DNA from: Rhipicephalus microplus
Lineage: Eukaryota > Arthropoda > Arachnida > Ixodida > Ixodidae
DNA: 64,000 bases
NCBI RefSeq assembly: GCF_043290135.1
Contig: NC_134710.1
Span: 12,663,321-12,727,320, forward strand
Direction of reading: 5' to 3'
In this document: positions 1 through 64,000 of the stretch, in pieces
Position numbering within the stretch: position 1 is the first letter of the stretch
Layout of the letters: each line of letters opens with the position of its first letter
Made by a program: the position numbers and the translations under genes
Notes under the pieces: model-generated
Told to the model about the DNA's origin: nothing
The model's input: the letters and a program-made list of their open reading frames with translations, nothing else
The model's database searches: none

Positions 1-1359
1 ACTAAATGGCGTGCTTCGTGTAGTTTCCTGCTGCGCCGTATTATAGGCAAACGTCACGTATGGTAGAACGTCGTCCCAATTTTTATGATCCACATCGATG
101 TACATACTAAGCATATCAGCAATTGTCTTGTTGAGGCGTTCTGTTAAGCCGTTGGTTTGTGGGTGGTAGGAGGTAGTTTTTCGATGCGCTGTTCCACTAA
201 ACTCAAGCACTGACTTGAGGAGCATAGCCGTGAAAGCGGTACCTCTGTCTGTTATTATAATTCTAGGAGCGCCATGCCTCAGAACGATATTTTCAATGAA
301 AAATCGTGCCGCTTCTACTGCGGTTCCACTTGATAAAGCCTTTGTTTCTGCGTAGCGAGTAAGATAGTCCGTAGCGACAATTACCCACTTATTTCCAGTA
401 TGCGAAGTCGGAAATGGTCCAAGGAGATCCATTCCGATTTGTGCAAAAGGCATGGTGGGCACTTGAACGGGTTGCAACAATCCGGCTGGTTTTAAAGGTG
501 GTGATTTTCGTCGTTGACAATCGAGGCACGTGCGGACGTAATGCTTTACAGTGCCTGGAAGCTTCGGCCAGTAGTACTTTTGTTGGATTCTGGCCAATGT
601 GCCAAGGTGGCCAGAGGTTGGCTCATCGTGGCAAGCGCTCAGGATCTCATCGCGAATGGATGTCGGGACGACAAGTAAGTGGGCATTTCCGCTGGGGGCA
701 AAGTTCTTCTTGTATAGGACACCACTGCGCAAGCAGAATGATGGCAGGCTCCTTGCAAATATCTTGGGAACGCTTGTAGACTGGCCGTTAAGAAAATTAA
801 TAAGATGGAGCAACTCACTGTCTTCTTTCTGCTTAGACGAAATGGTGACCGTGTCGACCACTTCTAAAAATGCCATGTCATCATCTTCTGAGACATCATC
901 TTGCTTTATAGGCGACCTGGATAAGCAATCAGCATCAGAGTGCTGTCGTCCCGACTTATAGACGACCGTCATATCGAATTCTTGTAGGCGTAAGCTCCAG
1001 CGCGCTAGCCGACCGGATGGGTCCTTCAAGTTGGTCAGCCAGCAAAGAGAGTGGTGGTCGCTGACTACGTGGAAGGGACGGCCGTAGAGGTATGGGCGAA
1101 ACTTCAGAACTGCCCATACTACAGCAAGACATTCCTTTTCCGTTGTGGAATAATGGGACTCGGCACGGGAAAGCGTCCTACTTGCATATGCAATCACTCT
1201 TTCGGCTTAGTCTTGCCACTGGACGAGTACAGCGCCTAAACCTACGTTGCTGGCATCAGTGCGGATCATGGTTGGAGCGTCCTCGTCAAAGTGAGCAAGC
1301 ACAGGGGGTGTCTGCAGGCGCTGTCGTAGACCGTCAAATGCTGCTTGTTCCTCTTCGCC
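1..1359 (-). pseudogene. G1 pol, RNase H and integrase portion, broken
   Basis: The minus strand reads as RNase H (a TDAS-type motif near 1240-1260) and then integrase, but not in one open frame. An in-frame stop interrupts the RNase H part near 1215. Recognisable integrase pieces are an RHGAPR-like segment near 265-280 and a YHPQTNGLTERLN-like segment near 135-170. The C-terminus lies beyond the left edge. It continues from the RT frame ending at 1360. The breaks mean no full Gag-Pol product from this copy. Confidence 0.85.
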
Positions 1360-3102
1360 TCATAAAAATCGAACATCGTCTCTCGTTATGCGTGTTAAGG
1401 GCGACGCTATGTGCGAGAAATTGGCGATAAATCTGCGGTAGTAGGCGCAAAGGCCAAGAAAACGTCTTACGGCCTTCTTTTCCGTTGGCACCGGAAATTT
1501 TCGGACGGCGTCGATCTTGTCGGGGTCCGGACGAACACCTTCATGGTTCACCACATGTCCTAAGAATCGGAGTTCCTTGAAACCGAAATGACATTTCTCA
1601 GGTTTCAGCGATAAGCCAGCGGACCGTATTGCTCGAAATACTAAAAGCAGCCGTCTTAGATGTTCCTCGAATGTTGGTGAGAAAACAATGACGTCGTCGA
1701 GGTATACCAGACACGTCTGCCACTTAAGGCCTGATAGGACAGTATCCATCAGTCTCTGAAATGTTGCTGGGGCTGAGCACAATCCGAAGGGCAAGACTTT
1801 AAACTCGTAAAGCCCGTCAGGCGTAACAAAAGCAGTCTTTTCTCTGTCCCGCTCATCAACCTCGATTCGCCAATAACCGCTTTTCAGGTTCATTGACGAG
1901 AAGAAGCGTGCATGCCTCAGCCTGTCAAGTGAATCGTCAATACGCGGTAGTGGATATACGTCTTTCTTTGTCACGCGGTTCAGCTTGCGGTAGTCCACAC
2001 AGAAGCGTAAGCTGCCGTCTTTCTTCTTAACTAGCACTACCGGTGATGCCCAAGGGCTTTTTGACGGCTGAATGATGTCATCATTGAGCATTTCCTGGAC
2101 TTGTTCTTGGATTGCTTCGCGTTCTTTCGGTGCCACGCGGTATGGGTTTTGTCGAATTGGTCTTGCCGTCTCTTCCGTTATAATTCGGTGCTTTGTCAGT
2201 GGCGTTTGATTTACCCTCGAGTTCGACGAAAAACAATCTTCAAACTGGCCGAGAATATCTAGAAGACTGTGCCTCTGCGCTGGCGATAAATCTGTGCTCA
2301 CGTCGACAGGCAGTGGTGTTGAAGCGGCCGGTGTCTCTGCCTGTTGTACTGCGAAGCACTCCCGGAATTCTACAATTTCTTCGAAGTATGCAACTTTGGT
2401 ACCCTCTGCAATGTGTCGACGCTCGTTGCTGAAGTTTGTCAACAGGACCTCTGCTTGCCCAGACACTACACTGACGAGACTTCTGGCAATAGCGATTCCT
2501 CGAGAGAGTAAAAGCGTCGATATTTGTTCCGCGACACCTTCTCCACTATGCTGCGTGTTACACGTGACAGAGACGAGGCGGCATGACAACGGTGGCATGG
2601 TCACGTCGTCAATCACGCGCATGGGCTTGCGCTGCAGCACTGCGCTATAGTCCGCTGAGAAGGTCAGTACACCGTCCGGTATATTTATAATGGCACCGTA
2701 CTCCCGCAGGAAATCCATACCCAAGATGGCCTGTTTACAACACTCAGCAAGAATAACGAAGGTTGCCACGAATGATGAATCCCCAATCTTGATTCGTGCG
2801 GTGCACTTTCCGGTAGGTGTCAGCAGCTGGCCTCCGGCTCCTCTAATTTGCGGCCCCGTCCATTCCATTTTTACCTTCTTGAGTTGGTCGGCCAGATTCG
2901 CACTCATTATTGAAAAGTCCGCACCAGTGTCGACCAGTGCAGTCACGTCGTGACCGTCAATTGAAAGTATAATGTCGGCGGTGACAATCTCGTCTTTCGT
3001 CGGTTCATTCGAAATGTGCGGCACTTCATGCGGCGGTAATGGGGGATTTTCAAATCTTCGGCAATTCGCAACCTTCCCCCCTAAGGTCGCTGCTTTTAGT
3101 TT
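1360..3102 (-). CDS. G1 pol, protease and reverse transcriptase portion
   Basis: This frame starts just after a -1 slip site at the end of gag and is open for 581 codons. It holds an aspartic protease with a DTGAD active site near 2910-2925 and a reverse transcriptase with a YLDDVIVF catalytic motif near 1690-1710, then stops early in the RT/RNase H connection. The first ATG in the frame is at 3024, but the protease context and the upstream open frame suggest expression by frameshifting from gag. The end at 1360 is a premature stop relative to the full pol length of G4 in this window. Confidence 0.85.
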   Translation of the reverse strand, partial: KLKAATLGGKVANCRRFENPPLPPHEVPHISNEPTKDEIVTADIILSIDGHDVTALVDTGADFSIMSANLADQLKKVKMEWTGPQIRGAGGQLLTPTGKCTARIKIGDSSFVATFVILAECCKQAILGMDFLREYGAIINIPDGVLTFSADYSAVLQRKPMRVIDDVTMPPLSCRLVSVTCNTQHSGEGVAEQISTLLLSRGIAIARSLVSVVSGQAEVLLTNFSNERRHIAEGTKVAYFEEIVEFRECFAVQQAETPAASTPLPVDVSTDLSPAQRHSLLDILGQFEDCFSSNSRVNQTPLTKHRIITEETARPIRQNPYRVAPKEREAIQEQVQEMLNDDIIQPSKSPWASPVVLVKKKDGSLRFCVDYRKLNRVTKKDVYPLPRIDDSLDRLRHARFFSSMNLKSGYWRIEVDERDREKTAFVTPDGLYEFKVLPFGLCSAPATFQRLMDTVLSGLKWQTCLVYLDDVIVFSPTFEEHLRRLLLVFRAIRSAGLSLKPEKCHFGFKELRFLGHVVNHEGVRPDPDKIDAVRKFPVPTEKKAVRRFLGLCAYYRRFIANFSHIASPLTRITRDDVRFL

Positions 3103-3105
3103 CCC
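3096..3105 (-). promoter_or_regulatory. G1 gag-pol -1 frameshift site
   Basis: On the minus strand the last gag codons read CGG GGA AAC TAA. The heptamer GGGAAAC sits directly before the stop and fits the canonical X XXY YYZ slippery pattern in the gag phase. The -1 frame downstream of it is open into the protease. A downstream pseudoknot was not evaluated. Confidence 0.6.
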
Positions 3106-3569
3106 CGGCGTGGACTGGGAGACCTTCCTCTCGCCATGTCCGTAGTGCTACCCCTATTAGATCGGGGAAAATGACCTGGGGAGGGCGAGCGTGACCGGAA
3201 CCCAGGAGAAACGTCTCGCGGGATATTCGCGCTCGTTTCAACGTTGCGTCTTCCGTCAAAATAGCGCCGAGGGGTAGTGGACGGAAATCCTTGATACCCG
3301 GCAACGCGATGAGGACAATACCGCACGATGTGGCCTGCTTCCTCACAATGGAAGCACAGGGGCCTGTAGTCAGGGGTACGCCATATGTCGGTTTTGCGGA
3401 GTGGGGGTCGCATCGGCGTCGACGTTTCCCTGTAGTACCAAGGCACTGTCGGTGGCTGTTGCTGGTGGTACTGTTGAGGTGGCGGCACGTTAGATCTAGG
3501 CTGTCGACGGAGAAGATCTGCATATGTTGGCCTAACTATTTCAGTGTTCGGCTCGGGAAGTGAAAGCAC
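3096..3569 (-). CDS. G1 gag C-terminal frame with CCHC zinc knuckle
   Basis: This 157-codon frame carries a nucleocapsid-type zinc knuckle, CFHCEEAGHIVRYC, near 3300-3350, which binds retrotransposon RNA. A basic SR/RS-rich tail follows. It is a different frame from the gag body, which stops at 3575, so a small indel or a short frameshift separates the two; in an intact element they would be one protein. The frame ends at the slip site that leads into pol. Confidence 0.75.
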   Translation of the reverse strand: MLSLPEPNTEIVRPTYADLLRRQPRSNVPPPQQYHQQQPPTVPWYYRETSTPMRPPLRKTDIWRTPDYRPLCFHCEEAGHIVRYCPHRVAGYQGFPSTTPRRYFDGRRNVETSANIPRDVSPGFRSRSPSPGHFPRSNRGSTTDMARGRSPSPRRGN

Positions 3570-3574
3570 TTGCC

Positions 3575-4438
3575 TTATTTCTTGGGAACAACTTCTGTGA
3601 CCGACGCAATCGCGCAGTCATTCGGTGTGGCAGCGAGCTTCTTCACCTCTTCTTGTACAATTTCGCGTATCAGGTCACGCAAAGAACGCTCGTCAGGTGT
3701 CACGGTGGTCACGGCGGTTGCGCTGATTTGTCCGCTGTTGTTTGGACGGTCGTACTGGCGGTACCGTAGCTGTAGTGCGCGTTCTATGGCGGTCGCCTCC
3801 TTCGAAAATTCGTCGACGCTTGAAGGTGGGTTTCGTACGAGACCAGCAAACAGCTGCTCTTTAACACCACGCATGAGGTGGCTGATCTTTCTGTTCTCGG
3901 ACATATCGGGATCGGCTCGATGAAAGAGACGAGCCATGTCCTCAACAAACATTGCAACAGACTCGTTGGGCTTTTGTATCCGTGATTCAAGGAGTCGTTG
4001 TGCCTGCTCCCGCCTTTCGGTGTTTGCGAAGGTGTCCAGGAACTTCCGCCGGAACTCGTCCCACGTTGACCACACGCGATTCGTGAACCACGTGCGAGCC
4101 CCGTCTTGAAGAGGGAAATACACGTACCCCAACTTCTGTGCGGCGTTCCACCCGTTAACGTTGGCTGTGCGCTCGAACTCCTCAAGCCAGTCATCTGCGT
4201 CCTCATATGTGTTGCCATGAAAGTCCACAGGAGTTTTAGGGGTGAAAACAGTCACCTGTGTCGTGCTTGGGCTCGTCATGGTGGGGCAACTGCTTCCCGG
4301 CGCGGTCATGTTTTCCGTCCAAGGACCGAACTCTGGGCTCAGGCCTAACAGGCGGCGGCTGGCGCGGTGAACGGGTGTTTCGACGAGCGGAAGTCTTTGT
4401 GGACTAGATCCCGGGCTGTTGGAAGGTGTCCTGGACAT
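3575..4438 (-). CDS. G1 gag, capsid-like body
   Basis: A 287-codon frame with a retrotransposon gag domain: a WLEEFE-type segment, an aromatic WFTNR stretch, and an FRRKFLDTF-like segment in the middle third. The ATG at 4438-4436 lies immediately after the primer binding site, so there is essentially no leader. An internal methionine about 44 codons in could also serve. Particle assembly is the known role of this family. It is separated from the zinc-knuckle frame by a frame change at about 3570. Confidence 0.8.
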   Translation of the reverse strand: MSRTPSNSPGSSPQRLPLVETPVHRASRRLLGLSPEFGPWTENMTAPGSSCPTMTSPSTTQVTVFTPKTPVDFHGNTYEDADDWLEEFERTANVNGWNAAQKLGYVYFPLQDGARTWFTNRVWSTWDEFRRKFLDTFANTERREQAQRLLESRIQKPNESVAMFVEDMARLFHRADPDMSENRKISHLMRGVKEQLFAGLVRNPPSSVDEFSKEATAIERALQLRYRQYDRPNNSGQISATAVTTVTPDERSLRDLIREIVQEEVKKLAATPNDCAIASVTEVVPKK

Positions 4439-4439
4439 G

Positions 4440-4457
4440 TACCCAGCTCCTCCACCA
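4440..4457 (-). other. G1 primer binding site
   Basis: On the minus strand the tract begins TGGTGGAGGAGCTGGG one base after the LTR CA end (4460-4459). TGG at this position matches the complement of a tRNA CCA end. The priming tRNA was not identified. It directly abuts the gag ATG at 4438. G4 has a similar but offset tract near its 5' LTR. Confidence 0.65.
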
Positions 4458-4458
4458 G

Positions 4459-4874
4459 TGTCACGACGCAGACACAGCAGGAGTTCGATATAGAAGAGCT
4501 CACTTTAATTAAAAATGAAAGGCGCTCGGAAAAAGGACCGGGCAAGAGCTTCGTCTTCTTCTCTGGCTGTGCGAGCTCCCCTCTGCAGGTTGAATGCGGC
4601 AATACAATGAATTTTGCCCGTGGACAATCTAGAAATGTCGTTCCGCATTTTGGTACGAGCATGCGTCTTCGGCGGCGGCCCCGCTGCCGACGAAGCGCGA
4701 AGCGGCGCTCACGGCGCACCAGGCGAGAGCGAGCGCTTGTTCACGTGGGTGAGCACGAGGCGGGCCTGCACAATCTGCACCCCATGAGCCGGCGTTGCTG
4801 CCGCTCTCGCCGCCGCGGGTGCATTCGCGGGTGTTTATCTGATATCGCGGAACTCCTACAAAACGCTGGTGTGA
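4459..4874 (-). other. G1 5' LTR start; outer LTR boundary unresolved
   Basis: In plus orientation the LTR begins with TG at 4459 (TGTCACGAC). Because the partner LTR is outside the window, its outer end cannot be placed. The stretch up to about 4870 is GC-rich and has no recognisable gene. It must contain both the rest of the LTR and the join to the Mutator-like unit. Pairing with the off-window LTR would settle the end. Confidence 0.4.
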
Positions 4875-6646
4875 GCAAATACGGCTTCGCCAGGGAGAAG
4901 TGCTCTTTTCGCGCAGTCGGATAGGCCTAACACCGTCACCGAACCCTGCGACAGTGGTTGTGAAATAGCCGCTGCCGTGGAATTCGTCAGTGCATCCCAA
5001 AGGAAGATTGGATTCTTCGAGAGTGAACGTAGACCGGTAGATGCTGCTACTGCGAACATGCTGCTTTGCGAAATCGATGCGCTGACGGCCCTTGTGGCGG
5101 GTGCGCAATGCCCAACCTGCCGCGAACGGAAGCTCGGCGTGCGAGAGGCAGCTGGAAAGCGCAAAGGACTTTCGGCATTCCTCGAACTGTGCTGTCAAAA
5201 TTCTGATTGCCCTGAATCTGCACTTTCGTTCACGCACACGTCGAGACGTACTGCTTGGGCCGGGGACCAAGGAACGAGCGCTCGTTTTGACAGCGGCAGC
5301 TCGCGTGACAGCTTTGCTGTAAACGTGAAGGCAGTTCTGGCAGCACGCGCTATAGGCGCAGGCCACGACCAACTTTCACGATTTTGTGCGATTCTCGGTC
5401 TTCCGAGCCCGATGCATCACAAGACATTCAACGGCATTTGCAAGAAGCTCCATGGTGCGGCGATGACGGCAGTGAGCAAAAACTTGCACCAGGCACGAAA
5501 CATCACGAAGGACGCAGTCGGCGGCAGAGATGTGCCAGTCATGTTTGATGGCACCTGGCAGAAAAGAGGTCATAAAAGCCACAATGGAGTGGGCACAGTC
5601 GTGTCCCTGGACACAAGGCTCTGCCTCGATTTTGAAGTTCTTTCGAACTACTGCCATGCTTGCAGTATACACAGGGACCTTGGGGAGGATGAAGAGATAT
5701 GGCGAGCTTTTCATCTTCCAGTTTGCCAAAAAAACACTGACTGCTCATCCCATGCAATGGAACCTGCGGCAGCTGTCAATATATGGCAGAGGACCTTGTC
5801 TTATGAAACTCCACTGCGATTCACCAGCTTCCTAAGTGATGGTGACAGCAAGGCCTACACTGCAGTCTGCGAGGCAAATGTATACTGTGACACCCCCATT
5901 GACAAAGAAGAGTGCACGAACCACGTTGCAAAGCGCTTGGGAACTGCCCTACGGAAATTGGCAACGCCACTGCCACGAGGCGAAAAACTGAAAGATGCGA
6001 CAATAATAAAACTACAAACATATTACAAGATCGCCATCACGAGCAACAAGGACAGTGTCCGAAATATGTACACTGCCATATGGGCATCGTATTTTCATTG
6101 CTGCTCCAGTGATGGTGCCAGTAGCCACAACTTTTGCCCCACGGGACCAAATTCGTGGTGCAAGCACAAGCGTGCGGAACACTGGGGGAGCCTGCACCAC
6201 GCCACACCCCACTGTTGAGGAAGGCTCAAGGATTGGCAATTATGCCTATCTACAAGCGCCTTACAGAGGAGAAACTCCTTATTCGGTGCCTTCATGGCAA
6301 GACACAGAATGCAGCCGAATCGCTGAACAGCAAGATATGGCTGCTATGTCCAAAAACAAAGTTCGCCTCCAGAACAACTGTGGAGACAGCCACCGCTCTT
6401 GCTGTACTCTGGTACAACAAAGGCCACAGGGGCTTTGAAGAAGTGCTCGAAGGCATTGGAATTCTCCCCTCACAAGATCTGGCCACACATGGTGACCACT
6501 GTGACGTCATGCGCATCAGGAAGATGAACCTGAAGCAAACTGCAGAAGCGAGGGCACACCGTCACAACACAGCGAAGAGAGCTTGTGTTGAGGACACTGA
6601 CCGCAAGAGCCGTGAAGGACCAAGCTATGGTGCAGGGGACTTCTAG
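4875..6646 (+). pseudogene. Mutator-like (MULE) transposase gene, one frameshift
   Basis: This region encodes a Mutator-like transposase of the kind abundant in ticks. The first frame is open from about 4875 to 6218 (earliest start-type codon considered, GTG, at 4977). It contains a zinc-binding-like CPTCRE segment near 5113 and catalytic-core motifs FDGTWQKRGH near 5546 and FLSDGDSK near 5830. The protein then continues in another frame to 6646, with CLHGKTQNAAESLNSKIW near 6290-6345. The switch lies near 6178 and looks like a single-base deletion beside a G run. D (FDGTW), D (SDGD) and E (NAAES) are candidate DDE residues. The N-terminus is incomplete or starts in an upstream exon. One indel is the only lesion I see. 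Confidence 0.75.
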
Positions 6647-6717
6647 ACACTTGCAGTGCATTCAAGGCAAGGTACTTTTCATTGTGCCCCAATTTGATGC
6701 AAAAAGAATGATTTCCT

Positions 6718-6723
6718 AATAAA
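6718..6723 (+). terminator. AATAAA polyadenylation signal after the Mutator-like gene
   Basis: AATAAA lies 72 bases past the stop of the Mutator-like frame, in a short AT-rich 3' UTR. Position and orientation fit that gene. Confidence 0.5.
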
Positions 6724-8721
6724 TGCCAACTTTGCGAACTTTCAAACTTGTTTTTCTCATTTTCATTTTTTCTGACAGTTTCACGTTTTCCGGGCAGCCT
6801 TTTAGAAACTTATATTCATTGTATAGTAACGAAACTTGGCACACATATTCTTCAACACATGCAGAATGCAAATATCTACTCTAAATTGCAATGCCTACCA
6901 GCATTAGTTGTGAAAATATTAGCTTATTGTTTCAAGGGAGATTGAAAATAAGTCATTCAATACAATTTTTTTTCTTGGTTCCAATATTTCTGTGACATAT
7001 CTATATAGATATTTGCACTTTTCAATCTACCAAGAGTCAAATAAGATCAGACACATTGCTTTTACTGAAAGTTTAGTACAGAAAAGAGTGCCCGCAAAAA
7101 ATGTAACATTTTGTTATTGTTTATGGCATAACTCAATAATTATAGCAGCTACACAAAAAATGATTGCATATTTGAAATCTGCATGAAAAACTATACTAAT
7201 AACAAACTTTTCAAGTCTCTATTACTAGAAATAAAATAAAAACTTTTTCGAGGAGCGTCTCCCCTTAAAATCCAAGTTTATTATTTCTACTCGAGCGATC
7301 CCCCCCTCGCCGTGTTATTTCATGCTTGTTCAAGACAGGTGCTTTACTTTGAGCATTCTACGGCAGTTCTGACATGCGCGAGATGTTATACTATGCACTT
7401 TTCAGGCCATAGAGATGGGCTGAGTCGTTTGATTTCGGCTTCAGCAGTGCTCGCGCGCCTTTACCCGCTCGTAAAAGTTACGATGCGCGGGGGCATGTTA
7501 TCAATTTCGACTTGTTACTGAACATGGCGGCGACGGCAAAAACCCGCTGAGACTGTCCGTGCAATCGCTATCGCAATAATTACGTAATTCTTACTGTGAA
7601 ATAAGTGTTTTGTGTTAGCTCTGCCTTCAGCCCCCTTTTGCTTAATTTGCACAATTATTTTCCGAATTTTCGTACCAAACCTGCATGTAACGAAATCCTC
7701 TTTATAACAAATTGTTCCGGGAATTTGTCAATTTTGTTGTATGCAGGTTTAACTGTTTAACCTGGTTACAGTGGATTTGCTTACAATAGACATTCAAACA
7801 TTACATACCAATTGGCATCGTTATGCTGGCCTCTCTATTTGTTCCATTGATTGAACTTCATCTACTACAGATACTGGTACAACAGCCGTTCGCATATAAG
7901 TGACTGAATGGTTAGGCGAGCAAGGTAATCAAGACACCATTACAGGAGACTTTTCTACCATGGGCATTATAAATTCAATAACTTCAAACATTGCTTTTTA
8001 TACTTTCGGTATGGAAACACCGCGCTGTGGGTATTGACGTACCAATTTAAAAATGAAGGCCACCAATTCCTGGTTCGTTAATAATCAGTTATGGCTAACT
8101 ACGATGATGAAAAATGCAGCATGCTTGGTCTTGCGTTCTTGGGCGCTGACACGCGACTTGCTTGCCGTGGCCACCGCTGCTCCGAGTGGTCGCTGCATGG
8201 TGAGCTTCGCTGCTGCCAATGTGCAAATGGCCATCTGCAGTTTTGAGGGACCCATGAGCAATATAATTCATTGCTTTCGATGAAGCACCTTATGACTTCT
8301 TCGCTTTCGCATGTCCGCTAGCGCGATGGCGTTGTCCACGAATTTCGGAGCCTAGCCACGACTTCAAGCAAAAAGCTCAGTTGCAATGTGCGTAACCACG
8401 ATGCCCGATGATTCAAAATACTTCATGCTTGATCACGAGTGTGAAGAGTTGTCCTGTGGTGGTTTTCGTCAAAAGGTCTGAAGAGCTGATAAGCAGCACC
8501 TTTAAGAGCGGGACCAACAAGGCAACTCTATTCGCAATGCCCGCAAATTATAGGTGGCGTGCTGCACGATTCAAGATGGCGCCCCGAGGAGGGTTAACTC
8601 GTGTGCTAGCATAGGAACAGAAGACCAAGGTACTTTCTAAAACCATGGAAGCTTGCAACCTGAATATTTACCATGGTGTGAAAGTTTATATTTCAGCTGT
8701 AATACTACACTCAAACCTCAA
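6724..8721. other. Non-coding AT-rich stretch, probably decayed transposon DNA
   Basis: No convincing gene. Bases 6724-7270 are AT-rich and probably the non-coding 3' part of the Mutator-like element; the tract gaggagcgtctcccctta near 7249-7266 could be its terminal repeat, but no left partner was found. At 7690-7770 are taacgaaa/ataacaaa motifs and the small palindrome caggtt...aacctg near 7744, like eroded ends of TIR elements. Nothing else was recognised. Confidence 0.35.
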
Positions 8722-8767
8722 TACAGTTGAACCAACCCCTTTATAAGAGACAAATGGGTATAAGAGG

Positions 8768-8909
8768 TGTTTCAGAAGGACCAGAGACACCACAGAACCG
8801 ATATGTCTTCAGTTTATTGTTGACAGAACAGGAAAAAAAAATGCAGAGCGTGACCCTGGCTGCTTCTTCTTCCTCGCCTCCGAGCTCCATTTTCCATCTG
8901 TTTTCTACA
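8768..8909 (-). repeat. BEL 3' LTR
   Basis: A 142-bp repeat with TG...CA ends, about 96% identical to the copy at 12369-12509 (five substitutions and one A-run length change counted by eye). Read on the minus strand it contains an AATAAA signal followed by a short R/U5-like tail. It lies at the downstream end of the minus-strand element. Confidence 0.9.
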
Positions 8910-8927
8910 TCTTCCCGCCGGCCAGAT

Positions 8928-11900
8928 TCAACCGAAGCAACCTTCGAGCGAATACAACAGTTGAATCGGCCTCTTGACTAATTTTCCTTCAGGTGTACGA
9001 AGCAAGCATGTTCTTACTAGTCCATCCTTGCCTGGGAAAATCTTTTTAACCTTGCAGAGTTTCCACCGTGTTCTTTTTCGTGCTTCTTCAAGCAGAAGTA
9101 CATCTCCTTCTTGGATATTTGTGTGACCCTCTATTTTTCTGCTGGCACACTTAAGCTTCCTCAGGTACTTCTTTTTCCACCTGATCCACCATGTTATCAT
9201 TGCCTGTTTTCTCGCACTCCAGTAATTCAACAAACTGTATTCACCGAGTCTGTTTTCTTCCTGCTTGTTCCTTGCTTGCCTGCCTCCTATAATGTCCGCC
9301 TGTGTGATGGGTTGTGGCTCGTTAGGATCGTCATACACATAAGTAAGAGGCGGGTTGTTAAGTACTCCTTCTGCTTCAACAACCACAGTCCGTAGTTCTT
9401 CTTCATCCAAAAGTCGAGCACCTATAGTTTTTGCCATGGATGTCTTAAAGCTTCTGATCAGTCTTTCATAAAATTCTTGCGTTATGTCATAATCAGGTCT
9501 TTGTTTTTCATTCTTGATCCACGTGGGGCCTTTCCACCATAATTCACTTTCCAGCAAACGTTTCACCTTCATCCCCCTTGTCATCAAAGTTTTTATCTTC
9601 GGGGTTGGCATATCTTCGCTGGGTATTCTTTCCCACCACATGAATCGCAGTGCGTCTCGGTCATTTTCATGTATCTTGATCTGCAAGAATGCTTTTTCCA
9701 CGTCGGCTGACATAGCGATCTTGTGATGTCGAAAGTTCATCAGCAAGCTTGTGATGTCGGGGTTTAGGTTTGGCCCCTTTTCCAAGTTGTCATTCAAGGA
9801 TTCACCTGGATTCTGGCCTGACGATGCATCAAAGACGATCCGTATTTCTGTCGTTGTTCGGTCCTTCTTAATTACTGCTTGATGCGGCATGTAGTATATA
9901 AATTTGTTCTGTATATCGGATCCAGCATTTTCTTCGACGTTTTCTGCTATTTCTTGCTCAAAGTACTCTCGAATAGCTTTGTCATAGGCTAGGAACTCAT
10001 CTTTATCCTTGCATAATTTCTTGGTCACCTCGATAAGCCTCTTCTCTGCAATGGTGTTGTTGTCGTCCAATGTCACATTTTCCTTAAATGGCAGCCGCAC
10101 TTGGTATCTTCCTGCCTTGAACTCCATTGTTTGTCGGACGTACTCTAGCACATGTTCATCGCTCATCTTTGTTTCTGGGTTCTCCTTGATGCCCATGTTT
10201 TCCAAGTCCCAGAATCTCTGCAGTTCGTTCGCAGTCGTGTCCGACTTGGCACTGACCTTGAGTACCATAACCATCGATGATTTCATTGGCACACATTGAA
10301 GTCCTACAGGACCTTGGACCGTCCATCCCAATATTGTTTCTATTGCCATTACTTTTGGATGAATCTCGCAAATGCGACCAGTGACGACAGTCCAGTAATA
10401 ATCTGCTCCAATTAATATAGAAGTTTCCATATTTTTTCTTTCTTTGTCCGTCTTCTGGTTGTCATCAGCCAAACGAATTCCCATCGATCTTGCTCTTTCG
10501 TGTATTGTCAATGGTGGCAATGGTAGCACGTCACAGGATATAACTTCTATCTCCAGTGCCTCAATCGTGACTGGCTCTGATGTGGGATCCTTCCTCACGC
10601 TGACCTCGACGACTTTCATGTCTAGTTCCATCTCTCCTCCTCCAAATGATCCTACAGTAATCCTTTCACATCTTTTTACCTTGCACGCTAGTTTTCTTGC
10701 CAATCTTTTGAGGATGAATTTCCTCTGGCTCCCGTTGTCCAGCAGAATCCGTGCGTAGCACCCGCTGTCTTCTCCCTCCGTCCACGAAAAGGCTGTCTGC
10801 AGTAGTATGCACTTGTGTTCATCAGGCTGCTGTGCGTGCATGTTGCAGGACTTGCTGGTGTCTAACCGGTCAGGTTGCGCGCTTTTAAGCACTTGCTCAA
10901 CATCCCCGCTTTGCTGCTGTGCTGACTTTCCTGCAGGCATACGTGGTCGACACATGGATGTCGCGTGCCTTCCCTTGCATGTTTTGCAGCGTACGTTAGC
11001 ACGGCATATCTTCGCCGTGTGGTGAGGTCTGGTGCATCTGAAGCACCTTCGTTCCCGTTGTAAGGCTTCTTTCTTCTGTTGCATACTAATGCTTCTTCTG
11101 CAATCTTCCGTGTAGTGTCCAGTCATCTCACAGAAGATGCATTTCTTAATCGATATGCTTTGAAGCGTAGATGTTCTAGTCCGCCTTATACTGTGCGGTG
11201 ACTGGGTCACGTCGTATTTTTCCTCTCGAGTTTCTTCTCTGCTGCGTATATATATGTTTAAAAACTCCATAATTTCTTTCAAACTGCTCGTGCTGTCTCT
11301 TGACGCTGAGTCTGATTCCGTAGTTGCTGGTCTGTTGTCACCTTTCTTTAACTTCTTCATCTTCATCTCAATCCTCATATTCACCGGTAGCGCAGATTTT
11401 ACAACAGGAGCTATCACTGTGGCGTAACTATCCATTTCCACTCCTAACGACTGCAGTGCTCGTGTGTTCACTTGCAACTTTTGGAAGAGTTTCTTCAACC
11501 CATCTACATCTTTAGGACTCTTCACTGCTTCCAAGTTTGCAAGCTCTTTTATGTAGGTTTCTTTCAAATTATCTTCTCGTCCGAAGGTTTCTTTCAGAAG
11601 AGCGACTGCATGCTCGTAATTCTGTTCAAAAAACTGCAAACCTTCTATAAGGGACGCAGCCTGCCCGCTCAGAGACGCCAGAAGGTAATTAAATTTTTGA
11701 TTCTTCGGCATGTTCACTCTGTTATGCACCGATGTCTCGAACTGATGCCAAAACCTTGGCCATGCTGTTTTTTTCCCATCAAACTTGATCATCTCAAGAC
11801 GTGGCAACTTAACAAGCTCTTGCGTCTCCGAGATTTGGTCAGTACCTTGCACTGAACTCGCTTGTTCTGTGACTATTCTCGTAGTCAGTTGCGTCGCTTG

Positions 11901-12188
11901 TTCTAACTCGCGTAATCGCTCCTCTATTTTGGTCGTTGCAGCGACGATCTTCATCTCATAATGCAAAACTCTTTCAAGTTCTGCCTCCGCGTCGTCTTCT
12001 TCAATGAACGGTTCTATCTGTTCGTTAACTTGTCTTTGCGTCTGTGATACGCTCTTCATCTGGTTCAGAAGCGTCATAAGTTGCGCTCGATCGGCGTCTT
12101 TTTCTATCTTCTTATCGATTTCGCTCGTAAGCGTCGTCACATTTGCTCGAAGCGTCTTCCGCTTCTTCAATAGGACCTCTTTATTCAT
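8928..12188 (-). CDS. BEL/Pao Gag-Pol frame with in-frame deletion of the RT to integrase core
   Basis: A 1086-aa frame. The N-terminal about 320 residues form a coiled, charged gag of the DUF1759 type. CCHC-like knuckles (CIFCEMTGHYTEDC, then CFRCTRPHHTAKIC, then CKTCKGRHATSMC) follow near residues 350-420. A protease-like LLDNGSQRKFI segment comes next, then the start of a BEL-type RT (VFDASS..., SADVEKAFLQI). After the MWW motif near residue 865 the protein jumps to the last part of the integrase (FYERLIRSFKTSM, then a C-terminal ILPGKDG-like tail). The YxDD RT motif and the integrase DDE residues are missing. The frame stays open across the deletion. The ATG at 12188 is the first in the frame and close to the primer site. 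Confidence 0.85.
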   Translation of the reverse strand: MNKEVLLKKRKTLRANVTTLTSEIDKKIEKDADRAQLMTLLNQMKSVSQTQRQVNEQIEPFIEEDDAEAELERVLHYEMKIVAATTKIEERLRELEQATQLTTRIVTEQASSVQGTDQISETQELVKLPRLEMIKFDGKKTAWPRFWHQFETSVHNRVNMPKNQKFNYLLASLSGQAASLIEGLQFFEQNYEHAVALLKETFGREDNLKETYIKELANLEAVKSPKDVDGLKKLFQKLQVNTRALQSLGVEMDSYATVIAPVVKSALPVNMRIEMKMKKLKKGDNRPATTESDSASRDSTSSLKEIMEFLNIYIRSREETREEKYDVTQSPHSIRRTRTSTLQSISIKKCIFCEMTGHYTEDCRRSISMQQKKEALQRERRCFRCTRPHHTAKICRANVRCKTCKGRHATSMCRPRMPAGKSAQQQSGDVEQVLKSAQPDRLDTSKSCNMHAQQPDEHKCILLQTAFSWTEGEDSGCYARILLDNGSQRKFILKRLARKLACKVKRCERITVGSFGGGEMELDMKVVEVSVRKDPTSEPVTIEALEIEVISCDVLPLPPLTIHERARSMGIRLADDNQKTDKERKNMETSILIGADYYWTVVTGRICEIHPKVMAIETILGWTVQGPVGLQCVPMKSSMVMVLKVSAKSDTTANELQRFWDLENMGIKENPETKMSDEHVLEYVRQTMEFKAGRYQVRLPFKENVTLDDNNTIAEKRLIEVTKKLCKDKDEFLAYDKAIREYFEQEIAENVEENAGSDIQNKFIYYMPHQAVIKKDRTTTEIRIVFDASSGQNPGESLNDNLEKGPNLNPDITSLLMNFRHHKIAMSADVEKAFLQIKIHENDRDALRFMWWERIPSEDMPTPKIKTLMTRGMKVKRLLESELWWKGPTWIKNEKQRPDYDITQEFYERLIRSFKTSMAKTIGARLLDEEELRTVVVEAEGVLNNPPLTYVYDDPNEPQPITQADIIGGRQARNKQEENRLGEYSLLNYWSARKQAMITWWIRWKKKYLRKLKCASRKIEGHTNIQEGDVLLLEEARKRTRWKLCKVKKIFPGKDGLVRTCLLRTPEGKLVKRPIQLLYSLEGCFG

Positions 12189-12349
12189 GCTAAAATGTGT
12201 TGAAAGAGCTCTTGCCTTTTATGTGCGTCTCCAACAGTCGTCGGTCGTGGTCCTTCTCTCGACGGTTCGTCCTTGAGCCAGACGCCGCTGCTTCGTTCTT
12301 CAACCCGTTGTTGCGAATGGGGTTGAAGTCTGTGCGTCTGTCTTCAGAT

Positions 12350-12368
12350 CCTCCTGGTCACGGCACCA
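12350..12368 (-). other. BEL primer binding site
   Basis: Read on the minus strand, TGGTGCCGTGACCAGGAGG follows the LTR CA end with no spacer. The TGG start and position fit a tRNA-primed minus-strand start. The tRNA was not assigned. Confidence 0.65.
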
Positions 12369-12509
12369 TGTTTCAGAAGGACCAGAGAGACCGCAGAACC
12401 GATACGTCTTCGGTTTATTGTTGACAGAACAGGAAAAAAAATGCAGAGCGTGACCCTGGCTGCTTCTTCTTCCTCGCCTCCGAGCTCCATCTTCCATCTG
12501 TTTTCTACA
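12369..12509 (-). repeat. BEL 5' LTR
   Basis: A 141-bp repeat with TG...CA ends, the upstream LTR for the minus-strand element and therefore its likely promoter and transcript start. It differs from the other LTR at about five positions plus a homopolymer length, which suggests a fairly recent but not brand-new insertion. Confidence 0.9.
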
Positions 12510-12646
12510 AGAGGCACCAGTGTGCCTATACTGAAATACGGGGGATAGGAAAATGCATGCAAGGTCCCCTGCTTATAAGAGACATCTCGTATAAAAGACA
12601 AGAACTGCAGCCCGGAGTAGGCCTCAATTAAAGGGGTTTAACTGTA

Positions 12647-14537
12647 TAAGAAACACGAATATAAGGAAATATTGGTTATAACGAAGTAAATGAAAAACAG
12701 TCTTGCAATAGATACAGTGTTAAGAATAAGGTTTCTTACTAATTTTGTATATAATGAGCTTATTTTCTTGTAATATGCAACTTTGTGATAATGAGGTTGG
12801 AGTGTATGCTTAAACGATGCTTCGCAAAATCCTGTGCGTGCTACAGAAAACTGCATCAACTAGAAGTGACGTAAGGACTGAATGGCATTCAGAAATAGTA
12901 TGTATCGAGCCTACCTGACAGATTTTCCGCATTAGTATACTGCTAGCGAATAGCGTCAACTCGCTACCGCACGGAGACTGAATGATTAACACGGTGATAG
13001 CGTGCAAACGCATGCCATCGCCATTACTTGGGCTGTCAGGACACGGAGTTGCTTCGTCAGCGGAACTAATTATTTAACATTCTATTGAGTCGCGCTTGTC
13101 TAAGCCATGCTCAGACTCTAGCTGTACACCATTCACTGCACTCTGATGTTGCAGGTTCGATCAACAGGTTGGAAATGTGAATACTGAAAAGAATACACAT
13201 GTATACACTTTGGAACATAGAAATTGAAAAAATTCAATGAACAGCACCATTCAGAAGGTACCGGTAGTACGGAAGTTAGCAGAGAGGCATGGATTGTAGC
13301 TGTAACTACGTGTTTCATCGCTGTAACCATTTCGCCTTGCTGGTTGAGCTTGAGCGTGTTGACGGTATGCTGCGCTCCATAATACCTACAGTAATTATGC
13401 CACATGCAATGCACAAGAAAAACTATGCTTTCATTTTGACCTCGCTGAAGGAAACTATGCATTAAATACAATTAAAGTGACTTTCGAACACTAAAAAACA
13501 TTAAGGCTCGAGGGGACGTGACGTGCAACTCGCTCCTTGTGAGTTAGCAGCTGATTGTTCATTGTCGCTGTCACTCTTGATGCATTCACAGCCTTCTACA
13601 TCCAGTAAAAAATCTTCGTCGTCATGATAGCTTCTTTGAACATCACTGCTGAAAGCAATCGGAGAAATTCCCTCCGCCGAAGCACATTGACAAAACAATC
13701 AACACCACATCACCATGTTCAGTTGGGTGAGGTGAACATTTTGCCAATTTCGCTGTAAAACCCATCAAGCAATCTGGTTGTGGTGTGCTGCCATCTATCA
13801 ACGAATATACAAAACCAAGCGGTGCAGCACTGGCTTACTTCAATATTACTCAGTTATAAGAGAGCAAATCGCAAGCCCACATGACTTTCTTCGTACAATG
13901 TTATGGGATTCATGCACTACCAAAGCACAGACGAATGCTATATGTAAGCAAAATAAGGCGAGTGTCAACTGAAGAAGTCGGGCAATAACATTTAATTAAC
14001 CTGCGTGGCTACAGAAATCCTCCCAAAGCTGATATTTGTACTCGGTGGGTTATCATCAAAAGTGCGAGTTGCCAGTTATTTTCATGAAAATTTCGCATAA
14101 CGCTAAAACTAATCAGATTTATCCCATCACAGAGGGTCTGGATTGTTCGCTGATGCAATATGAGGCTTGTGCTAGTCCAAGGAAAGCTCTCAGCTTAAAC
14201 TATTTTAATGAAACACATGGCTTAGATATACAGCAAAACCTCATGAATATGTTTTCAAAAAAAAAATGCGCAAAATAACCGTATGATTTGGAAAATGTAC
14301 GATCCGACTTGTATTGGAATGGGGTTAATTTAATTTGTACGTTTCCGAGTGTAGCAGCCAGGAAATTTTATTGGGCAAGAACGTATCAATGAGGTTTTAC
14401 TGTACATGGCTAGGCACGTTTTCAAGCCTCAGCATCAATGGCTTCACTGCTCGCCCACATTGATCTCACAAGCGGGGGCCACTGTGACCAACTGTTTAAA
14501 TGGTTCCCACTAAGCGCGTTATTACATTGCTCACATT
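12647..14537. other. Non-coding stretch, no recognised gene
   Basis: AT-rich with eroded repeats (taacgaag near 12680, gataatgagg near 12788, and aatgaggttttactgta near 14388-14404 that resemble ends of TIR elements). A 65-codon minus-strand frame at 13501-13698 has an acidic tail (DSDNEQ) and could be the end of a decayed transposase, but I cannot name it. Nothing else can be supported. Confidence 0.3.
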
Positions 14538-14551
14538 TCACCTCTCCCCGG

Positions 14552-14785
14552 CCCCGCCGCGGTGGTTTAGTGGCTAAGGTACTCGGCTGCTGACCCGCAG
14601 GTCGCGGGTGTCGAATCCCGGCTGCGGCGGCTGCATTTCCGATGGAGGCGGAAATGTAGGCCCGTGTGCTCAGATTTGGGTGCACGTTAAAGAACCCCAG
14701 GTGGTCGAAATTTCTGGAGCCCTCCACTACGGCGTTTCATAATCATATGGTGGTTTTGGGACGCTAAACCCCACATATCAATCAA
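14552..14785 (+). mobile_element. tRNA-derived SINE, Ruka-like, copy 1
   Basis: The element begins ccccgccgcggtggtttagtgg. It has an A-box-like tggtttagtggctaagg and a B-box-like ggtgtcgaatcccgg about 40 bases later, then a conserved body (cgttaaagaaccccaggtgg) and a (atca)n tail. It is flanked by the direct repeat tcacctctccccgg at 14538-14551 and 14786-14799, a typical LINE-driven target duplication. The other copies in this window match it closely. The family name Ruka is from memory. Confidence 0.88.
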
Positions 14786-14799
14786 TCACCTCTCCCCGG

Positions 14800-16058
14800 A
14801 TGACCAAGATTCTTGGTCTCACATGGTGTCCACACAGTGAAGCACCAAGTTGGCGGGTGAGGATAAGCTGGAGCAAATGCGCCAGGTGCTTGGGCTGCGG
14901 CTAGTCAAAGTTCCTCATACTAGCTTCTACTGGGGCGGAAGTGGAGGCCATCTACTGGCAATAGAGGCCTCCGGTAGTGACGAAGCGTGTACACACTCCT
15001 CTCACAGTGGTGGTCTCTGTGGAAAATCATGTTGCTGCAGTAGCGTATTCTCTTGTCTTTTAACCACAGCTACATCTGTTGCTATTTGCAAACAGGTTTG
15101 AAAAACATGCAGAACTGTAGAAATTGTGACATGGGAATGCACTTTGATGAGCATGTTGCAGTGCAGATGCAGGTTTGCATGTAGTGATTGCCGTAGAAAC
15201 AGTTTTCGTAATTGTAAACGCATATCCACCACTTTCATCCTTGCCTTAAAAAAAATCTAAAACTGCCAAAAGACATAACATGGCCACCAACAACAAGAGG
15301 AAGTAAACAACAGCGCCTGTTTAGCTTGGACGCTGCTGGGGATCATCTATATGCTTTACGTGCTGTTCTCTAAGCTTCAGTGGAAATTACGGCTCGATAG
15401 ACATCATTTGCACCTTGCCCAAGACTTGGCTTCAGCACAGCATTCGAGTTCTCATCTCTAGAGACATGCTGCTATTTTGTTTTGCATCTTTAGTAAATTG
15501 GTTATGAATTATTGGGCTAAAGTAATATGAAGAGTCGGGCTAGTTGGTATTGCTGCTTACTGAAACTTTAGTATGCACACACGAGGACACAAATGAAAAA
15601 GGTTCTTGTGTCCCTTTCGATTGTGTCCTCGTGTGCGCGTGCTCAAGCTTCAGTATGAATTATTAGGCATTTTATCTTATAAAAATACACAGGGTTGTGT
15701 TGGGGCCAAGGCGTCACTTCGAATCAACTGTAGGTTTCAAATTAAGAGAGTTCGAATAAACAAGCTATTACTGTATATATGCACTTAATTAAACGGCCAC
15801 AAGCCTTCCGAGGTCACATCATGAAAAATGTGCTGTACATCATATGCCTGTTAAAACCTGGCAGTTATGTTCGTCATACACTCTATCACACGATAAATTA
15901 TACATATCCAGCTAACGATGTGGCCACCAAAACACCAAGATTGTGGTATGTTAATCATGTTTTCTATGACATGCATGTCTTGATTTTCTTCTTAGGACCT
16001 GTCATTTATGTTTGTCATATAGTCATGTCATTTCATACAAACTGTATGCATTCATATA
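14800..16058. other. Non-coding stretch with a foldback
   Basis: No gene recognised. Contains the foldback at 15558-15655, listed separately. The part near 15800-16050 has short repeated words (catgtc, gtcatttatgtt, gccacc) similar to the decayed tandem repeat near 23.8 kb. Confidence 0.3.
15558..15655. repeat. Imperfect foldback with long arms
   Basis: Perfect 15-bp arms cacacgaggacacaa (15578-15592) and its complement (15621-15635) lie within a longer imperfect pairing. The outer parts tactgaaactttagtatgc and its diverged complement also pair across a short loop. It could be a tiny TIR element or the head-to-head remains of a retroelement end. No target duplication was identified. Confidence 0.55.
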
Positions 16059-16970
16059 CCGTATTTACTCGCATAATCCTCGCACTTTTTTTGCCGGAAA
16101 CCTGTTGCAAAGTTAGGGGGTGCGAGAATTACGCGGGGAAAACTTTCCACGAAAACGCAGAGAGCGAAAAAAAAAAAAAACGAAGTGGCCGCAAATCGGG
16201 ATTCTCACACCAGCAACTTACAGTAAGCTTTACAAAGTACTAATTAGAACTTACCTCAACAATAAAAGCAGAGGTTCAACACAAGGCAAGATTTATTTGA
16301 GACATAAAAATTGGAAGCAAATAGTCGAGAATTAGAATACCATACGCGAAGCTTGTGGGCGTTGTGGGCGTAGCGGTAGCGGTCGGCGCTCAACAGGAGC
16401 CCTCAAAAGGTAAGCGTAGGTCGTCAGTATTGGGCTGATGGCTATTTAACAGAATCGTCCGCAGTTTCCTTCTGAAGAAATAAAGTTTACCATCAATCCC
16501 AGTTTTAGGCACACGGCAGGCCCAACTTGTCTTGGTGGCTTTCAGCTGCCGTCAGCAGTAGCGAACACAAAACTCGTAGGCTCCGAAGGGCCTACCGGCA
16601 TCCCTGTTGCCGTTGTTTAGCGTATGATCTATCGCTTGCAACTTGAAGCAGCCGTGTGGCTTCAGTATCGCCCCATAACGTGCCAAGATAACCAACACAA
16701 CATACAAAACACACCGCAACGCGCACTGGCCACTTCGGCTTGGCTTGGATTGAATTGAATCTCTGTGCAATAGTACGCTTGATGCTTAAGAGATGGCGCC
16801 AAATGGCGCGCGCTATTATCATCAGTGGCTGGAACGAGCAGACGACATTATTGCGGCAGTTTTCGGGGGTGCGATAATTACTCGGAGGAAAAATTTTTTC
16901 CGTATTTTTCTTGGCCAATGTGGGGGGTGCGAGAATTATGCGAATGCGAGGATTATGCGAGTAAATACGG
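16059..16970. mobile_element. 912-bp non-autonomous DNA transposon with TIRs
   Basis: The left end ccgtatttactcgcataat (16059) and the reverse complement of the right end match over about 26 bases. TA is present on both sides (16057-16058 and 16971-16972). A subterminal motif, ggggtgcga.aatta.gcg, recurs inside both ends (near 16117-16136, 16866-16884 and 16922-16940). There is no transposase. Superfamily unassigned; the TA duplication suggests a Tc1/mariner/pogo-like mechanism. Confidence 0.75.
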
Positions 16971-16972
16971 TA

Positions 16973-19900
16973 ACCTAATGGTCAGGGGAGCACAGTCTTA
17001 GGCAGTTGCACTGACTGACCGGCCCAACCCGACTGTTAATGTCAATGGAATGTGCTATGGGAAAGACGTGATTGAAAATTAATTTACCATTTTATTGAAG
17101 TCATTTATCATGAGAGCTTAAATGGTATGGTTGCTATGCAAATGCATACATTTTCACCACCAGCCCCAGTGCTTCTTTATGAAAAACAATGTGTGACTTG
17201 TGCACGTATTCTCCAGTGATGCCAGGCTAGCTTGCAGAAAAACGTATAGTAATCGGTCTTGCCCTGACCGCCGCCGAGTCCCAAGAGATTCCGGTCAACG
17301 GCTAGGAGGATGCAAATCACTCATTCATTTGCATCCGTCACTCGACGGATGCAAGTAAACGTTATTTCTCCCTCTCTTTCTGTTAACCTTTCCTTTCTCT
17401 AGGAATAAATCTTGTTTCATCTATTTCCCTTTAATGTGATGAGTATTGTTAATAGGAGCAAAGACACACTGCTAGTTTCCAAATGCTGCTAAGCTACATC
17501 CTACTACTGCCACCATTTAGTTCAGGCTTGAAAGTGATTGATATCATTACACCTAGCATCTGAAGAGCTTTAAGTATGTGGGCAGCTGAATTGTTTCATA
17601 ACTGCACAGAATTGCAACTGAGAAGACTTTTGAAAACTGAGAGGTTTGTGTGGTAAGGATTGTCGCTTCTGGACAATTTTTACCTGCAGCATTCTTTATA
17701 CATATTTGAATTGCCCTCGAGTTTTGAGTAGAAGTTTCTGTATAGATTTTGTATTTGTTACTTTTCTTATTACTGTTAAGCCTAAATATTTCAGTCATTG
17801 ATTTTTAAGGCCTGTCAATTGTTTAACAACAAGTGTGTGTAGTATGCAACTAATACAACCTTGCTTTTCTTTTTTTTCTTTAAACAAGGAGCACATTGCT
17901 GCTGGAGCACCGTATAGAAAGAAACTCTCTGTACACATCAAGTGCAGTGGACAGGGTGACACGTCTGAAGAAACAAGCCCAACTAATGTATGTAGTTTTG
18001 GTAATCAGGCTTTTTGATAAGTTTAGCTCTATGAAGTTACTCCACTGATGTCATGACATAGGGGTTTTCTGTGAACCAGACATTCCATAGATCCACTGTG
18101 GCTAACAGCACAAAAGCACAGATATAGACTAGAAGTGCACATAGCACAGCGCTCACTTTCAACTGAATGTTTATTGAAAAACAGGAACATATATAGCATA
18201 CAAACAAAACACCTCGTGACTCATCCATCCACCCACTCCACCAGTTCAAAGTCACCCAGTTTTCCATCTTACTTAATGTTGTTCTATATGTATATAACAA
18301 TTTTAATTTGCTTGCAGGCCGAGTGGCTCATCCAAGAAATGTTGGCCTGTGTTTCAATTTCCTTTTGTTTTTATGGTTCATACATAGTGTATTACTTTGC
18401 AGACATGGCAATCTCAACAAAATTTATGCACCCGGCTAGTCACTTTTCAGTGTCCAAACTGGGTATGTCCAAACTCACTTTTGTTGAACAGTGTCATGTC
18501 AGCTGGAGAAAATATGTCCGCTTTGATGTAGATTTACTGTGAAAAAAAACAAAAGGAGCCTTACTGTCCTGGGCTTTTTTATAAAAGATCTGTTTAAAAA
18601 AAACTATATGTGCTGAGGTGGAAACAGTGCCATAGCTTCTTTCTGCCCATACTTTATTGTGTGAAAAGTTATGTATGTAAAATGATTCTCAAAATTTTAA
18701 AAATTGTTTGCCAAACTAGTAATTGTCATTGATAAGTAATTGTCATTGATAAGTAAACTTGCTGCAGTGTACAATAAACAATAATTTTTTAAAGGAAATT
18801 GCATTGGAATTTCAAGCCATTCTGGTAAATTTTGTCTTAACTCGAATTTCAAACCCTGAATTAAACTGCAGTCGATTCTCAGTGAACAGAAATCTGTTAA
18901 ACGGAACTGCTGTTTAAATGAAACAAGTGCTTGTGGTAAGATTGGTTTCGGGCTTGTATTCTCCATCCGTGTTCATCTTTCAGTAAATGGAACTCCCATT
19001 AAATGGAACATTCTCGTCCCTTCAGGTTCAGTTTAATGAGAGTTCACTGCATTTTTAAAAGTCATATGGCACATAGACAAAGACAAAGGAAGAACACAAA
19101 AGACATAGCGCTGAACTACTGGTGATACTTTATTTCTAATTGAACACACTTGTATGGGCTTAACAAGCCAGTGACAGCGTCTCAAGGGGGAACACGGATC
19201 TTAGAAAGCCGAAAATCACGAAAAAAGTGACTTTTTGAAGGTCAGTGCAAATAAAAGCTAAAATCGCGCTTTGTCTGCGCCGAACTGTTGCCATTATGCA
19301 TGAGCTTTCGTGGCCATCTTAGTCTAGCTTGGAAGGGTCTTTCTTGATCTTCAGTTTCCCCCTGCCGCTGGCTCATCTTGCTCATTGGCTTTTCAGCAAA
19401 AACGCGTCATTAAGAAGCACCAACGCGCAATTCTATTGGCTTCTTGGCACACATGACAATACCAGTGGCATTTCTGGCATTTGGTTCATCGTCGAGACGT
19501 GCACGGGCATGTGCGATTTTGTCGTAGTGCTGTCAACTGCCTGCTGCTTGCGAGATGGTCCGCGCTGCACAAGTTTATGAAGCCTGTGCGAGGATCGCTT
19601 GCCAAGAAATTCAGAAAGAGCCCCAATATGGCTCAGGACAATGAGAATAATGAACTCATGGCGGTCAACTGAGTGGTCGCCAGCAATGCTGAGATCTGAT
19701 TTTTAATGTGCAGCTCCATTTTCGTTTTAAATGTAAAAAAAAATGTGTTTGGTTACATGCAGACAATGAACTTTATTGTGCTGAAATTTGAGATGTACTT
19801 CAATTTTTGATCAGCTTGCAGTGTTGCCTTCCTTAGGCTTTCTAGTATCCATATATGAGTTGATGACGGTGTAATTTTATGTACATAAATTTTCATGGTT

Positions 19901-20629
19901 TAAGCAAACAATGTAATGTAGTTACTAAATATCTCAGAAAATAATTGGCCTGCATAAAATTAGTTGGACAGTTAAAATAAGCTCAAGAAACTGAACAGAG
20001 ATGTGCAGCTTCACCTAATATGCTGAAGAAATAACGCACATTATCTTTTAACAGGGAATAAAGTTAGAATTGAACACTCATCATTTTGCACTCTGCCTAT
20101 GGCCAATCAGCACTCGAAAATTCTATCTCCATTTTTGGGACTGTCGCTGATGAAGTGCTCATGCAATTTTCTTTGTGATTATCAATTTCATATGCTTCTG
20201 TTACCTTTTAGGTTATGTTATCCTTCTCTTTCCTGATCACCCAACACTGTCTCACTCTGCCCAATAGTGTAACGACAAGTGGCCTGAAATGGCAGTTTTT
20301 CCAACAATGTTCTTGTGCTCCCTAAGCCTGTCGTTCAGACTCCTACCAGTCCCATGCTGTAGAGATGACACTATTTGCTAGTGGCCTACAACTGCCGCAA
20401 ATCTGTAAGGAAGGCTCGGTACATACGACCTTGGGGGGCCATTCAGTTCATACGTCAATTCTAGTTAATACAGTTTTCTGTAGCAGGCATAGGATTTCAC
20501 AAAGCATCATTCATGCACGATAATGGAGCTTAAATATAGCCTCTTACACCATGGAAAATATCCAGGTGGCGAGCTTCTGTGGTTTCAGAAAGTATCTTGG
20601 TCTCATACATTTCAGTGCAGCTCATGACT
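16973..20629. other. Non-coding stretch with short decayed repeats
   Basis: No gene supported. Short pieces near 18105-18215 and 19075-19145 share the phrase agcgct followed by a tttatt tract, as at the 3' ends of tick retroelements. At 19180-19680 a small frame ending AKKFRKSPNMAQ resembles the start of a Mutator-like unit, but only 30-60 codons are visible. Sequence near 18860-19030 holds eroded aaatgaaac/aaatggaac repeats. Confidence 0.25.
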
Positions 20630-20953
20630 TTATTCAGTGAAAGTGACACAGTCCATATGTCCGTGCGACCTATCTATTTCTATGCTAACAAACAAGTGAC
20701 CCTCCTCCGGGCGCCATCTTAAATCATACAGCATGCCACCTATAGTTAGTGGGCCTTGCAAATAGGTGAAAGCGAGTGCACACCTTAGGCCACTGGCTCC
20801 CAAGGATAGCTTTCTCCACCCGAATAAGGGGACAAAAGTGGAAACAGCTTTACTTTGCCACCAGAGGAAATTAGTATAGGTGGTGAAGAAAGGTTGGAAC
20901 ACACTAGGAGAAAAATGAGAACGTTCATAACTACCACGGGGCAGCATGGTCAT
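20630..20953 (-). CDS. Possible exon, unrecognised product
   Basis: A minus-strand frame of 107 codons with balanced composition (FVPLFGWRKLSLGASG, then RWRPEEGHLFVSIEIDR) ending in a TGA that overlaps an AATAAA, as a terminal exon would. I do not recognise the product. It is on the same strand as two other exon-like frames at 22173-22367 and 22483-22926, so they could belong to one gene, but I could not build consistent splice junctions. It could also be a chance frame. Confidence 0.25.
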   Translation of the reverse strand: MTMLPRGSYERSHFSPSVFQPFFTTYTNFLWWQSKAVSTFVPLFGWRKLSLGASGLRCALAFTYLQGPLTIGGMLYDLRWRPEEGHLFVSIEIDRSHGHMDCVTFTE

Positions 20954-20959
20954 GTAGCA

Positions 20960-22172
20960 AGAAGATTGGGTCTACATGCAGTTTCCCGCAGCGCAGGTCG
21001 AGGGTGGCTTTTTGTACGTGTTCCGTGGCAGAACAAAACGAAATGTCACGAGAAGCGAACAGGCGAGCTGAGGAATTCAGAAGTGCTTTTAACGCATGAA
21101 GAAATATATATTATAGCTGAACATCAATATTGGCAGGCACTGCTTGTCAAAGCTTGAAATTGAAGAATGTGATGATCAACAATTTATTCGTGTTAGTCTC
21201 TAAAGTGGATGCTAGGTGTTTTTGCAATTTGACGAGTCGTTTGCAGGGGGGGGGCGTGAGGGTGTATGGATGCTTGCAATTTTGCAAAGTATCAGTGTGG
21301 GCATGTAGAAAAAAAAAACTAAAAGGGAGCATCAGGTGAAAATTTTAAAGTAAGGCCATAAAAAATGAAACAGGAGCATGCTAGAATTGAGCCCTGTAAA
21401 CAAGGGGAGAAGCAGCATCCGAGGACGTTGGTTTGTGGATGATAGGTATATGCTCTCTTCAATGTTTGTTTTGGTTCATGAACTCACCAGAACAGGAGAT
21501 GGAACAGGAGCATCATGGGAAACGAACGCAAAAAGCAAGGGGCTTCAGAGAAAGTTGGCTTGTGGACGCTAGGTGTGCTGCTTCCTTTTTTTTTCTTCCA
21601 TGGGCACATGATTGAAGTGAGCCAGACTCAAATCAGGCTAACATGATTTCGAGCTCCAGCATTTACGTTTCAATCCAATGAAAGTCATCCGGAGACTGTT
21701 TTACATCCTTTCTATTGGTTGGAATTGGGTCTCCATCCTTTTTGTGCGAAAATGTTTGACAGCACTTACTCCCGGTCGCTATTCTCGTGCCTTACCATCA
21801 GAGAGGCCGCAACCAACTTTGTGCAGCTCTCTCTCAATCTCTTGTAATGTTTAATTTCATTTCCCCATAGAATGCATACAAAGTACACCCCCCCCCCCCC
21901 CCCCCCCCGTCTGAGGAGACCAATTAGAGTGGCACATCCCAGAACAAAGACTGAACAGAGGGTGGAATTTCATGCTGCTCCGTAGCTCGGTAACTACCAC
22001 AGCACCTTGCCGCCAATCTTTGTAACTGCATTTCTGCAGCAGTGTGTCTGTGCTGGCAGTGCAAATTTTTTTTCTGTGAGGGGAATAGATGATTGAAACG
22101 AGCGCTTGATTGGTAGGTTGTGTACAATTTGGGGAGCAGCCATTCTGTGGAGGTTCAAAAGCATGGCCTTAA
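20960..22172. other. Non-coding stretch with a poly-C tract
   Basis: No gene recognised. Includes a 21-base C run at 21888-21908 and G-rich short stretches near 21246. Two tracts near 21360-21420 and 21470-21530 share aacaggagcatg/ggaacaggagcatcatgg wording, probably a local duplication. Confidence 0.3.
21888..21908 (+). repeat. Poly-C homopolymer, 21 bases
   Basis: An uninterrupted run of C. Its length should be treated as uncertain because such runs are often misassembled. Confidence 0.95.
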
Positions 22173-22367
22173 CTAGTTTACATTGATGCAGGTACCTTCA
22201 CTTAGACTAAGAATGTCTAATACCTCATGAATATTCCTAAGCTCTTGAATGGTTGTTAAAAATCTGATTATACTGCTTGTAGGCAGTTTAGAAACGGTAG
22301 TCTGTACTGCCTGGTTAATGAATTCACTTCCTTTAACTGAGCAATAGATTCCATAGATACGTACCAT
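22173..22367 (-). CDS. Possible exon, unrecognised product
   Basis: A 64-codon minus-strand frame (MVRIYGIYCSVKGSEF..., LRNIHEVLDILSLSEG) with protein-like composition. No domain recognised. It lies 3' of the frame at 22483-22926 on the same strand, but a clean acceptor in the right phase was not found, so membership of one gene is speculative. Confidence 0.22.
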   Translation of the reverse strand: MVRIYGIYCSVKGSEFINQAVQTTVSKLPTSSIIRFLTTIQELRNIHEVLDILSLSEGTCINVN

Positions 22368-22482
22368 TGTTGACCACAGGTACCGGGGTCACTTTTGACA
22401 TTTGGAAGTGATAGTCTTTATGCATCATCAATTCGTGAGCATACCACATGGTTATAAGCAAGTTACGGTAGCTTGTGCTGTG

Positions 22483-22926
22483 TTACCTGTTGCAGGGACC
22501 CATGTGGATAACGAACATCACAGAGTTCAAAAGGAGCCTGGGCTTGTACCCATTACCAAAGGCATGTGTCAATGTGCAGCCATCTCTATCTGGAGCCAAA
22601 TCAAAGTTATAGACAGTGATAAAAGGAGTTTGCAAAATCGTGTGAAAATTTTTTCCAATAAAGAGATTGTGCCTTGGTATTGTGGTTACATACTTCTTAT
22701 GTGTCTGTAAACAGATACAGTTTGCCGATAAGAAATACCAGGAAAGGTTTGTTGTCACCATTCCAAATGTGCTGTTCGGCTTCAGTGCCAACACTGAATA
22801 ATAGTGACTTGTGGACATGCTCACATCAAAGAACCAGTAAAAGTACATAAACCTCATTTTCTTATTTCCGTGACAGTGCAAAAAAGAGCCAATGATGCTC
22901 ATGGTTTTCGATGTTTCAATGAGCAT
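22483..22926 (-). CDS. Possible exon, unrecognised product
   Basis: A 147-codon frame, long for this AT-rich background, with aromatic-rich content (FMYFYWFFDVSMST..., FITVYNFDLAPDRDG). Its 3' end coincides with a donor-like AACAG/GTAACA near 22490 on the minus strand. I do not recognise it. It may be an exon of a host gene together with the frames at 22173 and 20630, or an old retroelement fragment. Confidence 0.28.
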   Translation of the reverse strand: MLIETSKTMSIIGSFLHCHGNKKMRFMYFYWFFDVSMSTSHYYSVLALKPNSTFGMVTTNLSWYFLSANCICLQTHKKYVTTIPRHNLFIGKNFHTILQTPFITVYNFDLAPDRDGCTLTHAFGNGYKPRLLLNSVMFVIHMGPCNR

Positions 22927-23417
22927 CGAAAGTGTGTGTCAGTGGAATATAATAGGCACGCGTCAGCATTCAGATCACAGATTAGAGAGGACTAGGATTG
23001 CCTTTAATCTGAAGAGAACTAGAGCAAAATTAACCACCAGAAGATCCAGCAGATCCAACGCATTGGTGGGAATCAATGTAATGTGAAGCAGCCAGCAACG
23101 AGCTAGATACATGGCCTTGTTTGTCTTAAAGGCTAATGAATGAATTCATGTTGGGATGTCTACTTCATTATAATATAACATGTTTACCTTGCATGCATGT
23201 ATGATAGGGTATATACCATAACTATATGAATTTATATTCTGGTATACACAATGCATGACCTGTCATTTATAATTGTCACGCACTCATGCCATGCCAGTTT
23301 AGCTGGTGTAATATGCATTGTGACGCGCATGTCGGGATTTGCATGTTGGGATCTACCATTTGTGCTCATCATATAGCATCATCGGATGCGTTTTTTTTTT
23401 TATAATCAAGTTATGTG

Positions 23418-23590
23418 ACGATATGTGGGGTTTTGCGTCTCAAAGGGACAACTTAAGAGAGATGCCATAGTGGAGGGCTCCGGAAGTTTTGACCATCTGG
23501 TGTGCCTTAACGTGTGCCCTGACATGTACAATACGTGGGCCTGTACCATTTTGCCTCTGTCAAAATGCGACTGCTGCGGACGAGTTGTTA
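23418..23590 (-). mobile_element. tRNA-derived SINE, Ruka-like, decayed partial copy
   Basis: Minus-orientation remnant sharing the body of the other copies: atatgtggggttttgcgtct, gtggagggctccgg, and a diverged form of the aacgtgcaccc region. Similarity fades past about 23590, where the tRNA-like head should be, so the head is lost or unrecognisable. Older than the four intact copies. Confidence 0.65.
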
Positions 23591-23769
23591 AGGTACGGTT
23601 CCTGCCGGCGGCAAGTTATCATTCCATCCACTTGATTTACATTTACATTACAATTCCTACTACTAGCATCCCTTATACTGTCTGTTAAAATCTCATTCAT
23701 ATTGTGTGTAACACAAAAAAAAAGTCTTTAAAACTACCATTCTTTTATTTGTGTTACCACATGTAACTT

Positions 23770-24230
23770 ATTTTCATCATTCAGTCACATCTCGCAGTAC
23801 CAATTTTTGTGGTACGTAAACCTAGCAAACTGGTGGCAAGTGCACAGTGAGCATGGCATGTAAATCATGCCGTATAGTATATGTGTGGTGCTAGCATTTT
23901 AATTTCGGGAACTGATAATAACGTTCATTGTACAGTCACGTCGGGCAATATATGCTAGTTATGGTGTATACCAAACTAGCAAATTGACCGTGAGCAAACA
24001 ATGAGCCTAGCATGAAGGTCACGCCATGTATGTCATTCTTTTAACACCAGTTATTTTTATTCCCCATACAGTCGCTATGAGCGTAGCATGCAAATCGTGC
24101 CTTACATGACGTGCGTTATGATCTACATGCTACCACCTGTCATTCATGTTCCTTATCCTTACACAATTACATCCCACAATACCTATCTTCATTTATATGA
24201 AGCTAGCGATACGGCCGCTGCGAGTGCACC
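23770..24230 (+). repeat. Decayed tandem repeat, unit about 148 bp
   Basis: Repeated words in the same order: cagtcac near 23785 and 23934 and cagtcgc near 24070; aactagcaaa-type near 23825 and 23983; gagc...catg..aa.tcatgcc near 23858, 24003 and 24078. Units are strongly diverged. This looks like an old short satellite. I cannot match it to a named family. Confidence 0.4.
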
Positions 24231-24239
24231 ATGAGTAGG

Positions 24240-24654
24240 GTAGCTAGAATTGGGAGGTGTGAAAACCGGCCGCTCCAAGTTGACCTCATTTGCGATACGC
24301 AGTGGTGGCACTGTTGTCGGAGGCGCTGCCAGCTTTTTCCGTGGCAATGCACTGGCATGTGTGTGGTACGATGCAGTGGATACAAACATTCATATGTTTC
24401 TGCAGGCATACGCAACTTGGCACGGCAAGGACATTGTGACACCTTAGATGCTCATATAAGTGTGGGCTTTTCATCTTTAAAATGATGCATTGTAGGAGCC
24501 ACTTCTTATCTTATTTGTACCCGGGCATGGAACACTGCTTTGAAGCCTTAGAACAGGTTCACACGGTGATTTGCTGCTTTTTTTCGAAGCTGCATGATCG
24601 GAAATGAAACAAAAAGCTAAAGTAGCTACATGGGAAGTGTACTATAAAAATATT
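24240..24654 (+). other. Unrecognised stretch with a 65-codon frame
   Basis: A plus-strand frame at 24250-24447 reads protein-like (SGGTVVGGAASFFRGNALACVW) and ends in a stop, but it is too short to name and competes with frames on the other strand. It may be the end of a decayed coding element. The rest is non-coding up to the G3 LTR. Confidence 0.2.
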
Positions 24655-24805
24655 GTTACGTAAAAATGACACGAGGCGTGTCTGTTTAGAATCAATATTG
24701 ACACTGATGCGTATAGCATCAACTAAGATGGAGGACAGCACGCACTACCGACAGACCACTTCCTCGTTGTCGTCTTCTGACCGCTGATATGTCGGCTACG
24801 TAGCA
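24655..24805 (-). repeat. G3 3' LTR
   Basis: A 151-bp unit with ends TGTTACG...GTAGCA. Directly inside it is ttacccccggcgg, the same polypurine-side context seen inside the G4 LTR (ttacccgccggcgg). The partner 5' LTR is not in the window because the 5' half of G3 is missing. Boundaries are inferred from the TG...CA rule and analogy to G4. Confidence 0.65.
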
Positions 24806-26639
24806 TTACCCCCGGCGGTAAAAGCGCCGTCTCGGTGCACATTAATTATGGTCTTCAGAAGGCAGGTGGTAAGGTTTTAGCCTGCTGACGTGCGCAACAT
24901 CACTGGGTGTGGTTGCAGGCAGGCTTGTGGTCTGTGATGCAGGAATGATCTTATAGGTGACGTCGGTTACCTGGCGGATGATACGGTAAAGACCCATGTA
25001 GCGAGAGAACAACTTCTCAGTTGATGGCGTTGCAGTGTTTGGAAGTAGGGTGTTGAGTGGTAACTTCAGATCACGGCCATAGAGCAAATAAAAGAGTGAA
25101 TAACCACTGGTATCGTGGCGCGTCATGGTGGTCGGAGGACACATACATCGCGAGCATGTCTGTGAGGGTGTGATTTAGGCGTTCGGTAAGGTCATTTGTT
25201 CGGGGATGGTAGGAAGGGGTCAACTTGTGCTGCGTCGAAGAATAGCGCAAAAGATCGTCTATCACTCGGGACAAAAATGCGCATTGTTCATCACCAATCT
25301 GAAGAAACTGGGACATTGACATGATGCTGAGGCTCGGCTAGATGTCTGATTTGTCAAGCTGATCAACAGGATAGCGGGACAAGCAATCGGCGTCCAGATG
25401 GAGACATCCAGACTTGTGAGAAACTGAGTAGGAATACTCCTATAGGCATAATGCCCAACGGCCAAGTCATCCAGTGTGGTCCTTCAGAGAAGAAAGCCAA
25501 CACAGCATGTGATGATCTGTGATGACACGGAAAGGGCAGCCATACAAGTAAGGAAGGAATTTCGAAACCGCCCAGACAAAGGCGAGACATTCCCGTTCTG
25601 TTATAGAGTAATTGCATTCAGACTTTGAAAGCAGACGGCTTGCATACGCGATTACACTGTCGTTGCCCCGCTGAATTTGTCCCAAAACTGTACCAATTTT
25701 ATGACCACTCGCGTCTGTTCGCTTTCTGTAGGAGCATCGCGGTCAAAATGTGCAAGAATAGGTGTCGTTAGAGCAGTGGTTAGCTGAGAGAAGGCGTCAT
25801 ATTGAAGAGGGCCCCAACAAAACGGGACGTCTTGTTTGAGAAGGTCGGTGAGTGGCCGTGCGAGTGCCGCAAAGTTTTTTATGAACCGTCGAAAGTAGCA
25901 GCAGAGGCCCACGAAACTGTGAACATCAAGGACAGAGCATGGAATTGGGAAGTTTCTTACAGCGCGTACTTTCGCCGGGTCTGGTCGTATGCCGGCAGCG
26001 TCGTCAACAAGGTGACCCAACATGGTAATCTGACGAAGACCGAAGTGGCACTTGGAGGAATTGAGCTGCAGGCCGGCCCGCCGAAATATGGATAGAATGG
26101 TCGAAAGGTGTTCAAGGTGGGTTGCGAAGGTAGGGGAGAAAATGATCATGTCGTCCAGGTAACACAAACATGTCGACCATTTAAATTCTTGTAGGAGAGC
26201 GTCCATCTTTCTCTCGAAGGTCGCTGGAGTGTTGCAGAGACCGAAGGGCGTGACCTTGAATTGGTAAAGACCGTCAGGAGTAAGGAAGGTGGTCTTTTCT
26301 CGGTCCATGTCATCTACAGCAATTTGTCAGTAGCTAGATCGGAGGTCGAGAGATGAAAAGAAGGTGGCGCCATGAAGGCAATCGAGGGCAACGTCAATGC
26401 GTGGTATGTGCTACACGCCTTTTTTGGTAGTTTTGTTGAGGTGGCGATAATCAACGCAAAAACGCCATGAGCCGTCTTTCTTTTTTTACTAATACCACGG
26501 GAGATGCCAAAGGGCTTGATGATAATTGAATTACGTTTTCGGTAAGCATTTTGGCCACTTCTTTTTAAATCACTTCTCACTCGGGCGCCGACACGCGGTA
26601 CGGCTGACGGTGAATGGGCGCAGTCACCAGTGTTGGTTT
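24806..26639 (-). pseudogene. G3 pol, decayed, 3' part
   Basis: Fragments in several frames. The integrase C-terminus is at 24842-25144 (HVSRLKPYHLP) and an integrase core piece at 25071-25322 (SYHPRTNDLTERLN). RNase H pieces lie at 25467-25740, and an RT piece with YLDDMIIF at 25652-26308. The start of RT follows to 26639 with stops. An internal deletion near 25320-25335 joins the RNase H tail to the middle of the integrase. It is closely related to G4. It is cut at 26639 by the DNA transposon and resumes at 36637. Confidence 0.85.
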
Positions 26640-26830
26640 CCCAGACAACACTCGACGACCTGAGGTCGTCCTCATATGGTACAAACGTCCTCGGCAGTTT
26701 CAGGACGTCCTCATTTGGTCCTCTAGTCGACACTTGCAGGATTATCCCCAAAATGCCCCTTTGAGACCTTTTTAAGGACGAAGAATTGTCCTGATATCGT
26801 CTGCTCGAGGACGTTTTGAGGATATGCATG
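26640..26830 (+). repeat. Left TIR and subterminal motif array of the EnSpm-like element
   Basis: TIR from 26640, then repeated forms of tgaggtcgtcctca, aggacgtcctca and gaggacgttttgagga. Comparable arrays are where EnSpm-type transposases bind in plants; binding here is inference. Confidence 0.7.
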
Positions 26831-27634
26831 TTTCGTAGGTGCATGCAGCTTTCGCAATTCGTGTTTGGTTAATTTTCTGGCTGTTAACGAATAAGTCCAC
26901 GGGATTTCGTATGCCTACTTTCGAGTCATAATAGTAAAGTACTTCTCGATCATTAAAATGAGATAGTTACACGAGGAAGCACTTCAAGCCAACACGAGAA
27001 AGACGTGTTCTTTTATTTATTATTTATTTATTTACTTTGTAAGTGATCGTAGGCCAAACTTTCTGCCTGCACGTTTTCGTTGGTCGTGATCTACCGCCGA
27101 CGTGCATACGGAATTATATCGCACTGACTGTGGTCTGACCCGTTTCCCCAATGAACGCACGTGCGGCAGACCAAGTTTGGTGCGAGTATAAACGGTGTCG
27201 GCTCCAAAATGAATGCAGGCGTGAAAACTGTGAATAGCGAGCACGTTATTCTCGAGTGTCCAGTGTTGCAATGCCGCACGGTCCCATCGAGCAGACGACA
27301 ACTGACCATGCTGACGACTGGGCTGGCCTAGGTTATCGTGAATAGAGCAGCATTGGAACTAGAACGCTGTGGGAAAACGAATGGGCGACTGAAGTTGTGG
27401 TGGTGCTAACAAAAAAAAAGCAGTACCTTAATGCGGTCACCATGCGCAGTCAAGGTGCTTTTAAATCTGGATGTCTACGACACTGTTTACCCATTTTAAA
27501 GTGACGCAACTATCATCATCATCATTATGGGCCTGCAGTAAGTCAAGTCGAGTCATTGGTCGAGTCAACATTCCAATACAACACTTCTCGCCATAGAGGA
27601 AGCTTCTCGCAGAAGCCCTCAAAGAATCGTAAGC

Positions 27635-30600
27635 ATGCCAGGTGAGTGTCTTCTGTTAAATTTTCATATTGAAGTTGTAAGCCGCAAAGGTAAATAAATA
27701 AAAAAAGAGAGGACAGTTGATTTTCAGCCTCGCGCTGTATATCTTTACTGCTTATTCATGTATGTATGTACAAACCAACTGACTAGCCTAACAACGTGTT
27801 CTGGTGGTGGGTGTTCTTTGGTCTAGCCACCATTCTACTGTGCTCTGTGCTGTTCAAGATGGCTGAGAGCGCGGATCGCAAATTTCGGCGTGAAATTAAT
27901 CGGCGCGTCAATGCTAGTTTTCAGCTTATTGACAGTGAGGCCGATGTCATAAATGACACGCGGTACGTTGACCGAGATTCCCGCAACGCCGAAAGAGAGA
28001 GCGACTTGCCCTCCGAGGCTTGTGCGGTCGACCTCGAAGACGGCCATCGTCGCCTTTGTGTTCATGACAGAGAACGGCCTTCGGCACACTCCTCGATCGT
28101 TCCAGAAACGGATGTGCCCCAAGGACACGTTTTGATTTCTGGCGACGCGTGCTACCCCAGCGGCTGCAGTGTTTCTGTGCCTCACGATCACACAGACTTC
28201 GAACGGCGTGCCTTCCATGACAGCAGCGCTGCGGCTTCGACTTCGGCGACCTCGCAGGTGAGGCAGAGGGATTCTTTCGAATTGGCACCGACTGGGAGTA
28301 ACGAAGAGCAAGTTTGTGAACGCGGCAGTGTGGACAGCTTGCTGGCCTTTCGTGAGAGACTGCAAGCGTGGGCCTTACAATCTCGCGCATCGCACACTTC
28401 AGTTACATCGCTCTTGAGAGTACTACAGTCCCACGAATGCTTCAGCGCGCTCCCTTCAACTGCAAGGGCATTGTTACAGACGCCCAAGAAGTGCCTGGAA
28501 GTGTTGCAGCTGGCCGGCGGGAAATACCATCATTTCGGCCTCAGTGCAGGCCTACAGCGAGTGCTGCAAGATTGTGCAGAACTACCAAGAATTTTGAAGC
28601 TTAGCTTCAACATTGACGGTCTGCCGGTTTCAAAAAGTTCACGGGGCCAATTTTGGTGCATACTGGGACGCATAAGTAATTTGGAGGACAAAGCACCATT
28701 TATAGTGGGTGTTTTTTTCGGAAGCAGCAAGCCCAACAACGCGAATGATTTTTTGCGACCATTTGTTTGTGACATAAATGCTGCTATCACAACAGGGATT
28801 ACCATTGGAGAAACTGCAATTCCTGTTAGCTTGTATGCCCTCATATGTGATGCACCAGCAAAGGCATTTGTATTATATGTCAGAAGCCACACAGGCTATT
28901 ACAGCTGCACCAAATGTGACGTAAAAGGTGTCTACTGTGAGGGCAGGGTGTGCTTCCCAAACGTCAATGCTCGCAAGCGAACAGATGACAGCTTTCGCTT
29001 AAAAGTCCAGGAGGAGCATCACACAGGCGAAAGTATTCTTGAGGAACTTCCTTTTGACCTAGTGAAAGATATACCATTAGATTACATGCACCTTGTGTGC
29101 TTGGGTGTCATGAACAAGCTCTTGACACTGTGGGTACGTGGCCCAAAAGTGACCAGACTTGGAAGCAAAGTGCGTCTTGAGATGTCGGAAAAAAATTCTC
29201 AAATTGCACGGTGTGTTCCATGTGATTTTAGCCGAAAGCCGAGGAGCATTGCTGAACTTGATCGGTGGAAAGCGACTGAGTTTCGCTTTTTTCTTTTATA
29301 TGGAGGACCCGTTGTTTTGTCATCACTGATTCCTGCACACATGTACAAGAACTTCTTAGCTTTACATGTGGGGATCTCTGTTCTTTCCACACCAGCTGCA
29401 CCTGCAAGTGAGATAGAGTATGCCGGAAACATGCTCAAGTTTTTTATCCGGACATTCATAAGCATTTATGGCAAAGAGCATGTTTCACACAATGTGCATG
29501 GCCTGTGTCATTTGGCAGATGATGTTACACACCTTGGCCCCTTGGACTCATGGAGTGCCTTCCCATTTGAAAACCATATGTCCTCGTTAAAGAGAATGCT
29601 GAGAAAGCCAGACCTTCCCTTGGAGCAACTTTGCAACAGGCTTGCTGAGCAGGCACACCGTCCTCTGAGGCATAAGAAAACTGAAAGCCATGTCGTATTT
29701 GCTGCAGAGCATGCTGACGGGCCACTTGTTGCTCCATGCCGAGGCCCCGAGTTTAAAAAAGTAACATTGCCTGGCAATGTCATTCTTAGAGCTGAAAAGA
29801 GAAATGGGTGCTGTAGGCTAAGTGATGGGTCAATCGTCGTTATTGACAATTTTGCTCATCTCCCGTGCGGTGAGCCATGCATAATTGGAAGGAAGTTCCT
29901 CAAGTGTGAAGATTTTTATTCTCTGCCATGCCCTTCCTCCATACTGGGAATTTACTCAGTGTCTCAGCCTTCTAGTCTGCGGTATTGGCCTCTGAAGAAC
30001 ATCTCACAGAAATGCCTGAAAGTGTATTTGAAAAGGAAAAGCATTGTTTTCCCTCTTTTGCATGCTACAGTGCACATGTAATAAACTTTCACAACTGTGT
30101 CAGAATGTATACAGAATTTGAATTTGGCTTCTCTTTCTTTTGCAAGGTCAATACGTTGTCGTTCTCTTCCCAGAAGAGGATGATACATCTGGGATCATCC
30201 TCAAAAGTTGGCTGAAAGGCGACGGCTGCCTGTGGCCTCGACAAACTAAATATGTACATAGTTTGTTGAAGGCGAAAGCGACTCCAGGGGCTGACTGGAT
30301 AGAAGTGCCTTGCACTGTTGTCCGAGAATTTGGTAAATTATTCCTTATTTATGCTGTTTTACTGCACGTTTTTCAGCGATTTGGTCAGCAATGAAGTAAA
30401 AGGTATGTAATAAACTGCAATTTCAGCATTGTAACTCTAATTGCCACTTTAGATCAAAGTAACTTCTTAAAAGTTTAGATGGGTTCGAGAATATCAGGAA
30501 AAGATATCAGAAGATGGCTTCGAAGAATATCAGAAGATAGCTTCGAGAATATCAGGAAAAAAAGAACAATTATGCGAAATCAAGTATCTCATATTTTGTG

Positions 30601-33600
30601 AATACTTGCATGTCAGCTGTCATTGCAGCAAAATTTAAATGATCCATTTTAATATCATGGGTGACTCTTAGTACCTGCTTGGTAATGACTTATGCAAAGG
30701 AATTGGAGTTCTACTTGTTATGTGTGACAGATCTGAGAAATGATCATGCTTATCATTTAATTAGTAGTTGTTGCCCTTCTTTCTGCAGATACATATGCCG
30801 AAGCACGGGCAAATCTGCCAAGGGTAGAAAATGGATCCAACTTGGACGGCGAGGCAGAACTTGGGAAAGGCAGAAGAAAAAAAAATAAGAGATCCTATGA
30901 GTCTGAAGATGATGAAGGGGCACCATCACCTCCAGCTTCAATGATAAGACGTATAACACCATTTTTGAACTTTACGTAAAGTGAACTGCTTGTACTTATG
31001 TTTTTTAATAGTATTGAATCTTTTTACATCCTGCAATGCCTATTTTACAATGATAGCCCCACGGAATTGCTCACACTGTTTTCTGTTATCTACCGCCAAA
31101 AGTAACACTGGGTTATCTGGCTTTAGGGCTGTGAAATGCTGATTCTGGCTTGCTTTCTTAGGGAGAAAACACAAGCGACCAAGAAATTTAGAGAATCGGC
31201 CACTGCCCACCCAGCCACGGTCATTGGAACATGAAGGTGATATGCTTCTGGGATAAAATCCTGTTTTTTTTTCTTGCTATTTTATTTATCTCTCCTCTTT
31301 ACAACCCCTTTTTCTACACCCCTATGCAGGGTGGCAAACTGGTTAATAACTCCATGTTAACCTCTATTTACTTTTCATTTTCCTTTCCAAAATGTCATGT
31401 CAAATAGCATATGACATGCTTCTGACCTGCGATAACTGAGAATGTCAGCACGCATTTAAGTACTCGCTTCCAACCAAGAGTTTTTGCCAAAGGGGATATT
31501 GTACGTAAACCATGCACATCAGTTTTAGAGCAGCTCTTGAACACCCGTTCTTGCATTGAGTGGGGTCGCCATGGCCATCAGTGGCCTGATGGACATGAAA
31601 AAGTAACTGATAGACACAAAAAATTAAAACTGAGAAGAGAAATACCCAGGGTCGTATCGAATTTGGACACTTGCCCTTTGCTTGGTGTTGAGTATTCCAC
31701 GACAGAGTGATGCTAGCGCTTGAAATTCATTTTTTATATCATTCTCACTGCACAGATTTGTAACTTTGATTATGTTGTAGACGGAGCTGATTTCATGCAA
31801 GGTTTGCAGGTTTTCAGGAGCCATGAAGAAACAATGGAAAATTTGTCTAATCTTCACATGACTATTCTACTGTCCCATTACCCGCTGATTTTTTCTTGCC
31901 TCTGTTTTCTAACAGGGTATGCAGACAAGGCAGGGCGGCAACCACTGCAGCAGCATCGCACCACAGGCCAGGAAGGGGCTTTATGTAAGACTATGTTTGA
32001 TGAACAGCTCAAAGTGCATGTGTAGAATTACATTTCAAAGCTTCACTTATGTTTCTGCAGTGACTAGATCCAATATCAGTGAAGTGCCTGCGTTCGACTC
32101 CAGTTCACCAGCAGGCATTAGGCCATCACAAAGAGCCCCTTCACCGAGAATGGCATCACCTGAGGGTCAAAATGTTTACAGAGGTTCATACAGCAACAAC
32201 TGCAGACCTCTGGGTAAGTGATACAAAAGCTGCCTTCCATGGGTGTCACTTTACGTGTGAAGTCTACCTTCATATTTATTGTGTGTTATGTATGCAAGTT
32301 GTTATTTTACTTTAGGCACCAAGTTTTCCATATGCTAAGCAATATGTTTAGTCTAAAGCTATGGTAGAGCTAAATGGCATGGATGCTTCTTTTCAGTTTT
32401 GGAGCAACTTACTAACTGTAGTTGGTGTGTCAAGTGTAAATGTAGTTCCAGCCTTCTAAACTCTGGAACAACTAAAGCTTTGCATCACTTTGCAACTAAA
32501 GCTTTGCAGCAAGTGTTGATGGAAAGATGGTGGGAGCTTCGCGTAACTGGCCAAAATAACTGTCCCATCACTCTGATTCTTGTCCCTTTTCTTTTTTATG
32601 CAGACAATCTTGAAGGGCCACCATTTCAGCAGCATTACAGCAGTCAGCAAGGGGCTTCATGTAAGACGGTATTTTTGATAAAATGCTCAGGGGCTGTTTT
32701 TAGAATTGTGCAGCTTAAAAGGCTCATCTATGCTTCTGCAGGGACTGCACCCAATAATTGCCACGAGCCTGGCTTAGGCTTTCCCTCAACATCATCTATG
32801 CCTGCTCAGAGAGCAGGATATAATGAGGGGCAAAATGTCATCAGGAATTCTCCTACCAGTAGACACACACCTTCCAATTCCCCTAGCACTAGAAGCATAC
32901 CTTTTGGTAAGTAACATTAGAGCTTCCTTAGATCGGCACCTATTGTGATGCAGACTACCTTTATATTCATTGTTTGGGGAATACAAAGTGTTTTTGCCTG
33001 TACGTTATAAAGGTTTGCAAGTGCTAAGCAACACGTTTCGTCTGATAGCTGCACCAGTGGTAAACAACATAGGGTGCTTATTTGCAATTTCGGAACAATG
33101 TACCAAATGTAGTTGCTTTATCAAGTGTAAATGCCTGTTGTCTCAGAAAAATTGAAGCTAAGGTGCCAGTAATTAAAGCTTTAATACATAAACAACTGTT
33201 ATCACCTTTTTGGTGTACAGAACATGCCTCTTGATCGCAGTGGAAATGAGAAAACTGCGTGTCACTTCGATGGCAATGAGCACGCTTTTACCCCATAATC
33301 AAAAAAAAAATATTTTTTTTTCAGTAGACAGAAATGACAGTGGCATCACTTTGTAGCAAAAACAATGGCAACTGTCACTTGTAGGAACTGTCACTTACAG
33401 AGCATGCAGACAACCTTGAAAGGCAAGTGTTGCAGCAACATAACAGTAGTCAGCAAGGCCCTTCATGTAAGAATACTTTCGATGAAATGTTCAGAGCTAG
33501 TTTTTAGAAGTGCATCTTAAAACCTTCATCTATGCTTCTGTAGGGACTGCACACAATAATACCCATGGGTCTTCATTAGGCTTCCCCTCTAGCAATAGAA

Positions 33601-36199
33601 GCTCACCTCCTGGTAAGTAACATTAAAGCTTTCTTACCCGGGTGCCACTTCAGAGGTGAAGACAATCTTTGTATTTATTGTCTAGGGAATACAGTTTTTT
33701 TTCTCTTTAGATTAAAATCTTTGCAAGTGCTAAGCAAAACGTTTTGTCTTATAGCTGTGCCAGTCGTAAGCAGCATAATTGCTTATTTGCAATTTCGGAA
33801 CAATGTACTAACTGTAGTTGCTTTATCAAGTGTAAATACCTGATGTCTCAGAAAAATTGAAGCGAAGGTGCCACAATTAATACTTTTAATTCATAAACAA
33901 CTGTTGTCGCCTATTTAGTGTAGAGAACATGCCTCTTGATCACAGTGGAAATGAGGACTGTGTGTCACTTTGATGGCGATGAGCACGCTTTTACCCCATA
34001 AATGAAGAGTTATATTTTAAACATTTTTTTTTTGCTTTCGTTGGGAAAGTGATAGTGGCATCACTTTGCTGCAAAAACTATGGCAACTGTTATATGTATG
34101 GTCTGGTCACACATTGTTTCAGTGCTTAAAACATTAAAGTATCTGTTTCTGCTTATTCTATTTTTCACAAATTCACTTAATAACCTAACTTTCAACAATT
34201 TTTCTGAACTTATTCCAAGTTTTTGTTGAAAACTAGGTTGTAAATATATGGGTACACTGAATCACAGCACGCAATGAAGGTGCTTCATCTCAGTGTCAAC
34301 TCTGCATGCGTATTCAGGTCCTAAAAAGGCATCACTGAGCATGCTAACAAAATAACTGAAGCCATGTAGGCACAAATTTCTAAAACCGACAATAATGTGC
34401 AGAGAAGCCATAAACAACTGTGTGCTTGTTTTGCTGTGTTTAGTAGCACTTCTCATTTTCAATGTTATCTCAGCTTTTGCCATTTTATATGTTGCAATTC
34501 AGCGCTATTACTTCATGAACACGTCTTTACAGAATACGTGCGTCAACTCATGCGAATTTCGCAAACTATCCTGATGAGGCTAGAGCAGCTGGGACGACAG
34601 GTTGATGCCATGCAGCAGCACCTTTTCAACACAACAGTGAGGCTTCAAGATGAGACAAATGATGATGTGGTTTTGACACCGGTCAAGGATATTGACCAAT
34701 TTCTAAGTCTTGAGGGGAGACTTGCTGCTGATGGCAACATTAAGCTAAAGCTTGTACGTCATTCATTATATTTTTCTATAATTTTTTTTTCTAGTCACTG
34801 CATTAAGCTACTCTTCTAAAAAAAATAATGACCTCAAAACTGTACAGATACAGCAGCTTGCTGGCCTTGGTGGCTCAACTTTTGGGGCAGCAGCCAGGAG
34901 GATGCTGGAGCTTCTGCTAAGCCTTGAGGTTGCTGTGCAGTTCAGCTGGGCAGGCCAAAAAGGCAAAAGGAAGTTTGTGGATCTAGGTGTCACAGATGTC
35001 ATTTGCAGTGAGTAATTTGTTTCACAACACCATGTGCTGCAAGAGCCGTGTTTGAGTACAGACATTTCTAAGTCTGTTATCCACATTATCTTTCATTTGA
35101 AGTCAATAGCAAAAGAACAATCTTTTCATGAAAGCATTAAATTTTTTAGGATGCTTGCTAATTAAAATTATGTGCTTAAACGTGGAAAATTTTTAGCATG
35201 AAATATCTGTTGTCAGTAAGAAACCCTGCAGCTTCTTCAAGCACACTAGTATACTTGCATGGCACACATACGCAAGCATTCACTACTTGCAGAAGTTATT
35301 ATCAGGTAGCACTACTAGGCATTCTTAACTGTAGTGGAAATCTTATGTACAGATGAAAACTAACAGATGGAAGCTCATAGTGATCACTGAGGATCTCTAA
35401 ACAGGAATAAGTACCTAAGACAAGCTGGTCAACATTTTCATACATGGACGTATTTTCGTCAAAGGCGCCTCATCATTCTTTGCATGCTAGGTTTCAAAAA
35501 AGTTACAATGATGTCTTCTTCGTGGTGTTCTTCTTGTAATGCAACACATAGTGTCAATGTCAGTACTCTTGAAATTAACATGGGGAAGGATGGCAAGGAC
35601 CTTTAATGATGATGTGCCCACCTATCAAAATGTCGATCATGCTGACTAGAGGTACTTCTTCAAACAACCTATGTAGCATTATATTAATGTATTATGTTTG
35701 TGTAATTCCTGTTTTATGAACTTTGTACTTTTTCAGAGGCCGTGAGGCGAAATTTTCCGGAAACAAAAAAAAATGACATCGAGTGTGTGATTAAAGTGTG
35801 GCTTCGGCATGCTGGGGAAAAGCTCCAGAAGCAGCGCTTAAGAACTTCTCGCACTCACCATGAGGGTGAGTTTTATTATCTGTGCTGTTGAAGCTATCAT
35901 AACATATGATACTTTTGCTGTTATAGTTTAAATAATTTTCTTGCCTTACTCGAATTTTGATGTGTATGCAAGCATGAACTATATAAATCATTTTCACCAT
36001 TATATAATGGCTAGTTCGTACCTGCACATTATGGTAATATAATTTTCATTTTATGCTTTCAAATCTGGCATGCTGTTATTGTCTTAATATTCTTATTGAT
36101 ACTCTAAATTCACTTGTGCTTCAAGATATGCTGCTTTCTATTACTACAGAATGTCTTCAAAGTGTCGCGTTGTCAAGCCCATCGGATGAAGACCTCTGA
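27635..36199 (+). CDS. DUF4806-type second protein of the EnSpm-like element, 14-exon model
   Basis: Hand-built model: exons 27635-27641, 30147-30332, 30789-30950, 31162-31236, 31916-31984, 32061-32213, 32604-32660, 32742-32906, 33410-33466, 33544-33612, 34533-34753, 34848-35007, 35737-35865 and 36150-36199. Every intron is GT-AG, the frame never breaks, and the total is 1560 nt (519 aa). The N-terminus (GQYVVVLF..., WLKGDGCLWP, then TYAEARANL) and the C-terminus (LGGSTFGAAARRML, QFSWAGQKGKRKF, VIKVWLRHA) match the DUF4806 family pattern as I know it. The middle is low-complexity S/P/R-rich. Function unknown; a DNA-binding or transposition accessory role would be inference. Small exons, especially exon 1, need RNA support. 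An AATAAA lies near 36251. Confidence 0.7.
27859..30081 (+). CDS. EnSpm/CACTA-like transposase, intact
   Basis: A 740-aa frame from the ATG at 27859 (MAESADRKFRREINRRVN), open without lesions. After an acidic, variable N-terminal third come conserved blocks: FNIDGLPVSKSS near residue 250 and a cysteine-rich YYSCTKCDVKG zinc-like segment near 352. PLDYMHLVCLGV follows near 406 and FPFENHMSSLKRML near 566. These match animal transposase domain proteins that I associate with EnSpm. The open frame extends upstream to a GTG at 27796; an in-phase acceptor at 27825-27826 could link it to the exon at 27635-27641. The stop codon overlaps an AATAAA at 30080-30085. Confidence 0.85.
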   Translation: MAESADRKFRREINRRVNASFQLIDSEADVINDTRYVDRDSRNAERESDLPSEACAVDLEDGHRRLCVHDRERPSAHSSIVPETDVPQGHVLISGDACYPSGCSVSVPHDHTDFERRAFHDSSAAASTSATSQVRQRDSFELAPTGSNEEQVCERGSVDSLLAFRERLQAWALQSRASHTSVTSLLRVLQSHECFSALPSTARALLQTPKKCLEVLQLAGGKYHHFGLSAGLQRVLQDCAELPRILKLSFNIDGLPVSKSSRGQFWCILGRISNLEDKAPFIVGVFFGSSKPNNANDFLRPFVCDINAAITTGITIGETAIPVSLYALICDAPAKAFVLYVRSHTGYYSCTKCDVKGVYCEGRVCFPNVNARKRTDDSFRLKVQEEHHTGESILEELPFDLVKDIPLDYMHLVCLGVMNKLLTLWVRGPKVTRLGSKVRLEMSEKNSQIARCVPCDFSRKPRSIAELDRWKATEFRFFLLYGGPVVLSSLIPAHMYKNFLALHVGISVLSTPAAPASEIEYAGNMLKFFIRTFISIYGKEHVSHNVHGLCHLADDVTHLGPLDSWSAFPFENHMSSLKRMLRKPDLPLEQLCNRLAEQAHRPLRHKKTESHVVFAAEHADGPLVAPCRGPEFKKVTLPGNVILRAEKRNGCCRLSDGSIVVIDNFAHLPCGEPCIIGRKFLKCEDFYSLPCPSSILGIYSVSQPSSLRYWPLKNISQKCLKVYLKRKSIVFPLLHATVHM
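30080..30085 (+). terminator. AATAAA signal overlapping the transposase stop codon
   Basis: The TAA stop at 30079-30081 runs into AATAAA. If used, it would end the transposase transcript before the next exon at 30147; if skipped, the longer DUF4806 transcript could form. Confidence 0.5.
31916..33612 (+). repeat. Three tandem copies of an exon pair in the DUF4806-type gene
   Basis: Three successive units each carry a short exon (31916-31984, 32604-32660, 33410-33466) and a second exon (32061-32213, 32742-32906, 33544-33612) with matching splice sites and intron wording (tcatgtaaga, tatgcttctgcaggga, taagtaacatta). Spacings are about 690 and 806 bases. Units 2 and 3 are closer to each other than to unit 1. 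All exons in the block keep the same splice phase, so duplication adds protein without a frameshift. Confidence 0.75.
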
Positions 36200-36439
36200 A
36201 GGCACAGGGCAAGAAGTCTCATCTAGTGAAAACTGCCAAGTTTCATTCCTGAAAATAAACATGTTTTCTGTGCATTGCTGTTTTTATTGCTATACTTGAA
36301 GAAATTGTTACTGAAACCTCACAGGCAGTGCTTTAAAGAGTGTGCATGTTCAGGCACTTTTGATTGATCAGTTGTCATTTCAGCGCTCCAAAAGAAGAAT
36401 TAGAGCAACTTTTCGTAAGGTCTGATGAGTGCCTAGGTC

Positions 36440-36636
36440 TTGTATGCTTCGTCCTCAAAAAGTACTAGACTCATCATAATGTGCTCTTTTCTGGATGCCC
36501 TGAGGACGATCTGAGGCCGGACAAACGGACTGGTTTAGGACCACTTGAGGTTCATTTGAGGGCTTCCTCAGGTCATACTTTCGTACGGTGTAGGTCATCC
36601 TCAGGACAACCTCAGGTTGTCGGAGCGTTGTCTGGG
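36440..36636 (+). repeat. Right subterminal motif array and TIR of the EnSpm-like element
   Basis: Contains gtcctcaaaa, ccctgaggacgatctgagg, cttgaggttcatttgaggg and cctcaggacaacctcagg, and ends gttgtctggg at 36636. Reverse complemented, it matches the left TIR over the first 10 bases exactly and the next 30 imperfectly. Confidence 0.7.
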
Positions 36637-37050
36637 TTGGTGAGTGACAATTTTAGTCTGGCCCAAGAGACAATCGTGGGTGTCGAAAAAGTCATTGTAT
36701 GAGGTCAAAACCTGGCAGAGAGCATCGGTCTGGTGAGGCGAAAGCTCCGATCCAATCGTCTTTCGAAAAATAGCATAGTCTGAGCTGGGTGACCGCGAGA
36801 CTGCACTTCGATCAGAAGCAGATACAGCGACAATACTGACATCGTCGTCTGTTATGGCAGTTAGCTGGGCTAGCGACATCTGGCAGGGCAACACTTGAGG
36901 GGTGAAACCAAAGTTAAGGAGTGGAAGGAACACACAGTTATCCACTATGGTCGTGATGGTATGGGGTACAGTAACATTGCGTGTCAGCCGAACGTCAGTA
37001 ATCGGCGTAATGGTATAATCACCGTCAGGAATGAGAAGGGCCGATGACAA
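36637..37050 (-). pseudogene. G3 pol, upstream piece (protease to RT linker)
   Basis: Resumes G3 on the far side of the DNA transposon. The frame 36601-37050 reads PDGDYTITPITDVRLTRNV and LGQTKIVTH, clearly homologous to G4 pol at about 42330-42770. It ends abruptly at about 37050, where LINE sequence begins, so protease, gag and 5' LTR of G3 are absent. Confidence 0.85.
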
Positions 37051-39030
37051 AGACCACTGATGTCACTGTTATAGGACGGTAGTTGTTTATGTCAGCTTTG
37101 TCCCCCATTCCTTTATAGATCATGCTCATCCTGCTAAGTTTCCATCCATCGGGGACTTCACCATCGATTATTGTTTTGCTCCCTGCCTCTCTCAAAGTCT
37201 GTTTAGTCTTCGGACCCAGTGTCTTTATCAGCATAATTGGAATGGTATCTGGGCCTGTTGATGTACTACTAGGAACCCTCTTTTCAGCCTTTTCCCACTC
37301 TCGTTGTGAAAATGGAGCCATTGCGCCACTTGATCCATCCTTGTCTATTGTGGTGCATAAGGCACTTCTTTGTTGAAATTTTTCTGTCACTCTTGTTCTT
37401 ATATGTTCTATAGCTTTGTGCTCTTCTAGCCTAGCACCTTGAGCTGTACTTATAAGCCATTGTTCTAGGCTTGTCTCTTTTCTCAGGAAGTTTAGATGGT
37501 TCCAAAATTTCGCAGCTGCCTTTCTATCCTTTTTATGTACTTCTGCCAGCCACTGCACCCCCTTTCTTCTAATCTTTTCATTATCAGAAGGGATGCTTCC
37601 CTTCTTCAGCTTGGAAAGATGTCCCATTTTCTTTCAACATAACCCCTTGCTTCACCACTCTGCTTAGCATGTCTATGTTTCCTAGAGGCTTCCTGACATT
37701 TTTGCGATGGCTCTCTTAACTTCCTCATCCCGCCAAAGCTTGGGTTTGTGTCTTCTTTTCCGAGGGGACTTGTCACAAGCCTCAGCAAGCTCCAGCTCAG
37801 TCTAATTAGATTGGTGTATGTCCACACTGCTTTATTATCCTCAGTGATTACTTTCTCAATTTGTCTAGTGGCTCTTTCATTTTGCCTTTCTGAATAAAAA
37901 TTTTCCTGTGGTTGCTCATCTTGTCTCCTTCCCACTTTCACTGCTCTTCCAAAACTTAGCTTGATATGTTCCTGATCACTACCCAGACTTCTGGAGCCAC
38001 CTCCATCTATGTGCATTCCCCCTAGCTTATCATATATCCTATGTGACATCAGTGCGCAATCTATCGTCGACTACAGCCTTCCTACCTCCCATTTTATTTG
38101 CCCTTCACACTTCTCAGTACTGTTGCAAATGATGAAATCATGCCTTTCACACATAGCCATGATCAATTTGCCTGTTGGGTCAGTATACCCATCTATATCT
38201 TCTATGTGCGCATTCGTATCTCCTAGTATAATTATCTCGCACTCTCCTCCTAATTCCTCAATGTCCTCTGATATACACTCCACCATTGCCTGGTTTTCCT
38301 CTCTGGCCTTTGCTCCCGTCAACAAGTACACCAAACCAAAGAGTGTCATCTGCTCAGCTACTTTCCCTCTTAACCATAAATGTTCCATGCATCACTGCTT
38401 GACTCCATGCCAATCCATACTTTTATCTATGAATGCACCAATTCCACCCCCCTTTTTGCTGTCTTCTGTTCCCAATATTTCAATATTCCCCTACGTAGTC
38501 CGGATTGCAAGGTGGTTGCTCCATGTCCCGAAGATGTATCCCCACAACCCCATATACCATCAGCTCCTCCTGCCTCAACTGCTCTTCCCACTTTCTTCCA
38601 CTTTAACCACTTTCTCCCACTTTAACCTATTCCTGCCACGCTGCATGTTAATATAGACTACATCTAACTTGATTGATTTGATTGATTGATTTGTGGGGTT
38701 TAACGTCCCAAAACGACTATTCGATTATGAGAGACGCCGTAGTGGAGGGCTCCGGAAATTTTGACCACCTGGGGTTCTTTAACGTGCACCCAAATCTGAG
38801 TACACGGGCCTACAACATTTCCGCCTCCATCGGAAATGCAGCCGCCGCAGCCGGGAATCGAACCCGCGACCTGCGGGTCAGCAGCCGAGTATCTGAGCCA
38901 CTAGACCACCGCGGCGGGGCAACCTACATCTAACTTAGCTCGGCCCTTGTGCTTACGCCAATTTCTTCTCTCATGGACTCTGTGTGGCTTGAATATTTGT
39001 GCCCCTTTAGAACCGTCTTTGGTTACGCTG
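37051..39030 (-). pseudogene. Decayed LINE, endonuclease and N-terminal RT only
   Basis: Minus-strand fragments in several frames. The N-terminus lies near 38600-38937, an endonuclease piece with LGDTNAHIEDIDGYTD at 38071-38388, a linker at 37606-38049, and the start of RT at 37025-37627 (PSSTSTGPDTIPIMLIK, DINNYRPITVTSV). The catalytic part of RT is missing because the sequence switches to G3 at about 37050. A SINE interrupts it at 38671-38923. It may be the same family as the C-terminal LINE fragment at 45381-46070; this is inference. Confidence 0.75.
38671..38923 (-). mobile_element. tRNA-derived SINE, Ruka-like, copy 2
   Basis: Minus orientation with (gatt)n tail at the left and ccgccgcggc head at the right. 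B-box-like gggaatcgaacccgcgacc is present. The 13-bp target duplication ctacatctaactt is perfect at 38658-38670 and 38924-38936. It is inserted in the 5' part of the decayed LINE. Confidence 0.92.
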
Positions 39031-39150
39031 TTGGCCTCAGGGCTCTGGGTCCCCCTAAAAAAGCTGTTGGCCTCAGGTCTGGGGGCCAAAAGCTGTTGGC
39101 CCAGAGCCCTGTTGGCCTCAGGGCTGTGGGTCCCCCTAAAAAAGGGGTCG
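39031..39150 (+). repeat. Short tandem repeat with ctgttggcctcagg units
   Basis: Units of ctgttggcctcagggctctgg and gtccccctaaaaaagg-type segments alternate three to four times, with partial reversal of some pieces. Junction between the LINE remnant and the following unrecognised sequence. No coding function seen. Confidence 0.6.
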
Positions 39151-39579
39151 TTAAACGCTCGCTCTAAAGCGACAATGCGAAGCCACCGGCATCCACACGC
39201 ACTAACTTGGTGACGTCATCATAAGTAATGATTTGCCTATCTAGGAACACGGGACTCTTCGGAACTTGCGAGTGTGTGAAACCGGAACACCCATCAGCGT
39301 CTTTGCCATACGCAATCTGCACTACCTTGAACTCTGACGTCATATTAGGCAGCGTTCTTGTGGGACGCGGATCGTGCATGGCAGACGCCGATGAGCGCCT
39401 CTTCCGCGCGCTCGATATGCCCAATATAGTTCCGCGTACCGAGATAGGCAAAGCGTCTATGCAGGTCCACTCGGACTGATGATATAGTCAGCACATGTGT
39501 CTGCCGATGGTGTTGCATTGTCGTTGTAAAGCAACCGTTTCACGACCCCTTTAGGCGGGTATCTAGAAGGAGGCTATGA
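39151..39579. other. Unrecognised stretch left of G4
   Basis: Frames of 83-95 codons exist on both strands (plus 39228-39479, minus 39164-39451) with protein-like wording, for example VVQIAYGKDADGCSG on the minus strand, but neither is long enough to assign. It could be the end of a host or transposon exon. Confidence 0.25.
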
Positions 39580-39729
39580 TGTTACGGGGAATAAAGTATA
39601 CACTGATGAACAAATGTGTACTGGCGAATATACTGGCGAGCTAATGCGTACGACGCTGCTGCAGTCCGAGCACGTTCCCGTTCAGCACTTCGTCGTCGTC
39701 ATCCTCAGGCATCTACTTAGCCCGTGACA
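39580..39729 (-). repeat. G4 3' LTR
   Basis: 150 bp, TGTTACGGGG...CCCGTGACA in plus orientation, identical by eye to 44522-44671. The inner side ttacccgccggcgg is the polypurine tract on the minus strand. Confidence 0.92.
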
Positions 39730-39765
39730 TTACCCGCCGGCGGCAGAAGCACCGTCCCGGTGCGA

Positions 39766-42700
39766 TCAATTCTCGGGGCGTGAGAAGTATGGCTTGAGCC
39801 GTGAGACGTGCACTATATCGGTCGGAACTGAAGCTGGTACTGACGTGGTATGGAGTGGAGCTATCTCATAGGTCACGCTGGTGACCTTGCGTATGACGCG
39901 GTAGGGGCCAACGTAACGGGACATCAGTTTTTCGCTGAGACCAACACGACGTGATGGTAACCACAGCAAGACGAGTGACCCCGGAGAGTACTGTACGTCG
40001 CGGTGCCGGCGATCGTAAGCACTCTTTTGGTTAAGCTGCGAGGCACATAAACGATCCCAGGCGACTTGGCGGGCGATGTCAGCTCGGGCCAGGGCATCAC
40101 GAGCATAAGCAGTCGATGAGGCGGCGTCAGATTGGAGCATGGTGTCCATGGGCAAAGGCGGGTCATAACCGAACAGTAGGTAAAAAGGGGAAAATCCAGC
40201 TGTATCATGACGTGAACTGTTGTATGCGAAGGTAACGAAAGGTAAGTGGATGTCCCAATCTTTGTGATCCTTGGAAACGTACATCGCTAACATATTCGTC
40301 AAGGTACGGTTGAGGCGTTCCGTGAGGCCGTTGGTTTGCGGATGGTACGCTGTAGTGAACTTGTGGTGGGTAGAGTAGGATCGCAGGAGCTCGTCGACTA
40401 CTTTAGATAGAATACAGCTGCCGCGGTCGGTGATCAACTGACGAGGAGCACCATGACGCAGAATGATGTCATGAAGAAGGAAATCGGCTACATCAGTAGC
40501 GCAGCTGGTGGGGAGGGCGCGTGTAACGGCATACCGCGTTGCGTAGTCGGTAGCAATAGCAATCCACTTATTACCGGTGGCCGACACGGGAAAGGGTCCT
40601 AGAAGATCGAGGCCGACTCGGAAAAATGGCTCATCTGGTACTTCAATGGGCTGGAGGGTACCAGCAGGTCTCAGAGCAGGTGTCTTGCGGCGCTGGCAGA
40701 GGTCGCATGCCGCAACGTACTGTCGCACAGAACGGTAGAGGCCAGGCCAAAAGAATCGGCGGCGAATGCGGTCATACGTGCGTGACACCCCTAGGTGTCC
40801 AGCGGAGGGGGCATCATGCAGCTGGGCCAAAACGTCTGAGCGAAGATGCACAGGAACAACGAGTAAAAGCACAGCACCATCAGGGCGGGTGTTGTAGCGG
40901 TGCAAGATGTCGTTGTGAAGAACGAACAGTTGTAAGGAGTGGTCAGGGTGGGGAGAGTGCAGACCATTGATAATAGCACGCAAAGAGGGGTCGCGGCGTT
41001 GTTCAGCAGCTATGTCGGTGAAGTCGGTAATTGAAAGAACGAGGGCCTCTTGCTCATCTTCCCTCGTGTCAGGGGGATCGACTGGGTAACGGGACAAGCA
41101 GTCGGCATCCTTGTGAAGTTGTCCGGATTTATAGGATACGGAAAAAGTGTACTCTTGTAAGCGCAGCGCCCAGCGACCAAGGCGTCCCGTAGGGTCCTTG
41201 AGCGAGGAGAGCCAGCAAAGCGCATGGTGGTCCGTAATAACTGAGAATGGTCGGCCATACAGGTACGGTCGGAATTTCGCAATGGCCCAGACGAGAGCTA
41301 AGCACTCGCGTTCTGTGATGGAATAATTTTGTTCCGAGCGCGACAACAGACGGCTTGCATACGCGACGACGCGGTGCATTCCTTGTTGCCGCTGCGCGAG
41401 CACTGCGCCTATGCCGTGGCCACTGGCGTCAGTACGAAGCTCCGTAGCAGCAGATGGGTCGAAGTGTGCTAGGACTGGTGGATTGGTGAGAATGTCGACG
41501 AGCGACGAGAAGGCGTTTGCTTGCTGTTGGCCCCAGGTGAATGCGACATCCGTTTTGAGGAGGCAGGTTAGAGGACGGGCTACTTCAGCGAACTTCTCGA
41601 CAAAACGACGGAAATAGGAGCACAGTCCCAGAAAACTTCGGACGTCCTTGACTGAGCGGGGTGTGGGGAAGTGGCGAACTGCTCGGACTTTCGCAGGGTC
41701 TGGTTGAACGCCCGCAGCGTTAACAAGATGGCCGAGTACGCAAATTTGGCGTTGCCCAAAGCGGCATTTGGACGAGTTAAGTTGCAAGTTGGCACGTCGA
41801 AAAACATCAAGCACTGCGGACAGACGGGTAAGATGGTCGTCGAAAGTAGTCGAAAAAACAATAACGTCGTCAAGATAGCAGAGGCAGATGGTCCACTTCA
41901 TGCCTCGAAGGAGAGAGCCCATCATGCGCTCAAATGTCGCGGGGGCATTGCATAATCCAAAAGGCATCATCTTGAACTGATAAAGACCATCAGGAGTCAC
42001 GAAGGCCGTCTTCTCTCTGTCTTTGTCGTCCACAGCGATCTGCCAGTAGCCTGTGCGAAGGTCTATTGAAGAGAAATATTTGGCACCGTGCAAGCAATCG
42101 AGTGCATCATCTATGCGCGGTAGGGGATAGACATCTTTCTTGGTAATATGGTTGAGATGGCGGTAATCAACACAGAATCTCCAGCAATTGTCCTTCTTTT
42201 TAACAAGTACAACGGGTGAGGACCAGGGACTAGATGAGGGTTCGATTATGCCCTTATCAAGCATTTTATCGACTTCTCGCTGTATAATAGCACGCTCCGG
42301 GGCTGACACACGGTAGGGTCGTCGGCGAATGGGTCGAGCGTCACCGGTGTCGATGCGATGGGTTACTACAGATGTCTGGCCCAAATTACGGTAGCCGAAG
42401 TCAAAGATGTCCTGATAAGGAGCAAGCACACGGCAGAAAGCAGAGACTTGTTCAGAGGTGAGCTTGTCAGATAGCATTGGCTTGAAAAGGTCGGAACAGG
42501 AACGTGACGAGAACGACGTTGATGAAAAATCGGGTGGCGAATTGGTGGTTAGAGCGGAAACTGTGTGGTCGACCAGTGGTGTAAGATGCGCAAGTGACAT
42601 GCCGCGAGGAATAACTTGCGCTGAGAGGCCGAAATTGAGGACGGGAAACGAAGTTCGGTTGTCCTTAACGGTAACCACCGTGTTGGGGAGTGCAACATTG

Positions 42701-43275
42701 CGTGTCATGGCGACGTCAGAAATCGGGGCAGCAACATAATCACCATCGGGTACTGCAGGATATGGCGAGAGTTGGACTTGGACTGCGGCTTGCGGCGGAA
42801 GTCTAAGGAAATCGACAGAGCGTAGACGAGGTGGGCTGGTAGAGACGGTCTCCGAAAAGGATGGTAGTTCGAGCTGAAGAAGACCTTTGGAACAGTCAAT
42901 GAGCGCAGCGTGTGAAGTCAGAAAGTCGAGTCCAAGGATTAGGTCATGAGGGCAATTTTCCAGTACAGCGAACAAAACTGAAGTTTGATGCTTAGAAATT
43001 GTTAATCGCGCAGTGCACATTCCAAGCACAGCAGGAGTACTCCCATCCGCGGTACGAACGGTAGGTGCAATCGCAGGCGTCAGAACTTTTTTGAGGCGGC
43101 GGCGGAGGTCTGAGCTCATCACAGATATTTGTGCACCGGTATCAATAAGAGCCGTTATAGGTAAATCATCAACGAGAATTGTTAGGAGGTTGCACCGCTG
43201 GTCGGGAGTAATCAGAGGATTTGCAGTCCAAGTCGTGTATGCAGCGTCACCTCCGGGGGCTGCACCGGCTAGTTT
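39766..43275 (-). CDS. G4 pol, protease-RT-RNase H-integrase, intact
   Basis: 1170 codons counted from the -1 slip at the end of gag (the first ATG-type start would be at 43122, which would cut off the protease active site). The protease DTGAQ lies near 43135-43150 and the RT YLDDVIVFS near 41870-41890. RNase H has TDAS near 41410-41440. Integrase has an HLGVSRTYDR zinc-region segment near 40790 and YHPQTNGLTERLN near 40310-40350, and it ends in HVSRLKPYF. No chromodomain is evident. These are the polyprotein enzymes for reverse transcription and integration of the element. All domains are open and catalytic motifs look normal. Confidence 0.92.
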   Translation of the reverse strand, partial: KLAGAAPGGDAAYTTWTANPLITPDQRCNLLTILVDDLPITALIDTGAQISVMSSDLRRRLKKVLTPAIAPTVRTADGSTPAVLGMCTARLTISKHQTSVLFAVLENCPHDLILGLDFLTSHAALIDCSKGLLQLELPSFSETVSTSPPRLRSVDFLRLPPQAAVQVQLSPYPAVPDGDYVAAPISDVAMTRNVALPNTVVTVKDNRTSFPVLNFGLSAQVIPRGMSLAHLTPLVDHTVSALTTNSPPDFSSTSFSSRSCSDLFKPMLSDKLTSEQVSAFCRVLAPYQDIFDFGYRNLGQTSVVTHRIDTGDARPIRRRPYRVSAPERAIIQREVDKMLDKGIIEPSSSPWSSPVVLVKKKDNCWRFCVDYRHLNHITKKDVYPLPRIDDALDCLHGAKYFSSIDLRTGYWQIAVDDKDREKTAFVTPDGLYQFKMMPFGLCNAPATFERMMGSLLRGMKWTICLCYLDDVIVFSTTFDDHLTRLSAVLDVFRRANLQLNSSKCRFGQRQICVLGHLVNAAGVQPDPAKVRAVRHFPTPRSVKDVRSFLGLCSYFRRFVEKFAEVARPLTCLLKTDVAFTWGQQQANAFSSLVDILTNPPVLAHFDPSAATELRTDASGHGIGAVLAQRQQGMHRVVAYASRLLSRSEQNYSITERECLALVWAIAKFRPYLYGRPFSVITDHHALCWLSSLKDPTGRLGRWALRLQEYTFSVSYKSGQLHKDADCLSRYPVDPPDTREDEQEALVLSITDFTDIAAEQRRDPSLRAIINGLHSPHPDHSLQLFVLHNDILHRYNTRPDGAVLLLVVPVHLRSDVLAQLHDAPSAGHLGVSRTYDRIRRRFFWPGLYRSVRQYVAACDLCQRRKTPALRPAGTLQPIEVPDEPFFRVGLDLLGPFPVSATGNKWIAIATDYATRYAVTRALPTSCATDVADFLLHDIILRHGAPRQLITDRGSCILSKVVDELLRSYSTHHKFTTAYHPQTNGLTERLNRTLTNMLAMYVSKDHKDWDIHLPFVTFAYNSSRHDTAGFSPFYLLFGYDPPLPMDTMLQSDAASSTAYARDALARADIARQVAWDRLCASQLNQKSAYDRRHRDVQYSPGSLVLLWLPSRRVGLSEKLMSRYVGPYRVIRKVTSVTYEIAPLHTTSVPASVPTDIVHVSRLKPYFSRPEN

Positions 43276-43278
43276 TCC
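43269..43278 (-). promoter_or_regulatory. G4 gag-pol frameshift site
   Basis: Minus-strand gag ends TCG GAA AAC TAG and pol is open in the -1 frame from the AAA. GGAAAAC is not a perfect X XXY YYZ heptamer, but the same motif directly before the stop is present in G5. Confidence 0.5.
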
Positions 43279-44435
43279 GAGCGACGGTCGTAAGGAGACC
43301 GAGAACGGCGGGGTTGGGGCGAGCGGGACTGACGACGCACGGGCGATGGCGAGCGGCTGGTCCGGCGTTCTGGATTATACTCTGCACCTGTCTCAGCACG
43401 GTAGGACGGGGCATAAGGTGCACGTTCAGAGCGAGGCCGCCAATCATAGAAGCTCGGTCGAGGTGATGAGGTCCACCGGCTGCGGCAATGGCGAGCGATG
43501 TGTCCTATCCGATGGCACGTAAAACATATGGGCCGATCATCATGAGTGCGCCATTCAGCTGGGTTTCGTCGTGGCGCGAACGTGCGGTTCGGAGTGGCAG
43601 CCGCAACGACTGGAGCCGAGCTGGAAGTAGCAGAGGCATTTTGATGAGGTGGCGAAATGCCCATATTCGCGATCTCTTGGCGAACCACGGCCTGTATCAT
43701 TGAAACAGCACCGAGGTTGTGTCCTGGCGCGCTGACGCTAGACATAGCGGGAGCCATGGCCTCGAGTTCCCGACGGACTATTCTGGTGACGTTTTCTGGC
43801 GCTGGTGGTTGGTGTAGTGTGGGCAAATCTTCGCAAGAGGACGTAGCCGCCGTGTTGGGAAGGCGGTCAAATCGGTGAACTATGCGCCTACTTTTTGCCT
43901 GTTCGAAGCGACGACATGCTTCGATGACCGACTCCACCGTCGAGCAGTCCTTGCACAGGAGAAAATTGAAGGCATCATCCGCAATTCCTTTCAGGATGTG
44001 TCCGACTTTGTCCTCGTCGAGCATGTCCTTGTCGACCTTGCGGCACAAAGCCAACACGTCCTGGATGTACGCGATGTACGGCTCCGTGGATGTCTGGGCA
44101 CGAGTCGCAAGCTCTTTCTTTGCGGCCACTTGACGTCCGATGGGTTTCCCAAATAGATAGCGCAATTTCTGCTTACAGACGTCCCAGCTAGTCAACTCTT
44201 CTTGATGTGTCTCGTACCAGAGTTTTGCCGTGCCATGCAAGTAGAAGATGATGTTCGCCAGCATAAGCGTTGGACCCCAATGGTTGCTGCTGCTGACGCG
44301 CTCATATTGAACAAGCCAGTCATCGACGTCTATGCCACTTGTGCCGTTGAATGGACCTGGGTCACGAGGTTGCACCACAACGATCGGCTGCGGGGCTGAC
44401 GGATCTTGTTGACATTGAGTAGCCTGGTCAGTCAT
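43269..44435 (-). CDS. G4 gag, intact
   Basis: 388 aa from the ATG at 44435 (MTDQATQCQQDPS). The open frame extends upstream into the LTR, but that part is unlikely to be translated. It has a gag body with WLVQYERVSSSNHWGP and WYETHQEELTSW segments, a CCHC knuckle CFTCHRIGHIARHC near 43490-43535, and an arginine/serine-rich tail (SRSPSPVRRQSRSPQ). Forms the particle and binds RNA. It ends at the frameshift motif. Confidence 0.88.
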   Translation of the reverse strand: MTDQATQCQQDPSAPQPIVVVQPRDPGPFNGTSGIDVDDWLVQYERVSSSNHWGPTLMLANIIFYLHGTAKLWYETHQEELTSWDVCKQKLRYLFGKPIGRQVAAKKELATRAQTSTEPYIAYIQDVLALCRKVDKDMLDEDKVGHILKGIADDAFNFLLCKDCSTVESVIEACRRFEQAKSRRIVHRFDRLPNTAATSSCEDLPTLHQPPAPENVTRIVRRELEAMAPAMSSVSAPGHNLGAVSMIQAVVRQEIANMGISPPHQNASATSSSAPVVAAATPNRTFAPRRNPAEWRTHDDRPICFTCHRIGHIARHCRSRWTSSPRPSFYDWRPRSERAPYAPSYRAETGAEYNPERRTSRSPSPVRRQSRSPQPRRSRSPYDRRSEN

Positions 44436-44521
44436 CGTGGTAGCTGCAATGCGCCGTCCGCTGCGAAGATCCAGCTCGTTGGGCTGTATAGCGAGTGGTA
44501 CCCCGCACCTTCCACCTATGA

Positions 44522-44671
44522 TGTTACGGGGAATAAAGTATACACTGATGAACAAATGTGTACTGGCGAATATACTGGCGAGCTAATGCGTACGACGCTG
44601 CTGCAGTCCGAGCACGTTCCCGTTCAGCACTTCGTCGTCGTCATCCTCAGGCATCTACTTAGCCCGTGACA
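44522..44671 (-). repeat. G4 5' LTR
   Basis: 150 bp, identical by eye to the 3' LTR, so it is the promoter-bearing copy for the minus-strand element. The inner side carries a ggtggaaggtgcggggtacc tract that resembles a primer binding site offset by a few bases from the LTR end. Confidence 0.92.
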
Positions 44672-44802
44672 ATATGATTGGTGGCTAAAATCAAGGCACG
44701 AGTGTAAATTAAACCATTCACTGCGAAGTACTAGTCCTATACTTCATTTAGAGAAAAGGAAAAGATAAATCTTGTTGTCTTGTTAGTGGTTCACTGAGTA
44801 TT

Positions 44803-44983
44803 ACGGCTAGGTGGCTTTAGCCGCCGCCCGATCTAAAGGGTACAGCCACATCCATCCATCCATCCGTCCGTCCGTCCGTCCGTCCGTCCGTCCATCCATC
44901 CATCCATCTGTCCAACCGTCCATCCGTCGATCCATCCGTCCATCCATCCATCCATCCATCCATCCATCCATCCATCCATCCAT

Positions 44984-45017
<34 letters not shown>

Positions 45018-45092
45018 GTCCATCCATCCGTCCGTCCGTCCATCCATCCATCCATCTATCCATCCATCCGTCCGTCCGTCCGTCCGTCCGTG
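44803..45092 (+). repeat. LINE-like 3' end followed by a (TCCA/TCCG)n microsatellite
   Basis: ggtggctttagccgccgcccg and aaagggtacagcca lead into (catc)n/(cgtc)n for about 240 bases. The shape matches the 3' tail at 46220-46297, which also ends in catccatcc, so the microsatellite probably grew from a LINE tail. Frames through it are repeat artefacts. Confidence 0.7.
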
Positions 45093-45209
45093 GACATTTC
45101 CCTCGGTGACTCCGAATTGTCGTCCGGCCGCACTGTTGCCGATTTCCTCGGCAGCTTCGATGACCTTTCTTTTGAATGCAGCCGAGTACTGGTTGCGATG
45201 CCCTGGCAT
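45093..45209 (-). pseudogene. Psq/CENP-B-type helix-turn-helix N-terminus of a pogo-like transposase, truncated
   Basis: From the ATG at 45209 the minus strand reads [18 protein letters not shown], then [15 protein letters not shown]. This is the N-terminal DNA-binding helix-turn-helix found in many tick pogo/Tigger-like transposases. The expected continuation (an RRWR-like segment) is replaced by the microsatellite, so only about 39 residues remain. It is evidently interrupted by the LINE tail insertion. Confidence 0.65.
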
Positions 45210-45380
45210 GTTGCACCTTTGCGAAATGATGCACAGACCACAGCGAGGTTCATACGTCCGCCCGTACGCTGTCCAAGCGCCCAAAAACTCAACAACAAAG
45301 AGAGAAATGGCGCTAGCGCTCACTTTTGACACGCGAGGGCGCGAAGATAAAAAGTCAAGTCAAAGTCAAATCAAAGGACT

Positions 45381-46070
45381 GTGGGACGCCTCGCGTTGGG
45401 TGCTCACGGGAAGACGACAAACGAGGCTGTAAAGGGCGATATGGGGTGGGCAGGTTTTGAGGCGAGGGAAGCGCAGAGCAAAATAAGGTTCGAAGAAAGG
45501 CTAAGAAATATGAAGGAGAGTAGATGGGCAGAGAAGGTGTTCCGTTATTTGTATAGGAAGAGCGTGGACACACAGTGGAGAAAAAGAACTAGAAGACTCA
45601 CTAGTAAATATACGGCTGGTATTGTGAGCCATATGTCAACAAAGAGCGTTAAGGGAAAAGTCAGGGAGGCGGAGAGGATTTACTGGATGGCAGCTATGGA
45701 GAAAAAACCGGCTTTGAGTAACTACCGAAAGGGCAAAAATGAAATAAGGAGGGAGGCATTTTACGATAATTCAAGGGGAAGCGCTTTACTGTTTGAAGCG
45801 AGATCGGGTTGCCTTAGAACGCGTAGTTATAAAGCAAGATTCAGTAAAGAAGAAGAACAATGCACATGCTGCGGGAAAGATAAGGAAACGGCGGAGCATG
45901 TTCTGATTGAATGTGGAGATATCCACCCAGGTGTACGTTTGGGCACGAGCCTACAGGAAGCCTTGGGTTTTAGGGACAACAATGGAAAGCTGAACACACC
46001 CGCGATTGAAATAAGTAAGAGACGGTTAGAGTATTGGTGGCAGATAATTAGAGAGAAAGGACAAAAATAA
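45381..46070 (+). CDS. LINE ORF2 C-terminal fragment with CCHC-type zinc motif
   Basis: 229 codons, rich in K/R/E, with [18 protein letters not shown] near 45860-45912, the C-terminal zinc motif of many non-LTR retrotransposons. Endonuclease and RT are missing, so this is a 5'-truncated insertion. The frame is open to the natural stop and is followed by a short 3' UTR and (atcc)n tail at 46277-46297. Possibly the same family as the N-terminal fragment at 37051-39030. Confidence 0.7.
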
Positions 46071-46297
46071 ATATTGGAAAAATAAAATATGGACAGTGTG
46101 CCGTAAATGGCAGAGAACTTAAGCTGAAAATTTACCCTTTTTTCCATTAAGATAGAATTTATCGAAGTAGAGGCATTAGGCCAACATAAAAAAAAGAAAA
46201 AAGGTTTTTTTTTTTTTTTTGTCGAGCCTGGTGGCATACTTGTCACCACCCCGTTATAAAGGGGACGCTCATAGCATCCATCCATCCATCCATCCAA
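46071..46297 (+). other. 3' UTR and (ATCC)n tail of the truncated LINE
   Basis: AATAAA-like words near 46066-46086, a T run at 46204-46220, a gtggcatacttgtcaccacc hairpin-like tract, then (catc)n ending at about 46297. This tail type is shared with the unit at 44803-45092. Confidence 0.6.
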
Positions 46298-47575
46298 GTC
46301 GTTGCCACTCGTAGACAAAACGAAGCCGTAGCCAAACGGCAGTTACGAAACCAAAACTTGAAGCACAATTTTTGTTTTTTGGGCAAGTTTTCGTTCGGAT
46401 CCGCACATAGTACGAAGCGAACATTTGGAACACTAATATTAAAAAAAAACATCGTCATATACGCGGGTATTTATGGCACATGAACAATCCAGGTTTTTTT
46501 TTTTTTGCCGCCGCCACCGCCGCCGTCATTCACCGTATATGTGAACGTATCTATATAACGAACACTCAATGAAAAAAAAAAGCCGCCCACACTCGGCGCT
46601 CAGCTCATCGCGATGCGCCGACGCGTGCTTATCTCGCATGCACGTGTATGTACTTTGCCCCATGGATGGATGCCTGTGCGCGAGCGCTTATGCTTTGGTG
46701 GGGGAATCGTGTGCCATCGGCTTTCACTAGAACGAAAGCGGTGGTTGCCGGCCCACAAAGGTCACTTTGGTCTTTGCACAGGCCCCTATTGAGAAAACAG
46801 CGCGCTTTTCATACACAATGAGGTGTAAAAACTGAGACACTTGTTAGTTTGTACGCATCTGTACCTGTGATTACGCATCGTGCATCGTTTTTGTTTAAAC
46901 AGCGTGTTATGTGTCGAGCGTTAAACGTTCTTAGTTCGTTCTCGTCCTGCGAGTATCGTTTTCGTGCGTCATTTTTGTGTGAGCAGCACGATGCACGTTT
47001 CGATCTGCTTGCCGTTTTCAGCGTTACATTCCAAGTTGTTGCTGCCGCATTTATTGCTTCGCCCTTGCGGTGAAACTGGAACTTTTTTATTTTTTACGTG
47101 TTTACTGCCTTTAACCTACCGCTGCGTTTTCTCGGAGCTCGTAGATGGCCATCCTGATGGAACCAAACAATTTTAGGAGCACTCTCTATCTCAATTGATG
47201 ATGCAGATATAATGTAATGATGTTGAGCAATCTGGAAAAACTTGTTCAGTGACTATTTTCATAGCAAATAGACACAATACTGGTCGAATAAAATAGCAAA
47301 TCCTGAATCCCAGCAAATACATTTTTATAGGACAAAAGTTATATTATTTTGACCTTAAAATATACTCTGCAATATAATTTGAACTTGGCTGGTCCTCTAG
47401 CATGTGCCCGACCTCAAGAGGTTACCAGTAAAAAAGCGAAAGATTGTGGGATGCATCGTCTGCTGCCGGCTTCCGGTTCGAGGAGAGTAGACGACGGCGA
47501 AACGCTCCACCGCAAGCCTCACATTGTTCAGAATTCGCGCTCGCGGTCGCCTCTTTATCTTTGTCCTGCTAAATT
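46298..47575. other. Non-coding stretch upstream of the THAP exon
   Basis: No gene recognised. Holds a T run followed by gccgccgccaccgccgcc at 46491-46526, and mixed-composition DNA. Frames of 70-90 codons exist but none reads as a known protein. The last 120 bases could contain the 5' UTR or promoter of the THAP frame. Confidence 0.3.
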
Positions 47576-47794
47576 ATGGTCGGTTGTTCAGTCGTTGGCT
47601 GTTCCAACTCGAGCGTGAAAGGCAAACGCATGTTTGGATTCCCATGGAACGGAGATGGAAAAATGCGGTGGACCGCAGCTGTGAAGAGAGCCACAGCGGC
47701 AGCCTTTGAATACGGAACGTTGAATAGAGTGTGCGAAAACAATTTTATCACAGATATGTGTGTATTCCACAATAATAAAAACCTTGCGCATTAA
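47576..47794 (+). CDS. THAP-type zinc finger exon or fragment
   Basis: A 72-codon frame. From the ATG it reads MVGCSVVGCSNSSVKG, then FGFPW, RWTAAVKRA and RVCENNF. This follows the THAP pattern of C-x4-C at the N-terminus, a conserved P, a W and a second pair C...H, here with N in place of the usual histidine-region wording. THAP domains bind DNA in host regulators and in P-element-type transposases. No transposase follows in frame, so this is a first exon or a remnant. Confidence 0.5.
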   Translation: MVGCSVVGCSNSSVKGKRMFGFPWNGDGKMRWTAAVKRATAAAFEYGTLNRVCENNFITDMCVFHNNKNLAH

Positions 47795-47829
47795 TTTGAT
47801 GCGAATGCTATGTTGAAAAATAAATAGTC

Positions 47830-48400
47830 ACGCAGGTGCGCCTAGCAAAGATATTAGACAGTTATAGTTTAGCGTTAGCGTGATAGCGTAGTTTAAGGGA
47901 ATGACGCTACCGTGCAGCAAACGTTCGTTGTAGGCAGCGTCTTATAGTTTAGCGAAATAGTTCTTACATGGTTTACGTGCCCCCAAGTGGGATGGTTACG
48001 CCACCTATTAGATGGTTAATAAGTTAAACAGTGAAAATGAAAATAAAACGAGAATGTTTGCCTATGCCACCGCGCGAAGCATTGTTAGAAGTTTATTTTT
48101 GTGATAATAAAAGTAAATAATTATGAACCACGTACAAAACGCGAAAACATCTACGTTGCCGATTTGTTTACATTGATCTTGTAGTTAGGCCTAGGCACGT
48201 TCGAAATGGGAAGCTATCTCAAAAAAACTACGTCAACTTATTCGTAATACTCAGTCATCGAAGCTAACTGAAGGCAAGCGAAGCTACTTTGAACAGTCGT
48301 TTGCTGCGAACAAGGTGAATTTTTCAACAACTACGCCAAAATCACTTCGAAGCGGGCGTCCGAGAGCACCGCCATGTTTACCTACACTACGTCCACCTAC
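47830..48400. other. Non-coding stretch
   Basis: No gene seen. AT-rich with a few tataaa-like words. No repeat recognised. Confidence 0.3.
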
Positions 48401-48419
48401 GCTACCTTAAATCTGAAAA

Positions 48420-48525
48420 AATACCGTGCGTACGGTCAGCGGTACGCGTAACGTACGTATCTGCGCATGCGCACTTCGATTCCGGTATCACGGTACGCCC
48501 GGTATCACGGTAAACCTGGTATACT
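48420..48525 (+). repeat. Dispersed repeat with CG-rich palindromes, copy 1
   Basis: Core cggtacgcgtaacgtacgta, then tctgcgcatgcgcacttcgat, then atcacggtacgcccggtat. The same series, slightly changed, recurs in the same orientation at 51898-52010. The words cgtacgtat and tgcgcatgcgca are self-complementary. Confidence 0.6.
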
Positions 48526-48607
48526 ATGACTCTATATTATGGGAATGCACGGATGAAATCTACCTGTCATATGAGATGAGCGCGGAGCATTGCTTCCATA
48601 TACATGA

Positions 48608-48842
48608 TTGATTTGTGGGGTTTAACGTCCCAAAACCACCATTTGATTATGAGAGACGCCGTAGTGGAGGGCTCCGGAAATTTTGAGCACCTGGGGTTCT
48701 TTAACGTGCACCCAAATCTGAGTACACGGGCCTACAACATTTCCGCCTCCATCGAAAATGCAGCCGCCGCAGCCGGGAATCGAACCCGCGACCTGCGGGT
48801 CAGCAGCCGAGTACCTTAGCCACTAGACCACCGCGGCGGGGC
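48608..48842 (-). mobile_element. tRNA-derived SINE, Ruka-like, copy 3
   Basis: Minus orientation, nearly identical to copies 2 and 4 over the body. Perfect 15-bp target duplication cttccatatacatga at 48593-48607 and 48843-48857. A- and B-box-like blocks lie near the right end. Confidence 0.92.
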
Positions 48843-48904
48843 CTTCCATATACATGACAAAAAAAATGCGAAAACTTCACTCAAGAGTAAGTTTACACAA
48901 AGCA

Positions 48905-49152
48905 GCCCCGCCGCGGTGGTCTAGTAGCTAAGGTACTCGGCTGCTGACCCGCAGGTTGCGGGATCGAATACCGGCTACGGCGGCTGCATTTCCGATGGAG
49001 GCGGAAATGTTGTAGGCCCGTGTGCTCAGATTTGGGTGCACGTTAAAGAACCCCAGGTGGTCGAAATTTCCGGAGCCCTCCACTACGGCGTCTCTCATAA
49101 TCATATGGTGGCTTTGGGACGTTAAACCGCACAAATCAATCAATCATCAATC
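48905..49152 (+). mobile_element. tRNA-derived SINE, Ruka-like, copy 4
   Basis: Plus orientation, from ccccgccgcggtggtctagt to a (caat)n tail. Perfect 16-bp target duplication aagtttacacaaagca at 48889-48904 and 49153-49168. It lies 62 bases from copy 3 in the opposite orientation, so the pair can fold into a long hairpin. Confidence 0.92.
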
Positions 49153-49168
49153 AAGTTTACACAAAGCA

Positions 49169-51890
49169 CTGGACGGGTTCATTCGTGCTTATCTTGGTCA
49201 AACTGTGCGCCAGGATGGATCCCAAAGGAAGAAGTGCGTTAAACAAGCGCAGGGTTTGGATTCTTCGGCGCCGTCTATGTCTGATTGTATTGTTTATTTG
49301 CCGCCATGTCACGCAGCTTGAGCAAGATCAGCGTTCAACTAATCATAGGGTTTCGACTAAGAAATGCATCTTATCGCGCGCTGATGATTTAAAAAAAAAA
49401 GATATCTCAACGCGCTCGATAAGTGCTGTGCTTCATGCCGATCGACCGACGATGTCGGCCGAAGCAGCGATCCCGAAATGAACTCTTAGCACACTGCTAC
49501 AGTCATCCCTATCCCCTGAGATTTTTAAAATGGTGACTTTTTATCTGGAGTAACGTATATCATACAATGAAAGCTGTCTTCTGTATCGACTGATAGCCAA
49601 ACTGACAGTACCCCCGAGCAGCATAAAAGCATTGCAGAACATTTTGGTGGGATAAAAAATTTCCTAACCGTTCATGGCTTTCGTAGCTTGTCATTGTCGC
49701 AGTCACGGTTTGCAGAAACAAAAAAAAAAAGACAACTTCTGAAGCACTGACATTGCATGGAGAGGTGCTGTTTTCAATGGGGGGGGGGGGGGGGGGGGTA
49801 CAAAAATAAGGCCGTGCCGCCCGCGTAGTGCGTCGAACCGGAAGCCGTTGTATCCCACAGTTCCCAGCGATTGCCTATTTTACCGGTAACTATAGGGGTT
49901 TAAACGATGGTTCTGATAGTAGCAGCAGCATCCAACTCTCCTGCATTTACCGTAGGTGTGCACGTGTTCTTCGTGCCTCCTTTTGTCTTTGTGCTAAGTT
50001 TGCACTGCAACCAGCTGCTTGACGAACAGTGAATGCATTAATCACACATCATCTGCAATCGCTTTCTTTTTACCTGCCCGAGGTAGATTTTAGTACAATA
50101 ACGAATATGCTCACATGAAATAATGACAGGTTTTGTCCCATTATAAAGCATGCCTTCTTTTCTTTTCTTTTTAGGTAACATTTGTTCAAACACACCTTAG
50201 GCTGCGCAATTTGAGATAAAACAAACAATACAAAAGCAGCGTTCACAGTAACCTAGTCGGGACCAATCTTACTAATGTTTAGCACCATCGGCGTAAAAAG
50301 ATGGCGACCACATAGGGCAAGTTAAAGCAAATGAAAACAATGACACACCACTGTAAGTCTAATCAAGAGTGCACCTGCAAGCGAAAATTTTTATTACTTG
50401 TTGAACTAGTGGCAAGAAGCTGCTTGACATATATTCTCAGCATTACACAGAATCACATGTATAGCAGGACAGACAGGCAGTGGTTCATATGATATGTGTC
50501 AACATCCCATTCGAGGTTACTGAGAAGTCCTTCGATCAATGGAGGACAGTAAGTGCGCTGGCAGTTGTATGCAGGACATATTTTCTTCTTTATAGTGCTA
50601 AAGTGCTGCATAAGAGGGTTGCGTAACATCAAATGAAAAGTTTATTGTTTTCTGGCTTCATATTTTTTTATTACCAGAAGTAAAGATGGAATAGTGTATT
50701 TCCTGCTTGAAAAGGGATGTTTGTCTGCTAAGTTTAGACAGTAAAATTCAATTTTCACCCTTTCAACACATAATATATGAAGGACACGCTACAACTAGGG
50801 CAAATGCTGCTAAATGAGTAAGCGATGTACGTTCTCCCCTTTAACCTACGGGATATACCAACTGATTTTGTCTGTCCCTTCAGGGCGAAATTCACTCAAG
50901 TGAACTATTACACACACACAAAAAAACTCTTTACCTATTGCTGAATAATCTTCAGGAGATCTCTTTGTGCTTTAAACATATGCTTCAAGTATTCCCGGTC
51001 ATTGAAAAAAAAATAAAAAAATACCACAGAGATGGAAGTTTGTTGTCGGAAAACTTTATTCTGAAAGTTCGAAGGCATGCGTCATTGTAGTGATGGAAGT
51101 AACTTTTAACATTTTACAGGAAGGGTAATAATTTGGAGCAGCCATTGCGGAGCAGAAGAAAATGCTAACTAAGAGTAGCCACTGGTATTTTAGCAGGAGA
51201 AAATCGCCCACACTATAAAGAAGTTGAGAGCATTGTCGAAGCATCTCGTAAATGCTAATATATTCAAGAGGCAATAATAAAGCTAAATTTCATGAAGGAT
51301 ATAATCGCAGGTGGTCAAAAATGTGCCCCGAAATAAGCCACAATTCGAAATACTAGTATTTGTGGCAGAAATCAAATCAAACCAAAAAAAGCTGAGTGCC
51401 ATATTTTAGAAGTAACCACAGTCCCATATAAGTGTTGCCAAAACAGCAGTAGAAAATCAGTACGAGGTAAACACAATCCTGCTAATTTTCACATTTTACC
51501 ACACTAGCCTGCATGTCTAACAGAGAAAAAGAAAGAACAGCCAAATGAGATATATGCTTAATATGCCAGTTTTTGTCACGCAAATGAGATCAGAGCTGAT
51601 AATGCTGCACACATGTAGCACACTGGGATGATAGTACACATATTCTTTTCAGTTTTTCTAGTCGGTCAAACACAAAAATTCGTCATTCTCATTCTATAGG
51701 TGTTATTTCGGAGCAGGTTCCGAGCGATTCCTAAGGTAAATTAATATTTGGAGCAGTTTAGACGAATCGGAGCAGCACTTCCATTACAGCCACCAGATCT
51801 GCGCGGAACACGCAACATATTCACGGCGAAGACTGGAAGAGCGGCCTGTCAGAGCCTTTTCTAAACACTCTTTCGGGTAACTACTAGAAG
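49169..51890. other. Mostly non-coding stretch
   Basis: A frame at 49185-49481 starts MLILVKLCARMDPKGRSALNKRR and may be a decayed transposase start, but it is not assignable. A run of 20 Gs lies at 49779-49798. From 49800 to 51890 the sequence is AT-rich with no gene; near 51700-51790 the word ggagcag recurs. Confidence 0.3.
49779..49798 (+). repeat. Poly-G homopolymer, 20 bases
   Basis: Uninterrupted G run. Length uncertain in most sequencing technologies. Confidence 0.95.
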
Positions 51891-52012
51891 CACAGCGCCC
51901 GTACGGTAAGCGGTATGGGTAACGTAAGGTAAGCGGTATGGGTAACGTACGTATCTGTGCATGCGTACTTCGATACCACTCGCCATCACGGTACGCCCGG
52001 TATACAACTGTC
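51891..52012 (+). repeat. Dispersed repeat with CG-rich palindromes, copy 2
   Basis: Contains cggtaagcggtatgggtaacgt twice in part, then gtacgtatctgtgcatgcg, acttcgat, and atcacggtacgcccggtat. Same orientation and order as copy 1 at 48420-48525, about 3.5 kb away. No coding content. Confidence 0.6.
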
Positions 52013-52211
52013 TATTGTCTAGTCAAAAACTTCGACCTGTGCTGGTGTGGGTTCAGTGTAAGTGTGAAGAAATAAAAGTTATTCGAAGGTCGGAGGTTCA
52101 GTTCCTGCTCATGGGAAGTTATCTTTGCACCCACTTTTCTTTCTTCACATTTACATTACAATTGGGTGTAATAACTTCCCCTTACATTCCTTGGCATTAT
52201 TGTCTGTTATA

Positions 52212-52214
<3 letters not shown>

Positions 52215-52296
<82 letters not shown>

Positions 52297-52320
52297 ATAT
52301 ATCTAGATATATCTATATAT
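52215..52320 (+). repeat. (TA)n(TG)n compound microsatellite
   Basis: About 28 bases of TA repeat run into about 50 bases of TG repeat, followed by atatatctagatatatct. The reading frame through it (CVCVCV) is an artefact of the repeat. It marks the edge of the G5 remnant. Confidence 0.95.
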
Positions 52321-52535
52321 AGGCGATCTGCTACAAGTGGCGTCACGCGATAATTCACTGGTGAAGTCTCTTCAAGAACTGTGTACGCCCGATAAACCGA
52401 GGCTGAAATTTTTCACACAAACCAGGTGTGCGAACAGGCGTCAAAAGGAGCACTTCGTCTCCAGGTTGGAAGGATACAGCGCGATGCGATTCGTCATAAA
52501 CTAGCTTTCTGTCTTGCTGTCGGGCTTCAGTGTTT
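52321..52535 (-). pseudogene. G5 integrase C-terminal remnant
   Basis: Minus strand reads YDESHRAVSFQPGDEVLLL and then PRFIGRTQF, the C-terminal region of a Gypsy integrase, with stops after it. It is the continuation of the integrase ending at 57355, separated by the LINE insertion. The 3' LTR of G5 is not found; the element breaks off at the microsatellite. Confidence 0.75.
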
Positions 52536-52781
52536 ATTTATTTTTATTTATTTACAAAATACTGTCAACCCTCCTTGAGGGTTATTACAGGAGTGGAAAG
52601 GATACAAACATTATACAAGCAAGGCAATATAGTGGCAATACAAGAAGAGTACATAAGAAACGCGCGATCATGATAATAAGTAATGTATACATCATACAGG
52701 CATAGTTGCCTTGAACCAAATGATGAAGAAAAATAAAATAAAATGTTACAGTGTGGATGCTTTCTCCCGAACGCAATTAGG

Positions 52782-55526
52782 TTAACACCTGGAACTTGGG
52801 AGCACAGACATGAGTTTTTCAACGCTTTCTAAAAATTTTTGAAGTGTTGGCTGTGCTACAGTATCTGGATCAAGCGCATTCCATTCTCTTATTACGCGAG
52901 GGAAAAATGAAAACCTGAAGGTATTGTTACTGCAGAAATATTCTTTGAAGATGAGGTCGTGTTTTTGGCGCACTTTCCCTTTTTCTTTTATAGTAGTGAA
53001 GACGGAGGCATTAGTTTTAAAGTGGCCGTGCAACAGTTGATAAAAGAACTTCAACCGATGTATTTTTGCTCTATCGCGAAGCGTAGGTAGCTCTGCTCGG
53101 AGCAGAAGCTCGGAAGGGGAATCCGTTCGCCTATAGCGGTTAAAGATAAATCTTACCGCCTTGCGCTGTACGCTCTCGAGCAAAGCTATGTCAGTATTTG
53201 TTGAAGGAAACCACACTATATTCGCATATTCTAGCATAGGTCTTATAAAGGAAATGTAAGATAAGCGCTTGGTATCTGTGGTAGCGTAGCGTAGGGTCCG
53301 TTTTAGAAAAATCAACTTGTTTATTGCCTTTTTCGTCACCTGATGTATATGCGCAGTCCATTTGAGGTCAGATGATATTAGAAGCCCTAAATATTTATAC
53401 TGAGTTGCTGTGCGAAGGGTGACACCATTAAGTGAGTATGGAAATAATAGTTTGTTTTTCTTTCTGCTTATGTTCATCACGACCGTTTTTTCGGAATTAA
53501 TAACCATCTGCCAATCATGGCACCACTGGGCTACGTTGTTTAGGGAATCGTTAAGGGCAACCTGATCGTCAATGTGTTTGATTTCACTGTAAATCATGCA
53601 GTCATCTGCAAACAGTCTAATTTTAACGTTTACTGATTCAACAATGTCATCTATGAATAACAGGAACAAGAGCGGAGCGAGAACGGATCCCTGCGGAACG
53701 CCCGAAAGAACTTTAACAGTGTCAGAATTTTGTCCATTATAGTGCACAAACTGGTAGCGGTCTGAAAGGTAATCACTAATCCATTCAACTATTGGACCAT
53801 TGCCTAGTTTGTCTATGAGTTTAGTGATGAGTTTAGAGTGGGACACGCGGTCGAAGGCCTTAGAGAAATCTAAAAAAATTACATCGATTTGTGATTGTTC
53901 ATTTATTGCCAGCCCGAAGTCATGTATAGCCTCTGCAAGTTGAGTGACAGTAGATAGCCCACTTCTGAACCCATGCTGAGAAAGAGAGATGAGGTTGTTT
54001 TCTTCTACATGCTTGGTTAATAACTTTAAGATAATGTGCTCGAGAATTTTGCAACTAGTGCAAGTTAAAGAAATTGGCCGGTAGTTCGTTGGGATAGAAG
54101 TATCACCAGATTTGTGCACTGGCACAACTTTCGCGATTTTCCACTCCGCCGGAAGACGGCAATCGCTAATTGACTTTGTAAATATGAGATGGAGGTACTT
54201 GCTAATGGGTTCAGCATAGCGTTTAAGGAAGGTGTTTGGTATTTCGTCTGGGCCACTACTTTTCTTTTCATCAAGGTCTAATAGCAGTGAAAGAATGCCA
54301 GGTACTGTCATATTTAACGACGGAAGTGATCTGCCTTGGTCATCGTGACGGGAACCCGGTGTAATCTTTCGGAGGTTATCAGTGCTAAAAACAGAGTGAA
54401 AGTAAGAATTGAAATTATTCGCCTTTTTCTTGCCCTCTTCAGCTGGAAACACCGATAATGTCGACCGTTTTACGCTTATGTAGCGCCAGAATTTATCGGG
54501 TGCGCTTTTAATAAACTTTTGTAGGGTGTATCCATAAAAATGCCGTTTTGCGTCTCGTATCTTTCCTTTTAAGGTCGATGTCAGCGTTGCTATTTGTGAG
54601 CTAGCACTTCCTAGCGTTTTTTTTGCCTTCCTTACACGCTTGATTTTGCGCTTAAGGTGAATTATGTCGCGGGTAACCCATGGGTTGTGCTTTCTTGTAA
54701 CCAGTTTTCGTTTGGGAATAAAGTTAGAAATACAATGCATGATATGATGCTTAAACTGTGCCCACACTTCATCTATGCTCGTGTTATCTGCACATAGCTC
54801 AGAAAACTCGGGATACTCGTGCGACAGGTAACTCATTATCGCCGCATCATTAGCTTTATTGAAGGAGGGCACATATTGCACTGGGCCAGATTGCCGTATT
54901 GGAGTTGCTAAAGGCAAAGTACACAAAACTATTTTATGATCCGATATGCCATTAATTGTTTCAACACTTGCACTGTCGGTGGAAAAGTGATCACTTGCAA
55001 ATACAAGGTCTAACACTGAGTGCGACTGTCCTTGTGTTCGTGTATTTTCGACAACAAGCTGAGTTAGGTTAAAAGCAAATAAGAAGTCGATGACTATATT
55101 ATTCGACAGGGGACCTGGACTTAATGAGGACCAATTTACATCAGGTAGGTTGAAGTCACCTGCCATGATAATCCTGCCACCGAGCATATGTAAATTCATA
55201 TAATCCAGAAGGGGGTTTAGGTACGACGCATCGGCGTTCGGGGGCCTATAAACGGCGCCAACATACACGTAGCCGTCTTTCAGGAGAAGCTTACACCAAA
55301 CCGCTTCGACACTGTTCACCTCTGGCATGACCGTGTAAGCGATTCCCTGCCGTAAAACAATTGCTACTCCTCCGCCTCTAGTGTCCCTATCTTTGCGGAC
55401 AATTGTGTAGCTCGGTGGCACAATTTCATGGTCATATATATTTGAATGTAGCCACGTTTCACTCACAGTAACAATATCAGGTTTTTGGGCCAATAAAACA
55501 GCTTCAAATTGTTCTGCCTTGTTCAC
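52782..55526 (-). CDS. LINE ORF2, endonuclease and reverse transcriptase, intact
   Basis: 914 codons from the first start-type codon; the frame is open upstream to the ORF1 stop (reading ITLLNVNARSLVNKAEQF), so the real start is probably a few residues earlier, near or overlapping the ORF1 stop. The AP-type endonuclease domain covers the first 230 residues (SETWLHS, MAGDFNLPDVNWSS, SDHKIVLC). RT is at about 440-720 with GFRSGLSTVTQ, DFSKAFDRVSH, SGVPQGSVLAPLLF and the FADDCMIY catalytic motif near 642. The C-terminus is a basic thumb-like region. Nicks target DNA and primes reverse transcription in this family. Confidence 0.92.
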   Translation of the reverse strand: MNKAEQFEAVLLAQKPDIVTVSETWLHSNIYDHEIVPPSYTIVRKDRDTRGGGVAIVLRQGIAYTVMPEVNSVEAVWCKLLLKDGYVYVGAVYRPPNADASYLNPLLDYMNLHMLGGRIIMAGDFNLPDVNWSSLSPGPLSNNIVIDFLFAFNLTQLVVENTRTQGQSHSVLDLVFASDHFSTDSASVETINGISDHKIVLCTLPLATPIRQSGPVQYVPSFNKANDAAIMSYLSHEYPEFSELCADNTSIDEVWAQFKHHIMHCISNFIPKRKLVTRKHNPWVTRDIIHLKRKIKRVRKAKKTLGSASSQIATLTSTLKGKIRDAKRHFYGYTLQKFIKSAPDKFWRYISVKRSTLSVFPAEEGKKKANNFNSYFHSVFSTDNLRKITPGSRHDDQGRSLPSLNMTVPGILSLLLDLDEKKSSGPDEIPNTFLKRYAEPISKYLHLIFTKSISDCRLPAEWKIAKVVPVHKSGDTSIPTNYRPISLTCTSCKILEHIILKLLTKHVEENNLISLSQHGFRSGLSTVTQLAEAIHDFGLAINEQSQIDVIFLDFSKAFDRVSHSKLITKLIDKLGNGPIVEWISDYLSDRYQFVHYNGQNSDTVKVLSGVPQGSVLAPLLFLLFIDDIVESVNVKIRLFADDCMIYSEIKHIDDQVALNDSLNNVAQWCHDWQMVINSEKTVVMNISRKKNKLLFPYSLNGVTLRTATQYKYLGLLISSDLKWTAHIHQVTKKAINKLIFLKRTLRYATTDTKRLSYISFIRPMLEYANIVWFPSTNTDIALLESVQRKAVRFIFNRYRRTDSPSELLLRAELPTLRDRAKIHRLKFFYQLLHGHFKTNASVFTTIKEKGKVRQKHDLIFKEYFCSNNTFRFSFFPRVIREWNALDPDTVAQPTLQKFLESVEKLMSVLPSSRC

Positions 55527-55555
55527 AAGACTTCGCGCGTTTACATTTAGAAGGG

Positions 55556-57334
55556 TTATGGGCGTTGTCGTCGAGAAGACTGCGCCGTTGGTAGTTGCTC
55601 TTCGTTTTTTTTATTTACTTGTGCGATATTTTTACTGTCTTCGTCCCAAGTAAAAAGACGACCGTTTATCTGAACTTTGTCAAAAATAAGCCTTACCCTT
55701 TCCCCTCTATCGCGGTTTTCTTTCGTGATTTTCCACAGTTTTCTTCTAGTTTCACGCACGCCAAACGAGTAATCCTCGCTTATTGAGTAACCGCTCCCTT
55801 TCAGTTTGGAACAGGACTGGAGTATTTTAACTTTGTCGCGATAATCGAGCAACTTGAGAATTATTGGCCTGTTTTTCGGATCGCCTTCTCTAGTTCTACC
55901 AAGTCGGTGGATACGTTCAATGCCTGCACTCTTTACGTCTAGTATATCTTCAAATATTTCCTTTGATACGAGGTTATGAAGCTCTTGAAAGGACTCGTTT
56001 TGTTGTTCCTCAACTCCGTACACAATCAGGTTGGACCTCCGACTTCTGTTCTCTAGTTCTTCGATTTTCCTATTCATGCCTTTGATGTTATTTTCTAGTT
56101 CCACTATTCGCTTTACGCAATCAGAAACCTGCTTTTCCAGTCCACTAATTTTTTCAAGTTTCTTATCGATTGCAGTTAGTTTCTGATTTGTGACGGATTT
56201 TTCTTTCTTGATTTCCTTTATGTCGTCTGCGATTGCCTTTAGTTGCTTTGACCAATCGCCCTCTGTAGGCCCTGGATTAGTTTCTACGTCGCCACTAAGT
56301 AACAACAGGTAGCGAAGAGAATCAGTCACGTTAGTAAGCATTTCGCACATTGACCATGGGCATGGCAGCAAGAATAAGCAAACGTTATTGCTACGGTGAC
56401 ACTTTCCGTATCGTTTGCTCACCTGTACGAAAAACATGATCGGGTTTGAAGTCCGTATCATGGCGTTGCCGCCATGCCCACTGTCAGGTGCCGCGGTGAA
56501 GAGCCGTTTTATAGTCCCGTTGACGAATGCATCCGTTAACGCCCCTGGTGGATCCGATGACGTCATCTGTGCTCCTCCGGGAACGATGTTTAGCCGATGA
56601 AAGACCACGGGCATCGGCTTTTCTTGATCGGTTACCGAGAACATAGCTGGCGATGAAGGGGCGTTGTTCATCGGTGATAGCCACGCTGGGACAAACAGCA
56701 ATCCAAGCAGAACCTGTACGAAAAACATGATCGGGTTTGAAGTCCGTATCATGGCGTTGCCGCCATGCCCACTGTCAGGTGCCGCGGTGAAGAGCCGTTT
56801 TATAGTCCCGTTGACGAATGCATCCGTTAACGCCCCTGGTGGATCCGATGACGTCATCTGTGCTCCTCCGGGAACGATGTTTAGCCGATGAAAGACCACG
56901 GGCATCGGCTTTTCTTGATCGGTTACCGAGAACATAGCTGGCGATGAAGGGGCGTTGTTCATCGGTGATAGCCACGCTGGGACAAACAGCAATCCAAGCA
57001 GAACCTGTACGAAAAACATGATCGGGTTTGAAGTCCGTATCATGGCGTTGCCGCCATGCCCACTGTCAGGTGCCGCGGTGAAGAGCCGTTTTATAGTCCC
57101 GTTGACGAATGCATCCGTTAACGCCCCTGGTGGATCCGATGACGTCATCTGTGCTCCTCCGGGAACGATGTTTAGCCGATGAAAGACCACGGGCATCGGC
57201 TTTTCTTGATCGGTTACCGAGAACATAGCTGGCGATGAAGGGGCGTTGTTCATCGGTGATAGCCACGCTGGGACAAACAGCAATCCAAGCAGAACCTGTA
57301 CGAAAAACATGATCGGGTTTGAAGTCCGTATCAT
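55556..57334 (-). CDS. LINE ORF1 with monomer repeats, 2A-like motif and coiled coil
   Basis: 592 codons open through the 5' monomers. Each monomer encodes a 97-residue block starting MIRTSNPIMFFVQV with a hydrophobic signal-like stretch (LLGLLFVPAWLSP). After the last partial block the frame reads SKRYGKCHRS, then a hydrophobic segment and LLLLSGDVETNPGP. A coiled coil follows (KQLKAIADDIKEIKKEK to ENNIKGMNRKIEELEN) and then an RRM-like NLIVYGVEE region, as in LINE ORF1 RNA-binding proteins. The natural start may be the ATG in the last monomer or its MFF methionine; the upstream blocks may be untranslated promoter DNA that happens to be open. Confidence 0.8.
   Translation of the reverse strand: MIRTSNPIMFFVQVLLGLLFVPAWLSPMNNAPSSPAMFSVTDQEKPMPVVFHRLNIVPGGAQMTSSDPPGALTDAFVNGTIKRLFTAAPDSGHGGNAMIRTSNPIMFFVQVLLGLLFVPAWLSPMNNAPSSPAMFSVTDQEKPMPVVFHRLNIVPGGAQMTSSDPPGALTDAFVNGTIKRLFTAAPDSGHGGNAMIRTSNPIMFFVQVLLGLLFVPAWLSPMNNAPSSPAMFSVTDQEKPMPVVFHRLNIVPGGAQMTSSDPPGALTDAFVNGTIKRLFTAAPDSGHGGNAMIRTSNPIMFFVQVSKRYGKCHRSNNVCLFLLPCPWSMCEMLTNVTDSLRYLLLLSGDVETNPGPTEGDWSKQLKAIADDIKEIKKEKSVTNQKLTAIDKKLEKISGLEKQVSDCVKRIVELENNIKGMNRKIEELENRSRRSNLIVYGVEEQQNESFQELHNLVSKEIFEDILDVKSAGIERIHRLGRTREGDPKNRPIILKLLDYRDKVKILQSCSKLKGSGYSISEDYSFGVRETRRKLWKITKENRDRGERVRLIFDKVQINGRLFTWDEDSKNIAQVNKKNEEQLPTAQSSRRQRP
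56267..56308 (-). other. 2A-like translational skipping motif in ORF1
   Basis: LLLLSGDVETNPGP fits the 2A consensus D(V/I)ExNPGP. The predicted skip is between G and P at about 56269/56270. 2A motifs near the ORF1 N-terminus are known for some non-LTR retrotransposons; activity here is inferred only from the motif. Confidence 0.85.
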
Positions 57335-57354
57335 GGCGTTGCCGCCATGCCCAC
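56421..57354 (-). repeat. 291-bp tandem monomers at the LINE 5' end
   Basis: Three nearly identical units start at 56421, 56712 and 57003 (acctgtacgaaaaacatgat marks each), and a fourth partial unit runs from 57294 to 57354. The period is exactly 291 bases, a multiple of three, and has no stop in the ORF1 frame. Each full unit contains the palindrome tgacgtca (56558-56565, 56849-56856, 57140-57147), a CRE/ATF-type site. Position and structure resemble the promoter monomers of some mammalian LINEs. Confidence 0.92.
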
Positions 57355-58330
57355 TTTATATACGAGCACGTTTATACGAGCACGTTGGCGGCACTGTGCG
57401 AGTCGTGAAACGTATTCCTCTGAAGAGGATGGAGACGAATTCGCTTGGCAGGTAAAGAAAGAGACGTCCAGGAAAGAAGTAGGGGAGCGCCCATAAACTA
57501 GGTAAAATGGCGAGTAGCCGGTTGTCCGCTGAATGGCCGTATTGTAGGCGAAAGTGACGAATGGTAGAACTACGTCCCAGTTTTTGTGATCTGGTTGAAT
57601 ATAGGCGGCGATCATGTCAGCAAGAGTGCGGTGGAATCGCTCAGTGAGGCCGTTCTGGGGATGATAACTAGAGGCAGTCTTGTGAGTTGTGCCGGGGGCG
57701 TGAAGAAGTTCGTTCACTAGCTGTGAAAGAAAGAGCCTTCCACGGTCACTGAGCAACACATGTGGAGCACCATGACGCAGTATAATGGCTCGGAGGATGA
57801 AATCGGCAATTTCAGAAGCTGAACCACTAGTAATGGATGCCGTCTCGGCGTAGCGCGTCAAATGATCAACGGCTGTTACTATCCACCGGTTTCCAGCAGC
57901 ACTAACTGGGAGGGGGCCATAACGATCGACGCCTACAACTTCGAATGGTGTGGCTGGGCACGGAAGAGGCTGTAGTGTACCGGCGGGAGCAGATGTTGGT
58001 AGTTTTCTACATTGACGAGTAGTGCAGGACCCGACGTACCAAGCTACACTAGTGGTAATGATTGGTCAATAAAACCGACTTCGAAGGCGATCGTAGGTTT
58101 TATGGTAACCAAGGTCACCAGCAGTCCAATGGTCATGAAGCACTCTGAGGACTTCGGACCGAAGTGATCGGGGTAGGACGGGAACCCAGCGCTGACCGTC
58201 AGGATGGCAAATTTTGCGGTACAGCACCGAGTTGTCCAGCTTAAATTGCGAGAGTTGGCGACGGAGCCTTGCATTAGGTGGACGGGAACTGCCAGTGAGG
58301 TAACATATAATACGTCGACAATATGGTTCA
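57355..58330 (-). pseudogene. G5 integrase, broken
   Basis: The frame 57331-57861 carries the core (RHGAPHVLLSDRG, SYHPQNGLTERF, FAYNTAIQRTTGYSPFYLVYG); its last codons at 57331-57354 are LINE sequence. A T is missing from the usual HPQTNG. Upstream to 58330 are the zinc-region pieces (GYHKTYDRLRSRFY) in other frames. Frameshifts and stops make this a dead copy. Confidence 0.85.
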
Positions 58331-59552
58331 GCCAACTGTCGAGAAGGAAAATCGTGGAGGTCGTCCGAAGGCAGCTGGTCCATAGAGGCGAGAGAGGAAA
58401 CCGCCGTAGACGTGGACTCCGAGGGCGTGTTGTGCAAATTGATTGCGGAAACCCCGAGTGGAGTCGCATGGTAGTGGGCAGCGAGAAAGAGCGTCGGCGT
58501 CACTATGCTTCCTGCCACACTTGTATACGATCTCAAAATCATATTCTTGGAGGCGTAGAATCCAGCGTCCGAGGAGTCCCGACAAGTTCTTGAGTGTCGA
58601 AAGCCAACATAAAGCGTGGCGGTCGGTCACAATGGTGAAATGGCGGCCATGCAGATATGGAAGAAATTTCTGTACTGACCAAACGATGGCGAGGCATTCC
58701 TGCTCGGTGATCGTGTAGTTCCTCTCGGATGCGCAGAGGACGCGGCTGGCGTATGAACGACTCGCTCTCGCGAAGAATTGTCGCGTTGCAGGAGCACGGC
58801 TCCTAAACCGAGGCCGCTAGCGTCTGTGTGCAGGAAGGTCGGTGCATTATCGCGAAAATAAGAAAGTACAGGGGCAATCGTGAGGGCACTCTTCAACCTG
58901 TCGAAAGCCAATTCACATTCCTGAGGCCACTGAAAGGGCATACCGAAGTGGTGCGGCTATGGAGGCAAAGTTTTGTATGAATCGCCGAAAGTAAGAGGCG
59001 AGACCAAGGAAACTTCGTAAATCTTTGTTTGTCAGGGCGAGGAAAGCGAAGCACTGCAGCAGTTTTACCAGGGTCTGGACGAATTCCGTCCTTGCTCACA
59101 ACATGACCGAGTACCTTGATTGATCTGCTGGCGAAATGGTACTTTTTGGTGTTAATTTGAAGACCAGCGCCCGCAAGACAAGTCAGGACCTCGCCCAAGC
59201 ATTGCAGATGTTGAGGAAACACCGATGAAAAGACAACAATGTCATTGAGGTAACATAGGCAAGTCTTTCATTTCAGGCCACGCAGCACGGTGTCAATCAT
59301 GCGCTCAAAAGTTGCGGGCGCATTGCATAGACCGAACGGCATAACATTGAATTCGTATAGGCCGTCCGGGGTTGCAAACGCAGTTTTTTCTTTATCATCT
59401 TCGTGCATGGGGATTTGCCAATGGCCGGAACGCAAGTCGAGGCTTGAAAAGTATTCAGCACCCTGTAAGGAATCTAGGGCGTCATTGATGCGTGGCATGG
59501 GGTATACGTCCTTCCTAGTGATCTTATTGAGTGCTCGGTAATCGACACAAAA
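58331..59552 (-). pseudogene. G5 RNase H and RT, broken
   Basis: RNase H pieces lie at 58328-58941 ([30 protein letters not shown]). An RT connection piece is at 58893-59222 and an RT palm piece at 59268-59498 ([27 protein letters not shown]). Changes include frameshifts near 58760 and 58950-59040 and a TGA within the conserved FCVDYR region near 59550. Confidence 0.82.
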
Positions 59553-60626
59553 TCATACGGAACCGTCTTTTTTACGCACCAGAACGATGGGCGACGACCA
59601 AGGACTGGTTGAGGATCGGATTATCTCCCGTTGGAGCATATCGTCTACGTTTTCTTCAATGATTTTTCGTTCGGCTAGAGAGACGCGGTACGGACGGCGG
59701 TGCACAATGGATGATCCGTCGGTCTGAACACGATGTGCTGTAGCGGTTGTCTGACCCAGGGTGGATGAATAAACGTCAAAGGAGTTTGCATGCTTTTCCA
59801 ACAAATCAAGCAGCTGCTGCTTCTGTGAGTCTGTCAAGTCTTTGTTGATGGCTGCTGTAAAGGCCGAGGAAGCAGCATGATCTGCAGGATGGCCTTTAGA
59901 GGAGACAGGGGTAAGAGGCACAACGTACACAGGCTCCAGATCGGCAACGCAGGTGACAGTAGTGCCCCGTGGCAAAAAATTTTTATCTTGTGTGGTGTTG
60001 GTAGCAGCGAGGACAGTAGATCCATTGTTGAAGCGAGCCACACCTGATGCGAGAGCTATGCCTTTATTAAGGCAACGCGGTGACGGAGTGACTAAAATGT
60101 CACCAGAGTCGACGTCGTTGGACAAAACTGTGACTAATTGATGTTCGTTTGGTGGTAACTCGATGTCTACAGCAGCGATGAGTCGAAGTGGCCTGTAGGT
60201 TTGGTTGTTGAGCAAGTGGTCCGTGTCAGTAAGATGGACGACACGTTGTGCACAACAAATAGCCGCAGAAGCAGAGGAAAGAAAGTCCCAGCATAAAATG
60301 AGTTCATGGGAGCACGGGGATAGCACAGCAAATTCTATATGATGAAGAATTTCGTCGATTAGTACACGGGCAGTACAGAGAGCGGAAGGGCGAATCATTG
60401 TTCCCTGGGCTGTAACCAGTGTCCGTCCATCATAAGGCGTCGTGACTTTTTGAAGAAGGGCACACAAATCAGCACGAATAGCAGAAAACGCAGCCCCAGT
60501 GTCCACCAAAGCATCAACGTCCACTCCCTCAACTGTGACCGCAATCATATTGTAGGTGCGTGCTGGAGGAATTGGAGTCCTGTGTTGGAATGCAGTTTGT
60601 CCTCCAAAAACTGCATCGCTTAGTTT
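59553..60626 (-). pseudogene. G5 protease and RT N-terminus
   Basis: Open for 358 codons from the frameshift site. Protease DTGAAFSAI is near 60490-60515, then a linker and the RT start (STSPWSSPIVLVRKKDGSV) ending in a premature stop at 59553. It is the best preserved part of G5 pol. It continues the gag frame ending at 60620. Confidence 0.82.
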
Positions 60627-60631
60627 TCCGG
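60620..60631 (-). promoter_or_regulatory. G5 gag-pol frameshift site
   Basis: Minus-strand gag ends CCG GAA AAC TAA and pol continues in the -1 frame. Same GGAAAAC-stop motif as G4. Confidence 0.45.
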
Positions 60632-60689
60632 ACGCCGATCAGAAGTAAGGGAAGCAGGCTGAAGAGGAGAAGAGGACCCTAACGGAAAA
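60632..60689 (-). pseudogene. G5 gag C-terminal tail
   Basis: Reads LGSSSPLQPASLTSDRRPEN before the stop. It is the end of the gag whose zinc-knuckle portion lies at 63721-64000 across the insertion. Confidence 0.7.
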
Positions 60690-60897
60690 ATTGCCATGAT
60701 GGATACTGGAAAACATGGTGGGCGTAGTGGAAATAATAGTGGGCGTGGGGGAAATTATGATGGCTATGGTGGGACGTAGTGGAAAATATGGTGGTTATGC
60801 CGGGACATACTGGGTGGTATGGTGTACAGATGATGGGTAAAGTGGAAGTGATGGTGGAAAGCAGAGGCTAGATAGTGGGCAATAATGGGACACTCTG

Positions 60898-61165
60898 CCC
60901 ACCATTGCGATAATGCTGGGAAGCTCTAAGCATATGGTGGGTGGTGCTCATTATGTGGGCTACATGGTGTACCAAGCTGAGAAACTCTTCCCACCATTGC
61001 GATAATGCTGGGAAGCACTAAGGAGATGATGGGCGCTGCTTGTTATGGTGGGCCACATTGTGTACCAAGCTGAGAAGCTCTGCCCACCATCGCGATAATG
61101 CTGGGAAGCAGTAAGCAGATGATGGGTGGGCCTATAATGGCGGGCAATTTATATAGTGTACCAAG
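60898..61165 (+). repeat. 92-93-bp tandem repeat, three units
   Basis: Units beginning cccaccattgcgataatgct start at 60898, 60990 and 61083 and contain accaagctgagaa near their ends. Diverged by several percent. Lies inside the insertion in G5. Confidence 0.75.
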
Positions 61166-62017
61166 CTGGGAGCTGTACACTACATGTTATACCACCATGA
61201 TTTCCACCAAAGGTCAGGCCTACCAACCGAGCCCGTAAAATTGGTTTATCCGGGCTTCCGGGTTTCAGAATACACGATTTTCACGATTAAGTATGACAAT
61301 ACAGCGCAGCCATGGCATCAATTAACCTAAATGAAGCATTTTTCATTGTGTATGGTATCCGCTCAAGAAGCAACAAACATCGATGCGACGCGAATAAAGC
61401 ACTCCCAGAGAACGTGTCTTCTCACTGACAGCCGCCGGTCGCACTCGCCGGCACTTCTCTAGCTTTTGTACGAGAACTCAGACGTGGCAATTCGCATGCT
61501 TCGTGAACCAATATGATGGCGTAATGTTTCCGGCACACTGCATTTGTTTCGGTCAAGCCGTTATGTAGTTGTTGCTTTAGCGAAAGAGCTACAGCATTGC
61601 GCTGGCGCAACCGCCCTCTACATTACGCGAAAAGCATCCCAATACTCAATCAAATAAATTAGGCGGGCGTATCTATGGAATGAGCCTAGAAGCGTCATAG
61701 AGCGTGAGCAGATGTCGCCCTTTAGAACGAGCGCGACACGGATATTAAACTTGTCAGACCCCGCCGGCAAACTGTTGCTGCTCCTCAGTGCACTTGGTTT
61801 TTTTTTTCTTGAAGTTGTGAATTCTAAAAAAATATAGCACTAGTGCCATTAACATAGTGGCAATCGTTACAGGCCGCAGTTGCTTGTGTTTAATAAATGT
61901 GCAATTTTTAGTAGCAGGTGTAGATCTTGTCCATGTTGTGTACACGACAAACATACCTTAAGTTGAACCGTAAGTTTGTATGCCAACTAAGTATTTAACA
62001 CAAAATCAACGTCATGT
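61166..62017. other. Non-coding interior of the insertion
   Basis: No gene recognised. 61540-61750 includes tagcgaaagagctacagcattg, a sequence with host-like GC content, but only short frames occur. Confidence 0.3.
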
Positions 62018-62032
62018 TGGTGTGGCGCAGTG

Positions 62033-63435
62033 ATCAATCAGAGTTTCTAAATCTTTCGCCGAAGTTACAGGAAGCCACATAAACTGGGGTAAATGCCTCG
62101 GTTTATGGCATGGATATTGGCCTTCAACACCAGAATTTTTTGCAGCCATTAAATGGACAAAAACGCCAGTTAAATATCTCGGTGTACCGCTCGAGTCATA
62201 CAAAAGTACTGATGAATATTGGACACAGCAAACGAAAGAAATTAAAGAGAAAGCGAATAGGTGGAATGCAACCTATCTGTCCATGTTTGCTAGGGCTACT
62301 GCATGCAACTGGTTTTTTGTGTCTAAGCTGTGGTATGTGATGCAAGTGCTGTACTGTTCCCGGGTCAATGTGCAAAAATTACGTCGGGTGTTTGCAGTAT
62401 TTGTGTGGGGTTCTAACTGGGAAATGTGCAGTCGCACGAATTTGTTTAGATGAGTGAAGTGTGGAGGCCTTGGGCTAGGACATCTGTTTATCAAGCAGTT
62501 AGTAAATAGGTTTTTCTTTTTTCGCGAGACAAGAGATTCTTTCCTACTAACAGTGTGTCAAACAAGACTAAGTAGAGTGTTGCCCGAGTTTGTTGTGAGC
62601 ACTCATGTTACCACAGGGGCTGTGCAAGGATACATGAAGGAAGTTGTGGCCAGCGTGCGGTTTTTGTGTGTTCTACTTGTGGCTACCTGTGGCTACCTAA
62701 CTGACTACCTGTGGTCTGTTGGAAAGAAAAAACTGTACAAAGATTTATGTGACACGATGCTCCCCATCCCATTGTACAGAGCGCTATATACAGCACGCGA
62801 TGGTCAGAATGTACTTAAACGAGTTAAAAAAATGCCAGCAGCTCGAAGTGCGAAAACGTTCTTTTTCAAATTACACACTGGAACACTTCCTGTAAGAACC
62901 TTCCTAGAGGAGCGTGGGTTTTATATGCCTTGGGGATCTCACTGTCTAATCTGTAAGAAACCGGAAACTATTGACCATGTTTTTCTGCACTGTTGGGAAG
63001 GAGTTTATTTTTGGGACGTATTACAAAGGACAATCAAAAAAGAGTTCCCGTTAGATCCTCATGGGATCAGGTATTTGGATATAGAGAATGAGGATGGATT
63101 ACCTTTCGATTTTATTATGATGACTGCCTTGCACAGTATATGGCGCTCTATAATGGCTGGATTTCATTGTGACCCAGACAGAAGACCAGCAAGAGAGTAT
63201 TTTAAAGAAAGCATCTCAAGATTACTCGAGGTAGTAAGAACAGACGAATGTGTACCTTTATGGGTAGAAAGGGTAGAAGCCCTACTGACCATGAAGGAAT
63301 TCTAGAACGTGATGTGTTATAGTAATGCTTGACGGGCTTAGTTATTTTCAAGTTTTTTGTATTGTTCGTTGTGAATTGTAATATATTAGGCGTAGGAACC
63401 CGTTTGTGAAGAGTACCGGAAATAAAGAAAAAAAA
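62033..63435 (+). mobile_element. 5'-truncated L1/Tx1-like LINE insertion
   Basis: A perfect 15-bp target duplication, tggtgtggcgcagtg, lies at 62018-62032 and 63436-63450. The insert ends in an A-rich tail (aataaagaaaaaaa). Only the C-terminal part of ORF2 is present. The target is a tRNA-like A-box sequence. Confidence 0.88.
62110..63305 (+). pseudogene. LINE ORF2 C-terminal part with RT-associated zinc domain
   Basis: The frame from 62454 to 63305 (283 codons) reads KCGGLGLGHLF, then FFFKLHTGTLPVRTFLEERG and CLICKKPETIDHVFLHC, the zf-RVT type end of L1/Tx1-like LINEs. Upstream, to about 62110, the same protein continues (KTPVKYLGVPLESY, RWNATYLSMFARAT) up to a stop at about 62452. Endonuclease and RT catalytic core are absent. 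Probably dead on arrival through 5' truncation. Confidence 0.82.
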
Positions 63436-63507
63436 TGGTGTGGCGCAGTGGTTAGCGTCTTCGAATGGGAATCCGCAGGTTGCACGTTCGATGCTCCGTG
63501 GCACATT
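63436..63507 (+). other. tRNA-like sequence with A and B boxes
   Basis: tggtgtggcgcagtggttagcg is A-box-like and ggttgcacgttcgatgctcc is B-box-like, at the usual spacing. A convincing cloverleaf (acceptor and anticodon pairing) could not be drawn, so this is more likely a SINE head than a tRNA gene. The LINE at 62033 inserted into it. Confidence 0.5.
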
Positions 63508-63720
63508 TTTTTTACGGGACGGGTGTTTTTTATACCGTTTTTATAGAATTCTTTTTTATTTTTTGTGGCAGCTCGTCACGGTGATTCTGACGTCATTTCG
63601 CGCTCAAGCTTTGCCGGCACTGCAGCACCCACCATATATCCCACCATGCGCCATGGTGGGCGTGTCCCACCATTCACCCACTACAATAATCCACTAGTTT
63701 ACACCATGCCCACCATTCGT

Positions 63721-64000
63721 TTTTTTCCGATAGGGGAGCGACGGTAGGGCGACGGTGAACGGCGTTGGTTTGATCGGTGACTACTGCGCAGTTCACCCGA
63801 TGATGGCGGAGATGGAGACCGACGCGGCGGTGACGAATAACGGCGGCCCTGGTACAAGGCTCTTGTGGTATAGTCCCGTTCGCGTATGTCATACCCTCAG
63901 CGCTCGTCTTGCTGGCGCTTGCGGCAAAAGCGTGAAATGTGACCACGATAGCCGCAATAATAGCACGTAGGCCGAGTCGATCGATAAGGAGGGTAGTAGC
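63721..64000 (-). pseudogene. G5 gag, zinc-knuckle region, cut by window edge
   Basis: Minus strand reads CYYCGYRGHISRFC (CCHC knuckle) near 63925-63970, then an in-frame TGA near 63915, then an SPPRRSPSPPSSG and RRSPSPYRRSP basic tail up to the insertion at 63720. The gag body and 5' LTR are beyond the right edge. Confidence 0.75.

Follow-up and report, generated by a model that had tools for sequence, protein, structure and literature searches.

Within the 64-kb window (the whole 64,000-bp stretch of Rhipicephalus microplus DNA that was analysed), positions 26640 and 36636 are the exact boundaries of a 9997-bp element that we assign to the CACTA (EnSpm) superfamily, and that carries an open transposase frame together with a multi-exon second gene. 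The left end reads CCCAGACAACACTCGACGACCTGAGG and the right end, when reverse-complemented, CCCAGACAACGCTCCGACAACCTGAGG; the terminal inverted repeats formed by them are imperfect, ~33 bp long, start with CCCAGACAAC, and both show the initial CCC that characterizes the ends of animal TRC elements. The features of the element, apart from the exons of the second gene, are as follows:

26640..36636, plus strand: whole CACTA/TRC-type element, 9997 bp (same end pair at 64 genome sites)
26638..26639, no strand: target duplication TT, left (39 of 40 copies with matching 2-bp flanks)
36637..36638, no strand: target duplication TT, right (same flank survey, 39 of 40)
26640..26672, plus strand: left terminal inverted repeat, starting with CCCAGACAAC (first 32 bases exact at 68 places)
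36604..36636, minus strand: right terminal inverted repeat (exact 33-mer at 65 places)
26640..26840, no strand: left subterminal region with repeated AGGACG/CGTCCTC (motif enrichment)
36437..36636, no strand: right subterminal region with repeated CCTCA/TGAGG (motif enrichment)
27859..30081, plus strand: transposase ORF, 740 aa, with D253, D331, E571, CxxC at 350/353 and HxxxH at 547/551 (ORF and alignment)

Both subterminal regions are rich in short repeats, the motifs having been chosen post hoc: AGGACG occurs 8 times in the two 200-bp ends taken together against 0.08 expected from the element interior, and CCTCA/TGAGG 8 times in the last 200 bp, where single-base shuffles give 0.37. The element interrupts a minus-strand retroelement, and the neighbouring ORF on the left (25652-26308) has a reverse transcriptase domain. 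The original prediction had backed the TT duplication with an alignment to 'G4', which was not reproduced, as the only relative of the left flank found within the 64-kb window (1784-2145, 66% identical) ends before the junction. The duplication itself is upheld without need of that alignment, since the flanking dinucleotides match in 39 of the 40 insertions read, among them that of the window.

As had been proposed, the 3.26-Gb R. microplus assembly (1202 contigs) was searched with both ends. The exact left 32-mer is present at 68 places and the exact right 33-mer at 65, with zero matches to the reversed end patterns genome-wide. Pairing by contig and strand gave at least 64 two-ended copies (64 of the 68 left ends) and left 4 of the 68 left ends and 1 of the 65 right ends unpaired, copies with mutated ends falling outside this census. 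Since an identical end pair bounds 64 copies and the reversed patterns have no matches, the borders are no chance match, and the predicted 9997-bp unit with matching inverted ends stands, its ends being the same in the other copies and not elsewhere. Further whole copies were indeed found: 15 copies, that of the window included, are exactly 9997 bp long and 3 are 9998 bp; 45 are internally deleted, ranging from 3129 to 9330 bp in 43 distinct lengths (4836 and 4849 bp occur twice each), and a single copy of 14,732 bp (L014) has a nested 4735-bp insertion near element position 1198. When 20 of the 25 remaining right-end copies were checked, 7 had a left end ~9997 bp away.

Flanks were read at both ends in 40 of the 64 two-ended copies, namely the window copy, 19 of an initial batch of 20 (L017, lacking a right end, falls outside the set) and 20 others of the 40 found. 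Identical 2-bp flanks, representing 13 distinct dinucleotides, are seen in 39 of them, the exception being L026 with CC/AG. Duplications thus recur at independent sites, and have the 2-bp size that defines animal TRC elements.

The copies are also very similar to one another. Over 128,702 aligned bases, twenty copies compared with the window copy as the reference carry 18 substitutions, one shared site accounting for 7 of these, with a few short indels in addition; one copy, L027, is identical to that of the window across the 9500 bases compared. These copies were sampled by their perfect left ends (the best 40 of 300 candidates, all at 100% identity), a choice biased towards young copies, and the measured divergence is therefore a lower bound for the family. 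If neutral rates are taken to be a few 1e-9 per site per year, a figure uncalibrated in ticks, such divergence would correspond to some tens of thousands of years or less. Near-identity over 10 kb, together with the two pairs of copies sharing a deletion length, might have a source other than recent transposition, namely duplication in the assembly, segmental duplication or gene conversion. We consider this extremely improbable, as the 40 copies lie in visibly different flanks, 39 of them with their own 2-bp duplication, the copies are spread across many contigs, and no two of the 13 deletion junctions read coincide.

At 5 of these 13 junctions there is microhomology of 1-2 bases (14 bases, inexact, in L012), and at 8 there is filler of 1-54 bases; the longer fillers of L010, L015, L025 and L028 copy, as judged by eye, element sequence beside the breakpoint. 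The left breakpoint falls inside the transposase ORF in 11 of the 13, L015 and L026 retaining the whole ORF. Incomplete gap repair after excision leaves junctions of this sort in plant En/Spm and fly P elements, and by analogy the tick deletion derivatives look like products of the same process. We conclude from the dozens of nearly identical copies, over a dozen of them whole, that the element moved very recently and may still be mobile. The earlier suggestion of recent activity is well supported by the near-identity, the 39 of 40 duplications and the 64-copy census.

The transposase frame is open from the ATG at 27859 to the stop at 30081, and the 740-aa product is undamaged, as had been predicted. 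A 764-codon stop-free transposase frame is present in 17 of the 18 copies of 9997-9998 bp, the exception being the L020 locus (9998 bp), which has a frame break. Among seven long copies read to ~9.4-9.5 kb, six, like the window copy, have an open 740-aa frame and L020 is again broken; the six include L013 (one residue changed), L014 (nested insertion) and L017 (no right end). An NCBI protein from R. microplus (P0001) is 100% identical to the transposase over 86% of its length. It could be that the element is young yet already silenced or dead, its copies fresh and no source active now, and the broken frame of the one 9998-bp copy would fit with this. We hold this to be unlikely, if still deserving of some weight, in view of the exact full length of 15 copies, the 17 of 18 open frames and the identity of L027 to the window copy.

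When the window protein was aligned with 17 sequences chosen from 120 relatives listed, no variation was seen among the 18 at D253, D331, C350, C353, H547, H551 or E571. The arrangement is that of the CMC group, in which the second D and the E of a DDE triad flank C(2)C and H(3-4)H motifs, and PMC12730594 gives such residues as common to EnSpm, Mirage, Chapaev and Transib. In the proposed profile search, neither Transposase_21 nor DUF4218 is found in the window transposase at an E-value of 10 (they are present in 2 and 6 of the 18 aligned sequences, respectively), although its catalytic motifs are of the CACTA type. The DUF4806 score of the partner protein is 0.4 bits under its cut-off. The sole Pfam match on the transposase, to DUF4599, is sub-threshold and was dismissed as chance. 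A PDB sequence search with the transposase gave no match, and the viral contigs scanned held no relative. As no CACTA Pfam model matched, membership of the superfamily is argued from catalytic motifs, ends, duplication size and relatives. In a midpoint-rooted tree of 25 chosen rows, the transposase groups with Haemaphysalis and Amblyomma proteins (support 100/100), and this group is nested in a 12-row clade (100/99) with ticks in every named row; the rows of insects, springtails and fish lie outside it.

The second gene could be rebuilt, as predicted, as a frame-keeping model of 14 exons and 1560 nt, coding for 519 aa plus a stop, with GT-AG at all 13 introns:

27635..27641, plus strand: exon 1 (ATGCCAG, 7 bases), upstream of the transposase ORF (model and P0121 start MPGQYVVV)
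30147..30332, plus strand: exon 2, N-terminal alpha/beta domain (model and NCBI protein)
30789..30950, plus strand: exon 3 (model and NCBI protein)
31162..31236, plus strand: exon 4 (model and NCBI protein)
31916..31984, plus strand: exon 5, first copy of a repeated exon pair (model and NCBI protein)
32061..32213, plus strand: exon 6 (model and NCBI protein)
32604..32660, plus strand: exon 7, second copy of the exon pair (model and NCBI protein)
32742..32906, plus strand: exon 8 (model and NCBI protein)
33410..33466, plus strand: exon 9, third copy of the exon pair, NCBI acceptor 9 nt upstream (model and NCBI protein)
33544..33612, plus strand: exon 10; exons 9-10 are skipped in NCBI isoform X3 (model and NCBI protein)
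34533..34753, plus strand: exon 11, coiled coil and start of DUF4806 (model and NCBI protein)
34848..35007, plus strand: exon 12, DUF4806/BEN-like (model and domain search)
35737..35865, plus strand: exon 13, DUF4806/BEN-like (model and NCBI protein)
36150..36199, plus strand: exon 14 with stop (model; C-terminus as in NCBI P0123)

One module is present in three diverged copies, ~700-800 bp apart, as exon pairs 5-6, 7-8 and 9-10. The NCBI proteins P0121 and P0122 (isoforms X1 and X3 of LOC142765550) start with MPGQYVVVLFPEEDD, which needs a splice from exon 1 to exon 2 across the transposase ORF. P0121 agrees with exons 1-13 of the model except for the exon 9 acceptor; P0122 lacks exons 9-10, so that the two isoforms, both NCBI predictions, differ by exons. 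Both terminate in intron 13, and the exon-14 end is that of P0123. Exon 1 precedes the transposase ORF both in the sequence and in the gene models P0121/P0122, as in the En/Spm type of organization, and exon 2 begins just beyond the transposase stop. Both genes are intact, as had been claimed, but to see them as two genes side by side is an understatement, because the transposase ORF lies within intron 1 of the second gene.

The DUF4806 match (PF16064) predicted for the second protein scores 24.6 bits against a Pfam cut-off of 25, and a Haemaphysalis relative (P0137) scores 30.2 bits. Among structural matches to the predicted fold of the DUF4806 domain, BEN domains occupy the top five rows with a moderate score. 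The proteins concerned (BEND6, Insv, NACC1 and BANP) resemble the tick domain in predicted fold, whereas sequence identity in the structural alignments is just 12-16%. Plain Foldseek on the PDB did not point to BEN for this domain, Foldseek against viral models gave no match at E ≤ 0.001, and a PDB sequence search with the partner protein returned two weak unrelated matches only. The domain had been called little characterised; it is in fact already in print as a BEN subtype, that is, a BEN-type DNA-binding domain (PMC11075544). The second protein is probably a TnpA-like DNA-binding partner of the transposase. In the literature searched, to which Repbase and Pan et al. 2023 did not belong, no paper was found that joins BEN/DUF4806 to CACTA elements, and the phrase 'CACTA transposon' is absent among the matches listed for ticks and CACTA.

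The DUF4806 gene could nevertheless be a captured host gene, a passenger without any role in transposition. DUF4806-bearing genes have been counted in zebrafish, Hydra and a beetle, and four of five cousin loci in the R. microplus genome (L107, L109, L110 and L111) have no DUF4806-type exon within ~1.2 kb downstream of the transposase, although three of these (L107, L110 and L111) appear to be one family. We find the passenger explanation rather unlikely, given that the pairing recurs elsewhere. A full-length partner, 54% identical, is found in R. sanguineus (P0124); in Haemaphysalis, transposase and partner lie on contigs of equal size with neighbouring gene numbers; an Ornithodoros model (P0008) combines the transposase with the N-terminal portion of the partner and has no DUF4806 match; and in Allacma fusca (P0095) transposase and DUF4806 form a single gene model. 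The fifth cousin in the R. microplus genome (L095) shares 57% identity with the Dermacentor query P0013 and is apparently degraded; a few hundred bases past its transposase it has exons of the DUF4806 type. Further to that, the partner frame is open, its first exon is interleaved with the transposase, and the predicted BEN-like fold would suit DNA binding.

Some models raise the alternative that transposase and DUF4806 are made as one fusion protein by splicing from a donor inside the transposase ORF. A junction of FNID to E-Y-RQLM is common to P0018 (R. microplus) and P0126 (R. sanguineus), and P0012 joins GRIS to QYVVV. All three are, however, unreviewed gene predictions. With donors next to the first catalytic residue or a short way past it, they would give products without most of the catalytic core, and we judge a fusion of this kind to be improbable. 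Two other NCBI models, P0127 and P0128, are likewise spliced joins of transposase and DUF4806 part. In one deletion derivative, L018, the transposase is joined in frame to the DUF4806 part, and the same fusion exists in NCBI as P0125. In-frame read-through as a general feature was rejected, as it was found at L018 only among 20 loci (13 with deletions); splicing could still join the parts in other loci.

Judged from its sequence, the tick element is a new, very young member of a known animal CACTA/TRC kind, and the original prediction was right in placing an intact element of EnSpm/CACTA-like type, together with a DUF4806-type partner, in a tick genome. Animal TRC elements of the CACTA superfamily are described in the consulted passages of PMC1636069 as having CCC ends, alternative splicing and a Transposase_21 domain. 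CCC termini with 2-bp duplications are shared by the Schistosoma (SmTRC1), Aedes and Tribolium elements and the tick element, and the 9.2-kb Aedes element has CCCAGTCAAC ends, matching the tick element in 9 of 10 letters; with regard to alternative splicing, the tick element agrees as far as the NCBI isoforms go. SmTRC1, of 4.5 kb and with 2-bp duplications in 7 of 14 copies, has a recognised Transposase_21 domain, whereas the tick transposase is without it at the Pfam level, its catalytic motifs being in place. A further difference lies in the tick family itself, whose near-identical full-length copies are numerous and whose second protein is identified as DUF4806/BEN-like, a name that those passages of PMC1636069 do not give to SmTRC proteins. 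In PMC2613891, the large tnpD ORF of maize En/Spm is placed in the intron-1 region of tnpA, TnpA recognises subterminal repeats, and both proteins are required for transposition. The tick element is similar in that intron 1 of its multi-exon second gene houses the transposase ORF, and in its subterminal repeats and deletion derivatives; it differs in its ends (CCC as opposed to CACTA) and in a duplication of 2 bp, as opposed to 3 bp in the soybean relative Tgmt (PMC2613891, PMC1636069). Added here are a young family whose copies can be counted, a nested gene plan made explicit, and a partner assigned to DUF4806/BEN.

We therefore favor, at a probability of roughly 80%, a complete and very recently mobile cut-and-paste CACTA transposon of the TRC branch that works in the following way. 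One primary transcript would give two products by alternative splicing, the transposase where intron 1 is kept and the DUF4806 protein where it is removed. The latter, like maize TnpA, would bind the AGGACG/TGAGG repeats near both ends and help to bring these together, and the transposase would cut at CCC and insert with a 2-bp stagger. Incomplete repair of excision gaps from a sister copy would generate deletion derivatives, which keep both ends and could be moved in trans.

A broader combination of ideas is offered tentatively, as we think it somewhat more likely to fail than to hold in full. Animal CACTA transposons in general may have a DUF4806/BEN protein as their second subunit, the counterpart of plant TnpA; a splice-switched pair of interleaved genes, as known from En/Spm, may be common to CACTA elements of plants and animals alike; the DUF4806 genes of hosts, among them those expanded in zebrafish and Hydra, may descend from such transposons; and a tick deletion derivative fusing a truncated transposase to the BEN-like domain may act as a repressor. 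We know of no report of plant TnpA being BEN-like.

For a domain with little literature, the nested pair predicts both a job and a mode of splicing. Whole animal CACTA elements as young as these offer practical material for testing how the TRC branch moves, and the 15 equal-length copies and 45 derivatives in one genome are ready substrates for movement tests. In the cattle tick itself, a mobile family of this kind is a likely source of insertion polymorphism between populations.

Exons 5-10 of the second gene of the CACTA element (31916-33612) consist of a two-exon module present three times, the copies having diverged from one another, and the third of these is skipped in one NCBI isoform (LOC142765550 isoform X3).

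Elsewhere in the window, a head-to-tail array occupies 56421-57355 (291-bp unit, 3.2 copies, 100% match among copies), and a CATC microsatellite of 241 bp lies at 44849-45089.

A further transposase family, with 41-42% identity to the Dermacentor transposase used as query (P0013), is also present in the R. microplus assembly, with the following apparent members:

C23:8069621-8071375, minus strand, transposase with an open frame of 720 aa
C11 (the contig of the window):234987756, transposase of the same family
C11:432245068, transposase of the same family

For the C23 member, a DUF4806-type exon was not found within ~1.2 kb downstream.

Among other genomic copies of the CACTA element, L014 carries a 4735-bp insertion near element position 1198, which contains an open stretch of 402 aa, presumably resembling a Harbinger-type transposase. 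In another copy, L017, CACTA sequence stops after element position 9441 and is followed by palindromic sequence, the right end being absent. L018 is a deletion derivative in which a truncated transposase is joined in frame to the DUF4806 part, and this fusion is annotated at NCBI as a tick gene (protein P0125).
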